From Phaeocystidibacter luteus (lineage in GTDB: Bacteria > Bacteroidota > Bacteroidia > Flavobacteriales > Schleiferiaceae): a stretch of DNA of 64,000 bases. This document shows positions 1 through 64,000 of this stretch, piece after piece. A program made the position numbers and the translations under genes. The stretch covers positions 124,001-188,000 of the forward strand of contig NZ_WBVO01000001.1 in the NCBI RefSeq assembly GCF_008933115.1, given 5' to 3'. The notes below the pieces were generated by a model. It saw only the letters and a program-made list of their open reading frames with translations, made no database searches and was not told the DNA's origin. Numbering within the stretch: position 1 is the stretch's first letter; the number at the start of each line of letters is the position of its first letter.

Positions 1-1338
1 TTCGTGAAGACGAAAGAGTTTACGCCTCGAATGCACAAGGGGCTTATCATCTTCCAGGTCATTTATGGAGCATCCATTGTAACCTACCTCTTTGGTGCCG
101 TTGCACTGAGCTACACATTGGTGGATACAGGCGCGCTTACCGTCAGCATTTACGCCTTGATCTTCGTTTCAATTATTGCCAGAAAGGGCTATCGTCCGGC
201 TAAGTTCTTCTTGTTAGCATGGACCGTTTTCTTGTCGGGCTTATTCGTATTCGCCTTGAGGAACTTTGGCGTCATTGAGTACTCCTTCTGGTCGAAGAGT
301 ATCCTCGAAATAGGCTCTGGGTTGGAGGCCATTTTGCTATCGATTGCCTTGGCAGACCGCATCAATACGCTGAAGAAGGAGAAAGAGGCCTCTCAGGAAG
401 AAGCCTTGAGAGTGTCTGTGGAAAACGAAAGAATCGTTCGCGAACAGAACGAAATATTGGAGCAGATGGTCCGAGAGCGAACTCAGAAGTTGGAGGACAC
501 CCTCAACAACTTGAAGGAAGCTCAAAGTCAACTTGTGGATGCCGAAAAGATGGCATCACTCGGTCAGCTTACCGCGGGTATTGCCCACGAGATCAACAAC
601 CCAGTAAACTTCATTTCGGCGAATATTGGTCCGTTGAGACGAGATATGGACGATATCAAAGAGTTGCTTGAATGGCTTGAGAACAAACTACGTGAGAGCG
701 AGAAGGCCGAGACGGTGGAAGAACTCGAGAAATTCAAGGAGGATATTGAATTCGATTATATCATTGATGAGGTAGATGACCTTCTCCAAGGTATGCAAGA
801 CGGTACGGAGAGAACGGTTGAGATTATCAAAGGATTGAAGGTATTCTCTCGAGTAGATGAGCAGGACATCAAGTTTGTTGACCTCCACGAAGGGTTGGAC
901 AGCACGCTAATCCTACTAAACAACAGCATTAAAGATTTGATGGACTTGGAAAAGGATTACCAGCCACTTCCAAAGGTGGAGTGCTATGCGGGTAAGCTGA
1001 ATCAAGTCTTTATGAACATTCTTAACAACGCCGCACAGGCCATTAAGAGTAACCCAGAACAGAAAGAAAGAGGCAAGATTGTTATTGCTACACGGAAGCT
1101 ATCAGATACGCATGTTGAAGTGCGTATCACGGACAATGGACCTGGTATGCCGGATAGTGTGAAAAAGAAAATCTTTGAGCCATTCTTCACTACCAAACCG
1201 GTAGGAGAAGGAACAGGTTTGGGATTGTCGATCGTGTACAATATCGTGAAGAGCCACAATGGAGAAATCGAAGTAGAGTCTGAGAAAGGAGTAGGTACGT
1301 CCTTCATCATCACTCTACCAATACAACACATTCAATAG
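1..1338 (+). CDS. DISM-type membrane sensor histidine kinase, 5' truncated by window edge
   Basis: The reading frame is open from base 1, so the true start lies outside; the first in-frame GTG is at 4 and residues are numbered from there. Residues 14-125 form hydrophobic helices ending in a LALADRIN-like stretch typical of 7TMR-DISM sensor membrane domains. A coiled coil follows (about 125-185), then a HisKA box with the phospho-acceptor His195 (GIAHEINNP), an N box (NILNNAAQAI), G1 (DNGPGMP) and G2 (GTGLGLSIV). It should autophosphorylate at the inner membrane in response to an external ligand that cannot be read from this part. It is followed after 9 bp by a REC-kinase hybrid and then a lone receiver, suggesting one signalling operon. 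The kinase assignment is firm; the input domain is missing. Confidence 0.9.
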   Translation, partial: FVKTKEFTPRMHKGLIIFQVIYGASIVTYLFGAVALSYTLVDTGALTVSIYALIFVSIIARKGYRPAKFFLLAWTVFLSGLFVFALRNFGVIEYSFWSKSILEIGSGLEAILLSIALADRINTLKKEKEASQEEALRVSVENERIVREQNEILEQMVRERTQKLEDTLNNLKEAQSQLVDAEKMASLGQLTAGIAHEINNPVNFISANIGPLRRDMDDIKELLEWLENKLRESEKAETVEELEKFKEDIEFDYIIDEVDDLLQGMQDGTERTVEIIKGLKVFSRVDEQDIKFVDLHEGLDSTLILLNNSIKDLMDLEKDYQPLPKVECYAGKLNQVFMNILNNAAQAIKSNPEQKERGKIVIATRKLSDTHVEVRITDNGPGMPDSVKKKIFEPFFTTKPVGEGTGLGLSIVYNIVKSHNGEIEVESEKGVGTSFIITLPIQHIQ

Positions 1339-1347
1339 TAAAGAAGC

Positions 1348-2451
1348 ATGGGTAGTACAAATAAACCACGCGTCCTTTACGTAGACGACGAGCAGAACAA
1401 CCTCAATTCGTTTAAGGCGAATTTTAGAAGAGAATACGTAGTGCACACTGCCATCTCTGCTAAAGAGGGTATGGAGGTATTGGCCAAAGAGCCAATTGAA
1501 ATTATTGTGGCTGACCAACGCATGCCTGGCATGACGGGGGTTGAGTTCTTCGAAAGCGTGGTGGATGATTATCCGGATTGTATTCGAATCCTTTTGACGG
1601 GATATGCGGATATCGAAGCGGTGATTAATGCGATTAACAAAGGGCAGATTTACAAATTCATCTCCAAACCATGGAATGAGGAAACCCTACGCGTGGCAAT
1701 CAACAATGCCAAAGACATCTACGAGGCGAGAAGAGAACTCAAGGAAAAGAACCAGTCGCTTCAGAAGGCGTACGACGAGCTAGACCGCTTCGTGTACAGT
1801 GTTTCGCATGATCTTCGTGCACCGTTGGTGAGTATTCAAGGGGTAATTTACCTGGCGAACCAAGAGGTGAAAGACGAAAAGGCGCTTGAGTATTTCAAGA
1901 TGACCAAAGAGATGGTAGATAAGCTGGATGAATTCATTCACAACATCATCGATTACTACAAGTCGACGCATAGCGGAAACCTTCTCGAGGAGATCAACTT
2001 CAAGAAAATGTTGAAGGACATTGAAGGTGAATACCGCTATCATCCAGCTATGGAGAATGCGGAATTGACATTCGATATCGAAGATGGAATCGATTTTAAG
2101 TCGAATGAAGTGAAGGTGAGAATCATCCTCAACAACCTCATTTCTAATGCTCTCAAGTATAGAAAAGAGCACAATGTGCCTCATTCGGTTCACGTCAGTC
2201 TCACCAATTTTGAAGATGGTGTGAAGCTCGAAGTGAAAGACACGGGAGTTGGTATCGCTGAAGAGAATCAGGAGAAGGTTTTCCAGATGTTCTATCGCGA
2301 TTCTAAAGGCAACAGTGGTTCTGGTCTAGGACTATACTTGGTGAAGGAAGCCGTAAAGCGACTTGAAGGAAAGATTAGCGTTGAATCTACAAAAGGGGAG
2401 GGCACAACCATGATTGTTACTCTTCCAAAACAAGAGGAGGTAAAGGCGTGA
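1348..2451 (+). CDS. Hybrid response regulator / histidine kinase (REC-HisKA-HATPase)
   Basis: This is a 367-residue soluble protein. The N-terminal receiver has acidic DDE near residue 13, phospho-acceptor Asp56 (ADQRMPGMTG) and the conserved Lys107 (FISKPW). A helical linker leads to a HisKA domain with His154 (SVSHDLRAP) and a HATPase domain with an N box (ILNNLISNALKYR), DTGVGI and GSGLGLYLV. A receiver placed before a kinase core fits a relay component that takes phosphate from the upstream membrane kinase. It starts 9 bp after that kinase gene and its last 4 bp overlap the GTG of the next receiver gene, which suggests co-transcription and coupled translation. No DNA-binding domain is present. 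Confidence 0.9.
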   Translation: MGSTNKPRVLYVDDEQNNLNSFKANFRREYVVHTAISAKEGMEVLAKEPIEIIVADQRMPGMTGVEFFESVVDDYPDCIRILLTGYADIEAVINAINKGQIYKFISKPWNEETLRVAINNAKDIYEARRELKEKNQSLQKAYDELDRFVYSVSHDLRAPLVSIQGVIYLANQEVKDEKALEYFKMTKEMVDKLDEFIHNIIDYYKSTHSGNLLEEINFKKMLKDIEGEYRYHPAMENAELTFDIEDGIDFKSNEVKVRIILNNLISNALKYRKEHNVPHSVHVSLTNFEDGVKLEVKDTGVGIAEENQEKVFQMFYRDSKGNSGSGLGLYLVKEAVKRLEGKISVESTKGEGTTMIVTLPKQEEVKA

Positions 2452-2882
2452 GTGACAGCTTGAACATCGGATTGATACTGATTGATGACAGTTTCATCGA
2501 CCGCACTATTGTGTCTAAGAACATGGGGCTTTTTTACCCCAACATGCCTTTTTTGTCATTTGATTCAGCCCTAGATGCCCTGAAGGAGGCAAAGGAGTCG
2601 ACACTGCTTCCAGAGGTCGATTATCGCGTAATTCTTCTCGATATCTACATGCCCGAAATGAACGGGTTTGCCTTCGTAGATGCGTTTTCTCAACTTCCTA
2701 AAGATGAGCTTGATAAGTACTGTGTTTTCATGCTGAGTTCGAGCATCGATGGAGGAGATATGGACAAGGTGGCCGGCCGAAGTGTCGTAAAGAAGTTCAT
2801 TAGCAAACCCCTAAATGGAGACGTCCTAAAGGATGTTATGATTTGGGCGAAACTGGCTTACTCCGACTTGAAGGAGCATTGA
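2448..2882 (+). CDS. Single-domain response regulator (CheY-like receiver)
   Basis: The 144-residue protein is a receiver domain alone: acidic pair DD at 13-14, phospho-acceptor Asp65 (LLDIYMPEMNG), a Ser-rich switch (MLSSS) and conserved Lys120 (FISKPL). There is no output domain, so it probably acts by protein contact or as a phosphate shuttle for the two kinases upstream. It starts with GTG inside the stop region of the hybrid kinase (GTGA overlap). Its 3' end overlaps the convergent gene on the other strand by 25 bp. Confidence 0.88.
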   Translation: MSDSLNIGLILIDDSFIDRTIVSKNMGLFYPNMPFLSFDSALDALKEAKESTLLPEVDYRVILLDIYMPEMNGFAFVDAFSQLPKDELDKYCVFMLSSSIDGGDMDKVAGRSVVKKFISKPLNGDVLKDVMIWAKLAYSDLKEH

Positions 2883-3556
2883 AGCCAAAGTTCACCGCTG
2901 TACTTGACGCCTTCTTGAGGAGGGGAATCAATATTCTTTTTGTGAATCCAGATGCGGATTTTTTGGTCTGCATCTGAAATTCCTTCAAAATTCAAATCTG
3001 CAAACCACCCCTTGTGATAGAAACTTTCCGCCGGAGCAATATTCGTCAAGACCGCTCCAGAGAACTCATAACTCGTGTAATCGTCGTCTTTCGAGTCGAT
3101 TGAGTTCAAGGAAAAACCACTAGCATTATCACGGTACATTCTGTACATAAGCGCAGAAAGCCCAACCTTGTGTTCTTGGTCGAGAGTAAGTGCATCACCG
3201 TTCTCCCAGCAGTCGTTGCAGAAAGCTCTAATCTCTCCCAATCCTGGGAAATCGATCAGTAGACTTCGCTCGATCTGATTATTATTCCAGAAAATTCTTT
3301 GAAGGGGGCGAGAAACGACGAAATATGCGGCCTTTAACACAGGATAGGCGCTGAGCACTTTGTTCTTGTAAAGGAAAGAGTGAAGCTGATTTCCCGCATC
3401 TTCTTTGAGTAGCCACTCGATATCGTTCATCACTGAGACAGTCTCACTATCGTCCATCTCATTGAAAATCAGGCTCGGAGTTTCGATCATCCAATCGTAC
3501 CCCATAAGCGCTGCCCAATGTGCGTTATGTCTAGCTAAGCTCGATTCTTCCTTCAT
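2858..3556 (-). CDS. Hypothetical protein, unrecognised
   Basis: About 232 residues from the ATG at 3556, which has AGGAG just upstream; a TTG at 3586 would add ten residues, and the choice between them is uncertain. I do not recognise the family. The protein is acidic, soluble-looking, without signal peptide or membrane helix, rich in aromatic residues, with Cys-x-x-Cys spaced as CNDC in the middle. The C-terminal half looks like beta strands (repeated alternating hydrophobic stretches ending in WLQCSF). Its end overlaps the receiver gene by 25 bp in convergent orientation. A TACTTTCG sequence at 3596-3603 on this strand may be its promoter -7 element. Confidence 0.6.
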   Translation of the reverse strand: MKEESSLARHNAHWAALMGYDWMIETPSLIFNEMDDSETVSVMNDIEWLLKEDAGNQLHSFLYKNKVLSAYPVLKAAYFVVSRPLQRIFWNNNQIERSLLIDFPGLGEIRAFCNDCWENGDALTLDQEHKVGLSALMYRMYRDNASGFSLNSIDSKDDDYTSYEFSGAVLTNIAPAESFYHKGWFADLNFEGISDADQKIRIWIHKKNIDSPPQEGVKYSGELWLQCSFKSE

Positions 3557-3849
3557 GTCTCCTGCGGCATACTTAACCGCGACCAATTTAGACTCCGAAA
3601 GTATAAAAATCTGTCATTATTCCCTTACACTAACAGCCTTTGTGGAAGTTCCGATTTATTGCGGTTTGTACTTATAACGGTCTGTTTAATAGGTTATTAA
3701 CCATGATTATTCCAAAAGATGTTTTATCTTCATGGCAACCTAACTAACCTACAAACTACCTGACCCTGATGATTTACCTGCTTGTTCTGAGCTAGGTCCA
3801 CTCAAAATCTCATTTGGATAAGGCGGCGCGTAGCCTAACCTTTTTTACC
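3557..3849. other. Intergenic region between divergent genes, no gene seen
   Basis: About 290 bp between the unrecognised minus-strand gene and the SprB-like giant. It is AT-rich, with a short leader-like stretch and no convincing hairpin terminator or conserved open frame. The giant gene must be transcribed from here. I could not fix a clear TAnnTTTG on the plus strand. Confidence 0.4.
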
Positions 3850-6800
3850 ATGAAACATCCTTATCAAGGAATGATGAGAGGACTATTTTCTGTCCTATTG
3901 GTCTTCCTATGTTCAACTGCTTTCGCTGCTCACTTCCGTGCAGGGAGTATTAGTTGGAGTGTAGACCAAAATGACCCATCGGGTCGAACCGTAATTATCA
4001 AAGTCACCCAGTCTTACGGTGGCTGGACTTTTGACCCTTACTATCCGGTGTCTTCTACGCCTGTAGGACAAGTGATTAACCAGTACTTTGACAACCTAAG
4101 AATCACCAATTCTACAGGTGGAGTGATTGCTAACTTGCCAATCAATCAATTGGTAATGACCTCGTTCAATCCAAGTGAAGATTATTGGATTGGCGAGCAG
4201 TTGTTTACCTATACATTCCCGGCCAACGGCAATTACACGGCTTACTTTGCAAGCTGCTGTAGAGTGGGAAACCTTTCCAACAATGCCAATGCATCTTGGA
4301 ACAACACAACTACTATCAACATTGGAAGCGGAAACAACGGTCCAGTTGCTACACTTCCACCGGTAGTGAACCTGCCTGTGGGTGCTCCAGCTGCATCTTA
4401 CCAGCTTCCTGCGGTTGATCCCGACGGGGATCCGCTTACTTTCCGTGAAGCGAATCCAAACGAAGCGGGTAGTGGTTCTTCAAACCCATCGTTTGTGAAC
4501 ATTAGCAGCACTGGACTTATCACATTCAATACAACAGGACGCTCGGTTGGACAACTTTACAATGCCGCATTTGTGGTGAGCGATGGTCAATCGCAGATTA
4601 TGATGGACGTTGTATTCAAAATGGTTCAGCCATCGAATCCACCAATTTTTGACTATTCACTTACACCGCCTAACGGTTATGTATTCGAAACAGGTCCTGG
4701 TCAAACTGTAACCTTCGGTGTTCGTGCAAGTGATCCAGATGTGGGGAATACAGTAACGCTTTCAGCGGCGGGTCTTCCTGGTTCTGCAAGCACTTCACCA
4801 CAACTGCCAACTACTGGAGCGCCAGTTCAGAGCATGTTCTCTTGGACTCCTACAGCAGCAAACTTTGGGGCAACGGTAATCAACTTTACCGCTCAAGATA
4901 ACTTCGGCAACCAAACTTCTACGGCGGTTACAATCATCGTTTCATTGAAGCCTGTGTTCGATGTTCCTCCAACGCCAAGCAGCACTGGACACAATGTATA
5001 CGCTCCTGGAACACCTATTAGCTTCCAAGTTCAAGCTTCTGATGCCGACCCTTCTGACCTTGTATCAATCATTTCAGCTGAAGGAAAGGACATGATGGGC
5101 AACCACATTCCGCTCTATGCCGGTGCTAGTATGAGCCCTACACCAAGTGTTCCGGCGAATCCTACGTCCGCAACGTTTAACTGGACACCTGCGGCTTCCG
5201 ATTGGGGTCACCGTCACGTTTTCTTCACCGCGGAAGACCTAGGTGGAGAGCAAACTGTTCATGAGGTGAAAATCCTCATCAACACCGATCCTGTATTTAG
5301 CAGCATTCCGGTCGATCAAACGAACGTTGGCCAGAACTACGCTTACAATATCACAGTGAATGATCCAGACATCGCATATGGCGACCAAGTGACAGTTATG
5401 GTGACGAACAATTTGCCACCGTTCCTGAGCTTCACTGATAATGGTGACGGAACAGCTAGCCTTACTGGTACTCCAGGCTTGGCCGATGCGGGTACCTACA
5501 CCATCAACCTTTCTGCGGAGGATGCAAACCATCACCACGGTGTGGTAGCAACTCAGAGCTTCCAACTTACGGTAAACCCGTGTACAATGTCTTTGTCAGG
5601 ATCGGCTTCTGATGCACTTTGTAATGGAGATGCTACGGGCGGAGTTGATTTGACGGTTACGGGTGCAAACGGAACTCCGACATTCGCATGGAGTAACGGA
5701 GCTACCACTGAGGACCTTTCCGGTGTTGCTGCTGGTACGTACAGCGTAACAGTTACAGATGCTTTCGGATGTACGGAGTCAGCTACATTTACTGTAGGCG
5801 AGCCTTCGGCGTTGAGCTATAACTTCTCGGCTACTCCGATTCTTTGTAACGGAGGATTGAGCAATCAATCAATTACTGTATTTGGTGGTACTGCTCCATA
5901 TACCGTAACGAATCAAGGTGGTGGAGCATTGGTAATTGGACTTGCTGAGGGCGTTACAGCTGGTGGTCCAACTTTCGCAGCCAACTATGTATATACCATT
6001 ACAGATGCGAACGGATGCCAGTTGTCATTCAATGCAAATATTACTGAGCCTGCGGCACTTACCGCTTCGGCTACTGCTGCAACTTATGCTGGAGGATGGA
6101 ATGTGAGCTGTAATGGAAGTTCTGACGGTTCTGCCGACCTTACAGTGGCAGGTGGAACTATGCCTTATAGCTACGCATGGGACAATGGAGAGACTTCAGA
6201 AGATATCAGTGGACTTAGCGCAGGAACGTACAACGTAACTGTGACTGATGCCAATGGTTGTTCTGTGAGCACTTCGGTTTCCATTTCTGAACCGACCCCG
6301 CTTACGAGTTCATTGGGTGTTACCCCAGCTATTGGAGTGAATCCAGGTGGACAAACAAATACCATCTACATCGGTTACGGACCACAATCATTGACATTGT
6401 CAGTATCAGGTTCGGGTGGTACGGCTCCGTATACGTACAGCTGGACAAACGCGGGAAGTTTATCTAGTGGTTCATCTGCTACGGTGAGTGCTTCACCAAC
6501 TTCACCAACTACCTATACGGTTACAGTAACTGATGCAAACGGTTGTTCATCAATCCAATCTGTTTCAATTGATGTTGTGGATGTGCGCTGTGGTAAGAAA
6601 GGAAGAAAAGTGCTCGTTTGTAAGGTTCCTCCAGGCAACCCAAGTCGTGCACACAATATCTGTGTAAGTTCAAATGCAGTGGCCTCTCATCTTGCAACGG
6701 GTTCTTACCTCGGACCATGCACGAACAAAACTGGTGGATGGACAGGCGACGAGTATACCGTATTCCCTAACCCGAACACAGGTGTATTCACGCTTTCATT

Positions 6801-6999
6801 TGACCTAACTGAAGCCAAGGAAGTGGTTTACCAAATCATGGACATGAGCGGAAGAATGATTACCGAAGGTTCTATTGATGAAGTAGCTGGACACTACCAA
6901 ACTGTAGTTGATATTTCAACTCAGCCTAGCGGTATGTATATGGTTCGCTTCATCAGTGAAGACGAGATTACAACGGAGAGAATCAGCATTTCTCGCTAA
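3850..6999 (+). CDS. Large secreted surface protein with Ig-like and SprB repeats, T9SS type A sorting domain
   Basis: About 1049 residues from the ATG at 3850; an in-frame TTG at 3814 is less likely because the signal peptide (MKHPYQG then a hydrophobic run ending AFAA) begins at the ATG. An N-terminal beta-rich domain is followed by several Ig/cadherin-like modules (DPDGDPLTF, ASDPDVGNTVTL, SDADPSD). From about residue 577 come four SprB-type repeats, recognisable by YSVTVTDAFGC, YVYTITDANGC, YNVTVTDANGC and YTVTVTDANGC. A Cys-containing module (KVLVCK ... GPC) precedes the C-terminal sorting domain (YTVFPNPNTGVF ... GMYMVRF). It should cross the inner membrane by Sec and the outer membrane by T9SS, ending at the cell surface, where SprB-like proteins serve adhesion or gliding. 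A strong terminator follows. Confidence 0.88.
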   Translation: MKHPYQGMMRGLFSVLLVFLCSTAFAAHFRAGSISWSVDQNDPSGRTVIIKVTQSYGGWTFDPYYPVSSTPVGQVINQYFDNLRITNSTGGVIANLPINQLVMTSFNPSEDYWIGEQLFTYTFPANGNYTAYFASCCRVGNLSNNANASWNNTTTINIGSGNNGPVATLPPVVNLPVGAPAASYQLPAVDPDGDPLTFREANPNEAGSGSSNPSFVNISSTGLITFNTTGRSVGQLYNAAFVVSDGQSQIMMDVVFKMVQPSNPPIFDYSLTPPNGYVFETGPGQTVTFGVRASDPDVGNTVTLSAAGLPGSASTSPQLPTTGAPVQSMFSWTPTAANFGATVINFTAQDNFGNQTSTAVTIIVSLKPVFDVPPTPSSTGHNVYAPGTPISFQVQASDADPSDLVSIISAEGKDMMGNHIPLYAGASMSPTPSVPANPTSATFNWTPAASDWGHRHVFFTAEDLGGEQTVHEVKILINTDPVFSSIPVDQTNVGQNYAYNITVNDPDIAYGDQVTVMVTNNLPPFLSFTDNGDGTASLTGTPGLADAGTYTINLSAEDANHHHGVVATQSFQLTVNPCTMSLSGSASDALCNGDATGGVDLTVTGANGTPTFAWSNGATTEDLSGVAAGTYSVTVTDAFGCTESATFTVGEPSALSYNFSATPILCNGGLSNQSITVFGGTAPYTVTNQGGGALVIGLAEGVTAGGPTFAANYVYTITDANGCQLSFNANITEPAALTASATAATYAGGWNVSCNGSSDGSADLTVAGGTMPYSYAWDNGETSEDISGLSAGTYNVTVTDANGCSVSTSVSISEPTPLTSSLGVTPAIGVNPGGQTNTIYIGYGPQSLTLSVSGSGGTAPYTYSWTNAGSLSSGSSATVSASPTSPTTYTVTVTDANGCSSIQSVSIDVVDVRCGKKGRKVLVCKVPPGNPSRAHNICVSSNAVASHLATGSYLGPCTNKTGGWTGDEYTVFPNPNTGVFTLSFDLTEAKEVVYQIMDMSGRMITEGSIDEVAGHYQTVVDISTQPSGMYMVRFISEDEITTERISISR

Positions 7000-7029
7000 T
7001 TTCGAGTGAACTGAGAGAGAGTTCAAAAG

Positions 7030-7060
7030 AAAGAGCCGCTCCAAGATGGGGCGGCTCTTT
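7030..7060. terminator. Bidirectional Rho-independent terminator
   Basis: A 13-bp stem (7030-7042 with 7048-7060, GCCGC core, one G-T pair) carries a 5-nt loop. It is followed by T residues on the plus strand and by a T-rich run on the minus strand. It lies between the convergent SprB-like gene and the S1/P1 nuclease and probably serves both. Confidence 0.85.
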
Positions 7061-7081
7061 TATTTGCGGCGGTGGCAATGC

Positions 7082-7843
7082 CTATCCGTAAAGCTCATTG
7101 AGAATTCCAGCGAGACGAATTCCTGCTTGAAGCAAGCGCTCGTTCACCTCATCTATATGATCGAAGTTATAGCGATACCCCATGCGGTCTGGGTCATCAA
7201 TATCATATACCGACTCACGCATGGCCTTAGATTCATTTAGCCAAACCATGATTTCGTCAGCTTGCCACTTCGAGATTTGATCAGGAGACGCAACGTCAAT
7301 CCAATCTGCGTACTCTGTGTAGCTCAATTGTTGACCATCGATTAATTCGGTATCCCACACTCTGTGAAGATTCGAGCTTTTGCCGAACCATTTTACTTTC
7401 ACGTCATTTCCTCCGCGGTCTTCTCCGTTCCCAACGTGTAGAGGTTGGTGTACATCGCCTACTAGATGGATTAGACTTTTCAATGCCTCCGCTTCAGTCC
7501 AACCCTCGAATTCTCCAGATTGAATCTCTCGGATGATGCGGTTGATTGCAGTGTAAGCGTCGCCCTCTTCGGGTGCGCCTATTTCTTCATAGCTGCAAGA
7601 ATCTGGAATGGTTACATAGTGCCAGGCACGCATGTGGTCCCATTCACTGTCAGATTTGATAAAGTCCATCCAGGTGCTAACCATCGCGGGAGATTCCCCT
7701 TCTAGGATGGCAAGTACGCGCTCTTTTGCTGCCGGGGTCATATGTCGATATGCAACCTCTCCAACAACGCGATGTCCTGTTTGTCCCCAGCCAAATGATA
7801 GTGTAGAGCAGAGGATGAGTCCGTAGGTAAGTAGCTTTTTCAT
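7082..7843 (-). CDS. S1/P1-family zinc-dependent nuclease, secreted
   Basis: 253 residues with a signal peptide (MKKLLTYGLILCSTLSFG). Cleavage would leave Trp19 as the first mature residue, as in S1/P1 enzymes, where the N-terminal Trp amine binds zinc. Further ligand motifs are GHRVVGEVA, WHYV, LVGDVHQPLHVG and GGNDVKV ... LHRVWDTELI, matching the family's His/Asp zinc cluster. The enzyme should degrade single-stranded DNA/RNA or 3'-nucleotides in the periplasm or medium, probably for nucleotide scavenging. Its length fits the family. It is monocistronic, ending at the shared terminator; no clear promoter motif was found upstream. Confidence 0.92.
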   Translation of the reverse strand: MKKLLTYGLILCSTLSFGWGQTGHRVVGEVAYRHMTPAAKERVLAILEGESPAMVSTWMDFIKSDSEWDHMRAWHYVTIPDSCSYEEIGAPEEGDAYTAINRIIREIQSGEFEGWTEAEALKSLIHLVGDVHQPLHVGNGEDRGGNDVKVKWFGKSSNLHRVWDTELIDGQQLSYTEYADWIDVASPDQISKWQADEIMVWLNESKAMRESVYDIDDPDRMGYRYNFDHIDEVNERLLQAGIRLAGILNELYG

Positions 7844-7972
7844 GTTTGGTATTTAGAGGAACAAACTTCCACAATTCTTAGATATGATAAAAATCATGTG
7901 GGCATATGATAGCCATCAGTTTCGGTAACTTGTGGTCAAAGTACTTTAGTTCTCGATAAACAACCACACATC

Positions 7973-8506
7973 ATGACACGCAAAATCACCTATATCATCA
8001 CCACTTTGCTTTTGAGTTTTGGACTGTTTGCTCAGCAATACAGCATCAGTTCTGATTCTGAAGTGAAAGTGGAAGGAACATCTAATGTTCACGACTGGTC
8101 TGCCGTAGTAGAAGACGTTCGCGTCTCAGGCGGATCGAGCACATCACTTGTTGGCCTCAAGGTAGAGTTCATTGTTGAATCAATGAAAAGTGGCGATCGA
8201 CTCATGGACAAAAGGATTCACAAGACGCTCAATTCTGAGGACCATCCGAAGATCGTATTCAACGTGACCGAATCTGAAAGAAACGGCGAGACGCTCACGA
8301 TGAAGGGTAACCTAACCATTAATGGAGTCAAGAAAGACATCACGGTAGTGGCTAAGGTTACGGAAACCTCAAACGGATTGACCATCTCCGGCAAACAGAC
8401 AATTCTCTTCACTGACTACGGCATGGACGCCCCGAGTTTTATGTTCGGCGCCATGAAGGTGGGCAACGAAGTTCAGATTGTATACAATGTTGTACTAACT
8501 CGATAA
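7973..8506 (+). CDS. YceI-family periplasmic lipid-binding-like protein
   Basis: 177 residues with a signal peptide (hydrophobic run ending FAQQ). The rest matches the YceI lipocalin-like barrel: VEGTSNVHDWSA near the start, a LMDKRIHKTLNSEDHPKI segment, LTINGVKKDI and a C-terminal MKVGNEVQI strand. YceI proteins bind isoprenoid-type lipids in the periplasm, but the ligand here is unknown. An outer-membrane barrel gene starts 29 bp downstream, so the two are likely co-transcribed. A TACTTTAG sequence at 7942-7949 could be a variant -7 element. Confidence 0.9.
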   Translation: MTRKITYIITTLLLSFGLFAQQYSISSDSEVKVEGTSNVHDWSAVVEDVRVSGGSSTSLVGLKVEFIVESMKSGDRLMDKRIHKTLNSEDHPKIVFNVTESERNGETLTMKGNLTINGVKKDITVVAKVTETSNGLTISGKQTILFTDYGMDAPSFMFGAMKVGNEVQIVYNVVLTR

Positions 8507-8535
8507 TCTCATCAATCAACTAAAGTTCAGAAACC

Positions 8536-9831
8536 ATGAAATCATTGAACATCCTTAAATCTGCTACACTTTTCGGCCTGATGGCTGTAAGTACAGTGGC
8601 GATGGCCCAGCAACCTCAAATGCAATACTATCGCACACCGGGTATTCAGGGGTTGAACGTATTTGAAACACCTAAGGACAATACCGTTCCATTCACAGGA
8701 ATGAAGGTTCGCGTAGGCGGTGACTTTGCACTTCAGTTTCAAGCCCTAAACCACTCAACTAATCCTGGAGATACTCTTGTAAACCTAGGTTCTAATTTCA
8801 ACCTTCCTACTGCAAACCTCAACATCGACGTTCAATTGGCCGACGGGGTACGCATGAACTTGGTGACCTACCTTTCTTCTCGTCACCACCCAGAAGCTTG
8901 GGTAAAAGGTGGTTACATCCAAATGGATAAACTCGACTTCATCAGCGATGGGTTCCTATCTGGATTCATGGACATCGCAACCATTAAGATTGGTTTGGAT
9001 GAAATCAACTACGGTGACGCGCACTTCCGCAGATCTGATAACGCGAGAGCTATCTACAATCCTTTTGTTGGTAACTACATTATGGATGCCTTCACAACGG
9101 AAGCATTCGGAGAAGTTAACCTTCAGTACAACGGCTTACTCGGTGTAGTAGGTTTGAGTAACGGTAACCTCAATCAATCTGTGAATGTGGGTGATGCTGA
9201 CCCAGCTCCATCTATCTACTTCAAGTTGGGTTACGACAAGCAAATGAATGATGATTTGCGTGTGCGCTTGACTGGATCATTTTTGAACAGCCCTAGCTAT
9301 GACAATGGACGTTACCTCTACAATGGCGACCGTACAGGTGCGCGCTACTATTGGGTGATGGTAGAGCAAGGTACTGGTGCAAATGGACGAGACGAGGACA
9401 ATTTCCGCAGCGGACGTTTCAGCCCTAACTTTAGAAAATTCACTAGCATTCAGGTGAACCCATTCATCAAGTATAAAGGAATCGAGTTCTTCGGCATCTA
9501 TGAAATGGTGAATGGCGACCAGGCAGACGCCGATGGAGCTAGAGGCGGATCTTATACCCAAATTGCGGCAGAGCTCATCTACCGATTCGGAAGCAAAGAG
9601 CAATTCTACGTAGGTGGACGTTACAACACAGTAGCTGGTAACGCCAACGAAAATGCAGAAGACATTAACATCGCACGTTACAACTTTGGTGTGGGCTGGT
9701 TCATGCTAGACAACGTGATGATTAAGGCAGAGTACATGAATCAAGACTACTCTGGCGACGGATTCACAGGCTCAGTATTCGAAGAAGGAAACTTCAACGG
9801 AGCTGTACTTGAAGCGGTTATTGGTTTCTAA
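8536..9831 (+). CDS. Outer-membrane beta-barrel protein, porin-like
   Basis: 431 residues with a signal peptide (ending AMAQ) and a long series of alternating-hydrophobic strands with aromatic girdles, ending in the C-terminal Phe (EAVIGF) usual for outer-membrane barrels. The pattern suggests about 16 strands and resembles phosphate-selective-porin-like proteins of Bacteroidota, but I cannot assign a substrate. It follows the yceI-like gene by 29 bp, so a shared operon and a shared envelope role are likely. Two successive hairpin terminators lie just downstream. Confidence 0.75.
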   Translation: MKSLNILKSATLFGLMAVSTVAMAQQPQMQYYRTPGIQGLNVFETPKDNTVPFTGMKVRVGGDFALQFQALNHSTNPGDTLVNLGSNFNLPTANLNIDVQLADGVRMNLVTYLSSRHHPEAWVKGGYIQMDKLDFISDGFLSGFMDIATIKIGLDEINYGDAHFRRSDNARAIYNPFVGNYIMDAFTTEAFGEVNLQYNGLLGVVGLSNGNLNQSVNVGDADPAPSIYFKLGYDKQMNDDLRVRLTGSFLNSPSYDNGRYLYNGDRTGARYYWVMVEQGTGANGRDEDNFRSGRFSPNFRKFTSIQVNPFIKYKGIEFFGIYEMVNGDQADADGARGGSYTQIAAELIYRFGSKEQFYVGGRYNTVAGNANENAEDINIARYNFGVGWFMLDNVMIKAEYMNQDYSGDGFTGSVFEEGNFNGAVLEAVIGF

Positions 9832-9849
9832 ATCCTTGTTAAACGGTGT

Positions 9850-9881
9850 GAAGGGCGTTCTCCGGGACGTCCTTCCTTTTT
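9850..9881 (+). terminator. Rho-independent terminator after the porin-like gene
   Basis: Inverted repeat 9850-9858 with 9867-9875 (GAAGGGCGT / ACGTCCTTC, one G-T pair), loop of 8 nt, then CTTTTT. Placed 19 bp after the stop codon. Confidence 0.8.
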
Positions 9882-9908
9882 GAGAAATCAAACCGTGAAA
9901 CTGTGAGG

Positions 9909-9936
9909 AATGACGTCCATTATGGGCGTCATTTTT
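9909..9936 (+). terminator. Second terminator hairpin
   Basis: Inverted repeat 9909-9918 with 9924-9933 (AATGACGTCC / GGGCGTCATT, one G-T pair), 5-nt loop, followed by T residues. It backs up the first terminator and insulates the next gene. Confidence 0.75.
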
Positions 9937-9938
9937 CG

Positions 9939-9967
9939 TTGATAACCGTCAGAAATATTCTAATTTG
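9939..9967 (+). promoter_or_regulatory. Bacteroidota-type promoter of the acetyltransferase gene
   Basis: TTG at 9939-9941 and TAATTTG at 9961-9967, separated by 19 bp, fit the -33/-7 promoter of Bacteroidota (the -7 is one base shorter than TAnnTTTG). The ATG is only 5 bp beyond, so the transcript may be leaderless or nearly so. Confidence 0.55.
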
Positions 9968-9972
9968 CGCGA

Positions 9973-10548
9973 ATGAAAGCAGACTACTTTGCCCACGAAT
10001 CAGCCGTGATTGATGAAGGTGCATCCATTGGCGCGGGAACCAAGATTTGGCATTTCTCGCACATCATGCCCGATTGCGAAATCGGTACGAATTGCAACAT
10101 CGGACAGAATGTTGTGATTTCCCCAAATGTTAAACTTGGGCGAAATGTGAAGATTCAAAACAACGTGTCGGTTTACACAGGAGTGATTTGCGAGGACGAT
10201 GTTTTCCTCGGGCCGTCGTGCGTATTTACCAACGTGAGTATTCCTAGATCTGCTATCAACCGTCGATCTGAATACGAGCAAACGATAGTTCGAAAAGGGG
10301 CTTCAATAGGCGCCAATGCTACGATTGTCTGTGGAGTTGAGATTGGCCAATATGGATTTATCGGTGCCGGCGCTGTAGTAACGAAGGACGTTCCTGCACA
10401 CGCTTTGGTGGTTGGAAATCCTGCTAGACAGCTAGGCTGGATGTCAAGAGCCGGTTACAGATTACACTTTGACAATTCAGGCAAAGCTAAGTGTGAGGGC
10501 AGTGGAGAGCTATACGAACTCCGTGATGGAGCCGTTTTCCTGCTTTAA
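9973..10548 (+). CDS. Left-handed beta-helix N-acetyltransferase, WlbB/WbpD-like
   Basis: 191 residues built of hexapeptide repeats ([49 protein letters not shown]) ending in [16 protein letters not shown]. The arrangement closely matches WlbB/WbpD, which acetylate the 3-amino group of UDP-2-acetamido-3-amino-2,3-dideoxy-glucuronate for surface polysaccharide. The [13 protein letters not shown] segment and the catalytic-region His in KIWHFSH are in the expected places. Unusually, no other genes of that sugar pathway are next to it, so the exact substrate is inferred. It is a single-gene unit with its own promoter and terminators upstream. Confidence 0.82.
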
Positions 10549-10655
10549 TTGTGAACATTGATACGGGGGTGATTGTCTTATTGATGCCATGAGGGTAAAA
10601 TCTCAAGGCTTTGGTTATTTTCGCAATCCCGTCACTAACCCAAGAGAAAAACTAT

Positions 10656-11810
10656 ATGCAAACCACGATGTCACCAGAAAGAGCAGAAGCACTTAAATTC
10701 GTTCGCGACAGCGCACGCTCTTTCGCCGAAACTCATATCCGTCCACATGTTATGGAATGGGATGAGAGTCAGACTTTTCCAGTGGAACTTTTCAAACAAA
10801 TGGGACAACAAGGCTTTATGGGCGTGTTGGTTCCAGAAGAACTTGGAGGCTCAGGAATGGGTTACCAAGAATACATCACCATCATTGAGGAAATCGCTCA
10901 GGTTTGTGGCTCAATTGGACTTTCGGTTGCCGCACACAACAGCCTTTGCACCAATCACATCCTCACTTTCGGAACAGAAGAGCAAAAGAAGAAGTGGATT
11001 CCTAAGCTAGCTACTGCAGAGCACATCGGTGCATGGGGTCTAACTGAAACAGGCACTGGTTCGGATGCAGGAGGTATGAGTACCACAGCCGTACTTGAAG
11101 GAGATGAGTGGGTACTCAATGGATCGAAGAACTTTATCACCCACGCCATTTCTGGCGATATAGCAGTTGTTATTGCCCGCACAGGCGAGAAGGGCGACTC
11201 ACATGGAATGTCGGCTTTCGTTGTGGAAAAAGGAACTCCTGGATTTACCGGAGGAAAGAAGGAGAACAAACTTGGTATGCGAGCATCGGAGACGGCTTGC
11301 TTGTTCTTCGACAACTGTCGTATTCCTAAAGAGAATATGCTCGGTAAAGAAGGAGAAGGATTCATTCAGGCAATGAAGATACTCGACGGTGGTAGAATTT
11401 CCATCGCAGCACTTTCACTAGGAATTGCAAGAGGTGCTTATAACGCCGCAAAAGCGTATGCTAAGGAGCGTGAGCAATTCGGACAGTCAATTTCTAAGTT
11501 CCAGGCCATCGGTTTTAAACTTGCTGATATGGCTACGAAGATCCATGCTGCAGAACTTATGACTCGACACGCTGGGGAGCTCAAGGATGCTGGTAAACCA
11601 ATGACCCAAGAGTCGGCCATGGCCAAATACTACGCTTCTGAAATTTCGGTTGAAGTTTCAACAGATGGTATCCAGATTCACGGTGGATATGGATACACTA
11701 AGGATTATCCAGCCGAGAAGTTCTACAGAGATTCGAAGCTTTGCACGATTGGTGAGGGAACATCAGAAATTCAGAAACTGGTGATTTCTAGAAACTTGTT
11801 GAGAGAATAA
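10656..11810 (+). CDS. Acyl-CoA dehydrogenase
   Basis: 385 residues from the ATG at 10656 (an upstream GTG at 10611 would add 15 residues with no family match). The FAD-dependent fold is clear: [13 protein letters not shown] at the start, the FAD-binding [39 protein letters not shown]-like segment, [10 protein letters not shown] and [13 protein letters not shown]. The catalytic-base Glu lies in GEGTSEIQ, the position used by short/medium-chain butyryl-CoA-type dehydrogenases. It catalyses alpha,beta-dehydrogenation of acyl-CoA and passes electrons to ETF. Chain-length preference cannot be read. It stands alone between the acetyltransferase and an Nramp-like gene and ends at a strong terminator. 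Confidence 0.92.
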
Positions 11811-11831
11811 GCTCATTATACAAATACTCAC

Positions 11832-11868
11832 AATCCCGCTGCGCGAAAGTTCAGCGGGATTTTTTGTT
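11832..11868 (+). terminator. Rho-independent terminator after acyl-CoA dehydrogenase
   Basis: A perfect 10-bp inverted repeat, 11832-11841 (AATCCCGCTG) with 11852-11861, is followed by a T run. Confidence 0.9.
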
Positions 11869-11896
11869 TTGCCATAAGCGTGTCTATCTTGCCCCG

Positions 11897-13102
11897 ATGA
11901 GAAAGTATCTCGGTCCTGGTATTCTTTTCGCGGCCACAGCCATTGGGGTTTCACATTTAGTACAATCTACTCGAGCTGGGGCGGATTATGGATGGAGTTT
12001 CCTGTGGATTATTCTCTTGGCTAATGTCCTCAAGTTCCCCTTCTTCGAATTCGGAACTCGTTACGCGAACGCCACGGGGGAGTCGCTCATTGAAGGGTAC
12101 AGGAAATTGGGGAAGTGGGCGGTTGTGCTCTATGCTGCGACCACCTTATCGTCAATGTTTACGGTTACAGCAGCCGTATCGATCGTTACGGCGGGCCTAT
12201 TTGCTCAATTGGTAGGATGGGAAGGTTCCTTCGGACTACTTACAGTCGCCATCTTCGCACTCTGTTTCGTTTGGCTATCCTTGGGGAAATACAAGTTCCT
12301 CGATAGGAGTATCAAGGTGATTATTGGTATTCTCTTCCTGAGCACTGTAGCAGCATTTGTTACTACTGCATTGAATACAGGGCTCCATCCCGAATGGAGT
12401 ACCGCGCCAGATTGGGGGGAGATTACGGATGTCTCTTTCACGTTAGCTCTAGTAGGATGGATGCCAACGGCGGTAGACTTGAGCGTGTGGAATAGCATCT
12501 GGACCGTCAATAAAATGAAGGGGAGAGATGTGGGAGCCAACCTAAAGGAAGTTCTTCGAGAGTTTCATTTGGGATATTGGTTGTCGGCAGTTTCGGCCCT
12601 GCTCTTTTTGGGATTGGGAACTATGCTGATGTACAATTCGTCTGAAGACCTTCCTGCGGGAGCTGTAGGATTTGCTGGCGCTTTGGTCGACTTGTATGCC
12701 GTTGCGCTTGGACCGGGATTCAAATCCATTATCGTTGTAGCTGCCACGGCGGCGATGTTCAGTACTACGCTGAGCGTGTTTGATGGATATGGAAGAACAA
12801 CACGTAGGTTGGTTCGTGCATTATTGCCAACCGTGCATTTCTCATACTGGATTGCGTTAGGGGTTGTTGCAGTAGGAGGGTGGCTGTTGGTGGTGACCTA
12901 TCAGGACAAAATGCGCGAGCTGGTTGACCTGGCGATGCTCATATCGTTGGTGATTGCGCCTATCATTGCGGTGCTTAATCACAAGCTCGTTCACTCATCC
13001 ACATTTCCGTTGACGCATCGACCTGGAAAGCCGATGACACTATGGTCCTATGTGGGAATAGTGGCATTAGTACTATTGTCGGGGGCTTACCTCTTATATT
13101 GA
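11897..13102 (+). CDS. Nramp-superfamily membrane transporter, divergent (no DPGN/MPH motif)
   Basis: 401 residues from the ATG at 11897, with about 11 hydrophobic helices and an Nramp-like frame: KYLGPGILFAATAIG at the start, RAGADYGWSFLW, helix-6-like ALVGWMPTAVDLSVW and a later ATAAMFSTTLSVFDG. Classic Nramp proteins carry DPGN in helix 1 and MPH in helix 6 to bind Mn/Fe. Here the helix 1 region reads GVSHLVQSTRAG and helix 6 reads WMPTAV, so the usual metal ligands are absent. It therefore belongs to a divergent branch whose substrate is unknown; other ions or no Mn transport are possible. It is monocistronic. A TTG-type -33 and TATCTTG lie upstream but are weak. Confidence 0.78.
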   Translation: MRKYLGPGILFAATAIGVSHLVQSTRAGADYGWSFLWIILLANVLKFPFFEFGTRYANATGESLIEGYRKLGKWAVVLYAATTLSSMFTVTAAVSIVTAGLFAQLVGWEGSFGLLTVAIFALCFVWLSLGKYKFLDRSIKVIIGILFLSTVAAFVTTALNTGLHPEWSTAPDWGEITDVSFTLALVGWMPTAVDLSVWNSIWTVNKMKGRDVGANLKEVLREFHLGYWLSAVSALLFLGLGTMLMYNSSEDLPAGAVGFAGALVDLYAVALGPGFKSIIVVAATAAMFSTTLSVFDGYGRTTRRLVRALLPTVHFSYWIALGVVAVGGWLLVVTYQDKMRELVDLAMLISLVIAPIIAVLNHKLVHSSTFPLTHRPGKPMTLWSYVGIVALVLLSGAYLLY

Positions 13103-13205
13103 CAGATTGCTCAGATACCTGTCTTTCGCATTAACATCCTCAAAGTTCGCGTTGAATAAATTGTTAAGACTCTTTACATGAACCGTTCTAAAACTTACAC
13201 TCAAA

Positions 13206-13225
13206 GTGGTATTTTAGCGGGTAAA
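13206..13225 (+). promoter_or_regulatory. 20-bp upstream motif shared by the two paralogous giants (copy 1)
   Basis: GTGGTAT, five variable bases, then CGGGTAAA, ending 14 bp before the ATG at 13240. The same layout recurs at 16886-16905 before the paralogue. It overlaps where a -7 element would lie (TATTTTAG), so it may be promoter or an operator. Confidence 0.4.
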
Positions 13226-13239
13226 CATCGATGAATTAG

Positions 13240-16200
13240 ATGATGAGAAAGTTATTATTAGTAGCGATTGGACTGATGTTCTCTATGCAGAGCTTCGGTT
13301 CACACCTATTGGGAGGTGAAGTTTGGTGGCGTTGTATCACAACCGGTCCACAAGCTGGAAAGTACCATTTTTACCTTCGTCTATACCGAGATTGTAGTGG
13401 TGCTTCCATGCCATCGGGAAACCAAACCATCAATGGTGGTCCGCTTGGAAGTATGACTGTAACTACGCTTACTGACGTAAGTGACCCATACTATGTGGTT
13501 GGGGGATATCCAAGAGATGCCTCGCCTGATTGCGCTGGTGGATCAAGTATCAACTGTGCGACTGCCACAACTCCAGGTTCGGGTGCGATTGAAGAAGCCG
13601 TTTGGAGAACTCCGACACCTGTTACATTGAGCGGTGTGCCGCCAGCAGCGGGTTGGACATTCAGCTGGTCTTCTTGTTGTCGACCTGCTACGGCCAACCT
13701 TCAAGGTCAGCCTGGTTACTTCCTTCGCGCAACTATGTATCCGTATAACGACGGAACTGGTAACAGAAACGCGAACCCTTGCTACGACTCATCACCACGA
13801 TTCTTGGAGATTCCTAAAGTTGTGACTTGTACCGGATATGAGTTCGCGTACAACAACTTTGCATTTGACCAAGAATTGGATTCACTTCACTTCGATTGGG
13901 CACCACCACTCACTGCAGCAACTACTTCTGCAACCTTTGTTGGCGGTTACTCAACGAACAACCCTGTTCCAGGTATTCAAAACTTTGCTCAGGATGCAGG
14001 CCAGGTGACCATCAATACATCGCTTACGGGGCAGTATGCTACCTGTATGCGTGTAGATGCTTACAAGTTCGGACAGCGCGTTGCGTCTATTTTCCGTGAC
14101 ATTCCTATTGTACTTGTAGGTTGTGCGGGTGTGAGTAACAATCCACCTTCACTTGATGTAATTAACGATCCGCTTCCAGCACCACAGCTTACTCCAGTAG
14201 TGAATGGTGGTGATACGATTTACTGGGATATGACCGTAACTGCTGGTGAGTACATTCACTTCAAAATGCAGTCTCAGGACAATGACTTCCTACCGAACTT
14301 CATTCCACAAACCATTAAGTTTATCGGAGTAGGAGGTAACCTCGGCGAGCCGATGAACAGCACAACGAACTGTCTGTTCCAAGCTCCATGTGCTACGGTA
14401 ACGCCAATAGCACCGCAGTCGAGCTACAGTTCTTCACTTACGAACAACGTGGAATTCGACTGGCAGACGACATGTGATCACTTGTCCTATCAAGCTAGTG
14501 CCGGTGGGTCAAGACGAAACCAGTATCTCTTCTACTTTAAGATGGAGGATAACAGTTGTCCTGCACCATCCTTTAAGTTGATTACAGCAAGAATTACGGT
14601 TGAAAGTCCAGCTCCGGTACCGCCGGACATGACTAACGCTTGTATCTCAGCTAATATCGACGGTTCGATTACCTTCGATTATGGAGCTCCTGCTCCGGCA
14701 GATACAGGTCAGAATTTTGACTACTACGTAATTTTCCGAGGCGGAAATGGTACGCCGTTTACTCCGTATGATACGGTTACTGACTACTCTCAGTTGTCGT
14801 ACACCGACCAAACACCACTTACGGGGAACAATTTCTATTATGTTAGAACATTCGGTGGTTGTGATCAAGAGTCACTTTCATCAGATACACTTTCTGCTAT
14901 TAATGTTACCGTAACTCCTTTCCCTGCTACGAATCCATACGTGGCTAACTTGAACTGGAACCAGCCAAGATACCACGGCTACAATGGTACCTATCAAGTA
15001 TGGCGTGCCGTTTCAGGTTCTGGTAACTATGCTATGGTAACTACTACTACGGATACATTCTTTAGCGACACCGTTCCATTCTGTGGAGAGCTCTTGGATT
15101 ATCAGATTCGTATCGACAGCGCTTGTGAGTCCTTTGTGGATTCCGGCTATTTCGCCGATCAAATCAACCAAGATCAATTGGATATTGGTTATGCGACCGT
15201 AACAGGTGGTCAAGCTCAGTTGATTTGGCCAGCTACGAATTATGGCGATGTAACAGAATACATCATTCTTCAAAGACAACCAGGTGTAGGTTGGGTTAAC
15301 GTGGACCAAGTGCCAGTGGGTACTGCAGTGCCATACATCGTGCCTACATCTACAGCCGGTCAGCAAGCAGAAACATACAAAGTCGTTTCCCTTGACAGTT
15401 GTGGAAACCAGAGCTCCGACCTCGTCGTGCCTGCACACACAACCATGTACCTCGATGGAGATCTAAATCCATGCGATGGAATTATGGTCCTCAAGTGGAA
15501 CAACTACGTTGGATGGGACGGCGGTGTGGATAACTATCAGATTATGGCTGATGTCATTCCACCAACTGGAGCACCTCAAACAGGTGTGCTCATCGGCACC
15601 AATGTGGGTGACGATACAACATTCGTTCATCAGAATATGATTTCAGGCGCACAGTACTGCTACTATATTGTAGCAACGGACACGGCTGGAACAACAACAA
15701 GTACATCGAGTGAGTTGTGTATCAACTCTAGTATCGTTGTAGGATCACGTCTCCAATACATGGCGCGTACTACGGTGAACGTGGACGGCTCTGTAGAAAC
15801 ATGGGCGTTTATCGACCAAAATGCTGACGTTGATGAGTACATGGTTCAGCGTGCAGAAGATGACTTTGGACCTTGGATTACCATTGGTATCGTTCCAAAG
15901 CCGACAGCTGCTCCATACCAAGTTCGCTTCACAGACTTCAGTGCAAATACAGACGCATCACGCTACGTATATCGCATCCGTAGTATGAACGAGTGTGGAA
16001 GCATCGATACAGTATCTAACTTCGGTACAAACCTTCTTCTAGAGGTTTCTCCGAACGATAACCTCACGAACCAACTTCGTTGGAACCGCTACCGCGATTA
16101 CGGGGGTACTGTGAGCTACAATGTTTATCGCAAGCAAGAAAACGCAGCCGCGTGGGTTCTTGTAGAAAGCGGAATTGGTGATACAGCGTACACGGATAAC

Positions 16201-16620
16201 ATTCGTTCATTTGCTCAAGGCAACGGACAGTTCTGCTATCGTGTAGCTGCGGTTGAAGCAAACAACCCACTTGGGTTTGTAGATGAGAACGGAGGTCCAA
16301 TGACTTCATTCTCGAACTCGCTTTGCATCGACCACGACGCACGTGGATTCTTCCCTAAGGCGTTCCGTCCAAACAGTGCTGTTCCTGAGAACCGTGTTTG
16401 GAAACCAGTGAACCTCTTTGAAGATCCAGACCAGTACCTACTCGTTATTCAGAACCGTTGGGGTCAAGAAGTATTCCGTACTACTGATCCAGACGCTGGA
16501 TGGGACGGATGCTATCAAGGTGAAGCTGCCCAGATGGGCGTGTACCAGTACATTGTTCGCTACAGAGCCGAAGAAGGCAAGCAACAAGAAGTACGAGGAA
16601 CGTTCACACTGATCGAATAG
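13240..16620 (+). CDS. Giant secreted protein with fibronectin-like domains and T9SS type B sorting domain
   Basis: 1126 residues with a signal peptide (MMRKLLLVAIGLMFSMQSFGS) followed by HLLGGEVWW, the start seen in many large Bacteroidota surface proteins. The N-terminal third is a Cys-rich module (CRPATANLQG, WTFSWSSCC). The middle carries repeated fibronectin type III-like units (YQVWRAVSGSGNY, YYVIFRGG, YMVQRAEDDFGPW, YNVYRKQENAAAW). The last 90 residues (FFPKAFRPNSAVPENRVW ... NRWGQEVF ... GVYQYIVRYR) are the gliding-motility-associated C-terminal (CHU_C, type B) sorting domain. The product should be exported by T9SS and stay at the surface; adhesion or gliding accessory function is inference. 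It is a tandem paralogue of the next gene, ending at its own terminator. Confidence 0.88.
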   Translation: MMRKLLLVAIGLMFSMQSFGSHLLGGEVWWRCITTGPQAGKYHFYLRLYRDCSGASMPSGNQTINGGPLGSMTVTTLTDVSDPYYVVGGYPRDASPDCAGGSSINCATATTPGSGAIEEAVWRTPTPVTLSGVPPAAGWTFSWSSCCRPATANLQGQPGYFLRATMYPYNDGTGNRNANPCYDSSPRFLEIPKVVTCTGYEFAYNNFAFDQELDSLHFDWAPPLTAATTSATFVGGYSTNNPVPGIQNFAQDAGQVTINTSLTGQYATCMRVDAYKFGQRVASIFRDIPIVLVGCAGVSNNPPSLDVINDPLPAPQLTPVVNGGDTIYWDMTVTAGEYIHFKMQSQDNDFLPNFIPQTIKFIGVGGNLGEPMNSTTNCLFQAPCATVTPIAPQSSYSSSLTNNVEFDWQTTCDHLSYQASAGGSRRNQYLFYFKMEDNSCPAPSFKLITARITVESPAPVPPDMTNACISANIDGSITFDYGAPAPADTGQNFDYYVIFRGGNGTPFTPYDTVTDYSQLSYTDQTPLTGNNFYYVRTFGGCDQESLSSDTLSAINVTVTPFPATNPYVANLNWNQPRYHGYNGTYQVWRAVSGSGNYAMVTTTTDTFFSDTVPFCGELLDYQIRIDSACESFVDSGYFADQINQDQLDIGYATVTGGQAQLIWPATNYGDVTEYIILQRQPGVGWVNVDQVPVGTAVPYIVPTSTAGQQAETYKVVSLDSCGNQSSDLVVPAHTTMYLDGDLNPCDGIMVLKWNNYVGWDGGVDNYQIMADVIPPTGAPQTGVLIGTNVGDDTTFVHQNMISGAQYCYYIVATDTAGTTTSTSSELCINSSIVVGSRLQYMARTTVNVDGSVETWAFIDQNADVDEYMVQRAEDDFGPWITIGIVPKPTAAPYQVRFTDFSANTDASRYVYRIRSMNECGSIDTVSNFGTNLLLEVSPNDNLTNQLRWNRYRDYGGTVSYNVYRKQENAAAWVLVESGIGDTAYTDNIRSFAQGNGQFCYRVAAVEANNPLGFVDENGGPMTSFSNSLCIDHDARGFFPKAFRPNSAVPENRVWKPVNLFEDPDQYLLVIQNRWGQEVFRTTDPDAGWDGCYQGEAAQMGVYQYIVRYRAEEGKQQEVRGTFTLIE

Positions 16621-16640
16621 AAACAATCCTCATTTCATTG

Positions 16641-16674
16641 GAAATCCCTGCCATTCGGCGGGGATTTCTTTTTT
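16641..16674 (+). terminator. Rho-independent terminator between the paralogous giants
   Basis: 12-bp stem 16641-16652 with 16657-16668 (GAAATCCCTGCC / GGCGGGGATTTC, one G-T pair), loop ATTC, followed by a run of T. Confidence 0.9.
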
Positions 16675-16885
16675 GGAGATAACCGTAAGTTGGATTCGTT
16701 CCAACACCTCCTTCGCAATGTGGAAGAGGGTCCGATTATATGGTCACCATGTCTTCTGATTGAGTATTGGAAATATGGAACTATCGTTTTCAGTAAGCCA
16801 ATTGTACATGTTGCTGAGGGAGCGATTACTCTCGAAATTTTGCTTTTACTGGCTAGCGTCCAAATCGCTTTGAGCCTAGGTTTTC

Positions 16886-16905
16886 GTGGTATACATTCGG
16901 GTAAA
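16886..16905 (+). promoter_or_regulatory. 20-bp upstream motif shared by the two paralogous giants (copy 2)
   Basis: GTGGTAT-N5-CGGGTAAA again, ending 18 bp before the ATG at 16924; both conserved blocks are identical to copy 1 with the same internal spacing. Confidence 0.4.
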
Positions 16906-16923
16906 ATTCATTACCATCAGACT

Positions 16924-19900
16924 ATGAAAAGGCTAATCACACTTGTGCTCATCGCTATAGCTTCCATCAGCGCTGAAGCTTCTCACCTCTACGGTGGGGA
17001 GATTTGGTGGGAGTGCCAATCAAACGGACAGTACGTGTTCTATGCACGGATTTATCGAGACTGTACGGGTATTCCTTGGAACCCTACGTCAGCAAACTTA
17101 CAGACCAATCACCCTATTGGCAGCATCACTTGTACTATTCAACCTGGCTATCCTAAGGACGTTTCTCCAGGTGTTGGCAATGGATGCGGAACGAGTCAAA
17201 TTACTTGTGCAGGCCAAGACGAAGGGTCTATCTCCGAGTATTTCTTCAAATCGAATCCGGTTACGCTAAACGGTGTTCCGCCTTCTGCTGGTTGGTATTT
17301 TGCATGGACGAGCTGTAACCGTCCAGCGATGACCAATCTTCAAGGCTTTCCTTGTTACTACTTACGTGCGTGGATGTTCCCATACAACGATGGTACAGGT
17401 AATAGAAATGCCAACCCGTGCTTTGACAGTTCTCCAGAATTCCTCGAGGCTCCAAAGGTGACCACTTGTGCTGGATATCCTTTTTCGTACAACAACTTTG
17501 CCTTCGATCCAGAACTCGATTCACTTTATTTCGATTGGGCTCAGCCTTTGAACAATGGTCTAAACAACCCTGTGACCTTCAATGCTCCTTATAGCTTTAA
17601 TAATCCGGTACCAGGGATAACGAACTTTGCACAGAACGCAGGTCAAGTAGATATAAATACTTCGCTCACGGGTAAATACGCTACTTGTATGAAGGTGACG
17701 GCCTATAAGTATGGTCAGAAAGTAGCGGAGATTTTTAGAGATATACCAATCATCCTACTCGGATGTACTGGTCCTTTAAACGACCCTCCTACACTAGATG
17801 TGATTAATGATCCACTTCCGGCACCTCAGCTGACACCCGTATTGCAATCTGGTGACACCTTGTATTACGAAATGACTGTCAATGCCGGTGATTCGATTTA
17901 TTTCAGATTGCAATCACAAGATGACGATGTACTACCGCCAACCTTTATTCCTCAACAGATTACATTCATTGGTGTAGGTGGTAACCTCGGTCAGCCGCTA
18001 AATAACCCTAGCACATGTTTGTTTAATCCTCCATGTGCAACTATTCAGCCTATTGCTCCACAATCGAGCTTTGTTTCATCGCTTACCAACAACGTTGAGT
18101 TTAGTTGGAAAACAGACTGTAATCACCTGAGCTTCAATCCTATTGCTGGTGGTGCTGCGCGATCCCAATATCTATTCTACTTCAAAATGGAGGATAGTTA
18201 TTGTCCCGCACCTTCCTTCAAACTAATTACCGCTCGAATAAACGTGGTCAGTCCGGCCCCGGTACCACCAGATTTATCGAATTCTTGCTTAGCGTATGAT
18301 CCTATAACAGACGAAGTTACTCTTCCATTTGTGGGTCCGACAGCGGCAGATACCGCTCAGAATTTCGATTACTACGTGGTGTTTAGAGGCGACTCGGCCG
18401 GTAATTTCTCACCGTACGATACAATCAATGACTTCGCGGCCGTCAATTATATTGATGTAAACCCAGACCGTTCAGAGCGCTACTACTATATGAAGACCTT
18501 CGGTGGATGTGGACAAGAGTCATTCTCTTCGGATACGCTTTCCATCATCAACCTGAAGATGACACCATTCCCTGTGGCGAGTCCGTTCGTTGCTCAGCTT
18601 GAGTGGACGGATCCATTCGGCGACCCATCATTGGGCACAAACTATGAAGTATGGCGTCAAGTAGTAGGTTCGGGAAATTGGCAACAGATTACTGCAACGC
18701 AAGACACCTTCTTTAACGACACGGTTAACTTGTGCGAAGAATTACTTCAATATCAAATTAGATTGGGTGGAGCCTGTGGTTCATTTACAGCACAGGATAC
18801 TTTTAGAGATTTGAACAACCAGGATCAGCTTGATATCGCCTTCGTTACGAATGATGCGGGTCAGACTCTAATAGAGTTCCCAGCTACGAACTATGGTGAT
18901 GTGGTAGAGTACCATATTCTTCAACAAGTAGGGGGAACATGGACACTAGCGGACGTTGTGCCGGTCGGTACACCTACGCCATACGCCATTCCTGGAAGTA
19001 ACCCGGATGTCCAAGTTGAAAAGTACAAAGTGATTAGCATTGACAGTTGTGGAAATACGGCTGATACCACTGCGGTCTTGACGCATAACAACATCTTATT
19101 GGCGGGAGATTTGAACCCTTGTGAAGCCACAATGAGGTTGGAATGGAATGCCTACAAGAACTGGGTAGGAGAGGTTGGAGCCTATTACATCTACGCGGAT
19201 GTTACTCCTCCTGGAGGCCCTACAAACATGGGTGTACTAATGGGTACGAATACGGGAGACGACACTACTTTCCTGCATGAGAATCTAGCTTCGGGAACAG
19301 GGTACTGCTACTACATTGTTGCTGAGGATACGAGTGGTACGCTGAGGTCAACCTCGAACGACGAGTGTATCAACTCCAGTGTGGTTGTGAGATCGCAGCT
19401 TCAGTACATGGCACGAGCTACCGTACAAATTGATGGAGCTGTGGAGATTTGGGCCTTCATTGATCGCAATGCGGATGTGGATGAATACCAGGTTCAGCGT
19501 TCGGAGGATGAATTCGGGCCATGGATTACCGTAGGTGTAGTTCCAAAACCAACCGCAGCGCCTTACCAGGTGAAGTACACCGACTTTGGGGCCAATACGG
19601 AGAGTGCGAGATATTTCTACAGAATCCGCAGTGAAACGTCTTGTGGAACGGTGGATACCGTTTCCAACTATGGAACGAATATTCTCCTCAACGTTACGCC
19701 AAATGACAATCTCACAAATCAGTTGGATTGGTCGGATTACGAAACCTATGGCGGAAATACCACTTATAGTGTGTTCCGAAAGCAGAAGAACGCAGGAAAC
19801 TGGGTGGAAGTAGAGACGGGTATTACGGAATCGGAATACACGGATAATATTCGCCAGTTTGGAAATGGAAATGGAATCTTCTGCTACTACGTGACAGCTG

Positions 19901-20268
19901 TAGAATCCAACAACCCACTTGGGTTCGTCGACGAAAACGGTGGTCCAATGACTTCTAAATCAAACGAAGTATGTGCCGATCATGATTCCAGAGGATTCTA
20001 TCCTTCTGCGTTCAATCCGAACAGTGCCATTCCTTCAAATCGCGTGTGGTCGCCACAAATGCTCTTCGAAGAGTCGAGTTCTTACAGCATTGTCATTGTA
20101 GACCGCTGGGGGAACGAAGTCTTCAACAGTGTGGATCCACTGGAAGGATGGGACGGAACATTCCGGGGAGAAGACTCTCCAGAAGGTGTTTACTTCTTCA
20201 TTGTTCGCTACAGATCAGAAGAAGGAAAAATGAAAGAAGATAGAGGTTCAATCACTCTATTACGATAA
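16924..20268 (+). CDS. Giant secreted protein, paralogue of the upstream gene, T9SS type B sorting domain
   Basis: 1114 residues from the ATG at 16924, where a signal peptide begins (MKRLITLVLIAIASISAEAS) followed by HLYGGEIWW. The architecture is colinear with the preceding gene: Cys-rich N-terminal module (YRDCTGI, WTSCNRPAMTNLQG), repeated fibronectin-like units (YEVWRQVVGSGNW, YQVQRSEDEFGPW, YSVFRKQKNAGNW) and a CHU_C type B sorting domain (FYPSAFNPNSAIPSNRVW ... DRWGNEVF). Many blocks are nearly identical to the first copy (VINDPLPAPQLTPV, MEDSYCPAPSFKLITARI), indicating tandem duplication and later drift. Surface localisation through T9SS is expected. A strong terminator follows. Confidence 0.88.
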   Translation: MKRLITLVLIAIASISAEASHLYGGEIWWECQSNGQYVFYARIYRDCTGIPWNPTSANLQTNHPIGSITCTIQPGYPKDVSPGVGNGCGTSQITCAGQDEGSISEYFFKSNPVTLNGVPPSAGWYFAWTSCNRPAMTNLQGFPCYYLRAWMFPYNDGTGNRNANPCFDSSPEFLEAPKVTTCAGYPFSYNNFAFDPELDSLYFDWAQPLNNGLNNPVTFNAPYSFNNPVPGITNFAQNAGQVDINTSLTGKYATCMKVTAYKYGQKVAEIFRDIPIILLGCTGPLNDPPTLDVINDPLPAPQLTPVLQSGDTLYYEMTVNAGDSIYFRLQSQDDDVLPPTFIPQQITFIGVGGNLGQPLNNPSTCLFNPPCATIQPIAPQSSFVSSLTNNVEFSWKTDCNHLSFNPIAGGAARSQYLFYFKMEDSYCPAPSFKLITARINVVSPAPVPPDLSNSCLAYDPITDEVTLPFVGPTAADTAQNFDYYVVFRGDSAGNFSPYDTINDFAAVNYIDVNPDRSERYYYMKTFGGCGQESFSSDTLSIINLKMTPFPVASPFVAQLEWTDPFGDPSLGTNYEVWRQVVGSGNWQQITATQDTFFNDTVNLCEELLQYQIRLGGACGSFTAQDTFRDLNNQDQLDIAFVTNDAGQTLIEFPATNYGDVVEYHILQQVGGTWTLADVVPVGTPTPYAIPGSNPDVQVEKYKVISIDSCGNTADTTAVLTHNNILLAGDLNPCEATMRLEWNAYKNWVGEVGAYYIYADVTPPGGPTNMGVLMGTNTGDDTTFLHENLASGTGYCYYIVAEDTSGTLRSTSNDECINSSVVVRSQLQYMARATVQIDGAVEIWAFIDRNADVDEYQVQRSEDEFGPWITVGVVPKPTAAPYQVKYTDFGANTESARYFYRIRSETSCGTVDTVSNYGTNILLNVTPNDNLTNQLDWSDYETYGGNTTYSVFRKQKNAGNWVEVETGITESEYTDNIRQFGNGNGIFCYYVTAVESNNPLGFVDENGGPMTSKSNEVCADHDSRGFYPSAFNPNSAIPSNRVWSPQMLFEESSSYSIVIVDRWGNEVFNSVDPLEGWDGTFRGEDSPEGVYFFIVRYRSEEGKMKEDRGSITLLR

Positions 20269-20296
20269 TAGGTTAGTTAGCTGTTCATTTGAAATT

Positions 20297-20323
20297 GACC
20301 CCGCCATCTCGGCGGGGTCTTTT
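20297..20323 (+). terminator. Rho-independent terminator after the second giant
   Basis: Perfect 9-bp GC-rich stem (GACCCCGCC, 20297-20305, with 20311-20319), 5-nt loop, followed by TTTTG. Confidence 0.9.
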
Positions 20324-20372
20324 GTTATTGGAATTAGGATTTCTTTCACATGCTCCTCCGCCGCTCATTCCT

Positions 20373-20380
20373 TATATTTG
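20373..20380 (+). promoter_or_regulatory. TAnnTTTG -7 element of the foldase operon
   Basis: TATATTTG exactly matches the Bacteroidota -7 consensus and lies 25 bp before the ATG of the first PpiC protein. It supports that ATG over an upstream in-frame ATG at 20289 that lies inside the terminator region. Confidence 0.65.
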
Positions 20381-20405
20381 CTACCCTTCAAGAATTATAG
20401 TTACT

Positions 20406-22352
20406 ATGAAGAAACACCTCTTTGCCCTCGCAGTAGGGTTGTCGTTTTACGGCTTCGCTCAAGAAGAAATATTGTTCACCGTTGAAGGTGAGCCCGTTAC
20501 AGTAGAAGAGTTCTCATACGTTTATAACAAGAACAAGGACGTAGGTAGGGAAATTGACCCTAAAACTCCGCGAGAATATCTAGATCTGTACATCAATTTT
20601 AAGTTGAAAGTTCACGAGGCTGAGGAGCTCGGGATGGACACAACCCGCCGTTTTGTACGCGAGTTCAGCTCGTACAGCGAGCAGCTTGCTCGTCCATACA
20701 TGACAGTTAAAGAAGTTAACGAACAAGTTCTTCGTGAGGCTTTTAATCACCTCGCATGGGATGTACGTGCACGTCACATTATGCTTGACGTGGCTCCAAA
20801 CGCCCTTCCAGAAGACACCTTGCGCGTGTACAACCAACTCGTAACGGTTAGAGAGCAGATTCTCAACGGTCAGCGCACATTTGAAAGTGCCGCTCGCGCC
20901 ATGAGTACCGATACCTATTCAGCACAGAGAGGTGGAGACCTGGGTTGGTTCACTGCTTTCAACATGGTGTATCCGTTTGAAAAGGCAGCTTATCGTCTTA
21001 ATGAAGATGAAATCTCAATGCCAATCCGCACCCAATTTGGGTATCACCTCATTGAAACTACGGATAGACGCCCTTCACGAGGTAAGATCGAGGTAGCGCA
21101 CATCCTTGCTCACGTTGACCCAAATGGAACAGAGGAGGAGCAAGCAGCTGCAAAGGCAAAGATTGATGAGATTTACGAGCAGCTTCAGAATGGAAGCGAT
21201 TTTGCCGAACTCGCTCGTCAGTTAAGCGACGACAAAACAACCGCTTCTATGGGAGGAGTGCTTCCTGCGTTTGGTATGAAAGAAATGCTTCCAGAGTTTG
21301 AGGAAGCTGCTTTTGGAATTGAGGCTGATGGTGAGATTAGCGCTCCATTCAAGACAAAAATTGGATGGCACATTGTGAAGCGTATCCATCGCTATGACCT
21401 CGGTACATTCGAGTCTGTAAAAGCTGAACTCGTTCAAAAAATTCAGCGCGATACTCGCTCAAATCTGGGGCAACAGGTATTCTTGAATAAACTCAGGAAT
21501 GAGTACAACTTCACCACAGATGAAGACAATCTGATGGAAGTTCTTGAAGAATACGAGGAAGGTGTGAAAGAAGGAGAATGGTCCGCTGCAGAATTCGAAG
21601 ATGAAACCGACGAAGTGGTCTATTCTTTTGCGGACCGCCAAATTTCACAAGCTGAAGTTGCTGAAGTATTGACGGGAGCTCAAGGCCGTTTTGAAGGAAG
21701 CGAGTCCATCAAATCAGATGCGTATGGATTCTTGACCAACTGGGTGAAGAATCAGCTCATAGCCTACGAACGAGAGCACTTGGCAGACAAGTACCCGGAA
21801 TTCAGATTCCTCGTTCAGGAGTACAGAGAAGGGATTCTTCTTTTCGACCTCACCAAAGAGATGGTTTGGGATAAAGCCAGCCAGGATAGCGCTGGATTGG
21901 CTGATTTCTACGAAGCGAATAAGGCAAACTATAGCGTAGGTCCACGTCACGAGTACGTACGATTCTCAGTATCTACACGCCAGGTTGCAGACGCGATAAT
22001 AGCCGACCTCCAAAGTGGAAACACCTCTGGTGCAGAAATTCTCGAGAAATACAATCAGGAGAGCATGCTCACTGTGGGTATGGATACGCTGAAAGTGCTC
22101 GTAGGTAAGGATGAAAAGATTGATGAGGCTGCCGAAGGAAATGTCTTCACATATCAGGAAGACAATCGTTGGATTGTACCTTTTGTAGTGCAGACGCTTC
22201 CGGAAGGAATTCGTCCATTGGATGAAATCAAAGGTTTGGTGACTAGCGATTATCAAAAAGAACTAGAGGCCGAATGGGTTGCCGAACTTCGCGCGAAGTA
22301 CAGCGTTGAAGTGAATGAAAGTGTAATGACAGAATTGGAATCAGAGCTTTGA
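20406..22352 (+). CDS. Periplasmic peptidyl-prolyl isomerase with two parvulin (PpiC) domains
   Basis: 648 residues from the ATG at 20406, where a signal peptide starts (MKKHLFALAVGLSFYGFAQ). An N-terminal helical chaperone-like part (TVEEFSYVYNKNKD) precedes two parvulin domains, roughly residues 119-220 (RARHIML ... GGDLGWFTAFNMVYPFEKAAY ... GYHLIE) and 228-335 (VAHILAH ... MGGVLPAFGMKEMLPEFEEAAF ... GWHIVKR). A long C-terminal region of unknown fold follows. Such proteins assist outer-membrane protein folding in the periplasm. It is first in a tightly packed run of five genes: the next gene starts with TTG overlapping its stop. Confidence 0.88.
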   Translation: MKKHLFALAVGLSFYGFAQEEILFTVEGEPVTVEEFSYVYNKNKDVGREIDPKTPREYLDLYINFKLKVHEAEELGMDTTRRFVREFSSYSEQLARPYMTVKEVNEQVLREAFNHLAWDVRARHIMLDVAPNALPEDTLRVYNQLVTVREQILNGQRTFESAARAMSTDTYSAQRGGDLGWFTAFNMVYPFEKAAYRLNEDEISMPIRTQFGYHLIETTDRRPSRGKIEVAHILAHVDPNGTEEEQAAAKAKIDEIYEQLQNGSDFAELARQLSDDKTTASMGGVLPAFGMKEMLPEFEEAAFGIEADGEISAPFKTKIGWHIVKRIHRYDLGTFESVKAELVQKIQRDTRSNLGQQVFLNKLRNEYNFTTDEDNLMEVLEEYEEGVKEGEWSAAEFEDETDEVVYSFADRQISQAEVAEVLTGAQGRFEGSESIKSDAYGFLTNWVKNQLIAYEREHLADKYPEFRFLVQEYREGILLFDLTKEMVWDKASQDSAGLADFYEANKANYSVGPRHEYVRFSVSTRQVADAIIADLQSGNTSGAEILEKYNQESMLTVGMDTLKVLVGKDEKIDEAAEGNVFTYQEDNRWIVPFVVQTLPEGIRPLDEIKGLVTSDYQKELEAEWVAELRAKYSVEVNESVMTELESEL

Positions 22353-23215
22353 TTCGAAAAGTTCTCTATATCGTCATAGCTGCCTCGACGTTGTCGAGTT
22401 GTGAATTTGCCTTTGGCGAAGAGGACAAAGGCGCTAAGGTTGCACGTGTATACGACGCCGTTCTCTATGCAGAGGATATCCGAGAGGTAATGCCTAGCGG
22501 AATGTCGCCGGAAGACAGTGCCACATGGGCAAGAAAGTACATCAACAACTGGGGGAAGGAACAGCTGATTATCAAGAAAGCTGAATTCAACTTGGCTGAT
22601 CAAGAAAAGGATTTTGATGAGCTAGTTGAGCAGTATCGAAGCGACCTCTTAAAATTCACCTACCAGCAACGGTATGTGAGTGAGAACCTTGATACTGCGG
22701 TTACCCCTGAACAGATCCAGGAGTACTATGACGCGCATCAATCGGAGTTTGAGTTGAAGGAGAACATTCTTAAACTCAATTATCTCGTTCTGAATGTAGA
22801 TGCGCCAGACGTATCGGATGTAAGAAAGTGGTTCAGAAGCGATGATGAAGACAACCGAACGGCCCTTCAGGATTATGCGTTCAAATATGGAAGATCCTCT
22901 AGTTTTGAGGATACCAATTGGGTGAGGTATAATGATTTAGCGAAATTCATCCCACTTCAAACGTATAATCAGCAACAGTTTATTCGAAACAATAAGTACG
23001 TTGAGATTTCGGATAGCACGGGGGTTTATTTCGTTGAAATCCTCAAGTATAAAATAGCAGATGATGTTTCTCCGTTGCCATACGTGAAAGAGACGATTCG
23101 AAATATCATCTTGAACAAGAGAAAACAAGAGCTAATCGTGAACATGGAAGCACGAATAGTAAATGACGCATATGAAAAGAATGACTTTGAGATATATTCA
23201 GCTGACGATAATTAG
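22349..23215 (+). CDS. Lipoprotein related to SurA/PpiC foldases, apparently without a parvulin domain
   Basis: 288 residues starting at a TTG that overlaps the previous stop by 4 bp. The N-terminus is a lipoprotein signal (MIRKVLYIVIAASTLSSC, lipidated Cys18). The body is helical (YVSENLDTAVTPEQIQEYYDAHQSEFEL) like the SurA N-domain, but the parvulin signatures of its two neighbours (GG-LG, HI motifs) are missing. It may be a membrane-anchored chaperone partner of the flanking isomerases; this is inferred from position and shape only. The next gene starts 53 bp before its stop. Confidence 0.75.
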   Translation: MIRKVLYIVIAASTLSSCEFAFGEEDKGAKVARVYDAVLYAEDIREVMPSGMSPEDSATWARKYINNWGKEQLIIKKAEFNLADQEKDFDELVEQYRSDLLKFTYQQRYVSENLDTAVTPEQIQEYYDAHQSEFELKENILKLNYLVLNVDAPDVSDVRKWFRSDDEDNRTALQDYAFKYGRSSSFEDTNWVRYNDLAKFIPLQTYNQQQFIRNNKYVEISDSTGVYFVEILKYKIADDVSPLPYVKETIRNIILNKRKQELIVNMEARIVNDAYEKNDFEIYSADDN

Positions 23216-24563
23216 TCTGTTCTTCTCCGCGGCTGCTTTTGCTCAGCCGGGAACAGGTGGAACAGTTGCTGAGGGCATCATTGCAGTTGTGGGTGAGAAT
23301 ATCATCCTCAAAAGTGAAGTAGAAGGAAACTTCGAAGCACTTAAGCGACAATACCAACAGCAAGGACTAACCATCACCAAGTGTGAAGTAGTAGAAGATT
23401 TGCTCATGGAGAAGTTGATGCTTCACCATGCGGAAATCGACAGTGTTTTTGTGGACGAGGGCGAAGTAGATCAGAACATCGATCGACGTATTCAAGCGCT
23501 GGTACAGCAATTTGGTGGCGATATTCAGAAACTCGAACAGTACTATGGTAAGAGCGTAGTTGTGATTCGAGAAGAAATGCGCGACCTCATGCGTAATCAG
23601 CTTACTGCACAGAGAATGCAATTCACCATCACAAAGGATGTAGAAATTACGCCTACCGAAGTTCAGGAGTTCTACAACAGTATCCCTGAGGATTCACTGC
23701 CGCTCATCAACACCGAAGTGGAGCTAGCTCAAATTGTGGTTTACCCGGCGGTTGATCCCGAAGCCGAACAGGAAGCCATTGATAAGCTGAACGAGCTTCG
23801 TCAGCGTATCGCCGACGGACGTAGTTTCTCAACTATGGCTATTCTATATTCTAAAGATCCCGGCTCTGCCAAGAATGGTGGTCTTTACGAAGGCATCAAA
23901 AGAGGCCAGTTCGTGAAAGAATTCGAAGCAATAGCGTTCAACCTTCAGCCTGGAGAGGTTAGTGAGCCATTCCGCACAGTTTATGGCTATCACATCGTTC
24001 AGCTCATTGAAAAGAGAGGTGAGGAGCTAGACCTTCGTCACATTCTCATCCCGCCTCAAATCAGTGACGCGAACCTAAACGAGGCGCGTAATGTAATGGA
24101 CAGCATTCGTTCGGCAATTGTTTCTGGAGCAATCACATTCGAGGAGGCTGTAGAGGAGTATTCAGAAGATGACGGTACACGCTACAACAACGGTATGCTG
24201 ATGAATCCGCAGACGGGAGACACCAAGTGGGATGTGTCCAATTTGGATCAGGCTATGTTCTACGCAATCCAAGGATTGGAAGAAGGCGATATTTCGGATC
24301 CGTCCCTTTGGCGTGATGAAGAACAGAAAGAGGCTTTCAGAATTATTCGAATCAATGCCAAAACAGAACCACACAGGGCAAACATGCGCTCTGACTATGG
24401 TCGCCTTCGCTCAATCGCGCTTCAAGAGAAGCAGAGCAAGAAAATGGCAGATTGGATCAATGAAAAGATCGCGGAGACCTATATTCGAGTAAACAACAAC
24501 TACTACAACTGCACATTCGAACAGAATTGGGAGAATGAAAGCACAGCAAGCTCTCGCCGATGA
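23163..24563 (+). CDS. surA: SurA-like periplasmic chaperone / peptidyl-prolyl isomerase
   Basis: 466 residues with a signal peptide after MTHMKRMTLRY (ATG at 23163; ATG at 23172 is an alternative). The SurA N-domain (IIAVVGENIILKSEVEGNF) is followed by two parvulin domains, about 178-277 (LAQIVVYP ... GSAKNGGLYEGIKRGQFVKEFEAIAF ... GYHIVQL) and 288-390 (LRHILIPP). SurA escorts unfolded outer-membrane proteins to the BAM complex. Its start overlaps the upstream lipoprotein gene by 53 bp and its stop overlaps the moxR start by 4 bp (ATGA), so translation is probably coupled through the operon. Confidence 0.88.
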   Translation: MTHMKRMTLRYIQLTIISLFFSAAAFAQPGTGGTVAEGIIAVVGENIILKSEVEGNFEALKRQYQQQGLTITKCEVVEDLLMEKLMLHHAEIDSVFVDEGEVDQNIDRRIQALVQQFGGDIQKLEQYYGKSVVVIREEMRDLMRNQLTAQRMQFTITKDVEITPTEVQEFYNSIPEDSLPLINTEVELAQIVVYPAVDPEAEQEAIDKLNELRQRIADGRSFSTMAILYSKDPGSAKNGGLYEGIKRGQFVKEFEAIAFNLQPGEVSEPFRTVYGYHIVQLIEKRGEELDLRHILIPPQISDANLNEARNVMDSIRSAIVSGAITFEEAVEEYSEDDGTRYNNGMLMNPQTGDTKWDVSNLDQAMFYAIQGLEEGDISDPSLWRDEEQKEAFRIIRINAKTEPHRANMRSDYGRLRSIALQEKQSKKMADWINEKIAETYIRVNNNYYNCTFEQNWENESTASSRR

Positions 24564-25537
24564 GTCAAGATATCCAAGCCATAGACCACCTCGTTGTACA
24601 GTACAAAAAGCTGCGCGATGAGATTTCGAAAGTGATTGTCGGACAAGAAGAGGTTGTTGACCAAGTAGTTTTATCCATCTTTTGCAAAGGTCATTCACTC
24701 TTGGTGGGGGTGCCTGGATTGGCGAAAACGCTACTTGTGAACACCATTTCCGAAGTACTCGGGTTGTCTTTTTCGCGTATTCAGTTTACGCCAGATTTGA
24801 TGCCTTCAGACATCATTGGAGCGGAGGTGCTCGACGAAAGCAGACACTTTAAGTTCATTCGCGGTCCGATATTCGCCAATATTGTTTTGGCTGATGAGAT
24901 TAACCGTACTCCGCCAAAGACGCAGTCTGCCTTGCTTGAAGCCATGCAGGAGCGCTCCGTAACGAGTTCGGGCCAGACCTTCAAAATGGAGAGCCCGTTT
25001 TTTGTTTTGGCTACACAGAACCCAATCGAGCAGGAGGGAACCTATCCTTTACCAGAGGCGCAGCTCGATAGATTCATGTTCAATATCCATGTAGATTATC
25101 CTTCGTTTGCTGAAGAGGTTCAGATTGTGAAGGGAACAACGGGCGACGACAAACCAGAGTTGAAGCACGTGCTAAACGCGCAACAAATCATGGATATTCA
25201 ATCTTTGATTCGCCGTGTGCCTGTAAGCGATCAAGTAACGGAATATGCCGTAAGGATTGCATCGAATACACGTCCAAATAACCCAGATGCGCCAGCTTTT
25301 GTGAAAGACTATTTAGGTTGGGGTGCCGGACCGAGAGCCTCTCAATATTTGGTTCTAGGGGCAAAGGCATATGCCGCAACCCGTGGCAAGTACGCGCCGG
25401 ATAGAGAAGATGTACGCGCAGTGGCAGAGCCAATTTTGCGTCACCGTATTGTCAAGAACTACAAAGCAGAGGCGGAAGGTCTAACCGAAGCTGACATCAT
25501 CAAAAAGATTGTTGATTTTTCAGGTGAAATGAAATGA
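24560..25537 (+). CDS. MoxR-family AAA+ ATPase
   Basis: 325 residues. Walker A GVPGLAKT at 50-57, Walker B VLADEINR near 110, sensor motif ATQNPIEQEGTYPLPEAQLDRF and an arginine-rich lid (RVPVSDQVTEYAVRI) identify MoxR. These ATPases work as chaperones that insert cofactors or mature envelope complexes, usually with DUF58 and von Willebrand factor A proteins encoded next door. None of those partners is here; instead it sits between surA and a copper-chaperone-like gene, overlapping both by 4 bp. A role in maturing periplasmic proteins fits that context but is inference. Confidence 0.92.
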   Translation: MSQDIQAIDHLVVQYKKLRDEISKVIVGQEEVVDQVVLSIFCKGHSLLVGVPGLAKTLLVNTISEVLGLSFSRIQFTPDLMPSDIIGAEVLDESRHFKFIRGPIFANIVLADEINRTPPKTQSALLEAMQERSVTSSGQTFKMESPFFVLATQNPIEQEGTYPLPEAQLDRFMFNIHVDYPSFAEEVQIVKGTTGDDKPELKHVLNAQQIMDIQSLIRRVPVSDQVTEYAVRIASNTRPNNPDAPAFVKDYLGWGAGPRASQYLVLGAKAYAATRGKYAPDREDVRAVAEPILRHRIVKNYKAEAEGLTEADIIKKIVDFSGEMK

Positions 25538-25740
25538 GCACGACGAACGTAGTTGAAATAGAAGGAATGAAATGCGAAGGCTGTGTGGCGAATGTGACAC
25601 GTGAGCTTTCTGCCCTTGCGAGTGTGGAATCGGTTCAGGTATCGCTCGAGAAGAACAATGCCACAGTAACCAGCGCAAGTGAAATTGATAAAGAACAATT
25701 GAGTTCAGCTGTTCAAAAGGCTGGATTTAAGGTCAAATAA
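25534..25740 (+). CDS. Small heavy-metal-associated (HMA) domain protein, copper-chaperone-like
   Basis: 68 residues forming a single ferredoxin-like HMA domain with the metal site GMKCEGC (Cys14, Cys17) and the usual VQVSLEKNNATV strand. It probably hands Cu(I) to a transporter in the cytoplasm. It overlaps moxR by 4 bp and lies about 100 bp before a copA homologue, separated by a terminator hairpin, so read-through or a separate promoter would link them. Full length for this family. Confidence 0.9.
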   Translation: MSTTNVVEIEGMKCEGCVANVTRELSALASVESVQVSLEKNNATVTSASEIDKEQLSSAVQKAGFKVK

Positions 25741-25761
25741 CCGCAAGGAAGAGATTATGTG

Positions 25762-25808
25762 AAAAGGCACACTAGAGAGAAATGAACAATCTAGTGTGCC
25801 TTTTCTTT
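25762..25808 (+). terminator. Rho-independent terminator after the HMA gene
   Basis: A perfect 15-bp inverted repeat, 25762-25776 with 25790-25804 (core GGCACACTAG), 13-nt loop, ending in TTTTCTTTT. It ends the foldase-moxR-HMA operon before copA. Confidence 0.9.
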
Positions 25809-25843
25809 TATCATTACGACCTTAGTGGAACAGAAGAAGAATT

Positions 25844-28087
25844 ATGAGCACTAAAAAAACACTACCCGTATCAGGAATGAGCTGCGCAGCGTGTGCAGTG
25901 AATGTTGAGAAAGCGTTGAAGGGGACGAAGGGTGTGGTAGATGCTAGCGTAAATTTTGCCAACCATACAGCCTACGTAAACTTCGATGAATCAACAAAAC
26001 TTGAAGCCCTGCAGAAGTCAGTTCAAGATGTTGGCTACGACCTAGTGATTCCCGATGCCAATGCAGAAGGGGAGTCTGACGTGTACGAGAAAGTACGCGA
26101 AATGCAGGAAGACCATTATCGAGATTTGAAGAAGAAGAGCATAGGCGCCATTCTTCTCACTATACCAGTCGTTTTACTCAGCATGGTTATTCCAACGCAG
26201 AGTTGGACGAACTACGCAGAGTTTGCACTTACCTCTATAGTTGTGCTTTGGTTTGGAAGGACTTTCTTCATCCATGCCGCTCGTCAAGCGCGACGCCTTT
26301 ATTCGAACATGGATACCCTGGTTGCTGTGAGCACGGGGATTGCTTATCTGTTTAGCGTAGTAAATACATTTTTCCCAGAGTGGATGACTGGCAGTGGTCT
26401 AGAACCACATGTGTACTACGAAGCGGCAGCGGTAATCATTTCATTTATTCTATTAGGGAAATTACTCGAAGCTCGAGCAACTTCAAAGACATCTGATGCC
26501 ATTAAGGGGCTCATGAATCTCCAACCTGACGAAGTTGTATTGGTGGATGGAGAATCTGAAACAATTATAGCTGTAGAAGATGTGATGGCCGGTGACCTCC
26601 TTCGCGTAAAACCAGGCGGTAGAATAGCTGTGGATGGTTTTGTAGAAGATGGCGAGAGTTATATTGATGAGTCTATGCTCACAGGTGAGCCTGTGCCCGC
26701 ACCAAAAATTAAGGGGGACAGAGTCGTAGCTGGGACAATCAATCAGAAGGGAACGCTGACTTACAGAGCCTCGGAAGTGGGGAGCGAGACCGTACTTTCA
26801 CGTATTGTTCAACGCGTACGAGAAGCTCAGGGTAGCAAAGCGCCCGTGCAGCGGTTGGTTGACCGAATCGCTGGGATATTTGTTCCAATCGTACTTGTCC
26901 TGGCGATCATCACTTTCTTCGTTTGGTATTTCAGTGGAATCGACCAAGCCTTCACCTATGCATTACTATCGGCCATTACCGTGCTCGTGATTGCTTGTCC
27001 GTGTGCATTGGGACTTGCGACTCCTACTGCGATTATGGCTGGAGTAGGGGCGGGTGCGCGCCACGGGATATTGATTAGAGATGCCGACTCGTTGGAGCGA
27101 GGGCACCGAATTACAGATGTGGTACTAGATAAAACGGGAACCGTTACACGAGGTAAGCCCGAGGTTCAGGAAGTCCTGGTGATTGAAGAAACGATGGAAT
27201 GGTCAACGCTCGAAGCCATGGAGTCACTTTCGGAGCACCCCTTAGCAGATGCCATTGTTACCCATATTCGAAATGAACGCGTGCCCGAAAGCGCCAAGCC
27301 TGTTGTACAAGCGTTTGAAAGCGTAACAGGTCACGGGGCAAAAGCCACGGTTGAAGGTCAGGATTACAAGATTGGTAAGCCCTCTTGGATTATTGACGAA
27401 GGAGTGACTTGGACCGATGAAGCGGAAGCGTGGACGGTTGTTCAAGGAGAGCATGGGAAATCTGTAGTTGCTTTTGCAAAAGGCACAGACTTAATGGCCT
27501 TGATATCTATTGTAGACCCCGTGAAGCCCGAGGCATTCGAAGCCGTGGCGAGGCTGATTCGCAAGGGGATTACGGTACACATGCTGACGGGCGACCATAT
27601 TTCCACTGCATCTGCTGTTGCGAGAGAGGTAGGAATTGATCATGTTAAGGCCGAAGTTCTGCCCGATGATAAATACGATTACGTGGAAGCTCTTCAGCAG
27701 GCTGGTAAGCACGTAGCCATGGTAGGAGATGGAATCAATGATGCACAAGCATTGGCTTTAGCAGATGTATCGATTGCCATGGGAAGTGGTACGGATATCG
27801 CCATGGATACGGCCAGAATAACTTTGATGCGTGACGACCTTAATGGTGTGCCTGATGCGATTCGACTTAGCCGTCATACCGTGAACACCATTCGTCAGAA
27901 TCTATTCTGGGCATTCATCTACAACCTCATTGGAATTCCCATTGCTGCAGGGGTGTTGTACCCGAGCTATGGTTTCTTGTTAAGTCCTATGATTGCGAGT
28001 ATGGCAATGGGCTTGTCGTCGGTTAGCGTGGTGACCAACAGCCTGAGACTTAGAACGGTATTCCATTCTAGAACTCAAGACAGATAG
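25844..28087 (+). CDS. copA: Copper-exporting P-type ATPase
   Basis: 747 residues. One N-terminal HMA domain (GMSCAAC, Cys14 and Cys17), membrane helices, actuator LTGEPVP, transmembrane metal site CPC (385-387), phosphorylated Asp429 in DKTGT, nucleotide-domain SEHPLADAI and hinge GDGINDAQALALAD. Helix 7 has YN (AFIYNLIG) and helix 8 has M..SS (MAMGLSSVSV), the signature of Cu(I)-transporting P1B-1 pumps. It exports Cu(I) across the inner membrane. The small HMA protein upstream is a natural partner. The next gene is convergent, 14 bp beyond the stop, with no clear terminator. Confidence 0.95.
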   Translation: MSTKKTLPVSGMSCAACAVNVEKALKGTKGVVDASVNFANHTAYVNFDESTKLEALQKSVQDVGYDLVIPDANAEGESDVYEKVREMQEDHYRDLKKKSIGAILLTIPVVLLSMVIPTQSWTNYAEFALTSIVVLWFGRTFFIHAARQARRLYSNMDTLVAVSTGIAYLFSVVNTFFPEWMTGSGLEPHVYYEAAAVIISFILLGKLLEARATSKTSDAIKGLMNLQPDEVVLVDGESETIIAVEDVMAGDLLRVKPGGRIAVDGFVEDGESYIDESMLTGEPVPAPKIKGDRVVAGTINQKGTLTYRASEVGSETVLSRIVQRVREAQGSKAPVQRLVDRIAGIFVPIVLVLAIITFFVWYFSGIDQAFTYALLSAITVLVIACPCALGLATPTAIMAGVGAGARHGILIRDADSLERGHRITDVVLDKTGTVTRGKPEVQEVLVIEETMEWSTLEAMESLSEHPLADAIVTHIRNERVPESAKPVVQAFESVTGHGAKATVEGQDYKIGKPSWIIDEGVTWTDEAEAWTVVQGEHGKSVVAFAKGTDLMALISIVDPVKPEAFEAVARLIRKGITVHMLTGDHISTASAVAREVGIDHVKAEVLPDDKYDYVEALQQAGKHVAMVGDGINDAQALALADVSIAMGSGTDIAMDTARITLMRDDLNGVPDAIRLSRHTVNTIRQNLFWAFIYNLIGIPIAAGVLYPSYGFLLSPMIASMAMGLSSVSVVTNSLRLRTVFHSRTQDR

Positions 28088-28101
28088 GGAAGTCCGCAGT
28101 C

Positions 28102-28830
28102 TTACTTGCTGAAGATGTTGTACTTGACGATGCAATAGATCGCGCGGAAACCGTCTTTCCAGTTGATTTTCTTGCCTTCTTCAAAGGTTCTACCGTAGTA
28201 TGAAATGCCTACTTCGTAGATTCTAATCTTCGGGATTCGTGCAATCTTAGCTGTAACCTCGGGTTCAAATCCGAATCGCTTTTCCTTTAGCTTCAATCCT
28301 TGAACCATATCGGTACGGAATAGCTTGTAGCATGTTTCCATATCCGTTAGGTTGAGGTTTGTAAGCATGTTGGACAAGAACGTGAGCATCTTATTTCCGA
28401 TGCTGTGCCAGAAGAATAAGATACGGTGCGGATTGCCGCCCATAAACCGAGATCCGTAAACTACGTCAGCATCACCGGTAAGTACCGGTTTTAGAACGAG
28501 GTGGTACTCTTGCGGGTCATATTCCAAATCGGCATCTTGAATAATAAGGTATTCACCAGTAGCTTTTTCGATGCCGGTATGCAATGCAGCTCCCTTGCCC
28601 TTGTTTACTTCGTGCTTGTAATACTGGATATTGAGCTCAGGATTTTCCTCCTTGTACTTCAGAATCGACTCCTCTGTATTGTCCTTGGAGCAGTCATTCA
28701 CAATGATGAGTTCTTTCTCAATGCCATTTGGTAGTTCAACGGTCTTAATTCTATCGAGAATCAAGTGGATGGTTGGCCCTTCGTTGTACGCAGGGATGAC
28801 AATTGATAGCTTCTTAAAGTCTACACTCAT
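28102..28830 (-). CDS. Family 2 glycosyltransferase, dolichol/polyprenyl-phosphate sugar synthase-like
   Basis: 242 residues with a GT-A fold: LSIVIPAYNEG at the start, the DXD-type site QDADLEYDPQE, VYGSRFMGG and a C-terminal GRTFEEGKKINWKDG. This matches polyprenyl-phosphate mannose/glucose synthases without membrane tail. It would move a sugar from a nucleotide donor to undecaprenyl-phosphate at the inner membrane. The upstream gene, a multi-helix GT-C-like enzyme, ends in TAATG overlapping this start by 1 bp; such enzymes use polyprenyl-phosphate sugars, so the two likely form a lipid-linked donor and acceptor pair. Confidence 0.9.
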   Translation of the reverse strand: MSVDFKKLSIVIPAYNEGPTIHLILDRIKTVELPNGIEKELIIVNDCSKDNTEESILKYKEENPELNIQYYKHEVNKGKGAALHTGIEKATGEYLIIQDADLEYDPQEYHLVLKPVLTGDADVVYGSRFMGGNPHRILFFWHSIGNKMLTFLSNMLTNLNLTDMETCYKLFRTDMVQGLKLKEKRFGFEPEVTAKIARIPKIRIYEVGISYYGRTFEEGKKINWKDGFRAIYCIVKYNIFSK

Positions 28831-30725
28831 TACTCGGAGCTCGCTTCTAAAAGGGATGGAATCTCCTCTTCGTCAAATGTGCCGAAGAGTAGGGTATCCC
28901 CAGTGATGTTTAGTAGTGTGGCATTACCTGAAAGCGAGTCGTTTTTCCATGTTCCAGTGAGCTTTGAGCCGTCTCGGAACCTCATAACGCCTTCGCCTTC
29001 TCGGATGCCGTTTTTCCAATAGCCGTCAAATATACGACCATCGCTGAAACGGTAAACTCCTTTTCCAGTTCTTTGACGTTTTACCTGATCTCCTTCAATC
29101 ACTTCCCAATCTCCAGTATAGCCTCTTTCGGGATAGTAAACCAACAGAATGGTTGGATAGACGTCTGGCGATTGAATGACGTGAATCTGACCAAACTTCT
29201 CCTTATTGTCTTGAATGTAGGGAACTAAGTATCTACTCACATCGGCAAATCCCATAGCATCGATGATGATATGCGTCACGCCGGTTGAATCGAACCTCGC
29301 TTCAATTTCTTCATAATCGAATGTAGAAGGTATGCCAATGGATTGACGATTCGCATAAAGGTAGAACAGGCCTGGTTTCCGGTTTACAACCACAGCGTCA
29401 GCAGGTAGGTTGTCATCCACGAAATCGGCCATCTTTAGGAAATCACCGTACTTGTTTGGGTAAACTCGGTCAACCTTATCTTTCTCTTGCTGGACGCCCG
29501 GAGCGAAAGCAATTACAAAGACTAGATAGATAAGCGGATTCGGATTCTTGATGATTTTGGTCGCCCTGATGATTTCATCTACACCCAACACGGCGCCAAG
29601 TAGCAAGAACGGAATCAAAGGCATGATGAATCGAGTTCCAAACCACACATGCGGCCACAAGAGCAAGATTGCGGCCGAGCCGAGGAGGTAAACCGCTACG
29701 AAGGCGCGGTATTTCTTAAGCTTGAAAACTCCGAAGATTACGAGACCGACAAGTACTAATCCCAACAACCAATTAGTCTCTGGGACGTAATTCTCAGGGG
29801 TAGACTCAGAGCCGGTCAGCCATCGCATATAAACGCTATAATTCACCTGTATTTGAGCGAAGAACGTACGCGGTATTTCTACACTGATGTACCGTTCGAT
29901 ATTGTAAGCCATGCGCGTGAACAAGTCACTAATGCCTACCACTCCTTCCTCTCTTCTGTATGGGTTTACACTGAGCAATTGGTTGATATATCCACCGCCG
30001 CCGTTGCCACTAACAGCACGACCTCTAAGAATCCATGGAGTGGCGAGGGCGATAAACGAACCGGCGAAGACGCCAAACTTTAGCCATTTCTTGTTGAACA
30101 AAAGGTAGAGTAAGAGAGCGCCAATCAATGCAATGCCTGCGGTCCTGATGTGGAAACTGAATGCGGCAACTGCAATCATCGCCCAAAAACGCCAATCGCG
30201 CAGGAAGTTGTCGTTCTGTTCTGATTTCATGAACCAGAGCAGAGTGAGTGTGGCAAAGAACATAAACGGTACCTCACTCATCATGATGTTACCGTATTGA
30301 ATCATATTGCCGTTAAGGAGGATAAAGATGGACACGACCAACGCCATCTTACTATTCTCGGTGATAATCTTAAATATCCTAAAGCTGAGAAGCACCGTTC
30401 CCAAGAAGAATAGGCCTGTCACTACTTTCAAAAAGCCAATGCTAGATGAAAACATCATAAAGAAGGACAGAATCAAAGGATATCCAGGGGGGAAGTGGTT
30501 ATTTGGAACTTCACCAACCACATGAGCGTTGGTGTATCCTTTGCCACTCGCAATCGAATCGCCAAGGATATAATATGCGGCATTATCTCCACCTAAATCA
30601 ATCTTGGTGTCGTACGTAACCGCAAATACAATGAGCCATAATAGAGAGAGGAGTGCGTAAGGTGCCCAAGTTGCATTCACTATGCTTCCCGAGTTCGCTT
30701 GCTTAGTTTCGTTCTTCTTAGCCAT
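28830..30725 (-). CDS. Integral membrane glycosyltransferase-like protein with C-terminal MORN repeats
   Basis: 631 residues. After a short cytoplasmic start, about ten membrane helices run to residue 410, with an early DLGGDNAAYY loop resembling the acidic first loop of GT-C/ArnT-PMT enzymes and a GYPLIL motif. A soluble region (430-530) follows, then residues 535-625 contain three or so MORN-type units (GVYRFSDGRIFDGYWKNG, GVMRFRDGSKLTGTWKND). MORN repeats on a membrane glycosyltransferase are unusual. It is co-transcribed with the polyprenyl-sugar synthase downstream. Its minus-strand promoter may be TACTTTCG at 30744-30751. Substrate unknown. Confidence 0.78.
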   Translation of the reverse strand: MAKKNETKQANSGSIVNATWAPYALLSLLWLIVFAVTYDTKIDLGGDNAAYYILGDSIASGKGYTNAHVVGEVPNNHFPPGYPLILSFFMMFSSSIGFLKVVTGLFFLGTVLLSFRIFKIITENSKMALVVSIFILLNGNMIQYGNIMMSEVPFMFFATLTLLWFMKSEQNDNFLRDWRFWAMIAVAAFSFHIRTAGIALIGALLLYLLFNKKWLKFGVFAGSFIALATPWILRGRAVSGNGGGGYINQLLSVNPYRREEGVVGISDLFTRMAYNIERYISVEIPRTFFAQIQVNYSVYMRWLTGSESTPENYVPETNWLLGLVLVGLVIFGVFKLKKYRAFVAVYLLGSAAILLLWPHVWFGTRFIMPLIPFLLLGAVLGVDEIIRATKIIKNPNPLIYLVFVIAFAPGVQQEKDKVDRVYPNKYGDFLKMADFVDDNLPADAVVVNRKPGLFYLYANRQSIGIPSTFDYEEIEARFDSTGVTHIIIDAMGFADVSRYLVPYIQDNKEKFGQIHVIQSPDVYPTILLVYYPERGYTGDWEVIEGDQVKRQRTGKGVYRFSDGRIFDGYWKNGIREGEGVMRFRDGSKLTGTWKNDSLSGNATLLNITGDTLLFGTFDEEEIPSLLEASSE

Positions 30726-30743
30726 GGTTGGAAAATTGCTTTC

Positions 30744-30751
30744 CGAAAGTA
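30744..30751 (-). promoter_or_regulatory. Variant -7 element (TACTTTCG) of the glycosyltransferase pair
   Basis: Lies 18 bp before the start codon at 30725, at the distance where TAnnTTTG elements sit in other genes here. The same octamer precedes the unrecognised gene at 2858-3556. Confidence 0.35.
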
Positions 30752-30823
30752 TGAATTCTATATAGGACTACGAGATAAAATCGACCATCGTGAAGCATCT
30801 GAGTAAAAATCGACTTGGAATCC

Positions 30824-30831
30824 TACCTTTG
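30824..30831 (+). promoter_or_regulatory. TAnnTTTG -7 element of hutH
   Basis: TACCTTTG matches the consensus exactly; the ATG at 30852 lies 20 bp downstream. A GTG at 30834 falls within 3 bp of this element and could not be translated from a transcript starting here. Confidence 0.65.
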
Positions 30832-30851
30832 CGGTGAAATTCAACCACCCC

Positions 30852-32360
30852 ATGAGAGAAACATTTGCAATCGGTTCAAAGCCGTTGACCATTCAGCTCA
30901 TTGAGTCTATTCTGCTCGAGAATATGTCACTTTCGTTGAGCGATTCTGCCGTAGAGAAGATTTCTAAGGCTCGATCTTATATCGACGAAAAGATGTCCAG
31001 AGAATCGGGACCAATCTATGGCATCAACACTGGGTTTGGTTCACTTTGCAATGTTCAGATATCCACGGGTGAATTAGAGCAGCTACAGGAAAACTTGGTA
31101 ATGAGCCACGCATGTGGCCTAGGCGATGAAGTGCCAGCCGATGTAGTACGCTTAATGCTTTTATTAAAGGTTCAGAGCTTGAGTTTTGGGTATTCTGGAG
31201 CTCAACTAGAGACCGTACAACGCCTCATCGATTTTTATAATGAGGATGTTTTGCCTGTCGTATACCAACAAGGTTCGCTCGGGGCTTCAGGTGACCTCGC
31301 TCCACTTGCACATTTGTCACTTCCCCTTCTCGGAAAAGGAGAGGTAGTTTACAAAGGGGAGCGTATGGATGCCCAATCAGCTTTGGATGCGCTCAACCTT
31401 GAACCAATTGCTTTGAAGAGTAAGGAGGGGCTAGCCCTGCTCAACGGAACTCAGTTTATGTCCGCATACGCCACATGGGAGTTAATGCAAGCACATAAGC
31501 TCAGCTATCTAGCAGATCTTATCGGTTCGGTAAGTCTTGAGGCCTACGATGGTCGACAAGAGCCATTTGATGAGCGTGTACACCTTATTCGTTCTCATGC
31601 CGGACAATTAAAAACGGCAAAGAACATCCGTGAGTTTCTCGCGGGTAGCGAGTTAATTGAACGCGCTAAGGAGCATGTTCAAGATCCGTATTCATTCCGC
31701 TGCATGCCTCAAGTGCATGGAGCTTCTAAGGATGCCATCGCGTACGTAACACAAGTGGTAACTACCGAAATCAATTCGGCAACCGACAATCCAAATGTGT
31801 TCCCAGACGACGATGTGATTATTTCAGCGGGCAATTTCCATGGACAACCTTTGGCGCTCGCCCTTGATCACTTAGCAATCGCATTGGCAGAGCTTGGAAA
31901 TATTTCCGAACGCCGCGTTTATCAAATGATTTCAGGTAGAAGAGGTTTGCCTCCTTTCTTAGTAGCAAAACCGGGATTGAACAGCGGATTTATGATACCG
32001 CAGTACACAGCTGCGAGCATTGTTTCTCAGAATAAGCAACTATGCTCTCCAGCTTCTGTCGACAGTATTGAATCTTCAAATGGGCAGGAGGATCACGTTT
32101 CTATGGGATCGAATGCCGCAACCAAGTGCTATAGAGTTGTAGAGAACCTCGAAAGAATTTTGGGCGTTGAACTCATGAACGCCTCTCAAGCTCTGGCTTT
32201 CAGAGATGGCGAAACGAGCGAGTTCCTCAAATCTTTTGTAGGTATGTTCCGTGAAGACGTTCCTTTTGTGGAAATAGATAGAGTGCTTCACAACGATATG
32301 GCGGCAGCAACTAAGTTCATTCAGGAAATCCAACTCGACCCTGAACTCATTTACGCTTAA
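30852..32360 (+). CDS. hutH: Histidine ammonia-lyase
   Basis: 502 residues from the ATG at 30852, chosen because the promoter element overlaps the upstream GTG. The MIO cofactor triad Ala145-Ser146-Gly147 (GSLGASGDLAPLAHLSL) is intact, with Tyr57 in YGINTGFG, QDPYSFRCMPQVHG-type and FHGQPLALALDHL segments. The enzyme deaminates histidine to urocanate, first step of histidine degradation. No hutU, hutI or hutG lies beside it; the arginase-family gene at 49.2 kb is far away. Related aromatic lyases share the fold, but overall length and motifs favour HutH. Its stop shares the palindrome TTAA with the convergent rsmE stop. Confidence 0.9.
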   Translation: MRETFAIGSKPLTIQLIESILLENMSLSLSDSAVEKISKARSYIDEKMSRESGPIYGINTGFGSLCNVQISTGELEQLQENLVMSHACGLGDEVPADVVRLMLLLKVQSLSFGYSGAQLETVQRLIDFYNEDVLPVVYQQGSLGASGDLAPLAHLSLPLLGKGEVVYKGERMDAQSALDALNLEPIALKSKEGLALLNGTQFMSAYATWELMQAHKLSYLADLIGSVSLEAYDGRQEPFDERVHLIRSHAGQLKTAKNIREFLAGSELIERAKEHVQDPYSFRCMPQVHGASKDAIAYVTQVVTTEINSATDNPNVFPDDDVIISAGNFHGQPLALALDHLAIALAELGNISERRVYQMISGRRGLPPFLVAKPGLNSGFMIPQYTAASIVSQNKQLCSPASVDSIESSNGQEDHVSMGSNAATKCYRVVENLERILGVELMNASQALAFRDGETSEFLKSFVGMFREDVPFVEIDRVLHNDMAAATKFIQEIQLDPELIYA

Positions 32361-33061
32361 AGAAGTGTGGCAATATGCGCAGTATGAACAGCCGCGAGAG
32401 CGGCTGTTTCTGTTCTAAGCCTTTGATCTCCCAGTGTGATTCCAGTTATTCCAGCCGCGAGTGCATTCTGAAACTCTTCTGGACTAAAATCACCTTCGGG
32501 GCCAATCATCACACAAACGGAGCTGCCATTCGTCCGCATTTGATCAATCAGAGGTGTCTTTGTTCCTTCGCCACAGTATCCGATGTAAGTCGGATAGCTG
32601 CGCGATTGACCAATAAAGTCATTAAACTTGACGAGCGGGTCCAGCTGTGGAATTTTCCCTTTCAAGCTTTGTTTAACTCCTGAAAGCAGGATGCGTTCGA
32701 GCCTCTCCGGCTTGAAAACCTTGCGCTCTGAATGTTCGCACAGAATAGGAGAGATGCGGCTAATTCCAATCTCCACCGACTTTTCCAATAGCCATTCGAG
32801 GCGATCCATGTTCTTTGTAGGAGCAATTGCCAGATGGAAATCGTACGGAACTTCTCCCCAATTCTCTACGTGCTCGTCAATTTGAATGGCACAATGCTTC
32901 TGATGCTCTTCTACGATAGGGCCGGTGTATAATCCACCATGGCCATCGATTACAGAGAGGATATCACCACTCTTCTTTCGCAGTACACGTATGGCATGCT
33001 TGCTTTCATCTTCTGAAAGCACTACACGATCTCCCTCAACCTGTCCGTAAAACAATTGCAT
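32357..33061 (-). CDS. rsmE: 16S rRNA (uracil-1498-N3)-methyltransferase
   Basis: 234 residues with the SPOUT-class layout: an N-terminal PUA-like part (SEDESKHAIRVLRKKSGD), then the knotted domain with MDRLEWLLEKSVEIGI, SERKVFKPERLERI, IGPEGDFSPEEF and LGDQRLRTETAALAAVH, the RsmE signatures. It methylates U1498 of 16S rRNA in assembled 30S subunits using SAM. It is last of a three-gene unit; its start overlaps the rimK-like stop by 1 bp. Family length is typical. Confidence 0.93.
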   Translation of the reverse strand: MQLFYGQVEGDRVVLSEDESKHAIRVLRKKSGDILSVIDGHGGLYTGPIVEEHQKHCAIQIDEHVENWGEVPYDFHLAIAPTKNMDRLEWLLEKSVEIGISRISPILCEHSERKVFKPERLERILLSGVKQSLKGKIPQLDPLVKFNDFIGQSRSYPTYIGYCGEGTKTPLIDQMRTNGSSVCVMIGPEGDFSPEEFQNALAAGITGITLGDQRLRTETAALAAVHTAHIATLL

Positions 33062-33972
33062 TACGCGCCTACCTTATCTTTCTTAGCTCCAGGAGACTTG
33101 TTGTAGTTCTTCTCGATGTATTCGATAATGATAGACGCCACATCAACACCCGTAGTAGATTCAATCCCTTTGAGTCCAGGACTTGAGTTTACCTCGAGGA
33201 TAAGTGGACCGCGCTTACTTTGCAGCATATCTACACCCGCAACGTGAAGACCAAGCGCGCGGGCGGCCTTAACAGCCATATCCTTCTCCGCTTTTGTCAA
33301 TCTTACTTTGGCGCCACTGCCGCCTCGGTGGATGTTGCTTCGGAATTCTCCTTCTTTACCCTGACGCTTATAGGCGGCCACAACTTTCCCACCAACAACT
33401 ACGGCACGGATATCGGCACCACCTGCTTCCTCAATAAACTCCTGAACGAGAATATTCGCATTGAGTCCGTAGAAAGCCTCGATTACGCTCTTGGCTGCCT
33501 TGCGCGTTTCGGCCAAAACAACACCTAGACCTTGAGTCCCCTCTAAAAGCTTGACAATCAAAGGAGTGCCGCCAACTTGTTTAATCAATGAATCAACGTC
33601 ATTCGGCTGTTTTGCAAAGGCCGTTTTAGGGATGCCTACTCCGTGACGGGCAAGGATTTGTGTAGCGCGAAGTTTATCTCTACTTCTCACCAAGGCAAGG
33701 CTACTTACGGTGGTGAAAACCTGACGCATTTCAAACTGACGAATCATCGCGGAACCGTAATAGGTCACTGATGCTCCGATGCGAGGAATGATGGCATCAA
33801 CATCAGAAATGACGTGATCGCCATAGTAGATATCCAGGTTTCCGCTCTCCATCACCACATACGTTCGTGTGTGATTGATGATGCTTACGGTATGTCCACG
33901 AGCCTCAGCGGCTTCAACAAGTCGCTTTGTGCTATACAGGTTCTTATTGGCGGATAGAATTACGAGGTTCAT
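33061..33972 (-). CDS. rimK: RimK-family ATP-grasp ligase (ribosomal protein S6 modification)
   Basis: 303 residues. N-terminal preATP-grasp part ([24 protein letters not shown]), then the ATP-grasp core: [37 protein letters not shown] and [12 protein letters not shown] with the metal-binding Glu and Asn. RimK adds glutamates to the C-terminus of S6; relatives ligate other amino acids, so the substrate is presumed. The adjacent gene upstream is a RimB-like protease, the usual partner, overlapping by 4 bp. A longer C-terminal basic tail ([11 protein letters not shown]) is present. Confidence 0.9.
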
Positions 33973-34427
33973 TTGGTAGATTTCTTAGAGGATTCTTTTA
34001 GAGAGATGTTGCTTTTTGCCACGTCTACAACGAAGCCCTGTCTCAACAAGTTACGCCCAACGAGCACAGGATACTTCATCTTTTCTCTGTCAGCCAACGT
34101 GAACTCACACGTGTATGTTTTGCCCATCATCTGAGTTTTCGTGATGAAGCTAAACCGCTTTTGCTCTTGTCCGAAGCTATTGCGGACATTTCGTTCTCTG
34201 AAGTGCTTTGTCTTGTAGTACTGACCTTGGTATTGTGGATGCTTTTTGTCTAATAACTTGAACCACAGCTCTTCTTCACCGTCTTTTTCAACAACTTTTA
34301 CGCTGTGACAGTGAATTGCAGAAAGCGCTGCACCTGTATCAATCTTGCATTCTAGCGCATCGAGATCAAACTCAGGCAGGGAGAGGACATCTACACGTCC
34401 GATAGTAACTTTCGATTTTGGAGCCAT
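33969..34427 (-). CDS. RimB-like retropepsin-type aspartic protease (former ATP-dependent zinc protease family)
   Basis: 152 residues with the family features [13 protein letters not shown] (catalytic Asp in DTGA), a central [15 protein letters not shown] loop, [19 protein letters not shown] and a basic tail. Proteins of this Pfam family (PF05618) are found beside rimK; in Pseudomonas, RimB trims the glutamate tail. This gene is first in the rimB-rimK-rsmE unit and likely modulates the modification added by the next gene. A TAAGTTTG element at 34446-34453 sits 18 bp upstream of the start. Confidence 0.85.
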
Positions 34428-34445
34428 AAAAAACAGCTATTTCGT

Positions 34446-34453
34446 CAAACTTA
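34446..34453 (-). promoter_or_regulatory. TAnnTTTG -7 element of the rimB-rimK-rsmE unit
   Basis: TAAGTTTG on the minus strand, 18 bp before the start at 34427, consensus match at all fixed positions. Confidence 0.55.
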
Positions 34454-34484
34454 TAAAAGGGGAATTGAAAGAAGGTGAACTCAA

Positions 34485-35504
34485 CTATAAATTCACTCGA
34501 GCTTTGGCAGAAATTCCCAAATCTGCCGAATGTCCGTCCTTCCAAAGGTAATATCCAGCGATTCCAATCATCGCGGCATTATCCGTAGTAAACTCAAAAG
34601 GAGGGAGGTAAAGCGACCAGTTCTCTTCTGTTGCCGTGGTTTCTAATGCTTTGCGAAGTCCCACATTCGCCGAAACCCCGCCTGCTATTGCGATATGTGA
34701 TATGCCCGTATCACGACTCACTTTCACAAGTTTCTTCAGGAGTATCTCGATAATGGTTTTTTGAACACTCGCACAAATGTCGTCCATGTGATTCTGAACG
34801 AACTCAGGATCTTCTTTCTGCTTGGCTTGGAGGGTGTACAAAACACTTGTTTTCAGACCGCTAAAGCTGAAATTGTAGCCTTCGATTTGCGGTTTCGAAA
34901 ACGCTAGAAAATCGGGATTGCCCATTTGTGCTCTGCGGTCAACTTCGGGTCCACCCGGGTAGGGAAGTCCTAAGAGTTTGGCCGTTTTGTCAAACGCTTC
35001 TCCAGCTGCGTCATCTATGGTTTCTCCCAGGACCGTGAGCTCCAATGGACTGTCAACCCGAACTATTTGGGTATGTCCCCCACTTACAGTTAGGCACAAA
35101 AACGGGAATTCTGGATTGCGCATGTCATCACCATCGATCAGGTGTGCCAATACATGAGCGCGCATATGGTGGACGTCGATAAGCGGAATGCCAAGTGCCA
35201 TGCTAAGTGACTTAGCAAAGGAGGTCCCCACAAGTAAAGAGCCCATCAGTCCAGGACCACTAGTAAATGCAATGGCTTCGAGGTCCTGCTTACTTACTTT
35301 GGCTTCCTTTAAGGCCTTGGTTACTACGGGGACAATGTGCGCCTGGTGCGCTCGTGAAGCAAGTTCTGGAACTACGCCACCATACTCAGCATGCACGCTC
35401 TGATTGGCCACCACGTTCGAAAGAACCTTTCGTCCTTCCATTACCGCGCAGGCCGTATCGTCACATGAGGATTCAATAGCGAGAATGAGTTCCCTTTTCT
35501 TCAT
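34485..35504 (-). CDS. tsaD: tRNA N6-adenosine threonylcarbamoyltransferase
   Basis: 339 residues of the Kae1/TsaD ASKHA family. The metal-binding HMRAH is at 113-117; AIESSCDDTACAV at the start, SGPGLMGSLLVG, TVSGGHTQIV, GEAFDKTAKLLGLPYPGGP and GGVSANVGLR are all present. With TsaB/E/C it makes t6A at position 37 of ANN-decoding tRNAs. Length is normal. It is divergent from tamB, with a TAACTTTG promoter only 4 bp ahead of the ATG, suggesting a leaderless or near-leaderless message. Confidence 0.95.
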   Translation of the reverse strand: MKKRELILAIESSCDDTACAVMEGRKVLSNVVANQSVHAEYGGVVPELASRAHQAHIVPVVTKALKEAKVSKQDLEAIAFTSGPGLMGSLLVGTSFAKSLSMALGIPLIDVHHMRAHVLAHLIDGDDMRNPEFPFLCLTVSGGHTQIVRVDSPLELTVLGETIDDAAGEAFDKTAKLLGLPYPGGPEVDRRAQMGNPDFLAFSKPQIEGYNFSFSGLKTSVLYTLQAKQKEDPEFVQNHMDDICASVQKTIIEILLKKLVKVSRDTGISHIAIAGGVSANVGLRKALETTATEENWSLYLPPFEFTTDNAAMIGIAGYYLWKDGHSADLGISAKARVNL

Positions 35505-35508
35505 GTTG

Positions 35509-35516
35509 CAAAGTTA
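35509..35516 (-). promoter_or_regulatory. TAnnTTTG -7 element of tsaD
   Basis: TAACTTTG on the minus strand ends 4 bp before the ATG at 35504; transcription starting 5-7 bp downstream would begin at or next to the start codon. Confidence 0.6.
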
Positions 35517-35594
35517 ATGCAATGAGTAGGGATTTTAGCACAAGGAAATCTGCCTCTATCCGTTAATTTTTAAGTGCTTCAGGCTCGATATTTG

Positions 35595-35602
35595 TAGCTT
35601 TG
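35595..35602 (+). promoter_or_regulatory. TAnnTTTG -7 element of the tamB homologue
   Basis: TAGCTTTG, exact consensus, 28 bp before the ATG at 35631 in the 126-bp tsaD/tamB divergent spacer. Confidence 0.6.
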
Positions 35603-35630
35603 TGAGTTAAGCACCGCGTCTTCGCTTTTT

Positions 35631-38600
35631 ATGAAAATACTTCGCCGCATTTGGAAGCTGTTCAAATGGACCTTCGGGATACTGTTACTCCTGATTGTCC
35701 TGTGCGGATTTATTCTGGCTATACCAGCCGTTCAGACGCGTCTAGCTCAGGAGGGTACGGCCTATCTCAAATCAGAGTTTGGTATTGAAGTACAGATCGA
35801 ATCTGCATCTTTCCAATTACCTAACCGTGTGGTGCTGAAAGGGGTTTACGCTCCAGACCATCGTCAGGATACGATGATTTATGCCCAACACATTCTCTTC
35901 GAGTTTTCTGGATTTAGAAATAATCATCTCTATGCTGGGGATGTTGAATTGGACAAAGGCAAGCTTCTCATGCGAAAGTATGAGACGGATTCACTGTTCA
36001 ATTTCGCCATGTGGCTTGAGAACTTTAATTCGGAGGACACAACCACGTCTGAGGTACCGTTCCAGATGACCTTCGACGACATCAAAATTTCTGATTTTAC
36101 ATACGCTAAGCATCCGTTGGGATGTGACGAGTGTACATGGCTAGACTTCAAGGACGCCGAGGTGCGTGTTTCCGACTTTAAACTGAACGGTGGCAATGTA
36201 AGCGGCGATATTGAAAGACTCGAATACCGCGATGACCGCAGGTTTAGTCTACATCAGTTTTCAGGCTATGCGGCCCTCCAGGAAACGTATATGGAGCTTA
36301 CCGACCTAAGCTTCAAAACGGATAGTTCGGAAGTTGTTGGCTGGGCGCGATTGGAGTATCGCGACATGGGCGACTTTTCAAACTTCCTAGACGATGTTCG
36401 AATCAAGGGTAAGTTTGAAAAGGGTGTGGTTTCGTCCAACGAGTTTCGTTCATACATCCCGCAGTTCCCACAGTTCGATCAGTTCGAGTTCAAAGGATCC
36501 GTGGAAGGAACGGTCAACGATTTAAAGGCCTCACGAGTGGATGTGGCCGTGGGAAATTCCAAATTCTTCGGCGATGTGAGCTTGGTTGATTGCACAGAAC
36601 CCGAGAAGTTATATCTCAATGCATATGTAGGTTTCTGCAAGACTAACGGTTCGGATTTGTCGAGGTATCTAGCTCAATTTATCGACAGTGAAATTCCCGA
36701 GTTAGCCCAGAAGTTTACGGATATTGACCTATCGGGACACTACGAAGGGACCTTGGCCGATTTTACCACGAATGGGGAGATTATTACGAATCTGGGGCTT
36801 GCCGATGTAAACCTTTCCTTTAAAGACTTGAGCGACCTTGATCAAGTGACCTACAATGGACGGTTAACCCTAGAGAGCTTCGACCTTGCAACCTTACTTG
36901 ACAATCCCGAATTGGGATACCTTTCCACCTCTGGATCAGTATCTGGAAGGGGCCTAACCGCTGAATCTGTAAACGCTTCGATTGATGTCTCTGCCTCCAG
37001 AGCGGATTACAACGGCTATTCGTATCGCAACATCAATGTATTGGGAGATGTGGTAGACGGCAGGTTCACGGGTAAGTTCGATATACACGATAAAAATTTG
37101 AACGTCGATTTCGACGGAGAGCTTGATTTTGGAAGTGATACGGCTACATTCGATTTCGTTGCGCTTGTAGACTCTACGGATCTTCATTCTGTTGGACTAA
37201 TCAGCGATACCGTGAGTTATTTCGGAGCTAAAGTCGTTGCAGATTTCAGCATTTACAATGGCGAATGGTGGCAGGGTAAGGTTGAACTCGACAGTATCAC
37301 GTACAGAAGGGGAACGGAAAGATTCCAGTATGACGAGGTCGAATTGGTGAGCAGCAATGCTGGCAGCATCACTCGAAACGAACTTTCGTCCGATTTCATG
37401 GATGTACTCATCGAAGGAGAGTATAAGCTGCTCAAGATTCACGAGCCGCTCTTGATGGCCTTTGCTAATGTTAACAAGCATTTCGAATACGAACCGTCGT
37501 TTACATCGCCCATTTCTTGTACGTACGATATCACGCTAAAGGAAACGGACCTCCTCACTAAGCTCTTGGTGCCAGGGGTGCGATTTGCCTACGGTACGCG
37601 ACTCTCAGGCTCGTTGAATTCGAATGACCTGGGTATTCAACTCAATTATTCGAGCCCAGGAATGGACTTGTATGGAACGTATTTCGACACGACTGCAATT
37701 CGTGTTAGGGGGCGCGATGGAGTTTATAAAGTGAGAAGTAACATCCGCAGCATTTTCGGAGATGGTGATTATGAAACAGAATCCATCGCCTTCAATTCTG
37801 ATGTACATGGTGACAGTGCGACGCTCGATCTCCGAGGGGTCATTCAAGACTCCGTAAACTCTGATGTTCACTTCAATGGGTACGTCGTTATGCCAACTGA
37901 ATCGAGCTTCAAGGTTCACTGGAACTCTGCTCAGTTCAATGTGGGGATTGACACACTTAGAATGGCGCCCGAGAATACGCTGGTTATTGACGGAGAGCGA
38001 ATCGAGTTCGTCAACTATGCGCTGACTGGGACAAATGGAGAGTTGTACTTGGATGGATATCTATCTGAGGAGCCGTATGAAGTACTGCGAGCTCGACTCA
38101 AGAATCTCAACTTATCCATACTCAATTACCTGCTTCGTCAAGAAGGCACCTACTTTGAAGGTTTCGCAGACGGAACCATCATTCTGAATGACCTGCTTGG
38201 AAGTCCTAGCATGGCTGGGTATGTAGATGTTGACAGTCTAAAACTGAACTCCTACGATTTAGGAACCCTAGCGCTCAATGTCGATTGGGATATCGCTAGT
38301 AACATCCAGAAGTTGAATGGCTCAATTACTTTGGGAACACGTCAAACCTTGGGAATTGAGGGGAGAATAGCGCAAGATTCAACCCAACCGTTGTTGGTGG
38401 ATATCGACCTCAGTAGATTCCGTCTCAATGCCTTTAACCCCTACATGCAAGGGATTCTCGATAATCTTAGAGGTACCGTAGAAGGAAAGATACGAGTGGC
38501 TGGCACATTGGATAAACCTACGCTTGATGGGGACCTAGAGCTTCCAAACGCTGCATTCGGCATCCCTTTCTTAGGAACGGACTACAACTTCGAGGGGAGC

Positions 38601-40091
38601 CCAACTATTCACTTGTCTAGCGACAGGATCGTTCTCGATCGAGTGAAGATTCGAGATACGAAGGAAGGAAGTTCGGGATATGCATCTGGCTTCATCAATC
38701 ACAGAAACCTAAGTGATCTCACTTTCGATTTGGACATTGAGGCTCAGGATATGTTGGGAATGGACCTGAAGGAAGGTCAAAACCAATTCTTCTTTGGAAA
38801 GGCTTATGCTTCTGGACGCGTGAAGATTGTTGGTCCGACAGATCAAATGAACCTTCGAATTGATGTTGAAGCGGAAGAAGGTACCTCGCTTAAACTTCCT
38901 CTGTCCTCGCCAACAGAAGTAGGTAAAAGTGATTTCATCACGTTTGTAGACCCGACGGAATCGGTAGATTCTACAGCATTCGGCTTCCGAAGAGAGGCTA
39001 AAGTGGACGATCTTGGTGGATTGAGCATCACTGTAAATGCAAACATGAAACCCGAAGCTGAGGTTCGATTGGTGATGGATGAAGCCGTTGGTGGTGAGAT
39101 TGTGGGCCAGGGTAGTGGACTCATCAAGATTAACCTCAGTGCGGCGGGCGATCTTTCTATTCTAGGGAATTATCAGGTAACCGAAGGGTTGTACAAGTTC
39201 CGCATGCGGAATATCGTCGCAAATGACTTCATCATTCAGGAAGGGTCGACATTGAACTGGACGGGCGATCCGTTTGATGCAACGATAGACCTCAAGGCCA
39301 TTCATACTACGCGTACTACCCTCACTGGGATGGTCACCCCAGGAAATGGCTACAACGGACAACGGGTTCGCGTAAATCTCATCATGCACCTTACTGGCCC
39401 ACTTATGAACCCAAACATCACTTTTGACATCGAGGTTCCTAACGTGCAGTCGAGCTGGCAGGAAGAAATCAAAAATCGCTTGAATGATCAGGATAAGCTT
39501 ACGGAGAATGCATTCTCGCTCTTGGTTACCAACAGCTTCTGGAATCCAGAAAACAGCATTGTGGAAGACGTTGGCCAGCAAAGTGTGAATCAGCTCGCGA
39601 ACGTAATGTCTAACTGGGCGGCGAATTCTGTTTTTGGGGATTTTGCCGATATCAATTTGTCTTACAACACATTCAATGAACCAGAGGTTGAAGGGAGTGA
39701 ATGGGAGGTTTCAGTTTCAAAGGCATTTATTGATGACAGAATCCGGGTGAACACCGCTGTAGATATCCCCTCAGGAGATAATACTGGAGCCGCACAACAG
39801 ACTGTTACGGGCGATATTGAAGTCGAATACAAGATTACTGAAGACGGTCGATTCAGAGCAAAAGCCTTCAACCGAAGCAACCAAAACAATCCGGCACTTG
39901 ACCAACTTTCACCGTACAGTCAAGGGGTGAGCGTATTCTATCGCGCAGACTTCGACTCCTGGGACGAATTAGTGCAAAAGATATTCGGCTACAAACCACG
40001 TGACGTAGAGGCGGAGCAAGACACGGACGAGAATGACGACGATGTGGAGACGAACGAAGGGACTGAAGAACAGCCTGCCGCCGAGGAATAG
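35631..40091 (+). CDS. TamB-family translocation/assembly module protein (AsmA-like bridge protein)
   Basis: 1486 residues with one N-terminal membrane anchor (residues 13-35, WTFGILLLLIVLCGFILAI) and then a very long periplasmic beta-rich body of repeated short strands, ending in the TamB C-terminal domain (DFIIQEGSTLNWTGDPFDATIDLKAI, GPLMNPNITFDIEVPN, LLVTNSFWNP). A disordered acidic tail (DENDDDVETNEGTEE) ends it. TamB-like proteins form hydrophobic grooves between inner and outer membranes for phospholipid transport or outer-membrane protein assembly. No TamA partner is adjacent. Its stop codon directly abuts the convergent ribBA stop with no spacer. Confidence 0.88.
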   Translation: MKILRRIWKLFKWTFGILLLLIVLCGFILAIPAVQTRLAQEGTAYLKSEFGIEVQIESASFQLPNRVVLKGVYAPDHRQDTMIYAQHILFEFSGFRNNHLYAGDVELDKGKLLMRKYETDSLFNFAMWLENFNSEDTTTSEVPFQMTFDDIKISDFTYAKHPLGCDECTWLDFKDAEVRVSDFKLNGGNVSGDIERLEYRDDRRFSLHQFSGYAALQETYMELTDLSFKTDSSEVVGWARLEYRDMGDFSNFLDDVRIKGKFEKGVVSSNEFRSYIPQFPQFDQFEFKGSVEGTVNDLKASRVDVAVGNSKFFGDVSLVDCTEPEKLYLNAYVGFCKTNGSDLSRYLAQFIDSEIPELAQKFTDIDLSGHYEGTLADFTTNGEIITNLGLADVNLSFKDLSDLDQVTYNGRLTLESFDLATLLDNPELGYLSTSGSVSGRGLTAESVNASIDVSASRADYNGYSYRNINVLGDVVDGRFTGKFDIHDKNLNVDFDGELDFGSDTATFDFVALVDSTDLHSVGLISDTVSYFGAKVVADFSIYNGEWWQGKVELDSITYRRGTERFQYDEVELVSSNAGSITRNELSSDFMDVLIEGEYKLLKIHEPLLMAFANVNKHFEYEPSFTSPISCTYDITLKETDLLTKLLVPGVRFAYGTRLSGSLNSNDLGIQLNYSSPGMDLYGTYFDTTAIRVRGRDGVYKVRSNIRSIFGDGDYETESIAFNSDVHGDSATLDLRGVIQDSVNSDVHFNGYVVMPTESSFKVHWNSAQFNVGIDTLRMAPENTLVIDGERIEFVNYALTGTNGELYLDGYLSEEPYEVLRARLKNLNLSILNYLLRQEGTYFEGFADGTIILNDLLGSPSMAGYVDVDSLKLNSYDLGTLALNVDWDIASNIQKLNGSITLGTRQTLGIEGRIAQDSTQPLLVDIDLSRFRLNAFNPYMQGILDNLRGTVEGKIRVAGTLDKPTLDGDLELPNAAFGIPFLGTDYNFEGSPTIHLSSDRIVLDRVKIRDTKEGSSGYASGFINHRNLSDLTFDLDIEAQDMLGMDLKEGQNQFFFGKAYASGRVKIVGPTDQMNLRIDVEAEEGTSLKLPLSSPTEVGKSDFITFVDPTESVDSTAFGFRREAKVDDLGGLSITVNANMKPEAEVRLVMDEAVGGEIVGQGSGLIKINLSAAGDLSILGNYQVTEGLYKFRMRNIVANDFIIQEGSTLNWTGDPFDATIDLKAIHTTRTTLTGMVTPGNGYNGQRVRVNLIMHLTGPLMNPNITFDIEVPNVQSSWQEEIKNRLNDQDKLTENAFSLLVTNSFWNPENSIVEDVGQQSVNQLANVMSNWAANSVFGDFADINLSYNTFNEPEVEGSEWEVSVSKAFIDDRIRVNTAVDIPSGDNTGAAQQTVTGDIEVEYKITEDGRFRAKAFNRSNQNNPALDQLSPYSQGVSVFYRADFDSWDELVQKIFGYKPRDVEAEQDTDENDDDVETNEGTEEQPAAEE

Positions 40092-41252
40092 TTACATGGT
40101 AACGTTTTCCACGATTTCAAGTCCGTACCCTACAATTCCAACACGCTTAATCGGATTATTTGTGAGTAATCGAACCTTCGATACGCCTAATTCGTGTAAG
40201 ATCTGGGCCCCAATTCCATAGTCGCGGGCATCCTTGCTAAACGAATTTGTTCTTGCCGGCTCAGAGCCAGAATCGAGTGATTCCTTGTACGAGCGAAGTT
40301 TGTCGAGCAATGAACCTGTCATTTGGCGCTGGTTCATGTATACGATAACACCTTTACCTTCTTGTTCTACCGCTTGCATGGCCTTTTCAAGCTGAACTCC
40401 TGGTGATTGAGTGAGAAGGTGGAAAATGTCGTTGCCTACACCAGCGGAATGAACGCGAACAAGCACGGGCTCTGATTTTTCCCAATTCCCTTTTGATAAG
40501 GCTAGGTGTACTTGACCGTTGGTGGTTTGCTCAAATGCGTGCAAGGTGAACTGTCCAAAATCAGTATCAATCACAAACTCTTCTTTCTTCGAGATGAGTG
40601 ATTCCTTCTGCATTCGGTAGGCTACCAAATCTTCGATAGATACTACTTTGAGGTTGTGCTCGGCGGCAATCTCCAACAATTGTGGAAGTCGGGCCATGGT
40701 GCCATCCTCATTCATGATTTCTACAATAACACCAGCGGGATATAGTCCTGCAAGTCTGGCAAGGTCAATTGCGGCCTCTGTATGGCCCGTTCTGCGAAGA
40801 ACACCACCTGGTTTGGCCTTCAACGGGAAAATGTGACCAGGACGACCGAGGTCTTCCGGTTTTGTATCACTATTCACAAGCGCCTGAACTGTCTTCGCTC
40901 TGTCTGACGCAGAAATTCCCGTAGTAACACCGTGTCCGCGTAGATCCACACTCACTGTGAACTGCGTGTGCAATGGATCGGTGTTGTTGTTTACCATGAG
41001 GTCGAGGCCGAGTTCATCGCATCGTGTATCGATAAGCGGGGTGCAAATCAACCCACGACCGTGAGTCGCCATGAAATTGATCATTTCAGGAGACACGAGT
41101 TCGGCTGCGGCTACGAAGTCGCCTTCGTTTTCGCGATCCTCATCGTCAACTACGATTACTACTTTGCCATTCTTGATATCAGCAATGGCTTCTTCTATGG
41201 TGTTAAGAGCGCTTTTGTGCTCGCTTTGTTGGTTGCCAGACATTGGATTCAA
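40092..41252 (-). CDS. ribB: RibBA-like riboflavin biosynthesis protein: active DHBP synthase half, degenerate GTP cyclohydrolase II half
   Basis: 386 residues. The first 205 residues are a complete 3,4-dihydroxy-2-butanone-4-phosphate synthase (VDDEDRENEGDF, ATHGRGLIC, GVTTGISASDRAKT, RRTGHTEAAIDLARLAG). The second half has the cyclohydrolase II fold (EPVLVRVHS, DARDYGIGAQIL, LLTNNPIKRVGIVGYG). But the three zinc cysteines normally in CLTGD...RCDCG are replaced (AGVGNDIFHLLTQSPGVQL, 270-288), and the EGRGIGL loop reads NQRQMTGSLL. It should make the four-carbon precursor but not the pyrimidine branch, unless the second domain is regulatory. It is last of the six-gene ftsK operon; its start overlaps the upstream glycosyltransferase by 50 bp, or 41 bp if it begins at ATG 41243. 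Confidence 0.9.
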   Translation of the reverse strand: MNPMSGNQQSEHKSALNTIEEAIADIKNGKVVIVVDDEDRENEGDFVAAAELVSPEMINFMATHGRGLICTPLIDTRCDELGLDLMVNNNTDPLHTQFTVSVDLRGHGVTTGISASDRAKTVQALVNSDTKPEDLGRPGHIFPLKAKPGGVLRRTGHTEAAIDLARLAGLYPAGVIVEIMNEDGTMARLPQLLEIAAEHNLKVVSIEDLVAYRMQKESLISKKEEFVIDTDFGQFTLHAFEQTTNGQVHLALSKGNWEKSEPVLVRVHSAGVGNDIFHLLTQSPGVQLEKAMQAVEQEGKGVIVYMNQRQMTGSLLDKLRSYKESLDSGSEPARTNSFSKDARDYGIGAQILHELGVSKVRLLTNNPIKRVGIVGYGLEIVENVTM

Positions 41253-42381
41253 CTCCTTGGATGTAAATAAGTAATCCTTTTAAGAGCGCAAAGTTCATCA
41301 AATAAAAATGACCTACGAAGCGGATGAGTGAACTTCTCGAGGATAAGGACGGGAAAAGGGTGTCGATTCCGACTAGAATCAACAATACGACTTGTATGTA
41401 CAGGGCCATTTCGTAAATCCACTGTGGTGTGAATAATGCGAGAATGGCCGAGGATATCAATGTGCAAATCAGTAAGATGGGCGTAATCCATCGGATGACT
41501 TTATGCGAGAGGAAGGCGAATCCCAACGGCCAAAAGTCGGTGAGAATCATCCCTTTGAATCGATTGAGGTTCTGGAAGTTTCCGAGCGATATTCTCACCT
41601 TACGCTTGAATTCCTCGCTCTTATCTACGGATACATCCTCCGTACAAAGTGCATTGGTATCAAAAATCACTTTTCCACCTTGCTTAATGGTACTCATGGT
41701 CATGAAGAAGTCTTCCATGAAGGTGAGCGGCGGGATTTCCTCGAAGTAGTCTCTTCGGATCATGTAACAACCGCCTTCTACTCCAAGTGCAAACCCCCAG
41801 ATGTTCGATTCTCTGCGCTTTATTTGATTCTCAAAGCTCAAGTAGAGTTCTTCCTCTTCAGCGATACCTTCTTTGCGCATATCACGATAGACAATCGTGC
41901 CCCCTACGAGTGCTACGTCTTCGTCGGAGAGTTGATTGACCATTTGACGAATCATGTCTGATTTGAAGAAGATATTCGCATCGGAAGCCAGGACGATGGG
42001 CGCATTTGATACGCTAACGAGGTGGTTGATGATTCCCGATTTCCCAGTCCTACCCGGCATTCTATGGAGGTGCAAATTGGGATGCTCCGCTTGAAGGGAA
42101 GTGATTATCTCATCTGTGCGATCTGTGCTCGCATCGCTTCCTATGTGCAGGTTAATTCTATCTGAAGGATAATCTGATTCGAAGATGGACTTGATTTTCT
42201 CTTCAATCACGGCTTCCTCGTTGTATGCTGCGAATACCACATCCACGACGGGAAGGTCGTCATCCCACTTTGGAGACGTATCGCTTTCGTCATCCATGAG
42301 ATAGAGTAGGAGCGGGTAGCCAATGTAACTCCACAAAATGAGGAGGAATGAAATCCAAAAGATGTATTGGGCGACGTTCAT
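41203..42381 (-). CDS. Membrane family 2 glycosyltransferase
   Basis: 392 residues: an N-terminal membrane helix (YIFWISFLLILWSYIGYPLLLYL), a GT-A domain with VVFAAYNEEAVIEEKI, GSDASTDRTDEI, ASDANIFFKSDMI and a catalytic MEDFFMT segment. Three or four C-terminal helices end the protein. It resembles processive or polysaccharide-forming GT2 enzymes, with the active site in the cytosol. The preceding glycosyltransferase overlaps it by 4 bp (ATGA), so the two act in the same envelope-glycan step or lie in the same assembly line. Product and sugar unknown. Confidence 0.88.
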   Translation of the reverse strand: MNVAQYIFWISFLLILWSYIGYPLLLYLMDDESDTSPKWDDDLPVVDVVFAAYNEEAVIEEKIKSIFESDYPSDRINLHIGSDASTDRTDEIITSLQAEHPNLHLHRMPGRTGKSGIINHLVSVSNAPIVLASDANIFFKSDMIRQMVNQLSDEDVALVGGTIVYRDMRKEGIAEEEELYLSFENQIKRRESNIWGFALGVEGGCYMIRRDYFEEIPPLTFMEDFFMTMSTIKQGGKVIFDTNALCTEDVSVDKSEEFKRKVRISLGNFQNLNRFKGMILTDFWPLGFAFLSHKVIRWITPILLICTLISSAILALFTPQWIYEMALYIQVVLLILVGIDTLFPSLSSRSSLIRFVGHFYLMNFALLKGLLIYIQGVESNVWQPTKRAQKRS

Positions 42382-43562
42382 CGTGCCATGAAGTTAAGGA
42401 GATTTACTCCTAGCACGTGTTCATCGTATTTTTCCTGAACCAATTTGCGAGCATTCTTGCCTAGCTCTAGTCTGAGCTCAGAATCTACGATGAGCTTGTC
42501 TATTGCTTTGGCAAACTCACGCGGCTGGTCTGCTATGATGCCATGCACTCCAGATTCTATTGGAATACCTTCTACGGCTATGGTGGTTCCGATGATGGCC
42601 TTTCCATAAGCCATCGCTTCTAACACCTTAATTCTCATACCACTACCGGATAATAGAGGCACTACGAAGATTCCGTGCTTTTCATAGAACTTCTCAGCCG
42701 AGCGAACTTGTCCCTCCACGAAGAAACCGAGTTCAGGACGATGAATTCCGAGCGTATCTGATTGTCTGCCAGCTAGGTGAAAGGAACTTTCTCGGTTGAT
42801 TTTCATCAACTCAGGCCATACCTTCTGTGCAAACCACTTTATACCGTCCACATTGGGTAACCAGTCCATTGCGCCAATGTGAAAAACATCCGGAGTAGAT
42901 GAAGGATAGTTCGGGTAACTTTCGGGATTAATGCCGCATGGCAAGGTGTAAACCTGAGACTCATTTAGCGACTTCAAAAACCACTGTGCGTCTACATCAG
43001 TAATTGGTAAAACCGCTTTTACTTCGGATAAAGATGAGGTTTCGTATTTCTTGAGGCGACGATTTTGAATCTTCAATATGGCCTTGCGCAAAACCGATTT
43101 CTCGCGCTGAATATGACGCTCCCAAATCTGATGTTCCACATTGTGAGCGCGCATGTATACGGGGATCTTGCGCTCGGTGAACTCGTCTGAATAGGGCATC
43201 ATAAAGAGTCCTTCTATCAATGCCGCATCAAATGCTTCGCTCTCTAAAATTCGACGAAGCTTTCTGCGAACGTCCTTGCGGTCGAATCGGGTAACCATGT
43301 ACGAATTAGTGGAGAATAGTGTGTTTGATAGCAGGCCAGTAAAGGAAGGGGAGGTGTTTACATCAATGATGTTCCAGTTTACACCATCGGGTTTGTCAAC
43401 AGCCGAAAAGTCGACCACCTTGTGTTTTGCTGTATTCAGAGCGAGTACGGTCACTTCAGCCCCAGCATGGATCAAGCTTCTGATTGTGCTTGCCATGGCG
43501 ATTGTACTGCCGTCTCTTGGTGGAAATGGAACCTTATTGCAAAGGAGTAGAACTCTCTTCAT
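42378..43562 (-). CDS. Family 4-type (GT-B) glycosyltransferase
   Basis: 394 residues with N-terminal VLLLCNKVPFPPRDGSTIAM and a C-terminal nucleotide-sugar site (HIGAMDWLPNVDGIKWF, GSGMRIKVLEAMAYGKAIIGT, VEGIP). This is the layout of GT1/GT4 retaining transferases such as WcaL/PimB-like enzymes, with no membrane helix. It would add a sugar to a lipid-linked or surface glycan. It overlaps the permease upstream by 29 bp and the next transferase by 4 bp, so it is co-translated within the ftsK-ribBA operon. Acceptor not identifiable. Confidence 0.88.
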   Translation of the reverse strand: MKRVLLLCNKVPFPPRDGSTIAMASTIRSLIHAGAEVTVLALNTAKHKVVDFSAVDKPDGVNWNIIDVNTSPSFTGLLSNTLFSTNSYMVTRFDRKDVRRKLRRILESEAFDAALIEGLFMMPYSDEFTERKIPVYMRAHNVEHQIWERHIQREKSVLRKAILKIQNRRLKKYETSSLSEVKAVLPITDVDAQWFLKSLNESQVYTLPCGINPESYPNYPSSTPDVFHIGAMDWLPNVDGIKWFAQKVWPELMKINRESSFHLAGRQSDTLGIHRPELGFFVEGQVRSAEKFYEKHGIFVVPLLSGSGMRIKVLEAMAYGKAIIGTTIAVEGIPIESGVHGIIADQPREFAKAIDKLIVDSELRLELGKNARKLVQEKYDEHVLGVNLLNFMAR

Positions 43563-44985
43563 TCTTCTTCTTCCGTGCCTTGAATAGTTGTGTTAGCCAA
43601 CGAATTGGGCGAAGGTAAGATTCAGCGTCGAGAATAGAAGAGTCGCGTGCCGCTTTTACCGTCAATGTAATTCCAATCGGCAAGAGAATGATGGAAGGAA
43701 GCCAAACCGCTAGCCAGGCGGAGAGATCACCGGCTTCGCCCATTTTTCCAAATATGGTAATGAGCACGTGGTATACGAGGAAGAGGACGATGCTCACCAC
43801 AAAGGGGAGCCCGACACCGCCTTTTCGAATGATTGCACCAAACGGAGCACCAATGAAAAAGAGGATTAAACAACCAATGCTCACCGCGTATTTCTTGTGC
43901 CACTCGAGTAGATGTCGAGCCATATACTTCAAGCGATAATCAAACTCTTCTCGCTGATCCATGTACTGGCTTCGATTGTTCCTAGCAAGTCTTAGTGCAT
44001 TTTCCACAGCTCTTCTCCGCAAGGATACCGGGATGTCTTGCAGGAAGTTAGGACCCCTCGTGGTTGTAAAGGAAGTGTCCACATTTGCTTGAGAGTACCA
44101 GTACTTCTTCGACATGATTTCGGCCATGTCGTTCTGACGTCCCTTGAAGTGAAGGCTGAGTGAATCGTAGGTGACCAGTAGCTGATCGGTATTCAACATC
44201 CTGTAATGTTTCCTCCGGTTTACCTGGTTCATGTCCCCCTGAGAGAGGCTGAGCATGGAAATCCTCAGCGTTGTTTGTTCGAATTCTGATTTGACGTGAA
44301 GCCCGTCGTCTCGATCGTGACGAGCTTGAGGAGTGAGTTCTTCGTACGTTGCGCCGTTGTAGAGCTTGAATTCGAGATAGTTATCATTCTCGATGAGGTT
44401 CATTTCTCCAGACTCGGCGATGATCACTTTGCTGCGACGACGATCGCCACCAGTGAAATCGTAGATGTACACATCGGAAATGCTGTTCTCTTCTTTCGCT
44501 CCAATCTTGATCGCGTATCCTTCGATACCATCATAAAACACGCCAGGCATCAGGTTAAATGCGGGCTTTTGTTTACTGATGTTGATAAGGAGGTTTTCTC
44601 CCTTGAAGTTGGCGACGGGAATGAGGTCGTTCGAGAAGTAATACATCCCTACAGCAATGAAGCACATCAATATGATGAGCGGCCGCATGATCCTGTAAAG
44701 CGAAATGCCGGCAGATCGCATGGCGGCGAGCTCGTAGTGCTCTCCATAACCGCCAAAGGTCATGATAGAGCTTAGTAGAACGGCGATGGGAAGCGCCATG
44801 GGTACAACCTGTGCTGACCAAAAGAAAAGCAGCTCAACGATGTAGTACCACTCGATTCCTCGGCCTACCAAGTAATCGATGTATTTCCACAAGAGCTGCA
44901 TCATCAAGGTGAACACGCTCACTAGGAGGGTGGGGATAAATACCTTGACGAAACTTAAGAGTACGTATCGGTCGAGTCTTTTCAT
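43534..44985 (-). CDS. LptF/LptG-family lipopolysaccharide-export permease
   Basis: 483 residues with about six membrane helices in the LptF/G (YjgP/YjgQ) pattern. The first three are at the N-terminus (VKVFIPTLLVSVFTLMMQLL, MALPIAVLLSSIMTFG with the conserved GEHYELAAMRSAGISL coupling motif, and ILMCFIAVGMYYFS). A large periplasmic beta-jellyroll follows, then three C-terminal helices (IGCLILFFIGAPFGAIIRKGGVGLP). With LptB it extracts LPS toward the Lpt bridge. The jellyroll is longer than in E. coli. It follows lolA by a 4-bp overlap. F versus G cannot be told apart. Confidence 0.9.
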   Translation of the reverse strand: MKRLDRYVLLSFVKVFIPTLLVSVFTLMMQLLWKYIDYLVGRGIEWYYIVELLFFWSAQVVPMALPIAVLLSSIMTFGGYGEHYELAAMRSAGISLYRIMRPLIILMCFIAVGMYYFSNDLIPVANFKGENLLINISKQKPAFNLMPGVFYDGIEGYAIKIGAKEENSISDVYIYDFTGGDRRRSKVIIAESGEMNLIENDNYLEFKLYNGATYEELTPQARHDRDDGLHVKSEFEQTTLRISMLSLSQGDMNQVNRRKHYRMLNTDQLLVTYDSLSLHFKGRQNDMAEIMSKKYWYSQANVDTSFTTTRGPNFLQDIPVSLRRRAVENALRLARNNRSQYMDQREEFDYRLKYMARHLLEWHKKYAVSIGCLILFFIGAPFGAIIRKGGVGLPFVVSIVLFLVYHVLITIFGKMGEAGDLSAWLAVWLPSIILLPIGITLTVKAARDSSILDAESYLRPIRWLTQLFKARKKKNEESSTPLQ

Positions 44986-45644
44986 CGGCGTCGGCGGCGC
45001 GGTTCATTGATGCGCCATCCTTCGTATTTCGAACGGTCGAAGCGAACCTCAGAAGCATCAACTCCCGTGTTCACCTCATAATTATTGATGATGTACTTGG
45101 TGACAACGTCATTCGTGCCATATTCGGTATAGCTGTAAATGCGCTTTGTAGACATATCGATACCGATGACAATGTCGCGGATTTCTTCGCTGCCATTCGG
45201 ACGAACCTTCACGTACTGAATGGTTTTTCCATCAATGGTTTCTTTCCCTGCCATGGCTAGACTAGAGCCGTTTTCGAATCGCGCTAATACGCCGTTCGGG
45301 GTAAAGGCCATGTCTTCATCTTCCAAAACACGAACGGTCACCTCGCGGTCGTCTGGAGCAATCACGTAGGCACGGTTTCCATTCAGCAAGATGGTCTGTC
45401 CGTTTGTTTCAACCTTATAGTTCTCCCCAACAATAGTAACCGTACCCGAGCTTTCGCGTGTCATCTTTGGATTATCGGGATTCTGCGTTGGGATTTCAAT
45501 AATACTGGTGAAGCTGATCTTTTGATCCGTAAAGGACAAGAGGTTCGTTTTGACTTCTTCGAGAAGGGCCTTGGCCTGCTCGTTGGTTTGTGCAAAAGAA
45601 AGCGTGGACAATACCATTGCCGCACTCAAAATAAAATGGCGCAT
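44982..45644 (-). CDS. lolA: LolA-like outer-membrane lipoprotein carrier
   Basis: 220 residues from the ATG at 45644, where a signal peptide starts (MRHFILSAAMVLSTLSFAQ); an ATG at 45668 would place residues inside the ftsK stop and is less likely. The mature part has the LolA-type unclosed barrel (FTDQKISFTSIIEI, GTVTIVGENYKVETNG, IVIGIDMSTKRIYSYTEY) and a basic Arg-rich tail. It would shuttle lipoproteins, or a related lipid cargo, across the periplasm. It lies 4 bp after ftsK and overlaps the LptF/G permease by 4 bp. Confidence 0.85.
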   Translation of the reverse strand: MRHFILSAAMVLSTLSFAQTNEQAKALLEEVKTNLLSFTDQKISFTSIIEIPTQNPDNPKMTRESSGTVTIVGENYKVETNGQTILLNGNRAYVIAPDDREVTVRVLEDEDMAFTPNGVLARFENGSSLAMAGKETIDGKTIQYVKVRPNGSEEIRDIVIGIDMSTKRIYSYTEYGTNDVVTKYIINNYEVNTGVDASEVRFDRSKYEGWRINEPRRRRR

Positions 45645-45648
45645 AATC

Positions 45649-48123
45649 TTAGGATTCAATGTCTGCACTACCCGGGTTCAATTTCTGTTCCAAAGATACT
45701 TCATCTGGCACAAGAACTTGTCGTGCCTTCGAACCTTCAAACGGACCAATGATTCCGGCTGCCTCGAGTTGGTCAACAATTCTACCCGCACGGTTGTAGC
45801 CCAACTTGAGTTTGCGCTGGAGTAGGGAAGCAGAACCTTGCTGATGGATTACCACAATTCTGGCAGCATCTTCGAATAGCGCGTCGCGGTCTTCATCTGC
45901 CAAAGCGCCACCGCCGCCTGACGATTCTTCACCGACGTATTCTGGTAGTAGATACGCCTCGGGATAGGCCTGTTGATTTCCGATGTACTCTGTGATTTCA
46001 TCTACTTCCGGTGTATCGAGGAATGCGCACTGAAGTCGAATGAGCTCATTACCTGGTGAAAAGAGCATATCCCCTTTACCAATGAGTTGGTCAGCACCGC
46101 CAGCATCTAGAATGGTACGAGAATCAATCTTAGACGTCACACGGAAGGCGATACGCGCTGGGAAGTTTGCTTTGATGATACCGGTGATTACGTTCACAGA
46201 TGGACGCTGAGTGGCGATAATCAAGTGAATACCGATAGCACGTGCGAGCTGAGCTAGACGCGCGATAGGGGTTTCTACCTCCTTACCGGCGGTCATGATC
46301 AAGTCCGCAAACTCATCAATCACCAAAACGATGTACGGTAAATAGCGGTGACCTTCTTCTGGGTTGAGCTTTCGGTTGATGAACTTCGCGTTGTATTCTT
46401 TGATGTTTCGAACCATTGCAGACTTGAGCAGTTCGTAACGGTTGTCCATCTCAATACACAGCGAGTTGAGCGTATTGATCACCTTACTGGTGTCTGTAAT
46501 GATGGCGTCCTCAGTATCTGGCAATTTGGCGAGATAGTGACGCTCAATCTTGTTGTACAGCGTGAGTTCCACCTTCTTAGGATCCACAAGTACAAACTTC
46601 ACTTGTGCTGGGTGCTTCTTGTAGAGGATACTCGCAAGGATGGCGTTCAATCCAACGGATTTACCTTGACCTGTTGCACCGGCCATGAGGAGGTGAGGCA
46701 TCTTTGCGAGGTCGGCTACAAGTGTTTCATTGCTGATGGTTTTGCCCAGTGCTACAGGAAGATCGAACTTGGTGTTTTGGAACTTCTCTGAAGTAAGCAC
46801 GGCGCGCATGGATACGACGCTTGCATTCTTGTTTGGCACTTCGATACCAATTGTGCCTCGACCCGGAATTGGCGCGATAATACGGATGCCGAGAGCGGCC
46901 AAACTCAACGCAATATCATCTTCCAAGTTCTTAATCTTGGAGATGCGTACACCCGCTTCCGGAATGATTTCATAAAGCGTGACGGTTGGTCCGATGGTCG
47001 CCTTAATCTTCTCAATTCCAATTTTATAGTTCTGAAGCGTGTTGACGATGTTATTCTTGTTCGCTTCGAGTTCTTCTTGATCAATCGTGATGTTTCCATC
47101 GCCATGTTCAACCAGCAAGTCGAGAGGTGGAAGTTTGAAACGAGATAGGTCGAGCTTAGGGTCGTATTCACCAAACTCTTTCACCTTCTTGTTCACTTCC
47201 TTCTCTGAAAGTGATTCTTCCTCCACGGCGGCTTCTACGTCCATCTCTGGACCTTCGCTCGAAGTTGGCTCCGGCTTTGGCTCGGGCTCCGTATTACTGG
47301 CTTCGACCTCTACTTCTGCTTCTGGCTGAGGCGTTTTAATCTCTAATTCCGACTTGAGTTGTGGTTCTTCAACCGTTTCTTCTTCCGTCTCTTCGTTCTG
47401 ATCAAAATCAACTTCTGGCGCTACTTCGTCTTCCACAGCAGGAGTAGGAGTAGGGACGGTTGTTTCTGCGATAGGTTCTGTTTTTGGTCGAGATAACTTT
47501 TGAAGAATGGCCTTCGCCCCAGCGGCTAGGCTGTCGGGAGTCACCTTCATTACCAAAACGAGCCATGCGATGAGTGTAAACACGAAAAGCAGTCCGAGGC
47601 CTAGCATACCCATCCAGGAACGAAGGAAGGTAGCAACGTAATAACCGACACCTCCTGAGAGGACTGTATGTTCAACCCCAGCTAAAAACGCGGTAAACGC
47701 CGAGAGCCAAAGGGAGAGGAATACGGTTACTCGGAAAATTTTGAGTAGGGGGTAAGGACTGAACTTGAAGCTGACTTTAAGCCCGATGGCGCCCAAGAAA
47801 ATGGGAATTGCGAAGGCGGCAATTCCGAACCACTTGAAAACGAAGACTTGTCCGAGCGCCGCACCTAATTTGCTGAGAATGTTGCTTACCTCGTACTCAG
47901 GATTACCCATCAACTCCCAGAAAGACTGTTGGAATTGACTTTGATCGGCGTCCCATGAGAATAGGAACGAGATGAAGGCGATGGTCATGAAAGCCGCGAT
48001 GAAAATCAGGGCTAGACCTACAACAACGTGTACGCTTCTATCTTTCGCAGCCTCTTTCCAGCCCTCGAAAAGAGGAGTCTTGGGTTTGCTGGTCTTCTTT
48101 GTTTGCTTCTTGGTTTTGGCCAT
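45649..48123 (-). CDS. ftsK: DNA translocase FtsK
   Basis: 824 residues from the ATG at 48123, supported by a TACCTTTG promoter 20 bp upstream; the frame stays open to 48291 but the extra 56 residues have no FtsK features. Four N-terminal membrane helices (about 30-230), an acidic Glu/Pro-rich linker (about 240-330), then the motor: Walker A GATGQGKS near 480, Walker B IVLVIDEFADLI, the alpha and beta domains and a C-terminal gamma winged-helix (IHQQGSASLLQRKLKLGYNRA) that reads KOPS-type sequences. It pumps chromosomes away from the division septum. It heads a six-gene leftward operon. Confidence 0.95.
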   Translation of the reverse strand: MAKTKKQTKKTSKPKTPLFEGWKEAAKDRSVHVVVGLALIFIAAFMTIAFISFLFSWDADQSQFQQSFWELMGNPEYEVSNILSKLGAALGQVFVFKWFGIAAFAIPIFLGAIGLKVSFKFSPYPLLKIFRVTVFLSLWLSAFTAFLAGVEHTVLSGGVGYYVATFLRSWMGMLGLGLLFVFTLIAWLVLVMKVTPDSLAAGAKAILQKLSRPKTEPIAETTVPTPTPAVEDEVAPEVDFDQNEETEEETVEEPQLKSELEIKTPQPEAEVEVEASNTEPEPKPEPTSSEGPEMDVEAAVEEESLSEKEVNKKVKEFGEYDPKLDLSRFKLPPLDLLVEHGDGNITIDQEELEANKNNIVNTLQNYKIGIEKIKATIGPTVTLYEIIPEAGVRISKIKNLEDDIALSLAALGIRIIAPIPGRGTIGIEVPNKNASVVSMRAVLTSEKFQNTKFDLPVALGKTISNETLVADLAKMPHLLMAGATGQGKSVGLNAILASILYKKHPAQVKFVLVDPKKVELTLYNKIERHYLAKLPDTEDAIITDTSKVINTLNSLCIEMDNRYELLKSAMVRNIKEYNAKFINRKLNPEEGHRYLPYIVLVIDEFADLIMTAGKEVETPIARLAQLARAIGIHLIIATQRPSVNVITGIIKANFPARIAFRVTSKIDSRTILDAGGADQLIGKGDMLFSPGNELIRLQCAFLDTPEVDEITEYIGNQQAYPEAYLLPEYVGEESSGGGGALADEDRDALFEDAARIVVIHQQGSASLLQRKLKLGYNRAGRIVDQLEAAGIIGPFEGSKARQVLVPDEVSLEQKLNPGSADIES

Positions 48124-48143
48124 AATGGATGTTCGGAACGCAT

Positions 48144-48151
48144 CAAAGGTA
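48144..48151 (-). promoter_or_regulatory. TAnnTTTG -7 element of the ftsK operon
   Basis: TACCTTTG on the minus strand, 20 bp before the ATG at 48123; exact consensus. Confidence 0.65.
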
Positions 48152-48294
48152 AAATAATTGCGGTCTGAAGAACGGTGGGTTGAGATGGGTTTTGCACAAT
48201 GGGATGTAGATAGAATATTAGACTTGAAATCGCAATCTGTGAACAGTACTTTGACTATCTTGCTGCTGCATTCCACTCTCAACCCTCTCAAATA

Positions 48295-49089
48295 ATGCGT
48301 CTACATTCCTATGTCCTCTTTCTCTTACTAAGTATGTGCGTTCTCCATGCTTGTCGAGATGAAACATGCTATAATCCCGCCGACCCAGCGTGTGAAAACT
48401 ATGATCCTTGTTATAATGTTAGCAGTCCTTCCGCTGAATTTACTGCTTCAGATAGAGTTTTCACCAGGCCTAGCTTCGCTGAGTTCATAGAAGTTGATAG
48501 TGTGCTAATCGGTACACTGGTTCAGTTTTCGGCAGTAGATCAAAGTGAAGATGTTATACACACATGGTACGTTGGAGCAGATACCTTAGAAGGGGAATCA
48601 ATACTGAGGAGCTTCCCTTATCCACAGATTCAACGTCCTCTAACTTTTACTGTTACACATGTCATTGAATTTCCAGAAGATGAGACTTGTTATCCAGGTG
48701 TAACCTCTGATACTGTAACTCATGCTTTCTATGTGATTGAGTACTATGAAGAAACAAAGGTCTTGAATCAATGGATGCGTCTCGCTCAAGAGTCCAGCAC
48801 AGATTCTATAGATTTCATTTTCCGATACTTACTGGATGATGGTTCATTAGCGCCATATGGATATACAGGTAGTAAGTCTGTAGATCTGTATTTAATCAAT
48901 TTCTTTTCGTCGGGTGATACTACAATTATTCCAAGGGGAGAAGTGGGTGTAATTGATCATAGCTTGTTTTTTCGGAATTCGATAGGTGGGCTTGACGGCG
49001 ATTTGTTGATTGAGGAAAGTGATAGAATTTCCTTCAATTATTCTACCAATCAAGGAGCTGTTAGTTTGAGAGGAAGACTGATAAATTGA
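48295..49089 (+). CDS. Hypothetical lipoprotein
   Basis: 264 residues with a lipoprotein signal peptide (hydrophobic run ending VLHAC, lipidated Cys20). I do not recognise the rest. It is Cys-rich just after the lipobox (DETCYNPADPACENYDPCYN). It then looks beta-rich with a PKD-like tone (TLVQFSAVDQSEDVIHTWYVGAD, FTVTHVIEFPEDETCYPG) suggesting an Ig-type fold. The DNA is visibly richer in A+T than the flanking ftsK and arginase genes. It is alone, divergent from ftsK; a TACTTTG at 48247-48253 may be its promoter. A surface lipoprotein is plausible. Confidence 0.7.
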   Translation: MRLHSYVLFLLLSMCVLHACRDETCYNPADPACENYDPCYNVSSPSAEFTASDRVFTRPSFAEFIEVDSVLIGTLVQFSAVDQSEDVIHTWYVGADTLEGESILRSFPYPQIQRPLTFTVTHVIEFPEDETCYPGVTSDTVTHAFYVIEYYEETKVLNQWMRLAQESSTDSIDFIFRYLLDDGSLAPYGYTGSKSVDLYLINFFSSGDTTIIPRGEVGVIDHSLFFRNSIGGLDGDLLIEESDRISFNYSTNQGAVSLRGRLIN

Positions 49090-49166
49090 AATACGGATAG
49101 TTACATATTTAGTTTTCACACTGGTTGAATCAATTCAATTGCCTTTCCCCAGTCTCGCATAATACC

Positions 49167-49174
49167 TACTTTTG
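49167..49174 (+). promoter_or_regulatory. TAnnTTTG -7 element of the arginase-family gene
   Basis: TACTTTTG, exact consensus, 44 bp before the ATG at 49219. Confidence 0.6.
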
Positions 49175-49218
49175 CGCCACTAACTACGGCATCCAATTTT
49201 GCCGACAAAGAAGGCTCT

Positions 49219-50157
49219 ATGATTCAATTGATTAACGCTCCATCTGAGCTCGGCGCAGGAACACGCGGCGCAAGCTTGGGATATAAGGCGATCAAAACGG
49301 CGTCACTTCATGTGGACCCAACGTTCTTTAAGCGATATGAACCGATTGATGTCGAAACGGCCAACAACCTGCTCTTCGAACATGTAGATAATCCCTATGG
49401 CAAGCGAATCAAAGGGGTTGTAAAGATGTACCGCAGAATTGCAGCTCAGGTTGCAGAAACCATGGACGATCAAGATTTCCCACTGGTTATTTCAGGCGAC
49501 CATTCCAACGCAGGTGGAACGATTGCCGGTGTTGCTCAAGCTAATCCGGGTAAGAGACTTGGAGTGGTTTGGATTGATGCACATAGCGATCTTCACTCTC
49601 CATATACCTCTCCTTCTGGCAACGTTCACGGTATGCCACTAGCCACAGCCATTGCGGAAGACAATAAGGAGTCTGCCATCAACGATGTGCGTGGTACAGC
49701 GCTGCGCAGCTGGGATCAAATGAAAGGATCTCGACAGCGAGTGAAGCCAGAAGATATCGTGTTCATCGCACTTCGCAGTTCAGAAGAGCCTGAGGTTCAC
49801 CTCATCAATAAATACAACATGGCCGTTCACCGAACTGAAGATGTTCGTGAGAAAGGAGTGAAGGCTATTTATGAAGCATCCCTCGAGCGATTGAAGGATT
49901 GCGATATCATCTATGTGACTTTCGATGTAGATAGTATGGATCCAGAAGTTTCCATCGGCACAGGTACTCCAGTTCCCGGAGGGCTTACCGAAGCTGAAGC
50001 GACAGAGTTCTTGCAACTTTATGCTGCCAATGAAAAGGTCGCATGTATGGAGTTCACAGAGGTGAATCCGCTTTTAGATGATAAAGGGAATGCCATGGGT
50101 GAAGCTGCTTTCCGTTGCCTTAAAGCCACCGTGGAAGCATTAGAAAAGAGAAAGTAA
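49219..50157 (+). CDS. Arginase / ureohydrolase-family enzyme
   Basis: 312 residues with the binuclear manganese motifs SGDHS, WIDAHSDLHS (the usual DAHAD) and FDVDSMDPEVS (DxDxxDP), plus GTPVPGGLTEAEA and EFTEVNP. The region after DAHSD (PYTSPSGNVHGMPLA) matches arginases, which have N-HGMPL here. Agmatinases and formiminoglutamases share the fold, so arginase is preferred but not certain. It would split arginine into ornithine and urea. argS begins 21 bp downstream, so both could be transcribed together, with arginine as the shared substrate. Confidence 0.85.
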   Translation: MIQLINAPSELGAGTRGASLGYKAIKTASLHVDPTFFKRYEPIDVETANNLLFEHVDNPYGKRIKGVVKMYRRIAAQVAETMDDQDFPLVISGDHSNAGGTIAGVAQANPGKRLGVVWIDAHSDLHSPYTSPSGNVHGMPLATAIAEDNKESAINDVRGTALRSWDQMKGSRQRVKPEDIVFIALRSSEEPEVHLINKYNMAVHRTEDVREKGVKAIYEASLERLKDCDIIYVTFDVDSMDPEVSIGTGTPVPGGLTEAEATEFLQLYAANEKVACMEFTEVNPLLDDKGNAMGEAAFRCLKATVEALEKRK

Positions 50158-50178
50158 ACATCGATCAATCGATATTCA

Positions 50179-51957
50179 ATGAGCGATATTCGTCAAAAAG
50201 TAGCCTCAGAAGTACAAGCCGTTCTCAAAGAGCTGTACGACCTTGATGTACCACAAATTGATCTCCAAGAAACCCGCAAGGAATTCGAAGGAGACGTTAC
50301 CCTCGTGGTGTTCCCATACCTTCGCGCTAGTAGAAAAAAACCGGAGGATACCGCAGCTGAAATCGGTTCTGCACTACAGGCTCGCATGAGTGAGGTAGCA
50401 GGATTCAACGTGGTAAAAGGCTTCTTGAATATCGTTATTGGCGAAGCACAGTGGTCAGCCACCTTTAGGCAAATTGCTGAACATGAGGCTTGGGGATTCA
50501 CCCAGCCAGATCCTAACGCACCGGCCGCAATGGTAGAGTATTCCTCGCCAAATACGAACAAGCCGTTGCACCTCGGACATGTTAGAAACATACTTCTTGG
50601 CACGTCCGTATCGAGAATCTTGAAGGCAAGCGGTCGCAATGTGGTGAACGTTCAGATTGTGAACGACCGCGGAATCCATATTTGCAAAAGCATGCTCGCT
50701 TGGCAGAAGTTTGGCGAAGGTGAAACGCCTGAGTCAACTGGAATGAAAGGCGATAAGCTTGTTGGTAAGTATTATGTTGAGTTCGACAAACGCTACCGCG
50801 CTCAACAAAAAGAATTGGTGGAATCTGGCATGGACGCCAAAGAGGCAGAAGCCAAAGCCCCACTCATGATTGAAGCCCAAGAAATGCTTCAAAAATGGGA
50901 AGCTGGCGACGATGAAGTTGTGAAGCTCTGGAAGACAATGAACCAATGGGTGTACGATGGCTTTGATGAAACCTACGAACGCCTTGGTGCCCACTTCGAT
51001 AAAAACTACTACGAAAGCGAGACCTACATTTTAGGTAAGGCCGACGTTGAGCGCGGGCTGGAAAGCAGTGTGTTCTATCGCCGCGAAGACGGTTCTGTGT
51101 GGATTGATTTGACCGACGAAGGTCTAGATGAAAAGCTCGTGCTGAGAAAAGACGGTACGAGTGTTTACATAACGCAAGACATCGGTACAGCTATTCAGCG
51201 TTTTGCCGATTTCAATATTGATAGTCTAACCTATGTAGTTGGAAACGAGCAAGATTACCACTTCAAGGTACTCTTCTTAATTCTCGGGAAACTCGGTTAC
51301 GAATGGGCCGAAAAGCTCTATCACTTGTCGTACGGGATGGTGGACCTTCCTTCTGGAAAAATGAAGTCGCGTGAGGGGACCGTTGTAGATGCTGACGACC
51401 TCATGAATGAAATGATTTCAACCTCGCAAGACATTGCTCAGGAGCTCGGCAAGGTTGATGGGCTTGATGAGGCGGAGCAAGCGGAATTGTACCGCAAGAT
51501 TGGACTAGGTGCCCTCAAGTACTTCATTTTACGTGTTGATGCAAAGCGTCGCATGATGTTCAATCCGGAAGAGTCTATCGACTTTGCCGGAAACACCGGA
51601 CCATTCATTCAATACACCTACGCAAGAATTCAGTCGCTTAAGCGAAAGGCGAAAGACTTGCCCGCAGTTGATTACGATGCCTACGAATTGGACGATAGGG
51701 AGCGCGAGTTGATCAAATCGATGAGTCAGTTTCCGAAGACTATACAGCAGGCAGCTGATGAGCTAAGTCCTTCAATTGTTGCGGCTTACGTTTACGACTT
51801 GACCAAACAGTTCAATGGCTTCTATCAAAATACCAGCATCTTGAATGCGGAAACTCCGGAGCAAGCTTCCTTCCGTTTGAAGATGGCGGACACGGTAGGA
51901 GGTATCATTGAAAGAGGTCTTGGTGTGCTTGGTATCGAGGTTCCAGAGCGCATGTAA
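50179..51957 (+). CDS. argS: Arginyl-tRNA synthetase
   Basis: 592 residues, class I. The N-terminal additional domain (tRNA D-loop recognition), HIGH-type signature PLHLGH (131-134), NDRGIHICKSM, QDIGTAIQRF, YVVGNEQDYHFKVLF, a KMSKS-type loop KMKSREGT at 394-401, and an all-helical anticodon domain with DALR features (FILRVDAKRRMMF) are in place. It charges tRNA-Arg. Length is typical. It follows the arginase-family gene by 21 bp. Confidence 0.95.
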   Translation: MSDIRQKVASEVQAVLKELYDLDVPQIDLQETRKEFEGDVTLVVFPYLRASRKKPEDTAAEIGSALQARMSEVAGFNVVKGFLNIVIGEAQWSATFRQIAEHEAWGFTQPDPNAPAAMVEYSSPNTNKPLHLGHVRNILLGTSVSRILKASGRNVVNVQIVNDRGIHICKSMLAWQKFGEGETPESTGMKGDKLVGKYYVEFDKRYRAQQKELVESGMDAKEAEAKAPLMIEAQEMLQKWEAGDDEVVKLWKTMNQWVYDGFDETYERLGAHFDKNYYESETYILGKADVERGLESSVFYRREDGSVWIDLTDEGLDEKLVLRKDGTSVYITQDIGTAIQRFADFNIDSLTYVVGNEQDYHFKVLFLILGKLGYEWAEKLYHLSYGMVDLPSGKMKSREGTVVDADDLMNEMISTSQDIAQELGKVDGLDEAEQAELYRKIGLGALKYFILRVDAKRRMMFNPEESIDFAGNTGPFIQYTYARIQSLKRKAKDLPAVDYDAYELDDRERELIKSMSQFPKTIQQAADELSPSIVAAYVYDLTKQFNGFYQNTSILNAETPEQASFRLKMADTVGGIIERGLGVLGIEVPERM

Positions 51958-52032
51958 TTATATCGGTTTTTGGTAGGATTTTGCGGAGAGTAGGAGGTTT
52001 AAAATCGACTTCTCTCTGTGCTCGTCATTCCT

Positions 52033-52040
52033 TACCTTTG
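52033..52040 (+). promoter_or_regulatory. TAnnTTTG -7 element of ffh
   Basis: TACCTTTG, exact consensus, 25 bp before the ATG at 52066. It lies inside an upstream GTG-started extension (52018), ruling that start out. Confidence 0.65.
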
Positions 52041-52065
52041 CCGTTCATTCTGCAAAGCCAATTTT

Positions 52066-53397
52066 ATGTTTGAGAGTCTTAGCGATCGCTTAGATAGTGC
52101 CTTTCACATTCTGAAGGGCAGAAACAAGATTACAGAAATCAACATTGCCGAGTCGGTAAAAGAGATCCGCCGTGCCTTGGTGGACGCCGATGTGAGCTAC
52201 AAAATTGCCAAGCAGTTTACCGATACGGTAAAGGAAAAGGCACTCGGTTCTGACGTACTCGTGAGCCTCAAGCCTGGTCAGCTTATGACCAAAATCGTTC
52301 GCGATGAGATGGCTAGTCTCATGGGCGGCGAGGCTGCCGATTTCAAAATCGAAGGAAAGCCAGCGGTAGTCTTGATGTCGGGATTGCAAGGTTCTGGTAA
52401 AACGACCTTCTCAGCGAAACTCGCGAACTATCTCAAAACAAAGAAAACACGTAAGCCTTTGCTCGTTGCGTGTGACGTTTATCGTCCGGCTGCGATTGAC
52501 CAGCTTCACGTACTTGGTGAGCAGATTGGCGTAGATGTTTTCTCCAACAAAGAGAGCAAAGATCCGGTAGAGATATCTAAAGCAGCCATTGCACACGCAA
52601 AGGCAAACGGACATAACCTCGTAATCATCGATACCGCGGGTCGCTTGGCGATTGACGAAGAGATGATGCGCGAGATCAAGGCAGTCCATACCGCAGTTGA
52701 GCCGAATGAGACCCTTTTCGTAGTCGATTCGATGACTGGTCAGGATGCCGTGAACACCGCCAAGGCGTTCAACGATGTGTTGGACTACGACGGTGTGATT
52801 CTAACGAAACTAGACGGTGATACACGTGGTGGTGCTGCACTTACCATCAAAGCCGTTGTAGATAAGCCTATCAAATTTGTTGGTACAGGTGAGAAGATGG
52901 ATGCGCTCGACGTTTTCCATCCGAGCCGTATGGCCGACAGAATCTTGGGCATGGGTGATGTCGTTTCCTTGGTTGAACGCGCTCAAGAGCAGTTCGATGA
53001 AGAGAAGGCACGCGACATGCAGAAGAAAATCGCGAAGAACCAGTTTGGCTTCGACGATTTCTTGGATCAGATTCAGCAGATCAAGAAGATGGGTAACATG
53101 AAGGATTTGATGGGCATGATTCCGGGTATGGGCAAGATGATGCGCAACATCGATATCGACGATGATGCCTTCAAGCACATCGAAGCGATGATTCATTCTA
53201 TGACACCGGAAGAGCGCACGAATCCAAGCGTAATCAATGGTTCTCGAAGAAAGCGCATTGCTCGTGGAGCGGGACGCGACATCACGGAAGTAAACAAGCT
53301 TCTCAAGCAATTTGCCGATATGAGCAAAATGATGAAGATGATGCAGAGCCAAGGTGGTAAGCGTAACATGATGAACATGATGCGCGGAATGCGCTAA
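52066..53397 (+). CDS. ffh: Signal recognition particle protein (SRP54 GTPase)
   Basis: 443 residues from the ATG at 52066, beginning MFESLSDRLD as in other Ffh proteins. N domain, then GTPase domain with P-loop GLQGSGKT (106-113), DTAGRL, TKLDGDTRGGA and GTGEKMDALDVFHP, then the Met-rich M domain (MKDLMGMIPGMGKMMR, RKRIARGAGRDITEV, KMMKMMQSQGG) that binds signal sequences and 4.5S RNA. It targets membrane proteins with FtsY. folD follows after 11 bp with an AGGA ribosome site. Confidence 0.96.
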   Translation: MFESLSDRLDSAFHILKGRNKITEINIAESVKEIRRALVDADVSYKIAKQFTDTVKEKALGSDVLVSLKPGQLMTKIVRDEMASLMGGEAADFKIEGKPAVVLMSGLQGSGKTTFSAKLANYLKTKKTRKPLLVACDVYRPAAIDQLHVLGEQIGVDVFSNKESKDPVEISKAAIAHAKANGHNLVIIDTAGRLAIDEEMMREIKAVHTAVEPNETLFVVDSMTGQDAVNTAKAFNDVLDYDGVILTKLDGDTRGGAALTIKAVVDKPIKFVGTGEKMDALDVFHPSRMADRILGMGDVVSLVERAQEQFDEEKARDMQKKIAKNQFGFDDFLDQIQQIKKMGNMKDLMGMIPGMGKMMRNIDIDDDAFKHIEAMIHSMTPEERTNPSVINGSRRKRIARGAGRDITEVNKLLKQFADMSKMMKMMQSQGGKRNMMNMMRGMR

Positions 53398-53408
53398 ACG
53401 ACTAGGAT

Positions 53409-54278
53409 ATGAATTTACTTGACGGGAAGGTAACTGCGGCAGCCTACAAAGAAAAGATCGCGAAGGAAGTATCGGAGCTCAAAGCATCTGGCAATCGAGC
53501 CCCGCACCTCGCAGCTGTCTTGGTAGGAGAAAACCCCGCGAGTGTTGCCTACGTCAACGGTAAGGTTAAGGATTGTGATGAAGTTGGGTTCAAGTCAACA
53601 CTCATCCGACTGCCAGAAGATATTTCTCAAGAAGATCTACTGTCGAAGGTAGAAGAGCTCAACAATGATGAGGGGCTTGACGGATTTATCGTTCAACTTC
53701 CTTTGCCAAAGCATATCGACGAGAAAACAGTTACACTTGCGATAGATCCCAAAAAGGATGTGGATGGATTTCACCCTGAGAATGTGGGACGAATGGCGCT
53801 CAATCTCCCAACATACTTGCCTGCCACTCCCCATGGCATCCTTATGATGTTGGAGCACTATAACATTGAAACGAGTGGAAAACACTGTGTGGTTATAGGT
53901 CGTTCGAACATTGTTGGCTCTCCAATGAGCATTTTGATGGCGCGAAACGCCAACCCAGGAAATGCAACGGTAACCCTAACGCATAGCCGTACTGCCGACT
54001 TAAAGGCGGAATGCTTGCGAGCGGATATTATCATAGCCGCGATCGGCAAAGCCAACTTCCTTACAGCAGACATGGTAAAGCCTGGAGCTGTTGTGATTGA
54101 TGTGGGTATTAACCGTGTAGAAGACGCATCGCGAAAGCGTGGTTATCGTCTAACTGGCGATGTTGACTTTGAAGGTGTATCCGAAAAGGCGAGTTGGCTG
54201 ACTCCAGTACCTGGTGGCGTCGGATTGATGACGCGTGTAGCGTTGTTGCAGAATACGTTGCAGGCAGCGAGAGGGTAA
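53409..54278 (+). CDS. folD: Bifunctional methylenetetrahydrofolate dehydrogenase / cyclohydrolase
   Basis: 289 residues. Catalytic Tyr/Lys region VAYVNGKVKDCDEVG, folate-binding VQLPLPKHIDE, KDVDGFHPENVG, NADP-binding GRSNIVGSPMSILMARN and C-terminal VPGGVGLMTRVALLQN identify FolD. It interconverts 5,10-methylene-THF and 10-formyl-THF for purine and formyl-Met supply. It lies 11 bp after ffh and is probably co-transcribed. The DNA after its stop turns abruptly into low-complexity repeats (54279 onward). Full length. Confidence 0.95.
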   Translation: MNLLDGKVTAAAYKEKIAKEVSELKASGNRAPHLAAVLVGENPASVAYVNGKVKDCDEVGFKSTLIRLPEDISQEDLLSKVEELNNDEGLDGFIVQLPLPKHIDEKTVTLAIDPKKDVDGFHPENVGRMALNLPTYLPATPHGILMMLEHYNIETSGKHCVVIGRSNIVGSPMSILMARNANPGNATVTLTHSRTADLKAECLRADIIIAAIGKANFLTADMVKPGAVVIDVGINRVEDASRKRGYRLTGDVDFEGVSEKASWLTPVPGGVGLMTRVALLQNTLQAARG

Positions 54279-54299
54279 CAGGCTTCAGGCTTCAGGCTT
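54279..54299. repeat. 7-bp tandem repeat (CAGGCTT x3)
   Basis: CAGGCTT three times head to tail immediately after the folD stop, then a degenerate GAGGCT. It is the left edge of the 8-bp-periodic field that follows. Confidence 0.85.
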
Positions 54300-54322
54300 G
54301 AGGCTGGCATTAGTTCAACTGT

Positions 54323-54636
54323 GGTCTAACCCTCTGACCATCCAACCCTCCTGATTCTTGTTTCTCGCAAAATCGCAAAAAGCAAAAACGCTATAATCAA
54401 AGAAAATAGGAGTGCGTAAGTCCAAAAGTCTATGAGTCTAAAAGTCCATAAGTCTGTTAGTTCATTAGTCTGACGGTCTAAAAGCCCAACCCTCTGACCC
54501 TCTAACCCTCTCCCGAATCGGCTTCGCCTCTCGGGATTCCTCCTTATAGTCGGAACTTCCAGTCGGAACTTCAGCCATTCAGTCTATTAGTCTGACGGTC
54601 CATAAGTCCAACCCTCTAACCCTCTAACCCTCGAAA
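54323..54636. repeat. Field of degenerate 8-bp-periodic repeats in three blocks
   Basis: Three blocks can be cut into 8-bp units in register: 54323-54354 (GGTCTAAC CCTCTGAC ...), 54419-54514 (twelve units such as AGTCTATG, AGTCTAAA, AGTCCATA, AGTCTGAC, then CCTCTGAC, CCTCTAAC) and 54573-54636 (eight units). The blocks repeat the same order of unit types, ending in CCTCTAAC runs. Between blocks 2 and 3, a 13-bp direct repeat (AGTCGGAACTTCC) occurs at 54548-54572. No coding frame crosses the field. The reverse strand reads GAGGGTTA-like. Confidence 0.85.
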
Positions 54637-54640
54637 TAAA

Positions 54641-54670
54641 AAAACGCCAACCGAATACGATTGACGCTTT
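54641..54670 (-). terminator. Rho-independent terminator of the mini secreted protein gene
   Basis: On the minus strand, AAGCGTCAATCG pairs with CGGTTGGCGTT across a 4-nt loop (several G-U pairs), followed by a run of seven T. It lies 30 bp after the stop at 54699. Confidence 0.75.
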
Positions 54671-54698
54671 TTCTTTAAGTACATCAGGCTTGCAGATC

Positions 54699-55031
54699 CT
54701 ACTGCACGTCCAACGTAACCGTATACATTTTCCCTGAAACCAACGAAGTGTCAGCCGTTTCCATGCCGTGCACTGTGTTCCATATGTGATTGTTAAGTCC
54801 CACGGTTGAGGCTTCAACCTCCTCGAGAACAACGTGACCTGTGGCGTCGATGTGGAATTGTACTGTGGCGCGTCCACGTACATCTGAACCGTCTTTTGAA
54901 CAAATAGCTGATTTGATCTCATCCGGGAAAGGAACAACGTCGTTCGTAACCGGAGTCACAGGCCCTGCCTGAGCGTTCATGCTGAAGATTACAGCGGCGA
55001 AAGTCGAATAGAGAGCATTCTTGAGTGTCAT
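54699..55031 (-). CDS. Small secreted protein, TonB C-terminal-like
   Basis: 110 residues with a signal peptide (NALYSTFAAVIFSMNAQA). The mature ~90 residues (RGRATVQFHIDATGHVVLEEVEAST ... WNTVHGM ... YTVTLDVQ) have the strand-helix-strand order and spacing of a TonB_C domain without membrane anchor or proline linker. Such stand-alone forms occur in Bacteroidota and may be dimerising periplasmic proteins; I cannot name a function. It is surrounded by repeats and has its own terminator. A weak TAATCTTCG lies upstream. Confidence 0.65.
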   Translation of the reverse strand: MTLKNALYSTFAAVIFSMNAQAGPVTPVTNDVVPFPDEIKSAICSKDGSDVRGRATVQFHIDATGHVVLEEVEASTVGLNNHIWNTVHGMETADTSLVSGKMYTVTLDVQ

Positions 55032-55210
55032 ACCGTCTGGTGTTTTATTGGTTTTGTTGACACTGCAAATGACCGAAGATTAACATCCTGAGAGGTTAGG
55101 GCTGCATTTAACTTATGTGAAGAGTGTGAGAATTTAGCGCTCCATAGGGGGCGATTCTTAACCGCATTATTACAAGCCTGTTAACCCTAGTTTACCCACT
55201 GTATTCATTG

Positions 55211-55218
55211 TACCTTTG
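55211..55218 (+). promoter_or_regulatory. TAnnTTTG -7 element of queE
   Basis: TACCTTTG ends 4 bp before the ATG at 55223, so the transcript would be leaderless or begin within a few bases of the start codon. It also argues against the in-frame start at 55208. Confidence 0.6.
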
Positions 55219-55222
55219 CGTC

Positions 55223-55852
55223 ATGATTGACGAGCAACAAGCACTTGTTGAAGCAGGACAAATGCTTCCTCTCATGGAGGCGTTTTATACCATCCAAGGG
55301 GAAGGGGCACATACTGGTCGAGCCGCGTACTTCATTCGTGTTGGCGGATGCGACGTAGGTTGCCATTGGTGTGACGTGAAAGAGAGTTGGAACGCGGAAC
55401 TTCATCCGCCAACAGCCATTGGAGAGATTGCCAATGGTGCTGCCGAATACAGCGATACTATCGTGGTAACTGGTGGTGAACCATTTATGTGGAACATGAC
55501 CCCTCTTACCAGCGAGCTCAGATCTAAAGGCATGAAGATTCATGTGGAAACATCCGGAGCATATCCACTTTCAGGCGATTGGGATTGGATTTGCTTAAGT
55601 CCAAAGAAGACCATGCCTCCCAAGCCCGAATTCTACGAAGCTGCCCACGAACTCAAGGTTATCATTTACAATCAAAACGACTTCAAGTGGGCCGAAGAGC
55701 ACGCCGCCAAGGTGAGCCCAAACTGCCGACTCTTCCTTCAACCCGAATGGAGTAGGAGAGACACCGTAATGCTCGACATCACGGAGTACATTATGAAGAA
55801 CCCGAGGTGGCAGGTGAGTTTGCAGACGCATAAGTATTTGGGGATTCCTTAG
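55223..55852 (+). CDS. queE: 7-carboxy-7-deazaguanine synthase
   Basis: 209 residues from the ATG at 55223. Radical SAM cluster motif Cys43-x3-Cys47-x2-Cys50 (GGCDVGCHWCD), FYTIQGEGAHTGRAAYFIR at the front, VVTGGEPFMW, HVETSGAYPL and SPKKTMPPKPEF. It converts 6-carboxytetrahydropterin to 7-carboxy-7-deazaguanine for queuosine (or 7-deazaguanine DNA modification). No queC/queD/queF or dpd genes are adjacent. The stop codon is followed directly by the duplicated hairpin-rich element. Confidence 0.93.
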   Translation: MIDEQQALVEAGQMLPLMEAFYTIQGEGAHTGRAAYFIRVGGCDVGCHWCDVKESWNAELHPPTAIGEIANGAAEYSDTIVVTGGEPFMWNMTPLTSELRSKGMKIHVETSGAYPLSGDWDWICLSPKKTMPPKPEFYEAAHELKVIIYNQNDFKWAEEHAAKVSPNCRLFLQPEWSRRDTVMLDITEYIMKNPRWQVSLQTHKYLGIP

Positions 55853-55866
55853 CCTCTTCGAGGCAA

Positions 55867-55880
55867 GGCTCTTTCAGAGT
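55867..55880. other. Small hairpin, first module of the duplicated noncoding element
   Basis: GGCTCTTTCAGAG, a short inverted repeat (CTCT/AGAG), occurs here and again at 56247-56260 ahead of copy 2. In copy 1 an extra 18 bp (TTCGTACCTCAGC-type) separates it from the next module. Confidence 0.6.
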
Positions 55881-55898
55881 AAGGCTTCGTACCTCAGC

Positions 55899-56240
55899 AA
55901 GGCATCAACTTATCAGTTGGATGCAAGGCCTCGTACCTCGGCAAGGAGGCTGACGCCTAAGCCGGTTTTTGGATTGAGGATTCGGCCAGAGACAAATGGC
56001 ACAGGACTTTAGCCAGTGCATTTGATATCCAAAATGAATTAAAAGGCACCTTTAAGAAGTTGCGAGTAATCGCATCCTGGTTGTTTCAGATAGGACAAAG
56101 GATCACCCCCATATATTTTACTATCGCTAAAGGAATTGAAGCTTTAGCCTTGTGAGGAGCTGGAAGCGACGAGCCTTACTACCAACGAGAGTTGGGAGTA
56201 TTGTACACTGACGACAGGAAGTGGACCTTGTGCGCAGCAC
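55899..56240. repeat. Noncoding tandem-duplicated element, copy 1
   Basis: 342 bp nearly identical to 56261-56602 (about a dozen differences). It contains inverted repeats: GCATCAACT-tatc-AGTTGGATGC (55902-55924), AGGC-tgac-GCCT, a REP-like palindrome (55993-56024), GCTAAAG/CTTTAGC (56126-56148), and TACT-a-CCAAC-GAGA-GTTGG-g-AGTA (56177-56200, GNRA-type loop). No protein frame is shared by the two copies. Could be a structured RNA or a non-autonomous mobile element. Confidence 0.85.
55993..56024. repeat. REP-like palindrome in copy 1
   Basis: CAAATGGCAC...GTGCATTTG inverted repeat around GGACTTTAGCC; base pairing CAAATG/CATTTG and CAC/GTG. In copy 2 the inner arm is GGGC/GCCC instead. Confidence 0.7.
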
Positions 56241-56260
56241 GAAGAAGGCTCTTTCAGAGC

Positions 56261-56602
56261 AAGGCATCAACTTATCAGTTGGATGCAAGGCCTCGTACCT
56301 CGGCAAGGAGGCTGACGCCTAAGCCGGTTTTTGGATTGAGGATTCGGCCAGAGACAAATGGCACAGGGCTTTAGCCCGTGCATTTGATATCCAAAATGAA
56401 TTAATAGGCACCTTTAAGAAGTTGCGAGTAATCGAATCCTGGTTGTTTCAGATAGGACCAAGGATCACCCCCATCTATTTTACCATCGCTAAAGGAATTG
56501 AAGCTTTAGCTTTGTGAGGAGCTGGAAGCGACGAGCCTTACTACCAACGAGAGTTGGGAGTATTGTACACTGACGATAGGAAGTGGACCTTGTGCGCAGC
56601 AC
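56261..56602. repeat. Noncoding tandem-duplicated element, copy 2
   Basis: Second copy, offset 362 bp from the first, ending 9 bp before the rel/spoT promoter. The hairpin modules are kept. Differences from copy 1 include one that breaks a small hairpin (TGCGA-gtaa-TCGCA in copy 1, TCGAA in copy 2), so not all stems are under strong constraint. Confidence 0.85.
56355..56386. repeat. REP-like palindrome in copy 2
   Basis: CAAATG-g-CAC-a-GGGC-ttta-GCCC-GTG-CATTTG: 13 pairs with two single-base bulges. It resembles repeated extragenic palindromes. Confidence 0.75.
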
Positions 56603-56611
56603 CAAATTTCA

Positions 56612-56619
56612 TAGCTTTG
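56612..56619 (+). promoter_or_regulatory. TAnnTTTG -7 element of rel/spoT
   Basis: TAGCTTTG, exact consensus, 24 bp before the ATG at 56644 and just right of repeat copy 2. Confidence 0.6.
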
Positions 56620-56643
56620 TTTTAAGCTCCCATTTCCCATTAC

Positions 56644-58869
56644 ATGGACGACACCAAACAGATACAGAACGATAAGGATAAGGCCGAAATCATCAATAGA
56701 TATCGCGCGCTATTGCGCTCTACGGAGGGCAAGGCAGATGCGAAGGATAAGAAGATGATTCGCAAGGCATTCAATCTCGCATTGGATGCGCATAACGGCG
56801 TGAAACGCAAAAGCGGCGAGCCGTACATTCTGCATCCTATCGAGGTGGCGATTATCGTGGCACGCGAAATTGGGCTCGGACCAACTAGCATTGCCGCAGC
56901 ACTCCTACACGATGTTGTGGAAGATTCCGATTATACGCTGGAAGATATCGAGCGTATGTTCGGGGAGAAAGTAGCCAGAATCATCGATGGCCTCACCAAA
57001 ATGTCTGGCGTTTTCGATCAGAATATTTCTGCTCAAGCCGAGAATTTTAGAAAGCTCCTGCTCACAATTTCTGATGACCTGAGGGTAATCCTCATCAAGA
57101 TTGCTGACCGCCTTCACAACATGCGGACAATGGAGAGCATGCCGCACCACAAGCAGCTCAAAATAGCAAGCGAAACGCTGTTCATTTTCTCTCCATTAGC
57201 ACATAGAATTGGTCTGTATACGATTAAGTCAGAACTTGAAGACCTGTCACTTAAGTATACTGAACCAGAGGTGTATAGAGATATTGCTTTGAAGATCAAG
57301 GCAAGTCGAGCAGGGGAGATGAAATACCTGAAGCGGTTCTCTTCCAAAATCAGAGATTCACTGAAGCGCGAAGACCTCGAATTCACCATCAAGGAACGAA
57401 CTAAGTCCATCTATTCTATTCGCCGAAAAATGGTGAACCAGGGTGTGAGCTTCGACGAAGTATATGATAAGTTCGCCATGAGAATCATCATTGATAGTCC
57501 GCCTGAAAGAGAGAAGGCCGACTGTTGGCGAGTCTATTCTATAGTGACCGATTTCTATCGCCCCAATCCGGATCGTTTGCGCGACTGGATTTCTGCTCCA
57601 AAGTCAAACGGGTACGAATCGTTGCATACCACTGTGATGGGGCCAGATGGACACTGGGTGGAGGTTCAGATTCGATCTAAGCGAATGGACGAAATCGCTG
57701 AGAAAGGATATGCCGCTCACTGGAAGTACAAAGAGGATAGGGCGACAAGCGATAATCTCGACCAATGGTTGTCACGCGTTCGCGACCTGCTCGAGAACCC
57801 AGAGTCGAATGCTGTTGAGTTCGTGGATAACTTCAAAATGCAGCTCTTCAGCGACGAGATTTTCGTGTTTACTCCGCAAGGAGATATGCGAAACCTTCCG
57901 AAAAATGCCTCTCCGCTGGATTTTGCCTTCGACATCCATACAGATATTGGTTTGCACACACTCGGCGCCAAGGTGAATGGTAAACTCGTTCCGCTTAGTT
58001 TCAATTTGAAGAGTGGCGACCAAGTGGAGGTGATTACCTCGCAAAAGCAGAAGCCAAAGGAAGATTGGCTGAACTATGTGAAAACCTCAAAGGCACGTTC
58101 TAAAATCAAGCAGTCGCTCAAAGACGACTACAACAAGATGGTGGACAAAGGCCGTGCGGTACTAGAGCGTAAGCTGAACTTCATCAAGGTGAGAATGACC
58201 GAAAGCAATATTCAGCGAATGGTCAATCACTTCGGATACAAGAACCCGCAAGAGCTGTTCTACAAGGCTGGAATGGGCATTGTGGACAATAAGATGCTGA
58301 AGGATTTTGCAAAGGATACGCAAGGTGGCATTTACCAATACCTCCGAAGCAAAATCCGTCGTCAGCCTAGTCAGCCTAAATCGCAGCAAACCGTAAAGAC
58401 AGAGAGCTCAACACTCGTTTTTGGTCCAAATGAAGAAAAGCTAGACTTCAAGCTCGCCAAATGCTGTAACCCTATTCCAGGGGATGAGGTGTTTGGATTC
58501 CTCACTTCGAACGAAGGTATCAAGGTTCACCGCTCCGACTGCCCGAATGCGATTAGCATGCAGAGCAAGTTTGCTAACAGAACCATTCGTGCCAAATGGG
58601 TACAGAATGAACAAAGCTCATTCATTGCCAATATTCTCATCAAGGGGATCGATACCGTTGGCCTCGTCAATAAGGTCACTCAGATCATCTCTAACGACTT
58701 GAATGTTAACATTCGATCCATTGGAATATCCGGAGAGGATGGAGTGTTCGAAGGGAACATTACTGTTGTTGTGGAAGACCGCGTTCACCTCAATAACGTG
58801 ATGGACAAACTCAAGAAAGTCGAAGGTGTGGTTTCGGTAGAAAGGAAGTTTGCCGGATCTGCGAAGTAA
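56644..58869 (+). CDS. Bifunctional (p)ppGpp synthetase/hydrolase (Rel/SpoT family)
   Basis: 741 residues in the long RSH order: HD hydrolase domain (His64 in YILHPIEVA; His89-Asp90 in LLHDVVEDSDYTLE), synthetase domain (YDKFAMRIII, NGYESLHTTVMGPDG), TGS domain (IFVFTPQGDMRNLPKNASPLDFAFDIHT), a helical/zinc-finger-like part with CCNPIPGDE, and a C-terminal ACT domain (VGLVNKVTQIIS). Intact HD residues imply both synthesis and hydrolysis of (p)ppGpp, the stringent alarmone. It stands alone with its own promoter; a strong bidirectional terminator follows. Confidence 0.95.
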   Translation: MDDTKQIQNDKDKAEIINRYRALLRSTEGKADAKDKKMIRKAFNLALDAHNGVKRKSGEPYILHPIEVAIIVAREIGLGPTSIAAALLHDVVEDSDYTLEDIERMFGEKVARIIDGLTKMSGVFDQNISAQAENFRKLLLTISDDLRVILIKIADRLHNMRTMESMPHHKQLKIASETLFIFSPLAHRIGLYTIKSELEDLSLKYTEPEVYRDIALKIKASRAGEMKYLKRFSSKIRDSLKREDLEFTIKERTKSIYSIRRKMVNQGVSFDEVYDKFAMRIIIDSPPEREKADCWRVYSIVTDFYRPNPDRLRDWISAPKSNGYESLHTTVMGPDGHWVEVQIRSKRMDEIAEKGYAAHWKYKEDRATSDNLDQWLSRVRDLLENPESNAVEFVDNFKMQLFSDEIFVFTPQGDMRNLPKNASPLDFAFDIHTDIGLHTLGAKVNGKLVPLSFNLKSGDQVEVITSQKQKPKEDWLNYVKTSKARSKIKQSLKDDYNKMVDKGRAVLERKLNFIKVRMTESNIQRMVNHFGYKNPQELFYKAGMGIVDNKMLKDFAKDTQGGIYQYLRSKIRRQPSQPKSQQTVKTESSTLVFGPNEEKLDFKLAKCCNPIPGDEVFGFLTSNEGIKVHRSDCPNAISMQSKFANRTIRAKWVQNEQSSFIANILIKGIDTVGLVNKVTQIISNDLNVNIRSIGISGEDGVFEGNITVVVEDRVHLNNVMDKLKKVEGVVSVERKFAGSAK

Positions 58870-58890
58870 TTTCGAATATCAACACAAAAG

Positions 58891-58922
58891 AAAAAGCCCC
58901 GAAGCAAATGCCTCGGGGCTTT
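58891..58922. terminator. Bidirectional Rho-independent terminator
   Basis: 11-bp stem AAAAGCCCCGA (58891-58901) with 58912-58922 around a 10-nt loop; T-rich on both strands. Serves rel/spoT and the convergent fumarylacetoacetase. Confidence 0.9.
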
Positions 58923-58944
58923 TCTTATCTAATCGGTTCGATCT

Positions 58945-60219
58945 TTAATCAATCGCTGGAAGTAGCTTAGAGCTCACTTCACCAAAACCGATTCTCACTT
59001 TACCATTGTCGCAGTATCCGCGCATGATCACTGTGTCATTATCTTCGATAAAGGTTCTTTCAGAGCCATCTGCCATTTTCATGCTCTTGGTTGCATTCCA
59101 AGACAACTCGAGCATAGAGCCGTAGCTATCTGGCGTAGGACCTGAAATCGTTCCCGAAGCCATCATGTCGCCTGCATTCACCTTACATCCGTTAACCGTG
59201 TGGTGCGTTAGCTGCTGTACCATGTTCCAGTACATGTGCTTGAAGTTTGACTTACAAACGGTAGTTTCAGTACTTCCTTCTGGCGCGATGCCAACTTCAA
59301 GATTGATATCGTAATTCTTGTCGCCCTCGAACTTGAGGTAATCTAGTACTTCCGGCTCTTGCACAGGACCTGCTACACGATAGGGTTCGAGTGCGTCCAT
59401 AGTTACAACCCACGGGCTGATGCTAGACCCAAAGTTCTTCGCCAGGAATGGTCCGAGCGGCACATATTCCCACTTTTGAAGGTCACGTGCACTCCAATCG
59501 TTGAAGAGAACCATCCCGAAGATGTATTCTTCTGCCTCGGCCGTTGAAATGGATTGTCCCATTGGCTTGCCTTCGCCTGTGATGAATGCCATTTCCAATT
59601 CGAAATCAACGCGAACGGATGGCCCAAATACTGGCTTATCTGCATTTGGTGGCATGCGCTGTCCTTTTGGACGATGAACGGGTTCACCAGAAATTACAAT
59701 CGTGCTGCTGCGCCCGTGGTAACCAACAGGCAAGTGAAGCCAGTTAGGCAGTAGGGCGTTATTTGGATCGCGGAACATGGTTCCAACGTTCGTGGCGTGC
59801 TCGCGCGAGCTGTAGAAGTCGGTGTAATCTTGACAAAATACCGGCATCAACATTTGCACCTCGTTTACGGGGAAGAGGATTTTTGCCTTGTGCTCATCGT
59901 TATCGCGCAATTCGGCGTTATCGGCGTCGAATACTTCGGCGATTCTGTCGCGCACATCGCGATTAATTTCACGACCAAGGGCGATGAAATCGTTTAAGGT
60001 ATCTTGAAGAAATACGTCTTCGTCGAGGTTGATTTCGTCAAAATATCCGAGTTGCTGCATGGCAGAAAGGTCAACGGCAGTGTCGCCGATTCTCGTACCA
60101 ATAGTGATGATATCATCCTCTGGAATGAAGACACCAAAAGGGATATTTTGGATTGGGAAATCTGAACCACTTTCTACGTTGATCCAACTGCGGCGATTTG
60201 GGTCGTTCGCTTTGATCAT
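58945..60219 (-). CDS. fahA: Fumarylacetoacetase
   Basis: 424 residues. N-terminal SH3-like part (PNRRSWINVESGSDFPIQNIPFGVF), then the FAH catalytic domain with DFYSSREHATNVGTMFRD, PVGYHGRSSTIVISG (catalytic His), DFELEMAFITG (metal-binding Glu) and ASGTISGP. It cleaves fumarylacetoacetate to fumarate and acetoacetate, last step of tyrosine/phenylalanine breakdown. No homogentisate dioxygenase or HPPD gene is adjacent. It is divergent from glyA, 56 bp away. Confidence 0.95.
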   Translation of the reverse strand: MIKANDPNRRSWINVESGSDFPIQNIPFGVFIPEDDIITIGTRIGDTAVDLSAMQQLGYFDEINLDEDVFLQDTLNDFIALGREINRDVRDRIAEVFDADNAELRDNDEHKAKILFPVNEVQMLMPVFCQDYTDFYSSREHATNVGTMFRDPNNALLPNWLHLPVGYHGRSSTIVISGEPVHRPKGQRMPPNADKPVFGPSVRVDFELEMAFITGEGKPMGQSISTAEAEEYIFGMVLFNDWSARDLQKWEYVPLGPFLAKNFGSSISPWVVTMDALEPYRVAGPVQEPEVLDYLKFEGDKNYDINLEVGIAPEGSTETTVCKSNFKHMYWNMVQQLTHHTVNGCKVNAGDMMASGTISGPTPDSYGSMLELSWNATKSMKMADGSERTFIEDNDTVIMRGYCDNGKVRIGFGEVSSKLLPAID

Positions 60220-60226
60220 TTTCCTT

Positions 60227-60234
60227 TACTTTTG
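60227..60234 (+). promoter_or_regulatory. TAnnTTTG -7 element of glyA
   Basis: TACTTTTG, exact consensus, 40 bp before the ATG at 60275, in the fahA/glyA divergent spacer. Confidence 0.55.
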
Positions 60235-60274
60235 AGCGTTTGCTGTGCGATTTGATGCAAGATTACAACATAAT

Positions 60275-61549
60275 ATGGAAAGAGATAACACCATTTTCGA
60301 CCTCATTCAAGAAGAACGTGAACGTCAGACCGATGGCATAGAGCTTATCGCCTCTGAAAACTTCGTTTCCGACCAAGTCATGGAAGCGATGGGATCTGTT
60401 CTCACGAACAAATATGCCGAAGGTTACCCAGGCAAACGCTACTATGGCGGTTGCGAAGTGGTTGACCAAGTGGAGAACCTCGCTCGCGATAGAGCCAAGG
60501 AACTGTTTGGCGCCGAGTATGTGAACGTGCAACCGCATTCAGGTTCTCAAGCCAATGCGGCCCTTTACCTGGCCATTTTGAAACCTGGTGATAAGATTAT
60601 GGGATTTGATCTTTCGCACGGTGGTCATCTTACCCACGGTTCGCCAGTCAACTTCTCTGGTAAGCTTTATCAGACATGTTTTTATGGAGTGGAAAAGGAA
60701 ACGGGTCGCATCAATTACGACGTAGTTCGCGAGACTGCACTGGCTGAGAAACCACAATTGATTATATGCGGTGCATCTGCTTATTCACGCGATTTAGATT
60801 ATGCAAAATTCCGTGAGATTGCAGATGAAGTGGGCGCTTTGCTCCTCGCCGATGTGTCTCACCCAGCGGGCTTGATAGCGAAGGGCGTTCTGAACGACCC
60901 AATGCCACACTGCCATTTTGTGACGACCACCACACACAAGACTTTGAGAGGTCCGCGTGGAGGCATGATCATGATGGGGAGAGATTTCGAGAACCCTTGG
61001 GGCATCAAAACTCCAAAGGGCGAAACCAAGATGATGAGTGCTATGATCGACGGTGCGGTATTCCCAGGAACGCAAGGTGGTCCTTTGGAGCACGTGATTG
61101 CGGGCAAGGCTGTAGCATTCGGCGAAGCACTTTCTGATAGCTTCCTAGATTACATTATTCAAGTGAAGAAGAATGCTGCAGCTATGGCAGAAGCATTTGT
61201 GAGTAGAGGATACGACCTTATCTCAGGTGGAACCGACAACCACTGCATGCTCATTGATCTTCGAAATAAGAATGTGACCGGTAAATTGGCTGAAAATGCG
61301 CTTGTTAAAGCCGAGATCACTGTGAACAAGAACATGGTGCCGTTTGACGATAAATCGCCTTTCGTAACGAGTGGTATCCGCGTTGGAACGCCTGCGATTA
61401 CCACACGTGGGTTAGTGGAATCTGATATGGAGAAAGTAGTTGAGCTTATCGACCGAGTGATTCAGAATCCTGAGGATGAGGCCAACCTTGAGGCCGTTGC
61501 CAACGATGTGAATGAGATGATGCAAGGGCGACCGCTCTTTGCATACTGA
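60275..61549 (+). CDS. glyA: Serine hydroxymethyltransferase
   Basis: 424 residues from the ATG at 60275 ([11 protein letters not shown]); an upstream frame to 60245 has no family match. PLP-binding Lys222 in [13 protein letters not shown], substrate-loop [40 protein letters not shown] and [14 protein letters not shown] are intact. It moves the serine one-carbon unit to THF, feeding the pathway that FolD extends. Length is normal. A low-complexity hairpin (7 bp, AAGCCT/AGGCTT) directly follows, without a T run. Confidence 0.96.
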
Positions 61550-61631
61550 TAAGACGTTAAGCCTGATTAAGGCTTAGACATATACTCGCTTGGATGCTGA
61601 GATTTCAGAATCCATCGCGTTACACAAATAG

Positions 61632-61673
61632 AAGGACAGGTTTGGGCGAGATTTTCGTTCTGAACTTGTCCTT
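61632..61673 (+). terminator. Possible terminator after glyA
   Basis: 11-bp inverted repeat 61632-61642 with 61663-61673 (AAGGACAGGTT / AACTTGTCCTT, one G-T pair), 20-nt loop, only a weak T-rich tail. Confidence 0.45.
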
Positions 61674-61703
61674 GTTGTATCTTCACATTCAAAGTTCCAA
61701 AAT

Positions 61704-62681
61704 GTGGCGCGGTTAAAGTTGAGCATTTCTGAAGCATTCAACATCCTGGGCTTGCCTTACGGTGCAACGCTCAAGGAAATCAAATCGCGCTACCGTGAAC
61801 TAGCCAAGGAGTGGCATCCCGATTCGTCTTCCAAACCCAATTCGGAACAGAGGTTTTCTCAAATTGCCATGGCGCATGAACGCCTTGTCGCGTGGGATCG
61901 TCAGGGTAGACCCGAACCCGCAAAGGCCAATTTCATCAATCTCCGAAAGAAAGCGCAGGAGGAAGAGGAGAAGAAGCGAAAAGCCGAACTTCGACGTCAA
62001 GAGCTCATTCGCAAAATCAAACAAAAGAAGGAAAAGCAGGATAGGGAGCAGGCACGGCAATACAAACTGGCCGCGGCCATCATTATGACCTTGATTTTTA
62101 TCTATCTGGGCATTGTGGAGGCGTATGACGCCTACCGCGACTACAAGATCAATTCGAACCCTGTAGAAACCATTGCCACTATTACCCACCAAGAGCACTA
62201 CGAAGTTCATTTTGAATTTTATGTGGGCGAGGAAGTTTTCTACGGTTCCGAAAGGGTAGAGCACGTTCGAAATCACAACCGAAGCGATAACGGAATGCCT
62301 GTATTGGATGGCGATAGCTTCATCCTTCGGTACAATGCGGAAGATTGTGACTATCACGAAATCGATTTTTTCCGTCCAAGCGACAGAACCATTGAGCGCT
62401 ATCTGGATCAAACTCAGTTGCGACTAATGGTCCTCTTCGACGATAGCTTTGAGGCACTCCCTAGTATTGAAAAGGCGGACAAGTCTAGGTGTGTGGCGCG
62501 CCAGATAATGGAAGCCTACGGATTCGATGGTATGGCATCGTTGGCATATTCGAATGAAAGCATCTTGGAGAACAGCATGAACAACTCGATTGAATACGGC
62601 GAACTCATACAAGAAGAGCGTTTTTCGAAATGTTTTGAGTATTGCAACGTCAAAATCCCGAAAGCGATAGCTGGCAAATAG
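61704..62681 (+). CDS. J-domain protein with a single membrane helix, uncharacterised C-terminus
   Basis: 325 residues beginning at GTG. Residues 7-60 are a complete J domain (AFNILGLPYGATLKEIKSRYR ... with HPD in KEWHPDSS) for stimulating DnaK ATPase. A long Lys/Glu/Arg coiled stretch (85-125, EEEEKKRKAELRRQELIRK) leads to one membrane helix (129-147) and a C-terminal ~170-residue region I do not recognise, with conserved-looking Cys. It resembles membrane-anchored DnaJ proteins that recruit DnaK to the inner membrane. It lies alone between glyA and hisS. Confidence 0.82.
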   Translation: MARLKLSISEAFNILGLPYGATLKEIKSRYRELAKEWHPDSSSKPNSEQRFSQIAMAHERLVAWDRQGRPEPAKANFINLRKKAQEEEEKKRKAELRRQELIRKIKQKKEKQDREQARQYKLAAAIIMTLIFIYLGIVEAYDAYRDYKINSNPVETIATITHQEHYEVHFEFYVGEEVFYGSERVEHVRNHNRSDNGMPVLDGDSFILRYNAEDCDYHEIDFFRPSDRTIERYLDQTQLRLMVLFDDSFEALPSIEKADKSRCVARQIMEAYGFDGMASLAYSNESILENSMNNSIEYGELIQEERFSKCFEYCNVKIPKAIAGK

Positions 62682-62704
62682 GTTGTATCGGCCACTGAGC
62701 GCTT

Positions 62705-62712
62705 TATATTTG
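62705..62712 (+). promoter_or_regulatory. TAnnTTTG -7 element of hisS
   Basis: TATATTTG, exact consensus, 18 bp before the ATG at 62731. Confidence 0.65.
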
Positions 62713-62730
62713 CAGAAATTTATTCGAGAA

Positions 62731-64000
62731 ATGGCCGTAAAACCGAGTATTCCAAAAGGTACAAGAGACTTCAATCCGCAAGAGGTGAACCGTCGACATT
62801 ACATCATGTCGGTACTTCGCTCTGCCTTCGAAGGCTATGGTTTTCAGCCTATTGAGACACCTAGCTTTGAGAATATTGAAACCTTAACAGGTAAATATGG
62901 TGAAGAGGGAGACCGACTCATCTTCAAGATTTTACGCTCTGGTGACTTCTTGAGTAAAGTTCCTGCCGACGTTCGTTCAAATGACAATCCAAATGCATGG
63001 ACGTCATTTATAGCTGATAAAGCTTTGCGGTACGACCTAACCGTTCCATTTGCCCGCTATGTTGTGCAGCACAGAAACGAGTTAGCTATGCCTTTCAAGC
63101 GTTATCAGATGCAGCCTGTATGGCGTGCAGATCGTCCGCAAAAAGGACGTTTCCGCGAGTTTTGGCAATGTGATGCCGATGTGGTGGGAAGCGATTCGCT
63201 CTGGCAGGAGGTAGAGTTTGTACAACTGTACGACCGTGCATTTGGCAAACTAGGCTTGAAAACGGAAATACATTTGAACAACCGCAAGGTCTTGGCCGGT
63301 ATCGCCGAGGTGATTGGAGCTTCTGAAAAGCTTACGGACTTTACGGTTGCGCTTGACAAGCTCGATAAGATTGGAGCTGATAAAGTAGTAGAAGAAATGG
63401 TAGAGCGCGGTATTCCGTCTGACGGAACTTCGAAGCTCTTGCCATTGCTTTCTATGAGTGGAAACAACGAGGAGGTGATGAACTTCTTGGAAGACTTCTT
63501 GAGTGATTCGGAAGTAGGGAAGAAGGGTCTCGAAGAGCTGGGCTTCGTCCTCAATCAAGTAAATGCACTTTCGCTATCATCCGCGGAACTCGTTGTGAAT
63601 CTTACGCTTGCACGTGGGCTAGACTACTACACGGGCGCTATTTTGGAAGTAAAGGCGAAAGATGTTGAGCTTGGCTCCATCGGTGGCGGTGGCCGCTATG
63701 ACGACCTTACCGGAATCTTCGGAATGCCGGGTCTTTCGGGTATGGGTGTGAGCTTTGGTCTCGATCGAATTTACCTCTGCTTGGAGGAATTGAACTTGTT
63801 CCCAGAAGACACTTCAAAGTCACCTGATGCGCTCTTCTTTAATATGGGTGATGCCGAGATGGCTGTTGCACAGAAGTGGGCTGCAGAACTTCGAAACGCA
63901 GGATTTTCGGTTGAATGCTATCCGGACTCTGCGAAGTTCAAGAAGCAATTTGATTATGCCGAGAAGAAAGGTATTAAGTACACGGTGATTATGGGTGACC
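62731..64000 (+). CDS. hisS: Histidyl-tRNA synthetase, 3' truncated by window edge
   Basis: About 423 codons are visible and the frame is open at base 64000. Class II motifs: start MAVKPSIPKGTRDF, motif 2 FKRYQMQPVWRADRPQKGRFREFWQ, the HisA loop LARGLDYYTG and motif 3 GGGGRYDDLTGIFG ... GVSFGLDRIY. The C-terminal anticodon-binding domain has begun (FSVECYPDSAKFKKQFDYA). It charges tRNA-His. Own promoter upstream; context beyond the window unknown. Confidence 0.95.
   Translation, partial: MAVKPSIPKGTRDFNPQEVNRRHYIMSVLRSAFEGYGFQPIETPSFENIETLTGKYGEEGDRLIFKILRSGDFLSKVPADVRSNDNPNAWTSFIADKALRYDLTVPFARYVVQHRNELAMPFKRYQMQPVWRADRPQKGRFREFWQCDADVVGSDSLWQEVEFVQLYDRAFGKLGLKTEIHLNNRKVLAGIAEVIGASEKLTDFTVALDKLDKIGADKVVEEMVERGIPSDGTSKLLPLLSMSGNNEEVMNFLEDFLSDSEVGKKGLEELGFVLNQVNALSLSSAELVVNLTLARGLDYYTGAILEVKAKDVELGSIGGGGRYDDLTGIFGMPGLSGMGVSFGLDRIYLCLEELNLFPEDTSKSPDALFFNMGDAEMAVAQKWAAELRNAGFSVECYPDSAKFKKQFDYAEKKGIKYTVIMGD

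Follow-up and report, generated by a model that had tools for sequence, protein, structure and literature searches.

In the 64-kb stretch of Phaeocystidibacter luteus DNA that was analysed (the window), queE ends at position 55852 and rel starts at position 56644, and the DNA between both genes is a local tandem duplication. An earlier note had described a gene-free gap filled with two nearly identical copies at an offset of 362 bp, and both statements could be confirmed. Among ORFs of at least 60 aa, the only one lying wholly inside the gap is 60 aa long and runs across the unit junction. The segments 55896-56243 and 56258-56605 show 10 mismatches in 348 ungapped positions (338/348 identical) at the offset of 362, and TRF finds one array, located at 55896-56602 with a period of 362, 2.0 copies and 97% matches. 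However, the previously proposed borders, which gave units of approximately 342 bp, have to be revised, since the repeat reaches further to the left (Table 1). If one gap is allowed, AAGGCTCTTTCAGAGY is found ahead of both units, at 55865 and 56245. Unit 1 alone carries an 18-bp insertion, AAGGCTTCGTACCTCAGC, at 55881-55898, and this insertion is in turn one copy of a hairpin word that recurs across the genome. No tRNA is encoded in the 64-kb window and no transposase gene is found in or beside the element.

Both units follow the same order, in which mini-hairpin words linked by AAGG are followed by a word that we call word A, a REP-like hairpin, a unique tail and finally a CCTT-tagged hairpin in the opposite orientation. 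Word A reads CTT-GCC-GA-G-GNA-C-GA-GGC on the other strand and is capable of forming a hairpin. The REP-like hairpin is 21 nt long and bulged; in both units, the starts of word A and of this hairpin are 74 nt apart. For the closing word CCTT-GTGC-GCA-GCAC, exact matches of 15-18 nt exist in a hairpin array on contig C24, an observation that is weak on its own.

Table 1. Features of the duplicated element between queE and rel; positions refer to the window.
Feature	Position	Strand	Remarks
Mini-hairpin word GCCTC-TTC-GAGGC	55852-55864	-	Directly at the queE stop codon, whose last G it shares; loop GAA if read on the CCTT strand
Tandem unit 1, including the additional 18-bp word	55865-56240	.	Self-comparison, TRF
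Mini-hairpin word GCTCT-TTC-AGAGT	55868-55880	-	Unit 2 counterpart at 56248-56260
Word A copy limited to unit 1 (18-bp insertion plus AAG)	55881-55901	-	Pattern match
Mini-hairpin word GCATCAACT-TATC-AGTTGGATGC	55902-55924	-	Loop GATA if read on the CCTT strand; counterpart in unit 2 at 56264-56286; seen in folds
Word A of unit 1	55925-55945	-	Pattern match, covariation
REP-like bulged hairpin of unit 1, GCACAGGACTTTAGCCAGTGC	55999-56019	+	Two stem mismatches
Hairpin ACTACCAAC-GAGA-GTTGGGAGT	56178-56199 (unit 1); 56540-56561 (unit 2)	+	Named in the earlier note; sequence, folding
Unit 2 of the tandem duplication	56245-56602	.	Self-comparison, TRF
Word A of unit 2	56287-56307	-	Pattern match, covariation
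REP-like bulged hairpin of unit 2, GCACAGGGCTTTAGCCCGTGC	56361-56381	+	Stem fully paired
Unique tail of unit 2 with further hairpins	56382-56587	.	No relatives found
CCTT-tagged mini-hairpin GTGC-GCA-GCAC closing unit 2	56588-56602	+	Unit 1 counterpart at 56226-56240
Promoter-like match TTG-N19-TAGCTTTG before rel	56590-56619	+	First half within the last hairpin word

Regarding the coding potential, the assumption that the copies share no protein frame is contradicted by an open plus-strand frame of 64 codons, which is common to both units and shows five amino-acid differences between them. An open length of 64 codons is not rare by chance. A protein-coding remnant was considered and rejected, because neither this frame nor three other readings matched any Pfam family even at E<=10. 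On the queE side, the first hairpin word shares the final base of the stop codon. On the rel side, the pattern TTG-N19-TAGCTTTG, which we take to represent a promoter consensus, has two matches on the plus strand of the 64-kb window and zero on the minus strand. Copy 2 indeed ends 9 bp before the TAGCTTTG box at 56612-56619, as had been reported; however, this box belongs to a promoter-like match whose upstream half is situated inside the last word of unit 2. Concerning the two congeners, rel and queE are apart in G030, where the DNA upstream of rel differs, while G031 yielded no queE and its contig breaks off approximately 90 bp upstream of rel. Only one of them, G030, is therefore informative on the DNA ahead of rel, and as far as it can be seen in these two genomes the queE-rel arrangement appears not to be conserved.

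The BLASTN-type check proposed for one copy gave a divided result: the whole unit was found nowhere else in the own genome or in the related genomes searched, while pieces from its left edge and middle recur in the own genome. In detail, no second locus of the whole unit exists in the own genome, and no homologue was detected in 88 family and 395 order genomes, which gave only short matches of at most 49 nt. Apart from its second copy and short matches, the 3' tail (approximately 205 bp per unit) is without relatives in the own genome; it also has no homologue in 395 genomes of the phylum, among which seven others hold matches of 23-27 nt. In G071, a stretch of 49 nt matches at 80% and is part of a 302-aa ORF encoded on the opposite strand. 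It looks accidental, and so do the matches of comparable or shorter length in 26 further genomes of the order and 7 of the phylum. Among plasmids and phages, the region 55860-56610 is without match. A search with Rfam 15 gave no match at gathering threshold over the window and none at E<=1 over 55700-56700.

The recurring pieces define two dispersed families. When the left edge was used as query against the own genome, 35 matches at E<=10 were obtained on several contigs, and the matched places are chains of small hairpins spaced by CTT (AAG on the opposite strand). With the rest of unit 2 as query, the hairpin at 56361-56381 was found to recur, too. Searched as AAGGCYTCGTNCCTCRGCAAG with a tolerance of two mismatches, word A has 62 matches in the own genome (13+49), many of them in tandem arrays and hence not 62 independent loci. 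The same search gave 0 matches in the remaining 87 family genomes, which include both congeners, and the reversed-pattern control gave 0 in the own genome and 3 in total in the other 87. The REP-like hairpin, searched with GCACNGGGCTTTAGCCCGTGS at up to two mismatches, has 86 matches in the own genome (53+33) and 0 in the same 87 family genomes; its reversed control was 0 in all genomes. Word A and the REP-like hairpin are thus two repeat families restricted to the own genome among 88 of its family. Beyond the family, the exact pattern of word A gave single matches in Shinella kummerowiae and Xylophilus ampelinus among 84,980 named genomes, which is about the chance level for such a pattern. 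Moreover, none of the 24 word A and REP matches in a 464-kb sample (the window, which contributes 5 of the 24, plus 20 stretches of 20 kb) lies inside an ORF of at least 200 aa, although such ORFs, used as a proxy for genes, cover 79% of the bases.

Both families also occur together. Among 46 scanned copies of word A, 13 have a REP-like hairpin within 400 nt, in all cases on the same strand; the 33 others, which have none within this distance, are mostly located in tandem word arrays. Nine loci other than the window show word A followed by the REP-like hairpin on the same strand, and the distance, taken from the nearest word A, is 77 nt at seven of them and 76 and 82 nt at one each, compared to 74 nt in the window units. 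In the window, word A and the REP-like hairpin are separated by a 55-nt spacer without detectable homology to the spacers of the nine other loci (42/500 shuffles score at least as well). Hence, the likeness between the composites consists of the modules and their order, and distances this similar may have come about by coincidence or convergence.

Covariation supports the base pairing of both modules. For word A, 94.3% of the cells are paired in 22 distinct sequences, 3 of the 25 distinct rows having been left out as off-register or doubtful, and changes on both sides were found at 3 of the 4 pairs, in 9 cells. Cell count and score were reached by 0/500 shuffles, the pair count by 68/500. In the REP-like hairpin, for which all 25 distinct sequences could be used, 94.0% of the cells are paired and both-side changes occur at 4 of the 8 pairs, in 19 cells, with 0/500 shuffles reaching the cell count or score and 14/500 the pair count. 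The pair count is thus the less striking measure in both families. The patterns used to collect copies placed no constraint on the REP stem positions 1, 7, 16 and 21 or on any of the six outer stem positions of word A, so that covariation at these positions is not made by the selection of matches. It must be mentioned that tandem-duplicated copies are not independent; the sliding controls were far lower. The covariance analysis that had been suggested for homologues of the element is positive for the two modules, whereas the whole unit offers no homologues on which it could be done.

In the 464-kb sample, four chains of at least three CTT-tagged hairpins were found as opposed to 0 in each of five shuffles, and 16 of the 18 loops in these chains read GNA or GNNA when taken from the CTT strand; the scan misses the window's own words because the stem of word A is too short for it. 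Loops of the GNA or GNNA type, as well as tandem GA opposite GA, are known from compact stable hairpins. Counting distinct hairpins with a stem of at least 5 in the examined portion of the own genome, such loops make up 20/44 where CTT is present on both sides, 24/161 where it is present before only, 12/137 after only and 161/1698 without it. A plain hairpin scan (stems of at least 5) shows little overall excess, with 1149 hairpins compared to 1032 in one shuffle, and 39 compared to 13 when the CTT and loop grammar is required; the chain scan is sharper.

Several arrays are built from such words. In structure, the window unit is paralleled most closely by an array on contig C12 (2247-3093 of locus L042), in which 154 bp with three hairpin words and other DNA are repeated 5.4 times. 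Arrays of 54 bp with 16 copies each exist on C27 and C24, and an array at approximately 204 kb on C1 (192 bp, 2.8 copies) contains the REP hairpin and adjoins a chain of words. The 362 bp x2 of the window fits this series of hairpin-word arrays. The C24 array (4137-5012 of L007), which consists of hairpin words, is open in several frames over more than 280 codons and is a likely source of spurious gene calls. At L045 15047-15466, L131 and L044, beside the composite arrays, TTAGAGGG-like repeats take turns with another repeated hairpin, AATCCCGAGAGGCGAAGCCGATTCGGGA, which has a GAA loop and GA opposite GA.

The own genome contains three Y1 transposase genes, and all of them score above the NCBIfam cut-off for IS200/IS605 TnpA; the NCBIfam model of REP-associated transposases is matched by two of the three, below its cut-off. 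Two of the tnpA genes, on C1 and C11, sit in tandem hairpin arrays detected by TRF. At approximately 15.9-18.0 kb of C1, an IS200-type tnpA is placed between arrays of 206-207 bp with 3.1 and 3.4 copies, each unit of which contains a pair of REP-like hairpins with the cores GGGCTAAAGCC and GGGCTTTAGCCC. At approximately 6.4 kb of C11, the IS200-type tnpA is flanked by arrays of 113-114 bp with 4.3 and 4.8 copies; these arrays hold GCGCGGTGCTTTAGCGCGTGC and GCACGGTGCTTTAGCACGTGC, a related variant that shares the 21-nt bulged fold of the window hairpin. The third IS200-type tnpA, at approximately 163 kb of C23, is located between near-identical blocks which by eye are rich in perfect GC hairpins.

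The hairpin richness noted before, including the hairpin closed by GAGA, is present, but the folding signal is only moderate compared to shuffles. Unit 2 folded as DNA has a z of -3.4 (0/100 shuffles as good), folded as RNA a z of -1.7 (5/100). The region 55860-56240 folded as RNA gives a z of -2.1 on the plus strand (3/100 shuffles) and of -2.9 on the minus strand (1/100).

Taken together, we consider it very probable that the element is a BIME-like composite of species-restricted REP-type hairpins that was duplicated locally. It resembles the REP and BIME elements of the GTAG and CGTC super-families, which are imperfect palindromes of 20-40 bp, contain a bulge or mismatch, occur in many extragenic copies, cluster with other repeats and have an unpaired GTAG or CGTC tag at the hairpin foot. 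Here, imperfect palindromes have 86 and 62 matches, are extragenic in 24/24 sampled cases according to the ORF proxy, and recur in the same module combination, i.e. word A and then the REP-like hairpin after 76-82 nt at nine other loci, as expected for a BIME-like composite. A study of REPs describes species-specific families and positions downstream of genes (PMC3733652). In contrast to the known super-families, no GTAG or CGTC tag is visible by eye at the hairpin feet in the window units or the printed composites, the words are joined by CTT/AAG and many of them have GNA or GNNA loops, and the REPs within 400 nt of the 46 word A copies are all on the strand of word A. The GTAG tag being absent, the feature is not filed in the REP super-family despite its REP/BIME-like working and layout. 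A similar situation is reported for the Bacteroidetes TnpA-Y1 subclass 2.6, in which transposase genes are flanked by atypical secondary structures that are copied elsewhere in the genome and are without the canonical GT[AG]G (PMC6006769). The feature of tnpA amid hairpin repeats with copies elsewhere and no canonical GT[AG]G is common to both; unlike that subclass, the three transposases found here pass the curated cut-off of the IS200/IS605 TnpA model, but not that of the REP-associated one.

The element could also be read as a simple local duplication of unrelated intergenic DNA in which the hairpins are incidental. Such an origin would agree with the whole unit and the 3' tail being found nowhere else searched, with an RNA fold of unit 2 only marginally above shuffles and with a word A-REP spacer that is not homologous to those of other composites. 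However, the window's word A and REP-like hairpin belong to families of 62 and 86 matches, which covary and co-occur elsewhere; for the left 135 bp of each unit this reading is already disfavoured, and we regard it as unlikely. It also seems quite unlikely that the element is a structured RNA present in duplicate, or a cis-regulatory array that would act on rel or on the 3' end of the queE mRNA. The many hairpins, one of them GAGA-closed, the hairpin word directly at the queE stop codon, the rel promoter-like match with its upstream half in the last word, and the two REP stem positions at which the units differ, unit 2 being fully paired, would suit such a role. Nevertheless, the same modules are found at many unrelated loci, no homologue exists ahead of rel in G030, and the unit is without homologues for whole-unit covariation. 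The dedicated structured RNA proposed in the earlier note is unsupported, given no Rfam match (gathering or E<=1), no unit homologue in the genomes searched and a unit 2 fold that is more conspicuous for DNA than for RNA.

Among the three options of that note, a non-autonomous mobile element comes nearest, as word A and the REP-like hairpin are multi-copy, lie outside long ORFs in the sample and are absent from 87 related genomes; what is dispersed, however, are small modules, while the 342-bp unit was found only here. PATEs and other IS200/IS605-derived MITEs have hairpins near both ends, no terminal inverted repeats and an IS200-type transposase in the genome. End hairpins, missing terminal inverted repeats and the resident IS200-type transposase are found here, too, but the whole unit is not dispersed as in those elements. 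Hence, a PATE- or MITE-like transposon that moved as one unit of 360 bp is very improbable: the end words are oppositely oriented (AAGG left, CCTT right) and the genome encodes IS200-type transposases, but neither the own genome nor 87 others of the family hold a second unit locus, and the two copies are adjacent.

The REP-type composite leaves room for several assumptions on its origin. Its modules could be spread as single-stranded hairpins by the resident IS200-type TnpA, a possibility that we take seriously although we would not call it probable. The doubling may have arisen by slippage or recombination between repeated words, and any effect on the ends of the queE mRNA or on rel transcription would be a side effect. 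More speculatively, and rather doubtful at present, the CTT-tagged mini-hairpins, with their GNA/GNNA loops and, in word A, tandem GA opposite GA, might represent an undescribed class of repeats, which would be kept as ssDNA hairpins and expanded by IS200-type TnpA instead of canonical RAYTs, with the intergenic DNA of this genome written in a small hairpin vocabulary. We found no description of such CTT-tagged words in the literature, which is no proof that none is in print. The element is ordinary in kind and unusual in vocabulary. Structures associated with transposases in Bacteroidetes have been called atypical in a previous study (PMC6006769). Explained as repeat DNA, the doubled element comes off the list of candidate regulatory RNAs, and if it is true that IS200-type enzymes move this hairpin vocabulary, a connection between ordinary IS200 transposases and REP-like domestication would be established for Bacteroidetes.
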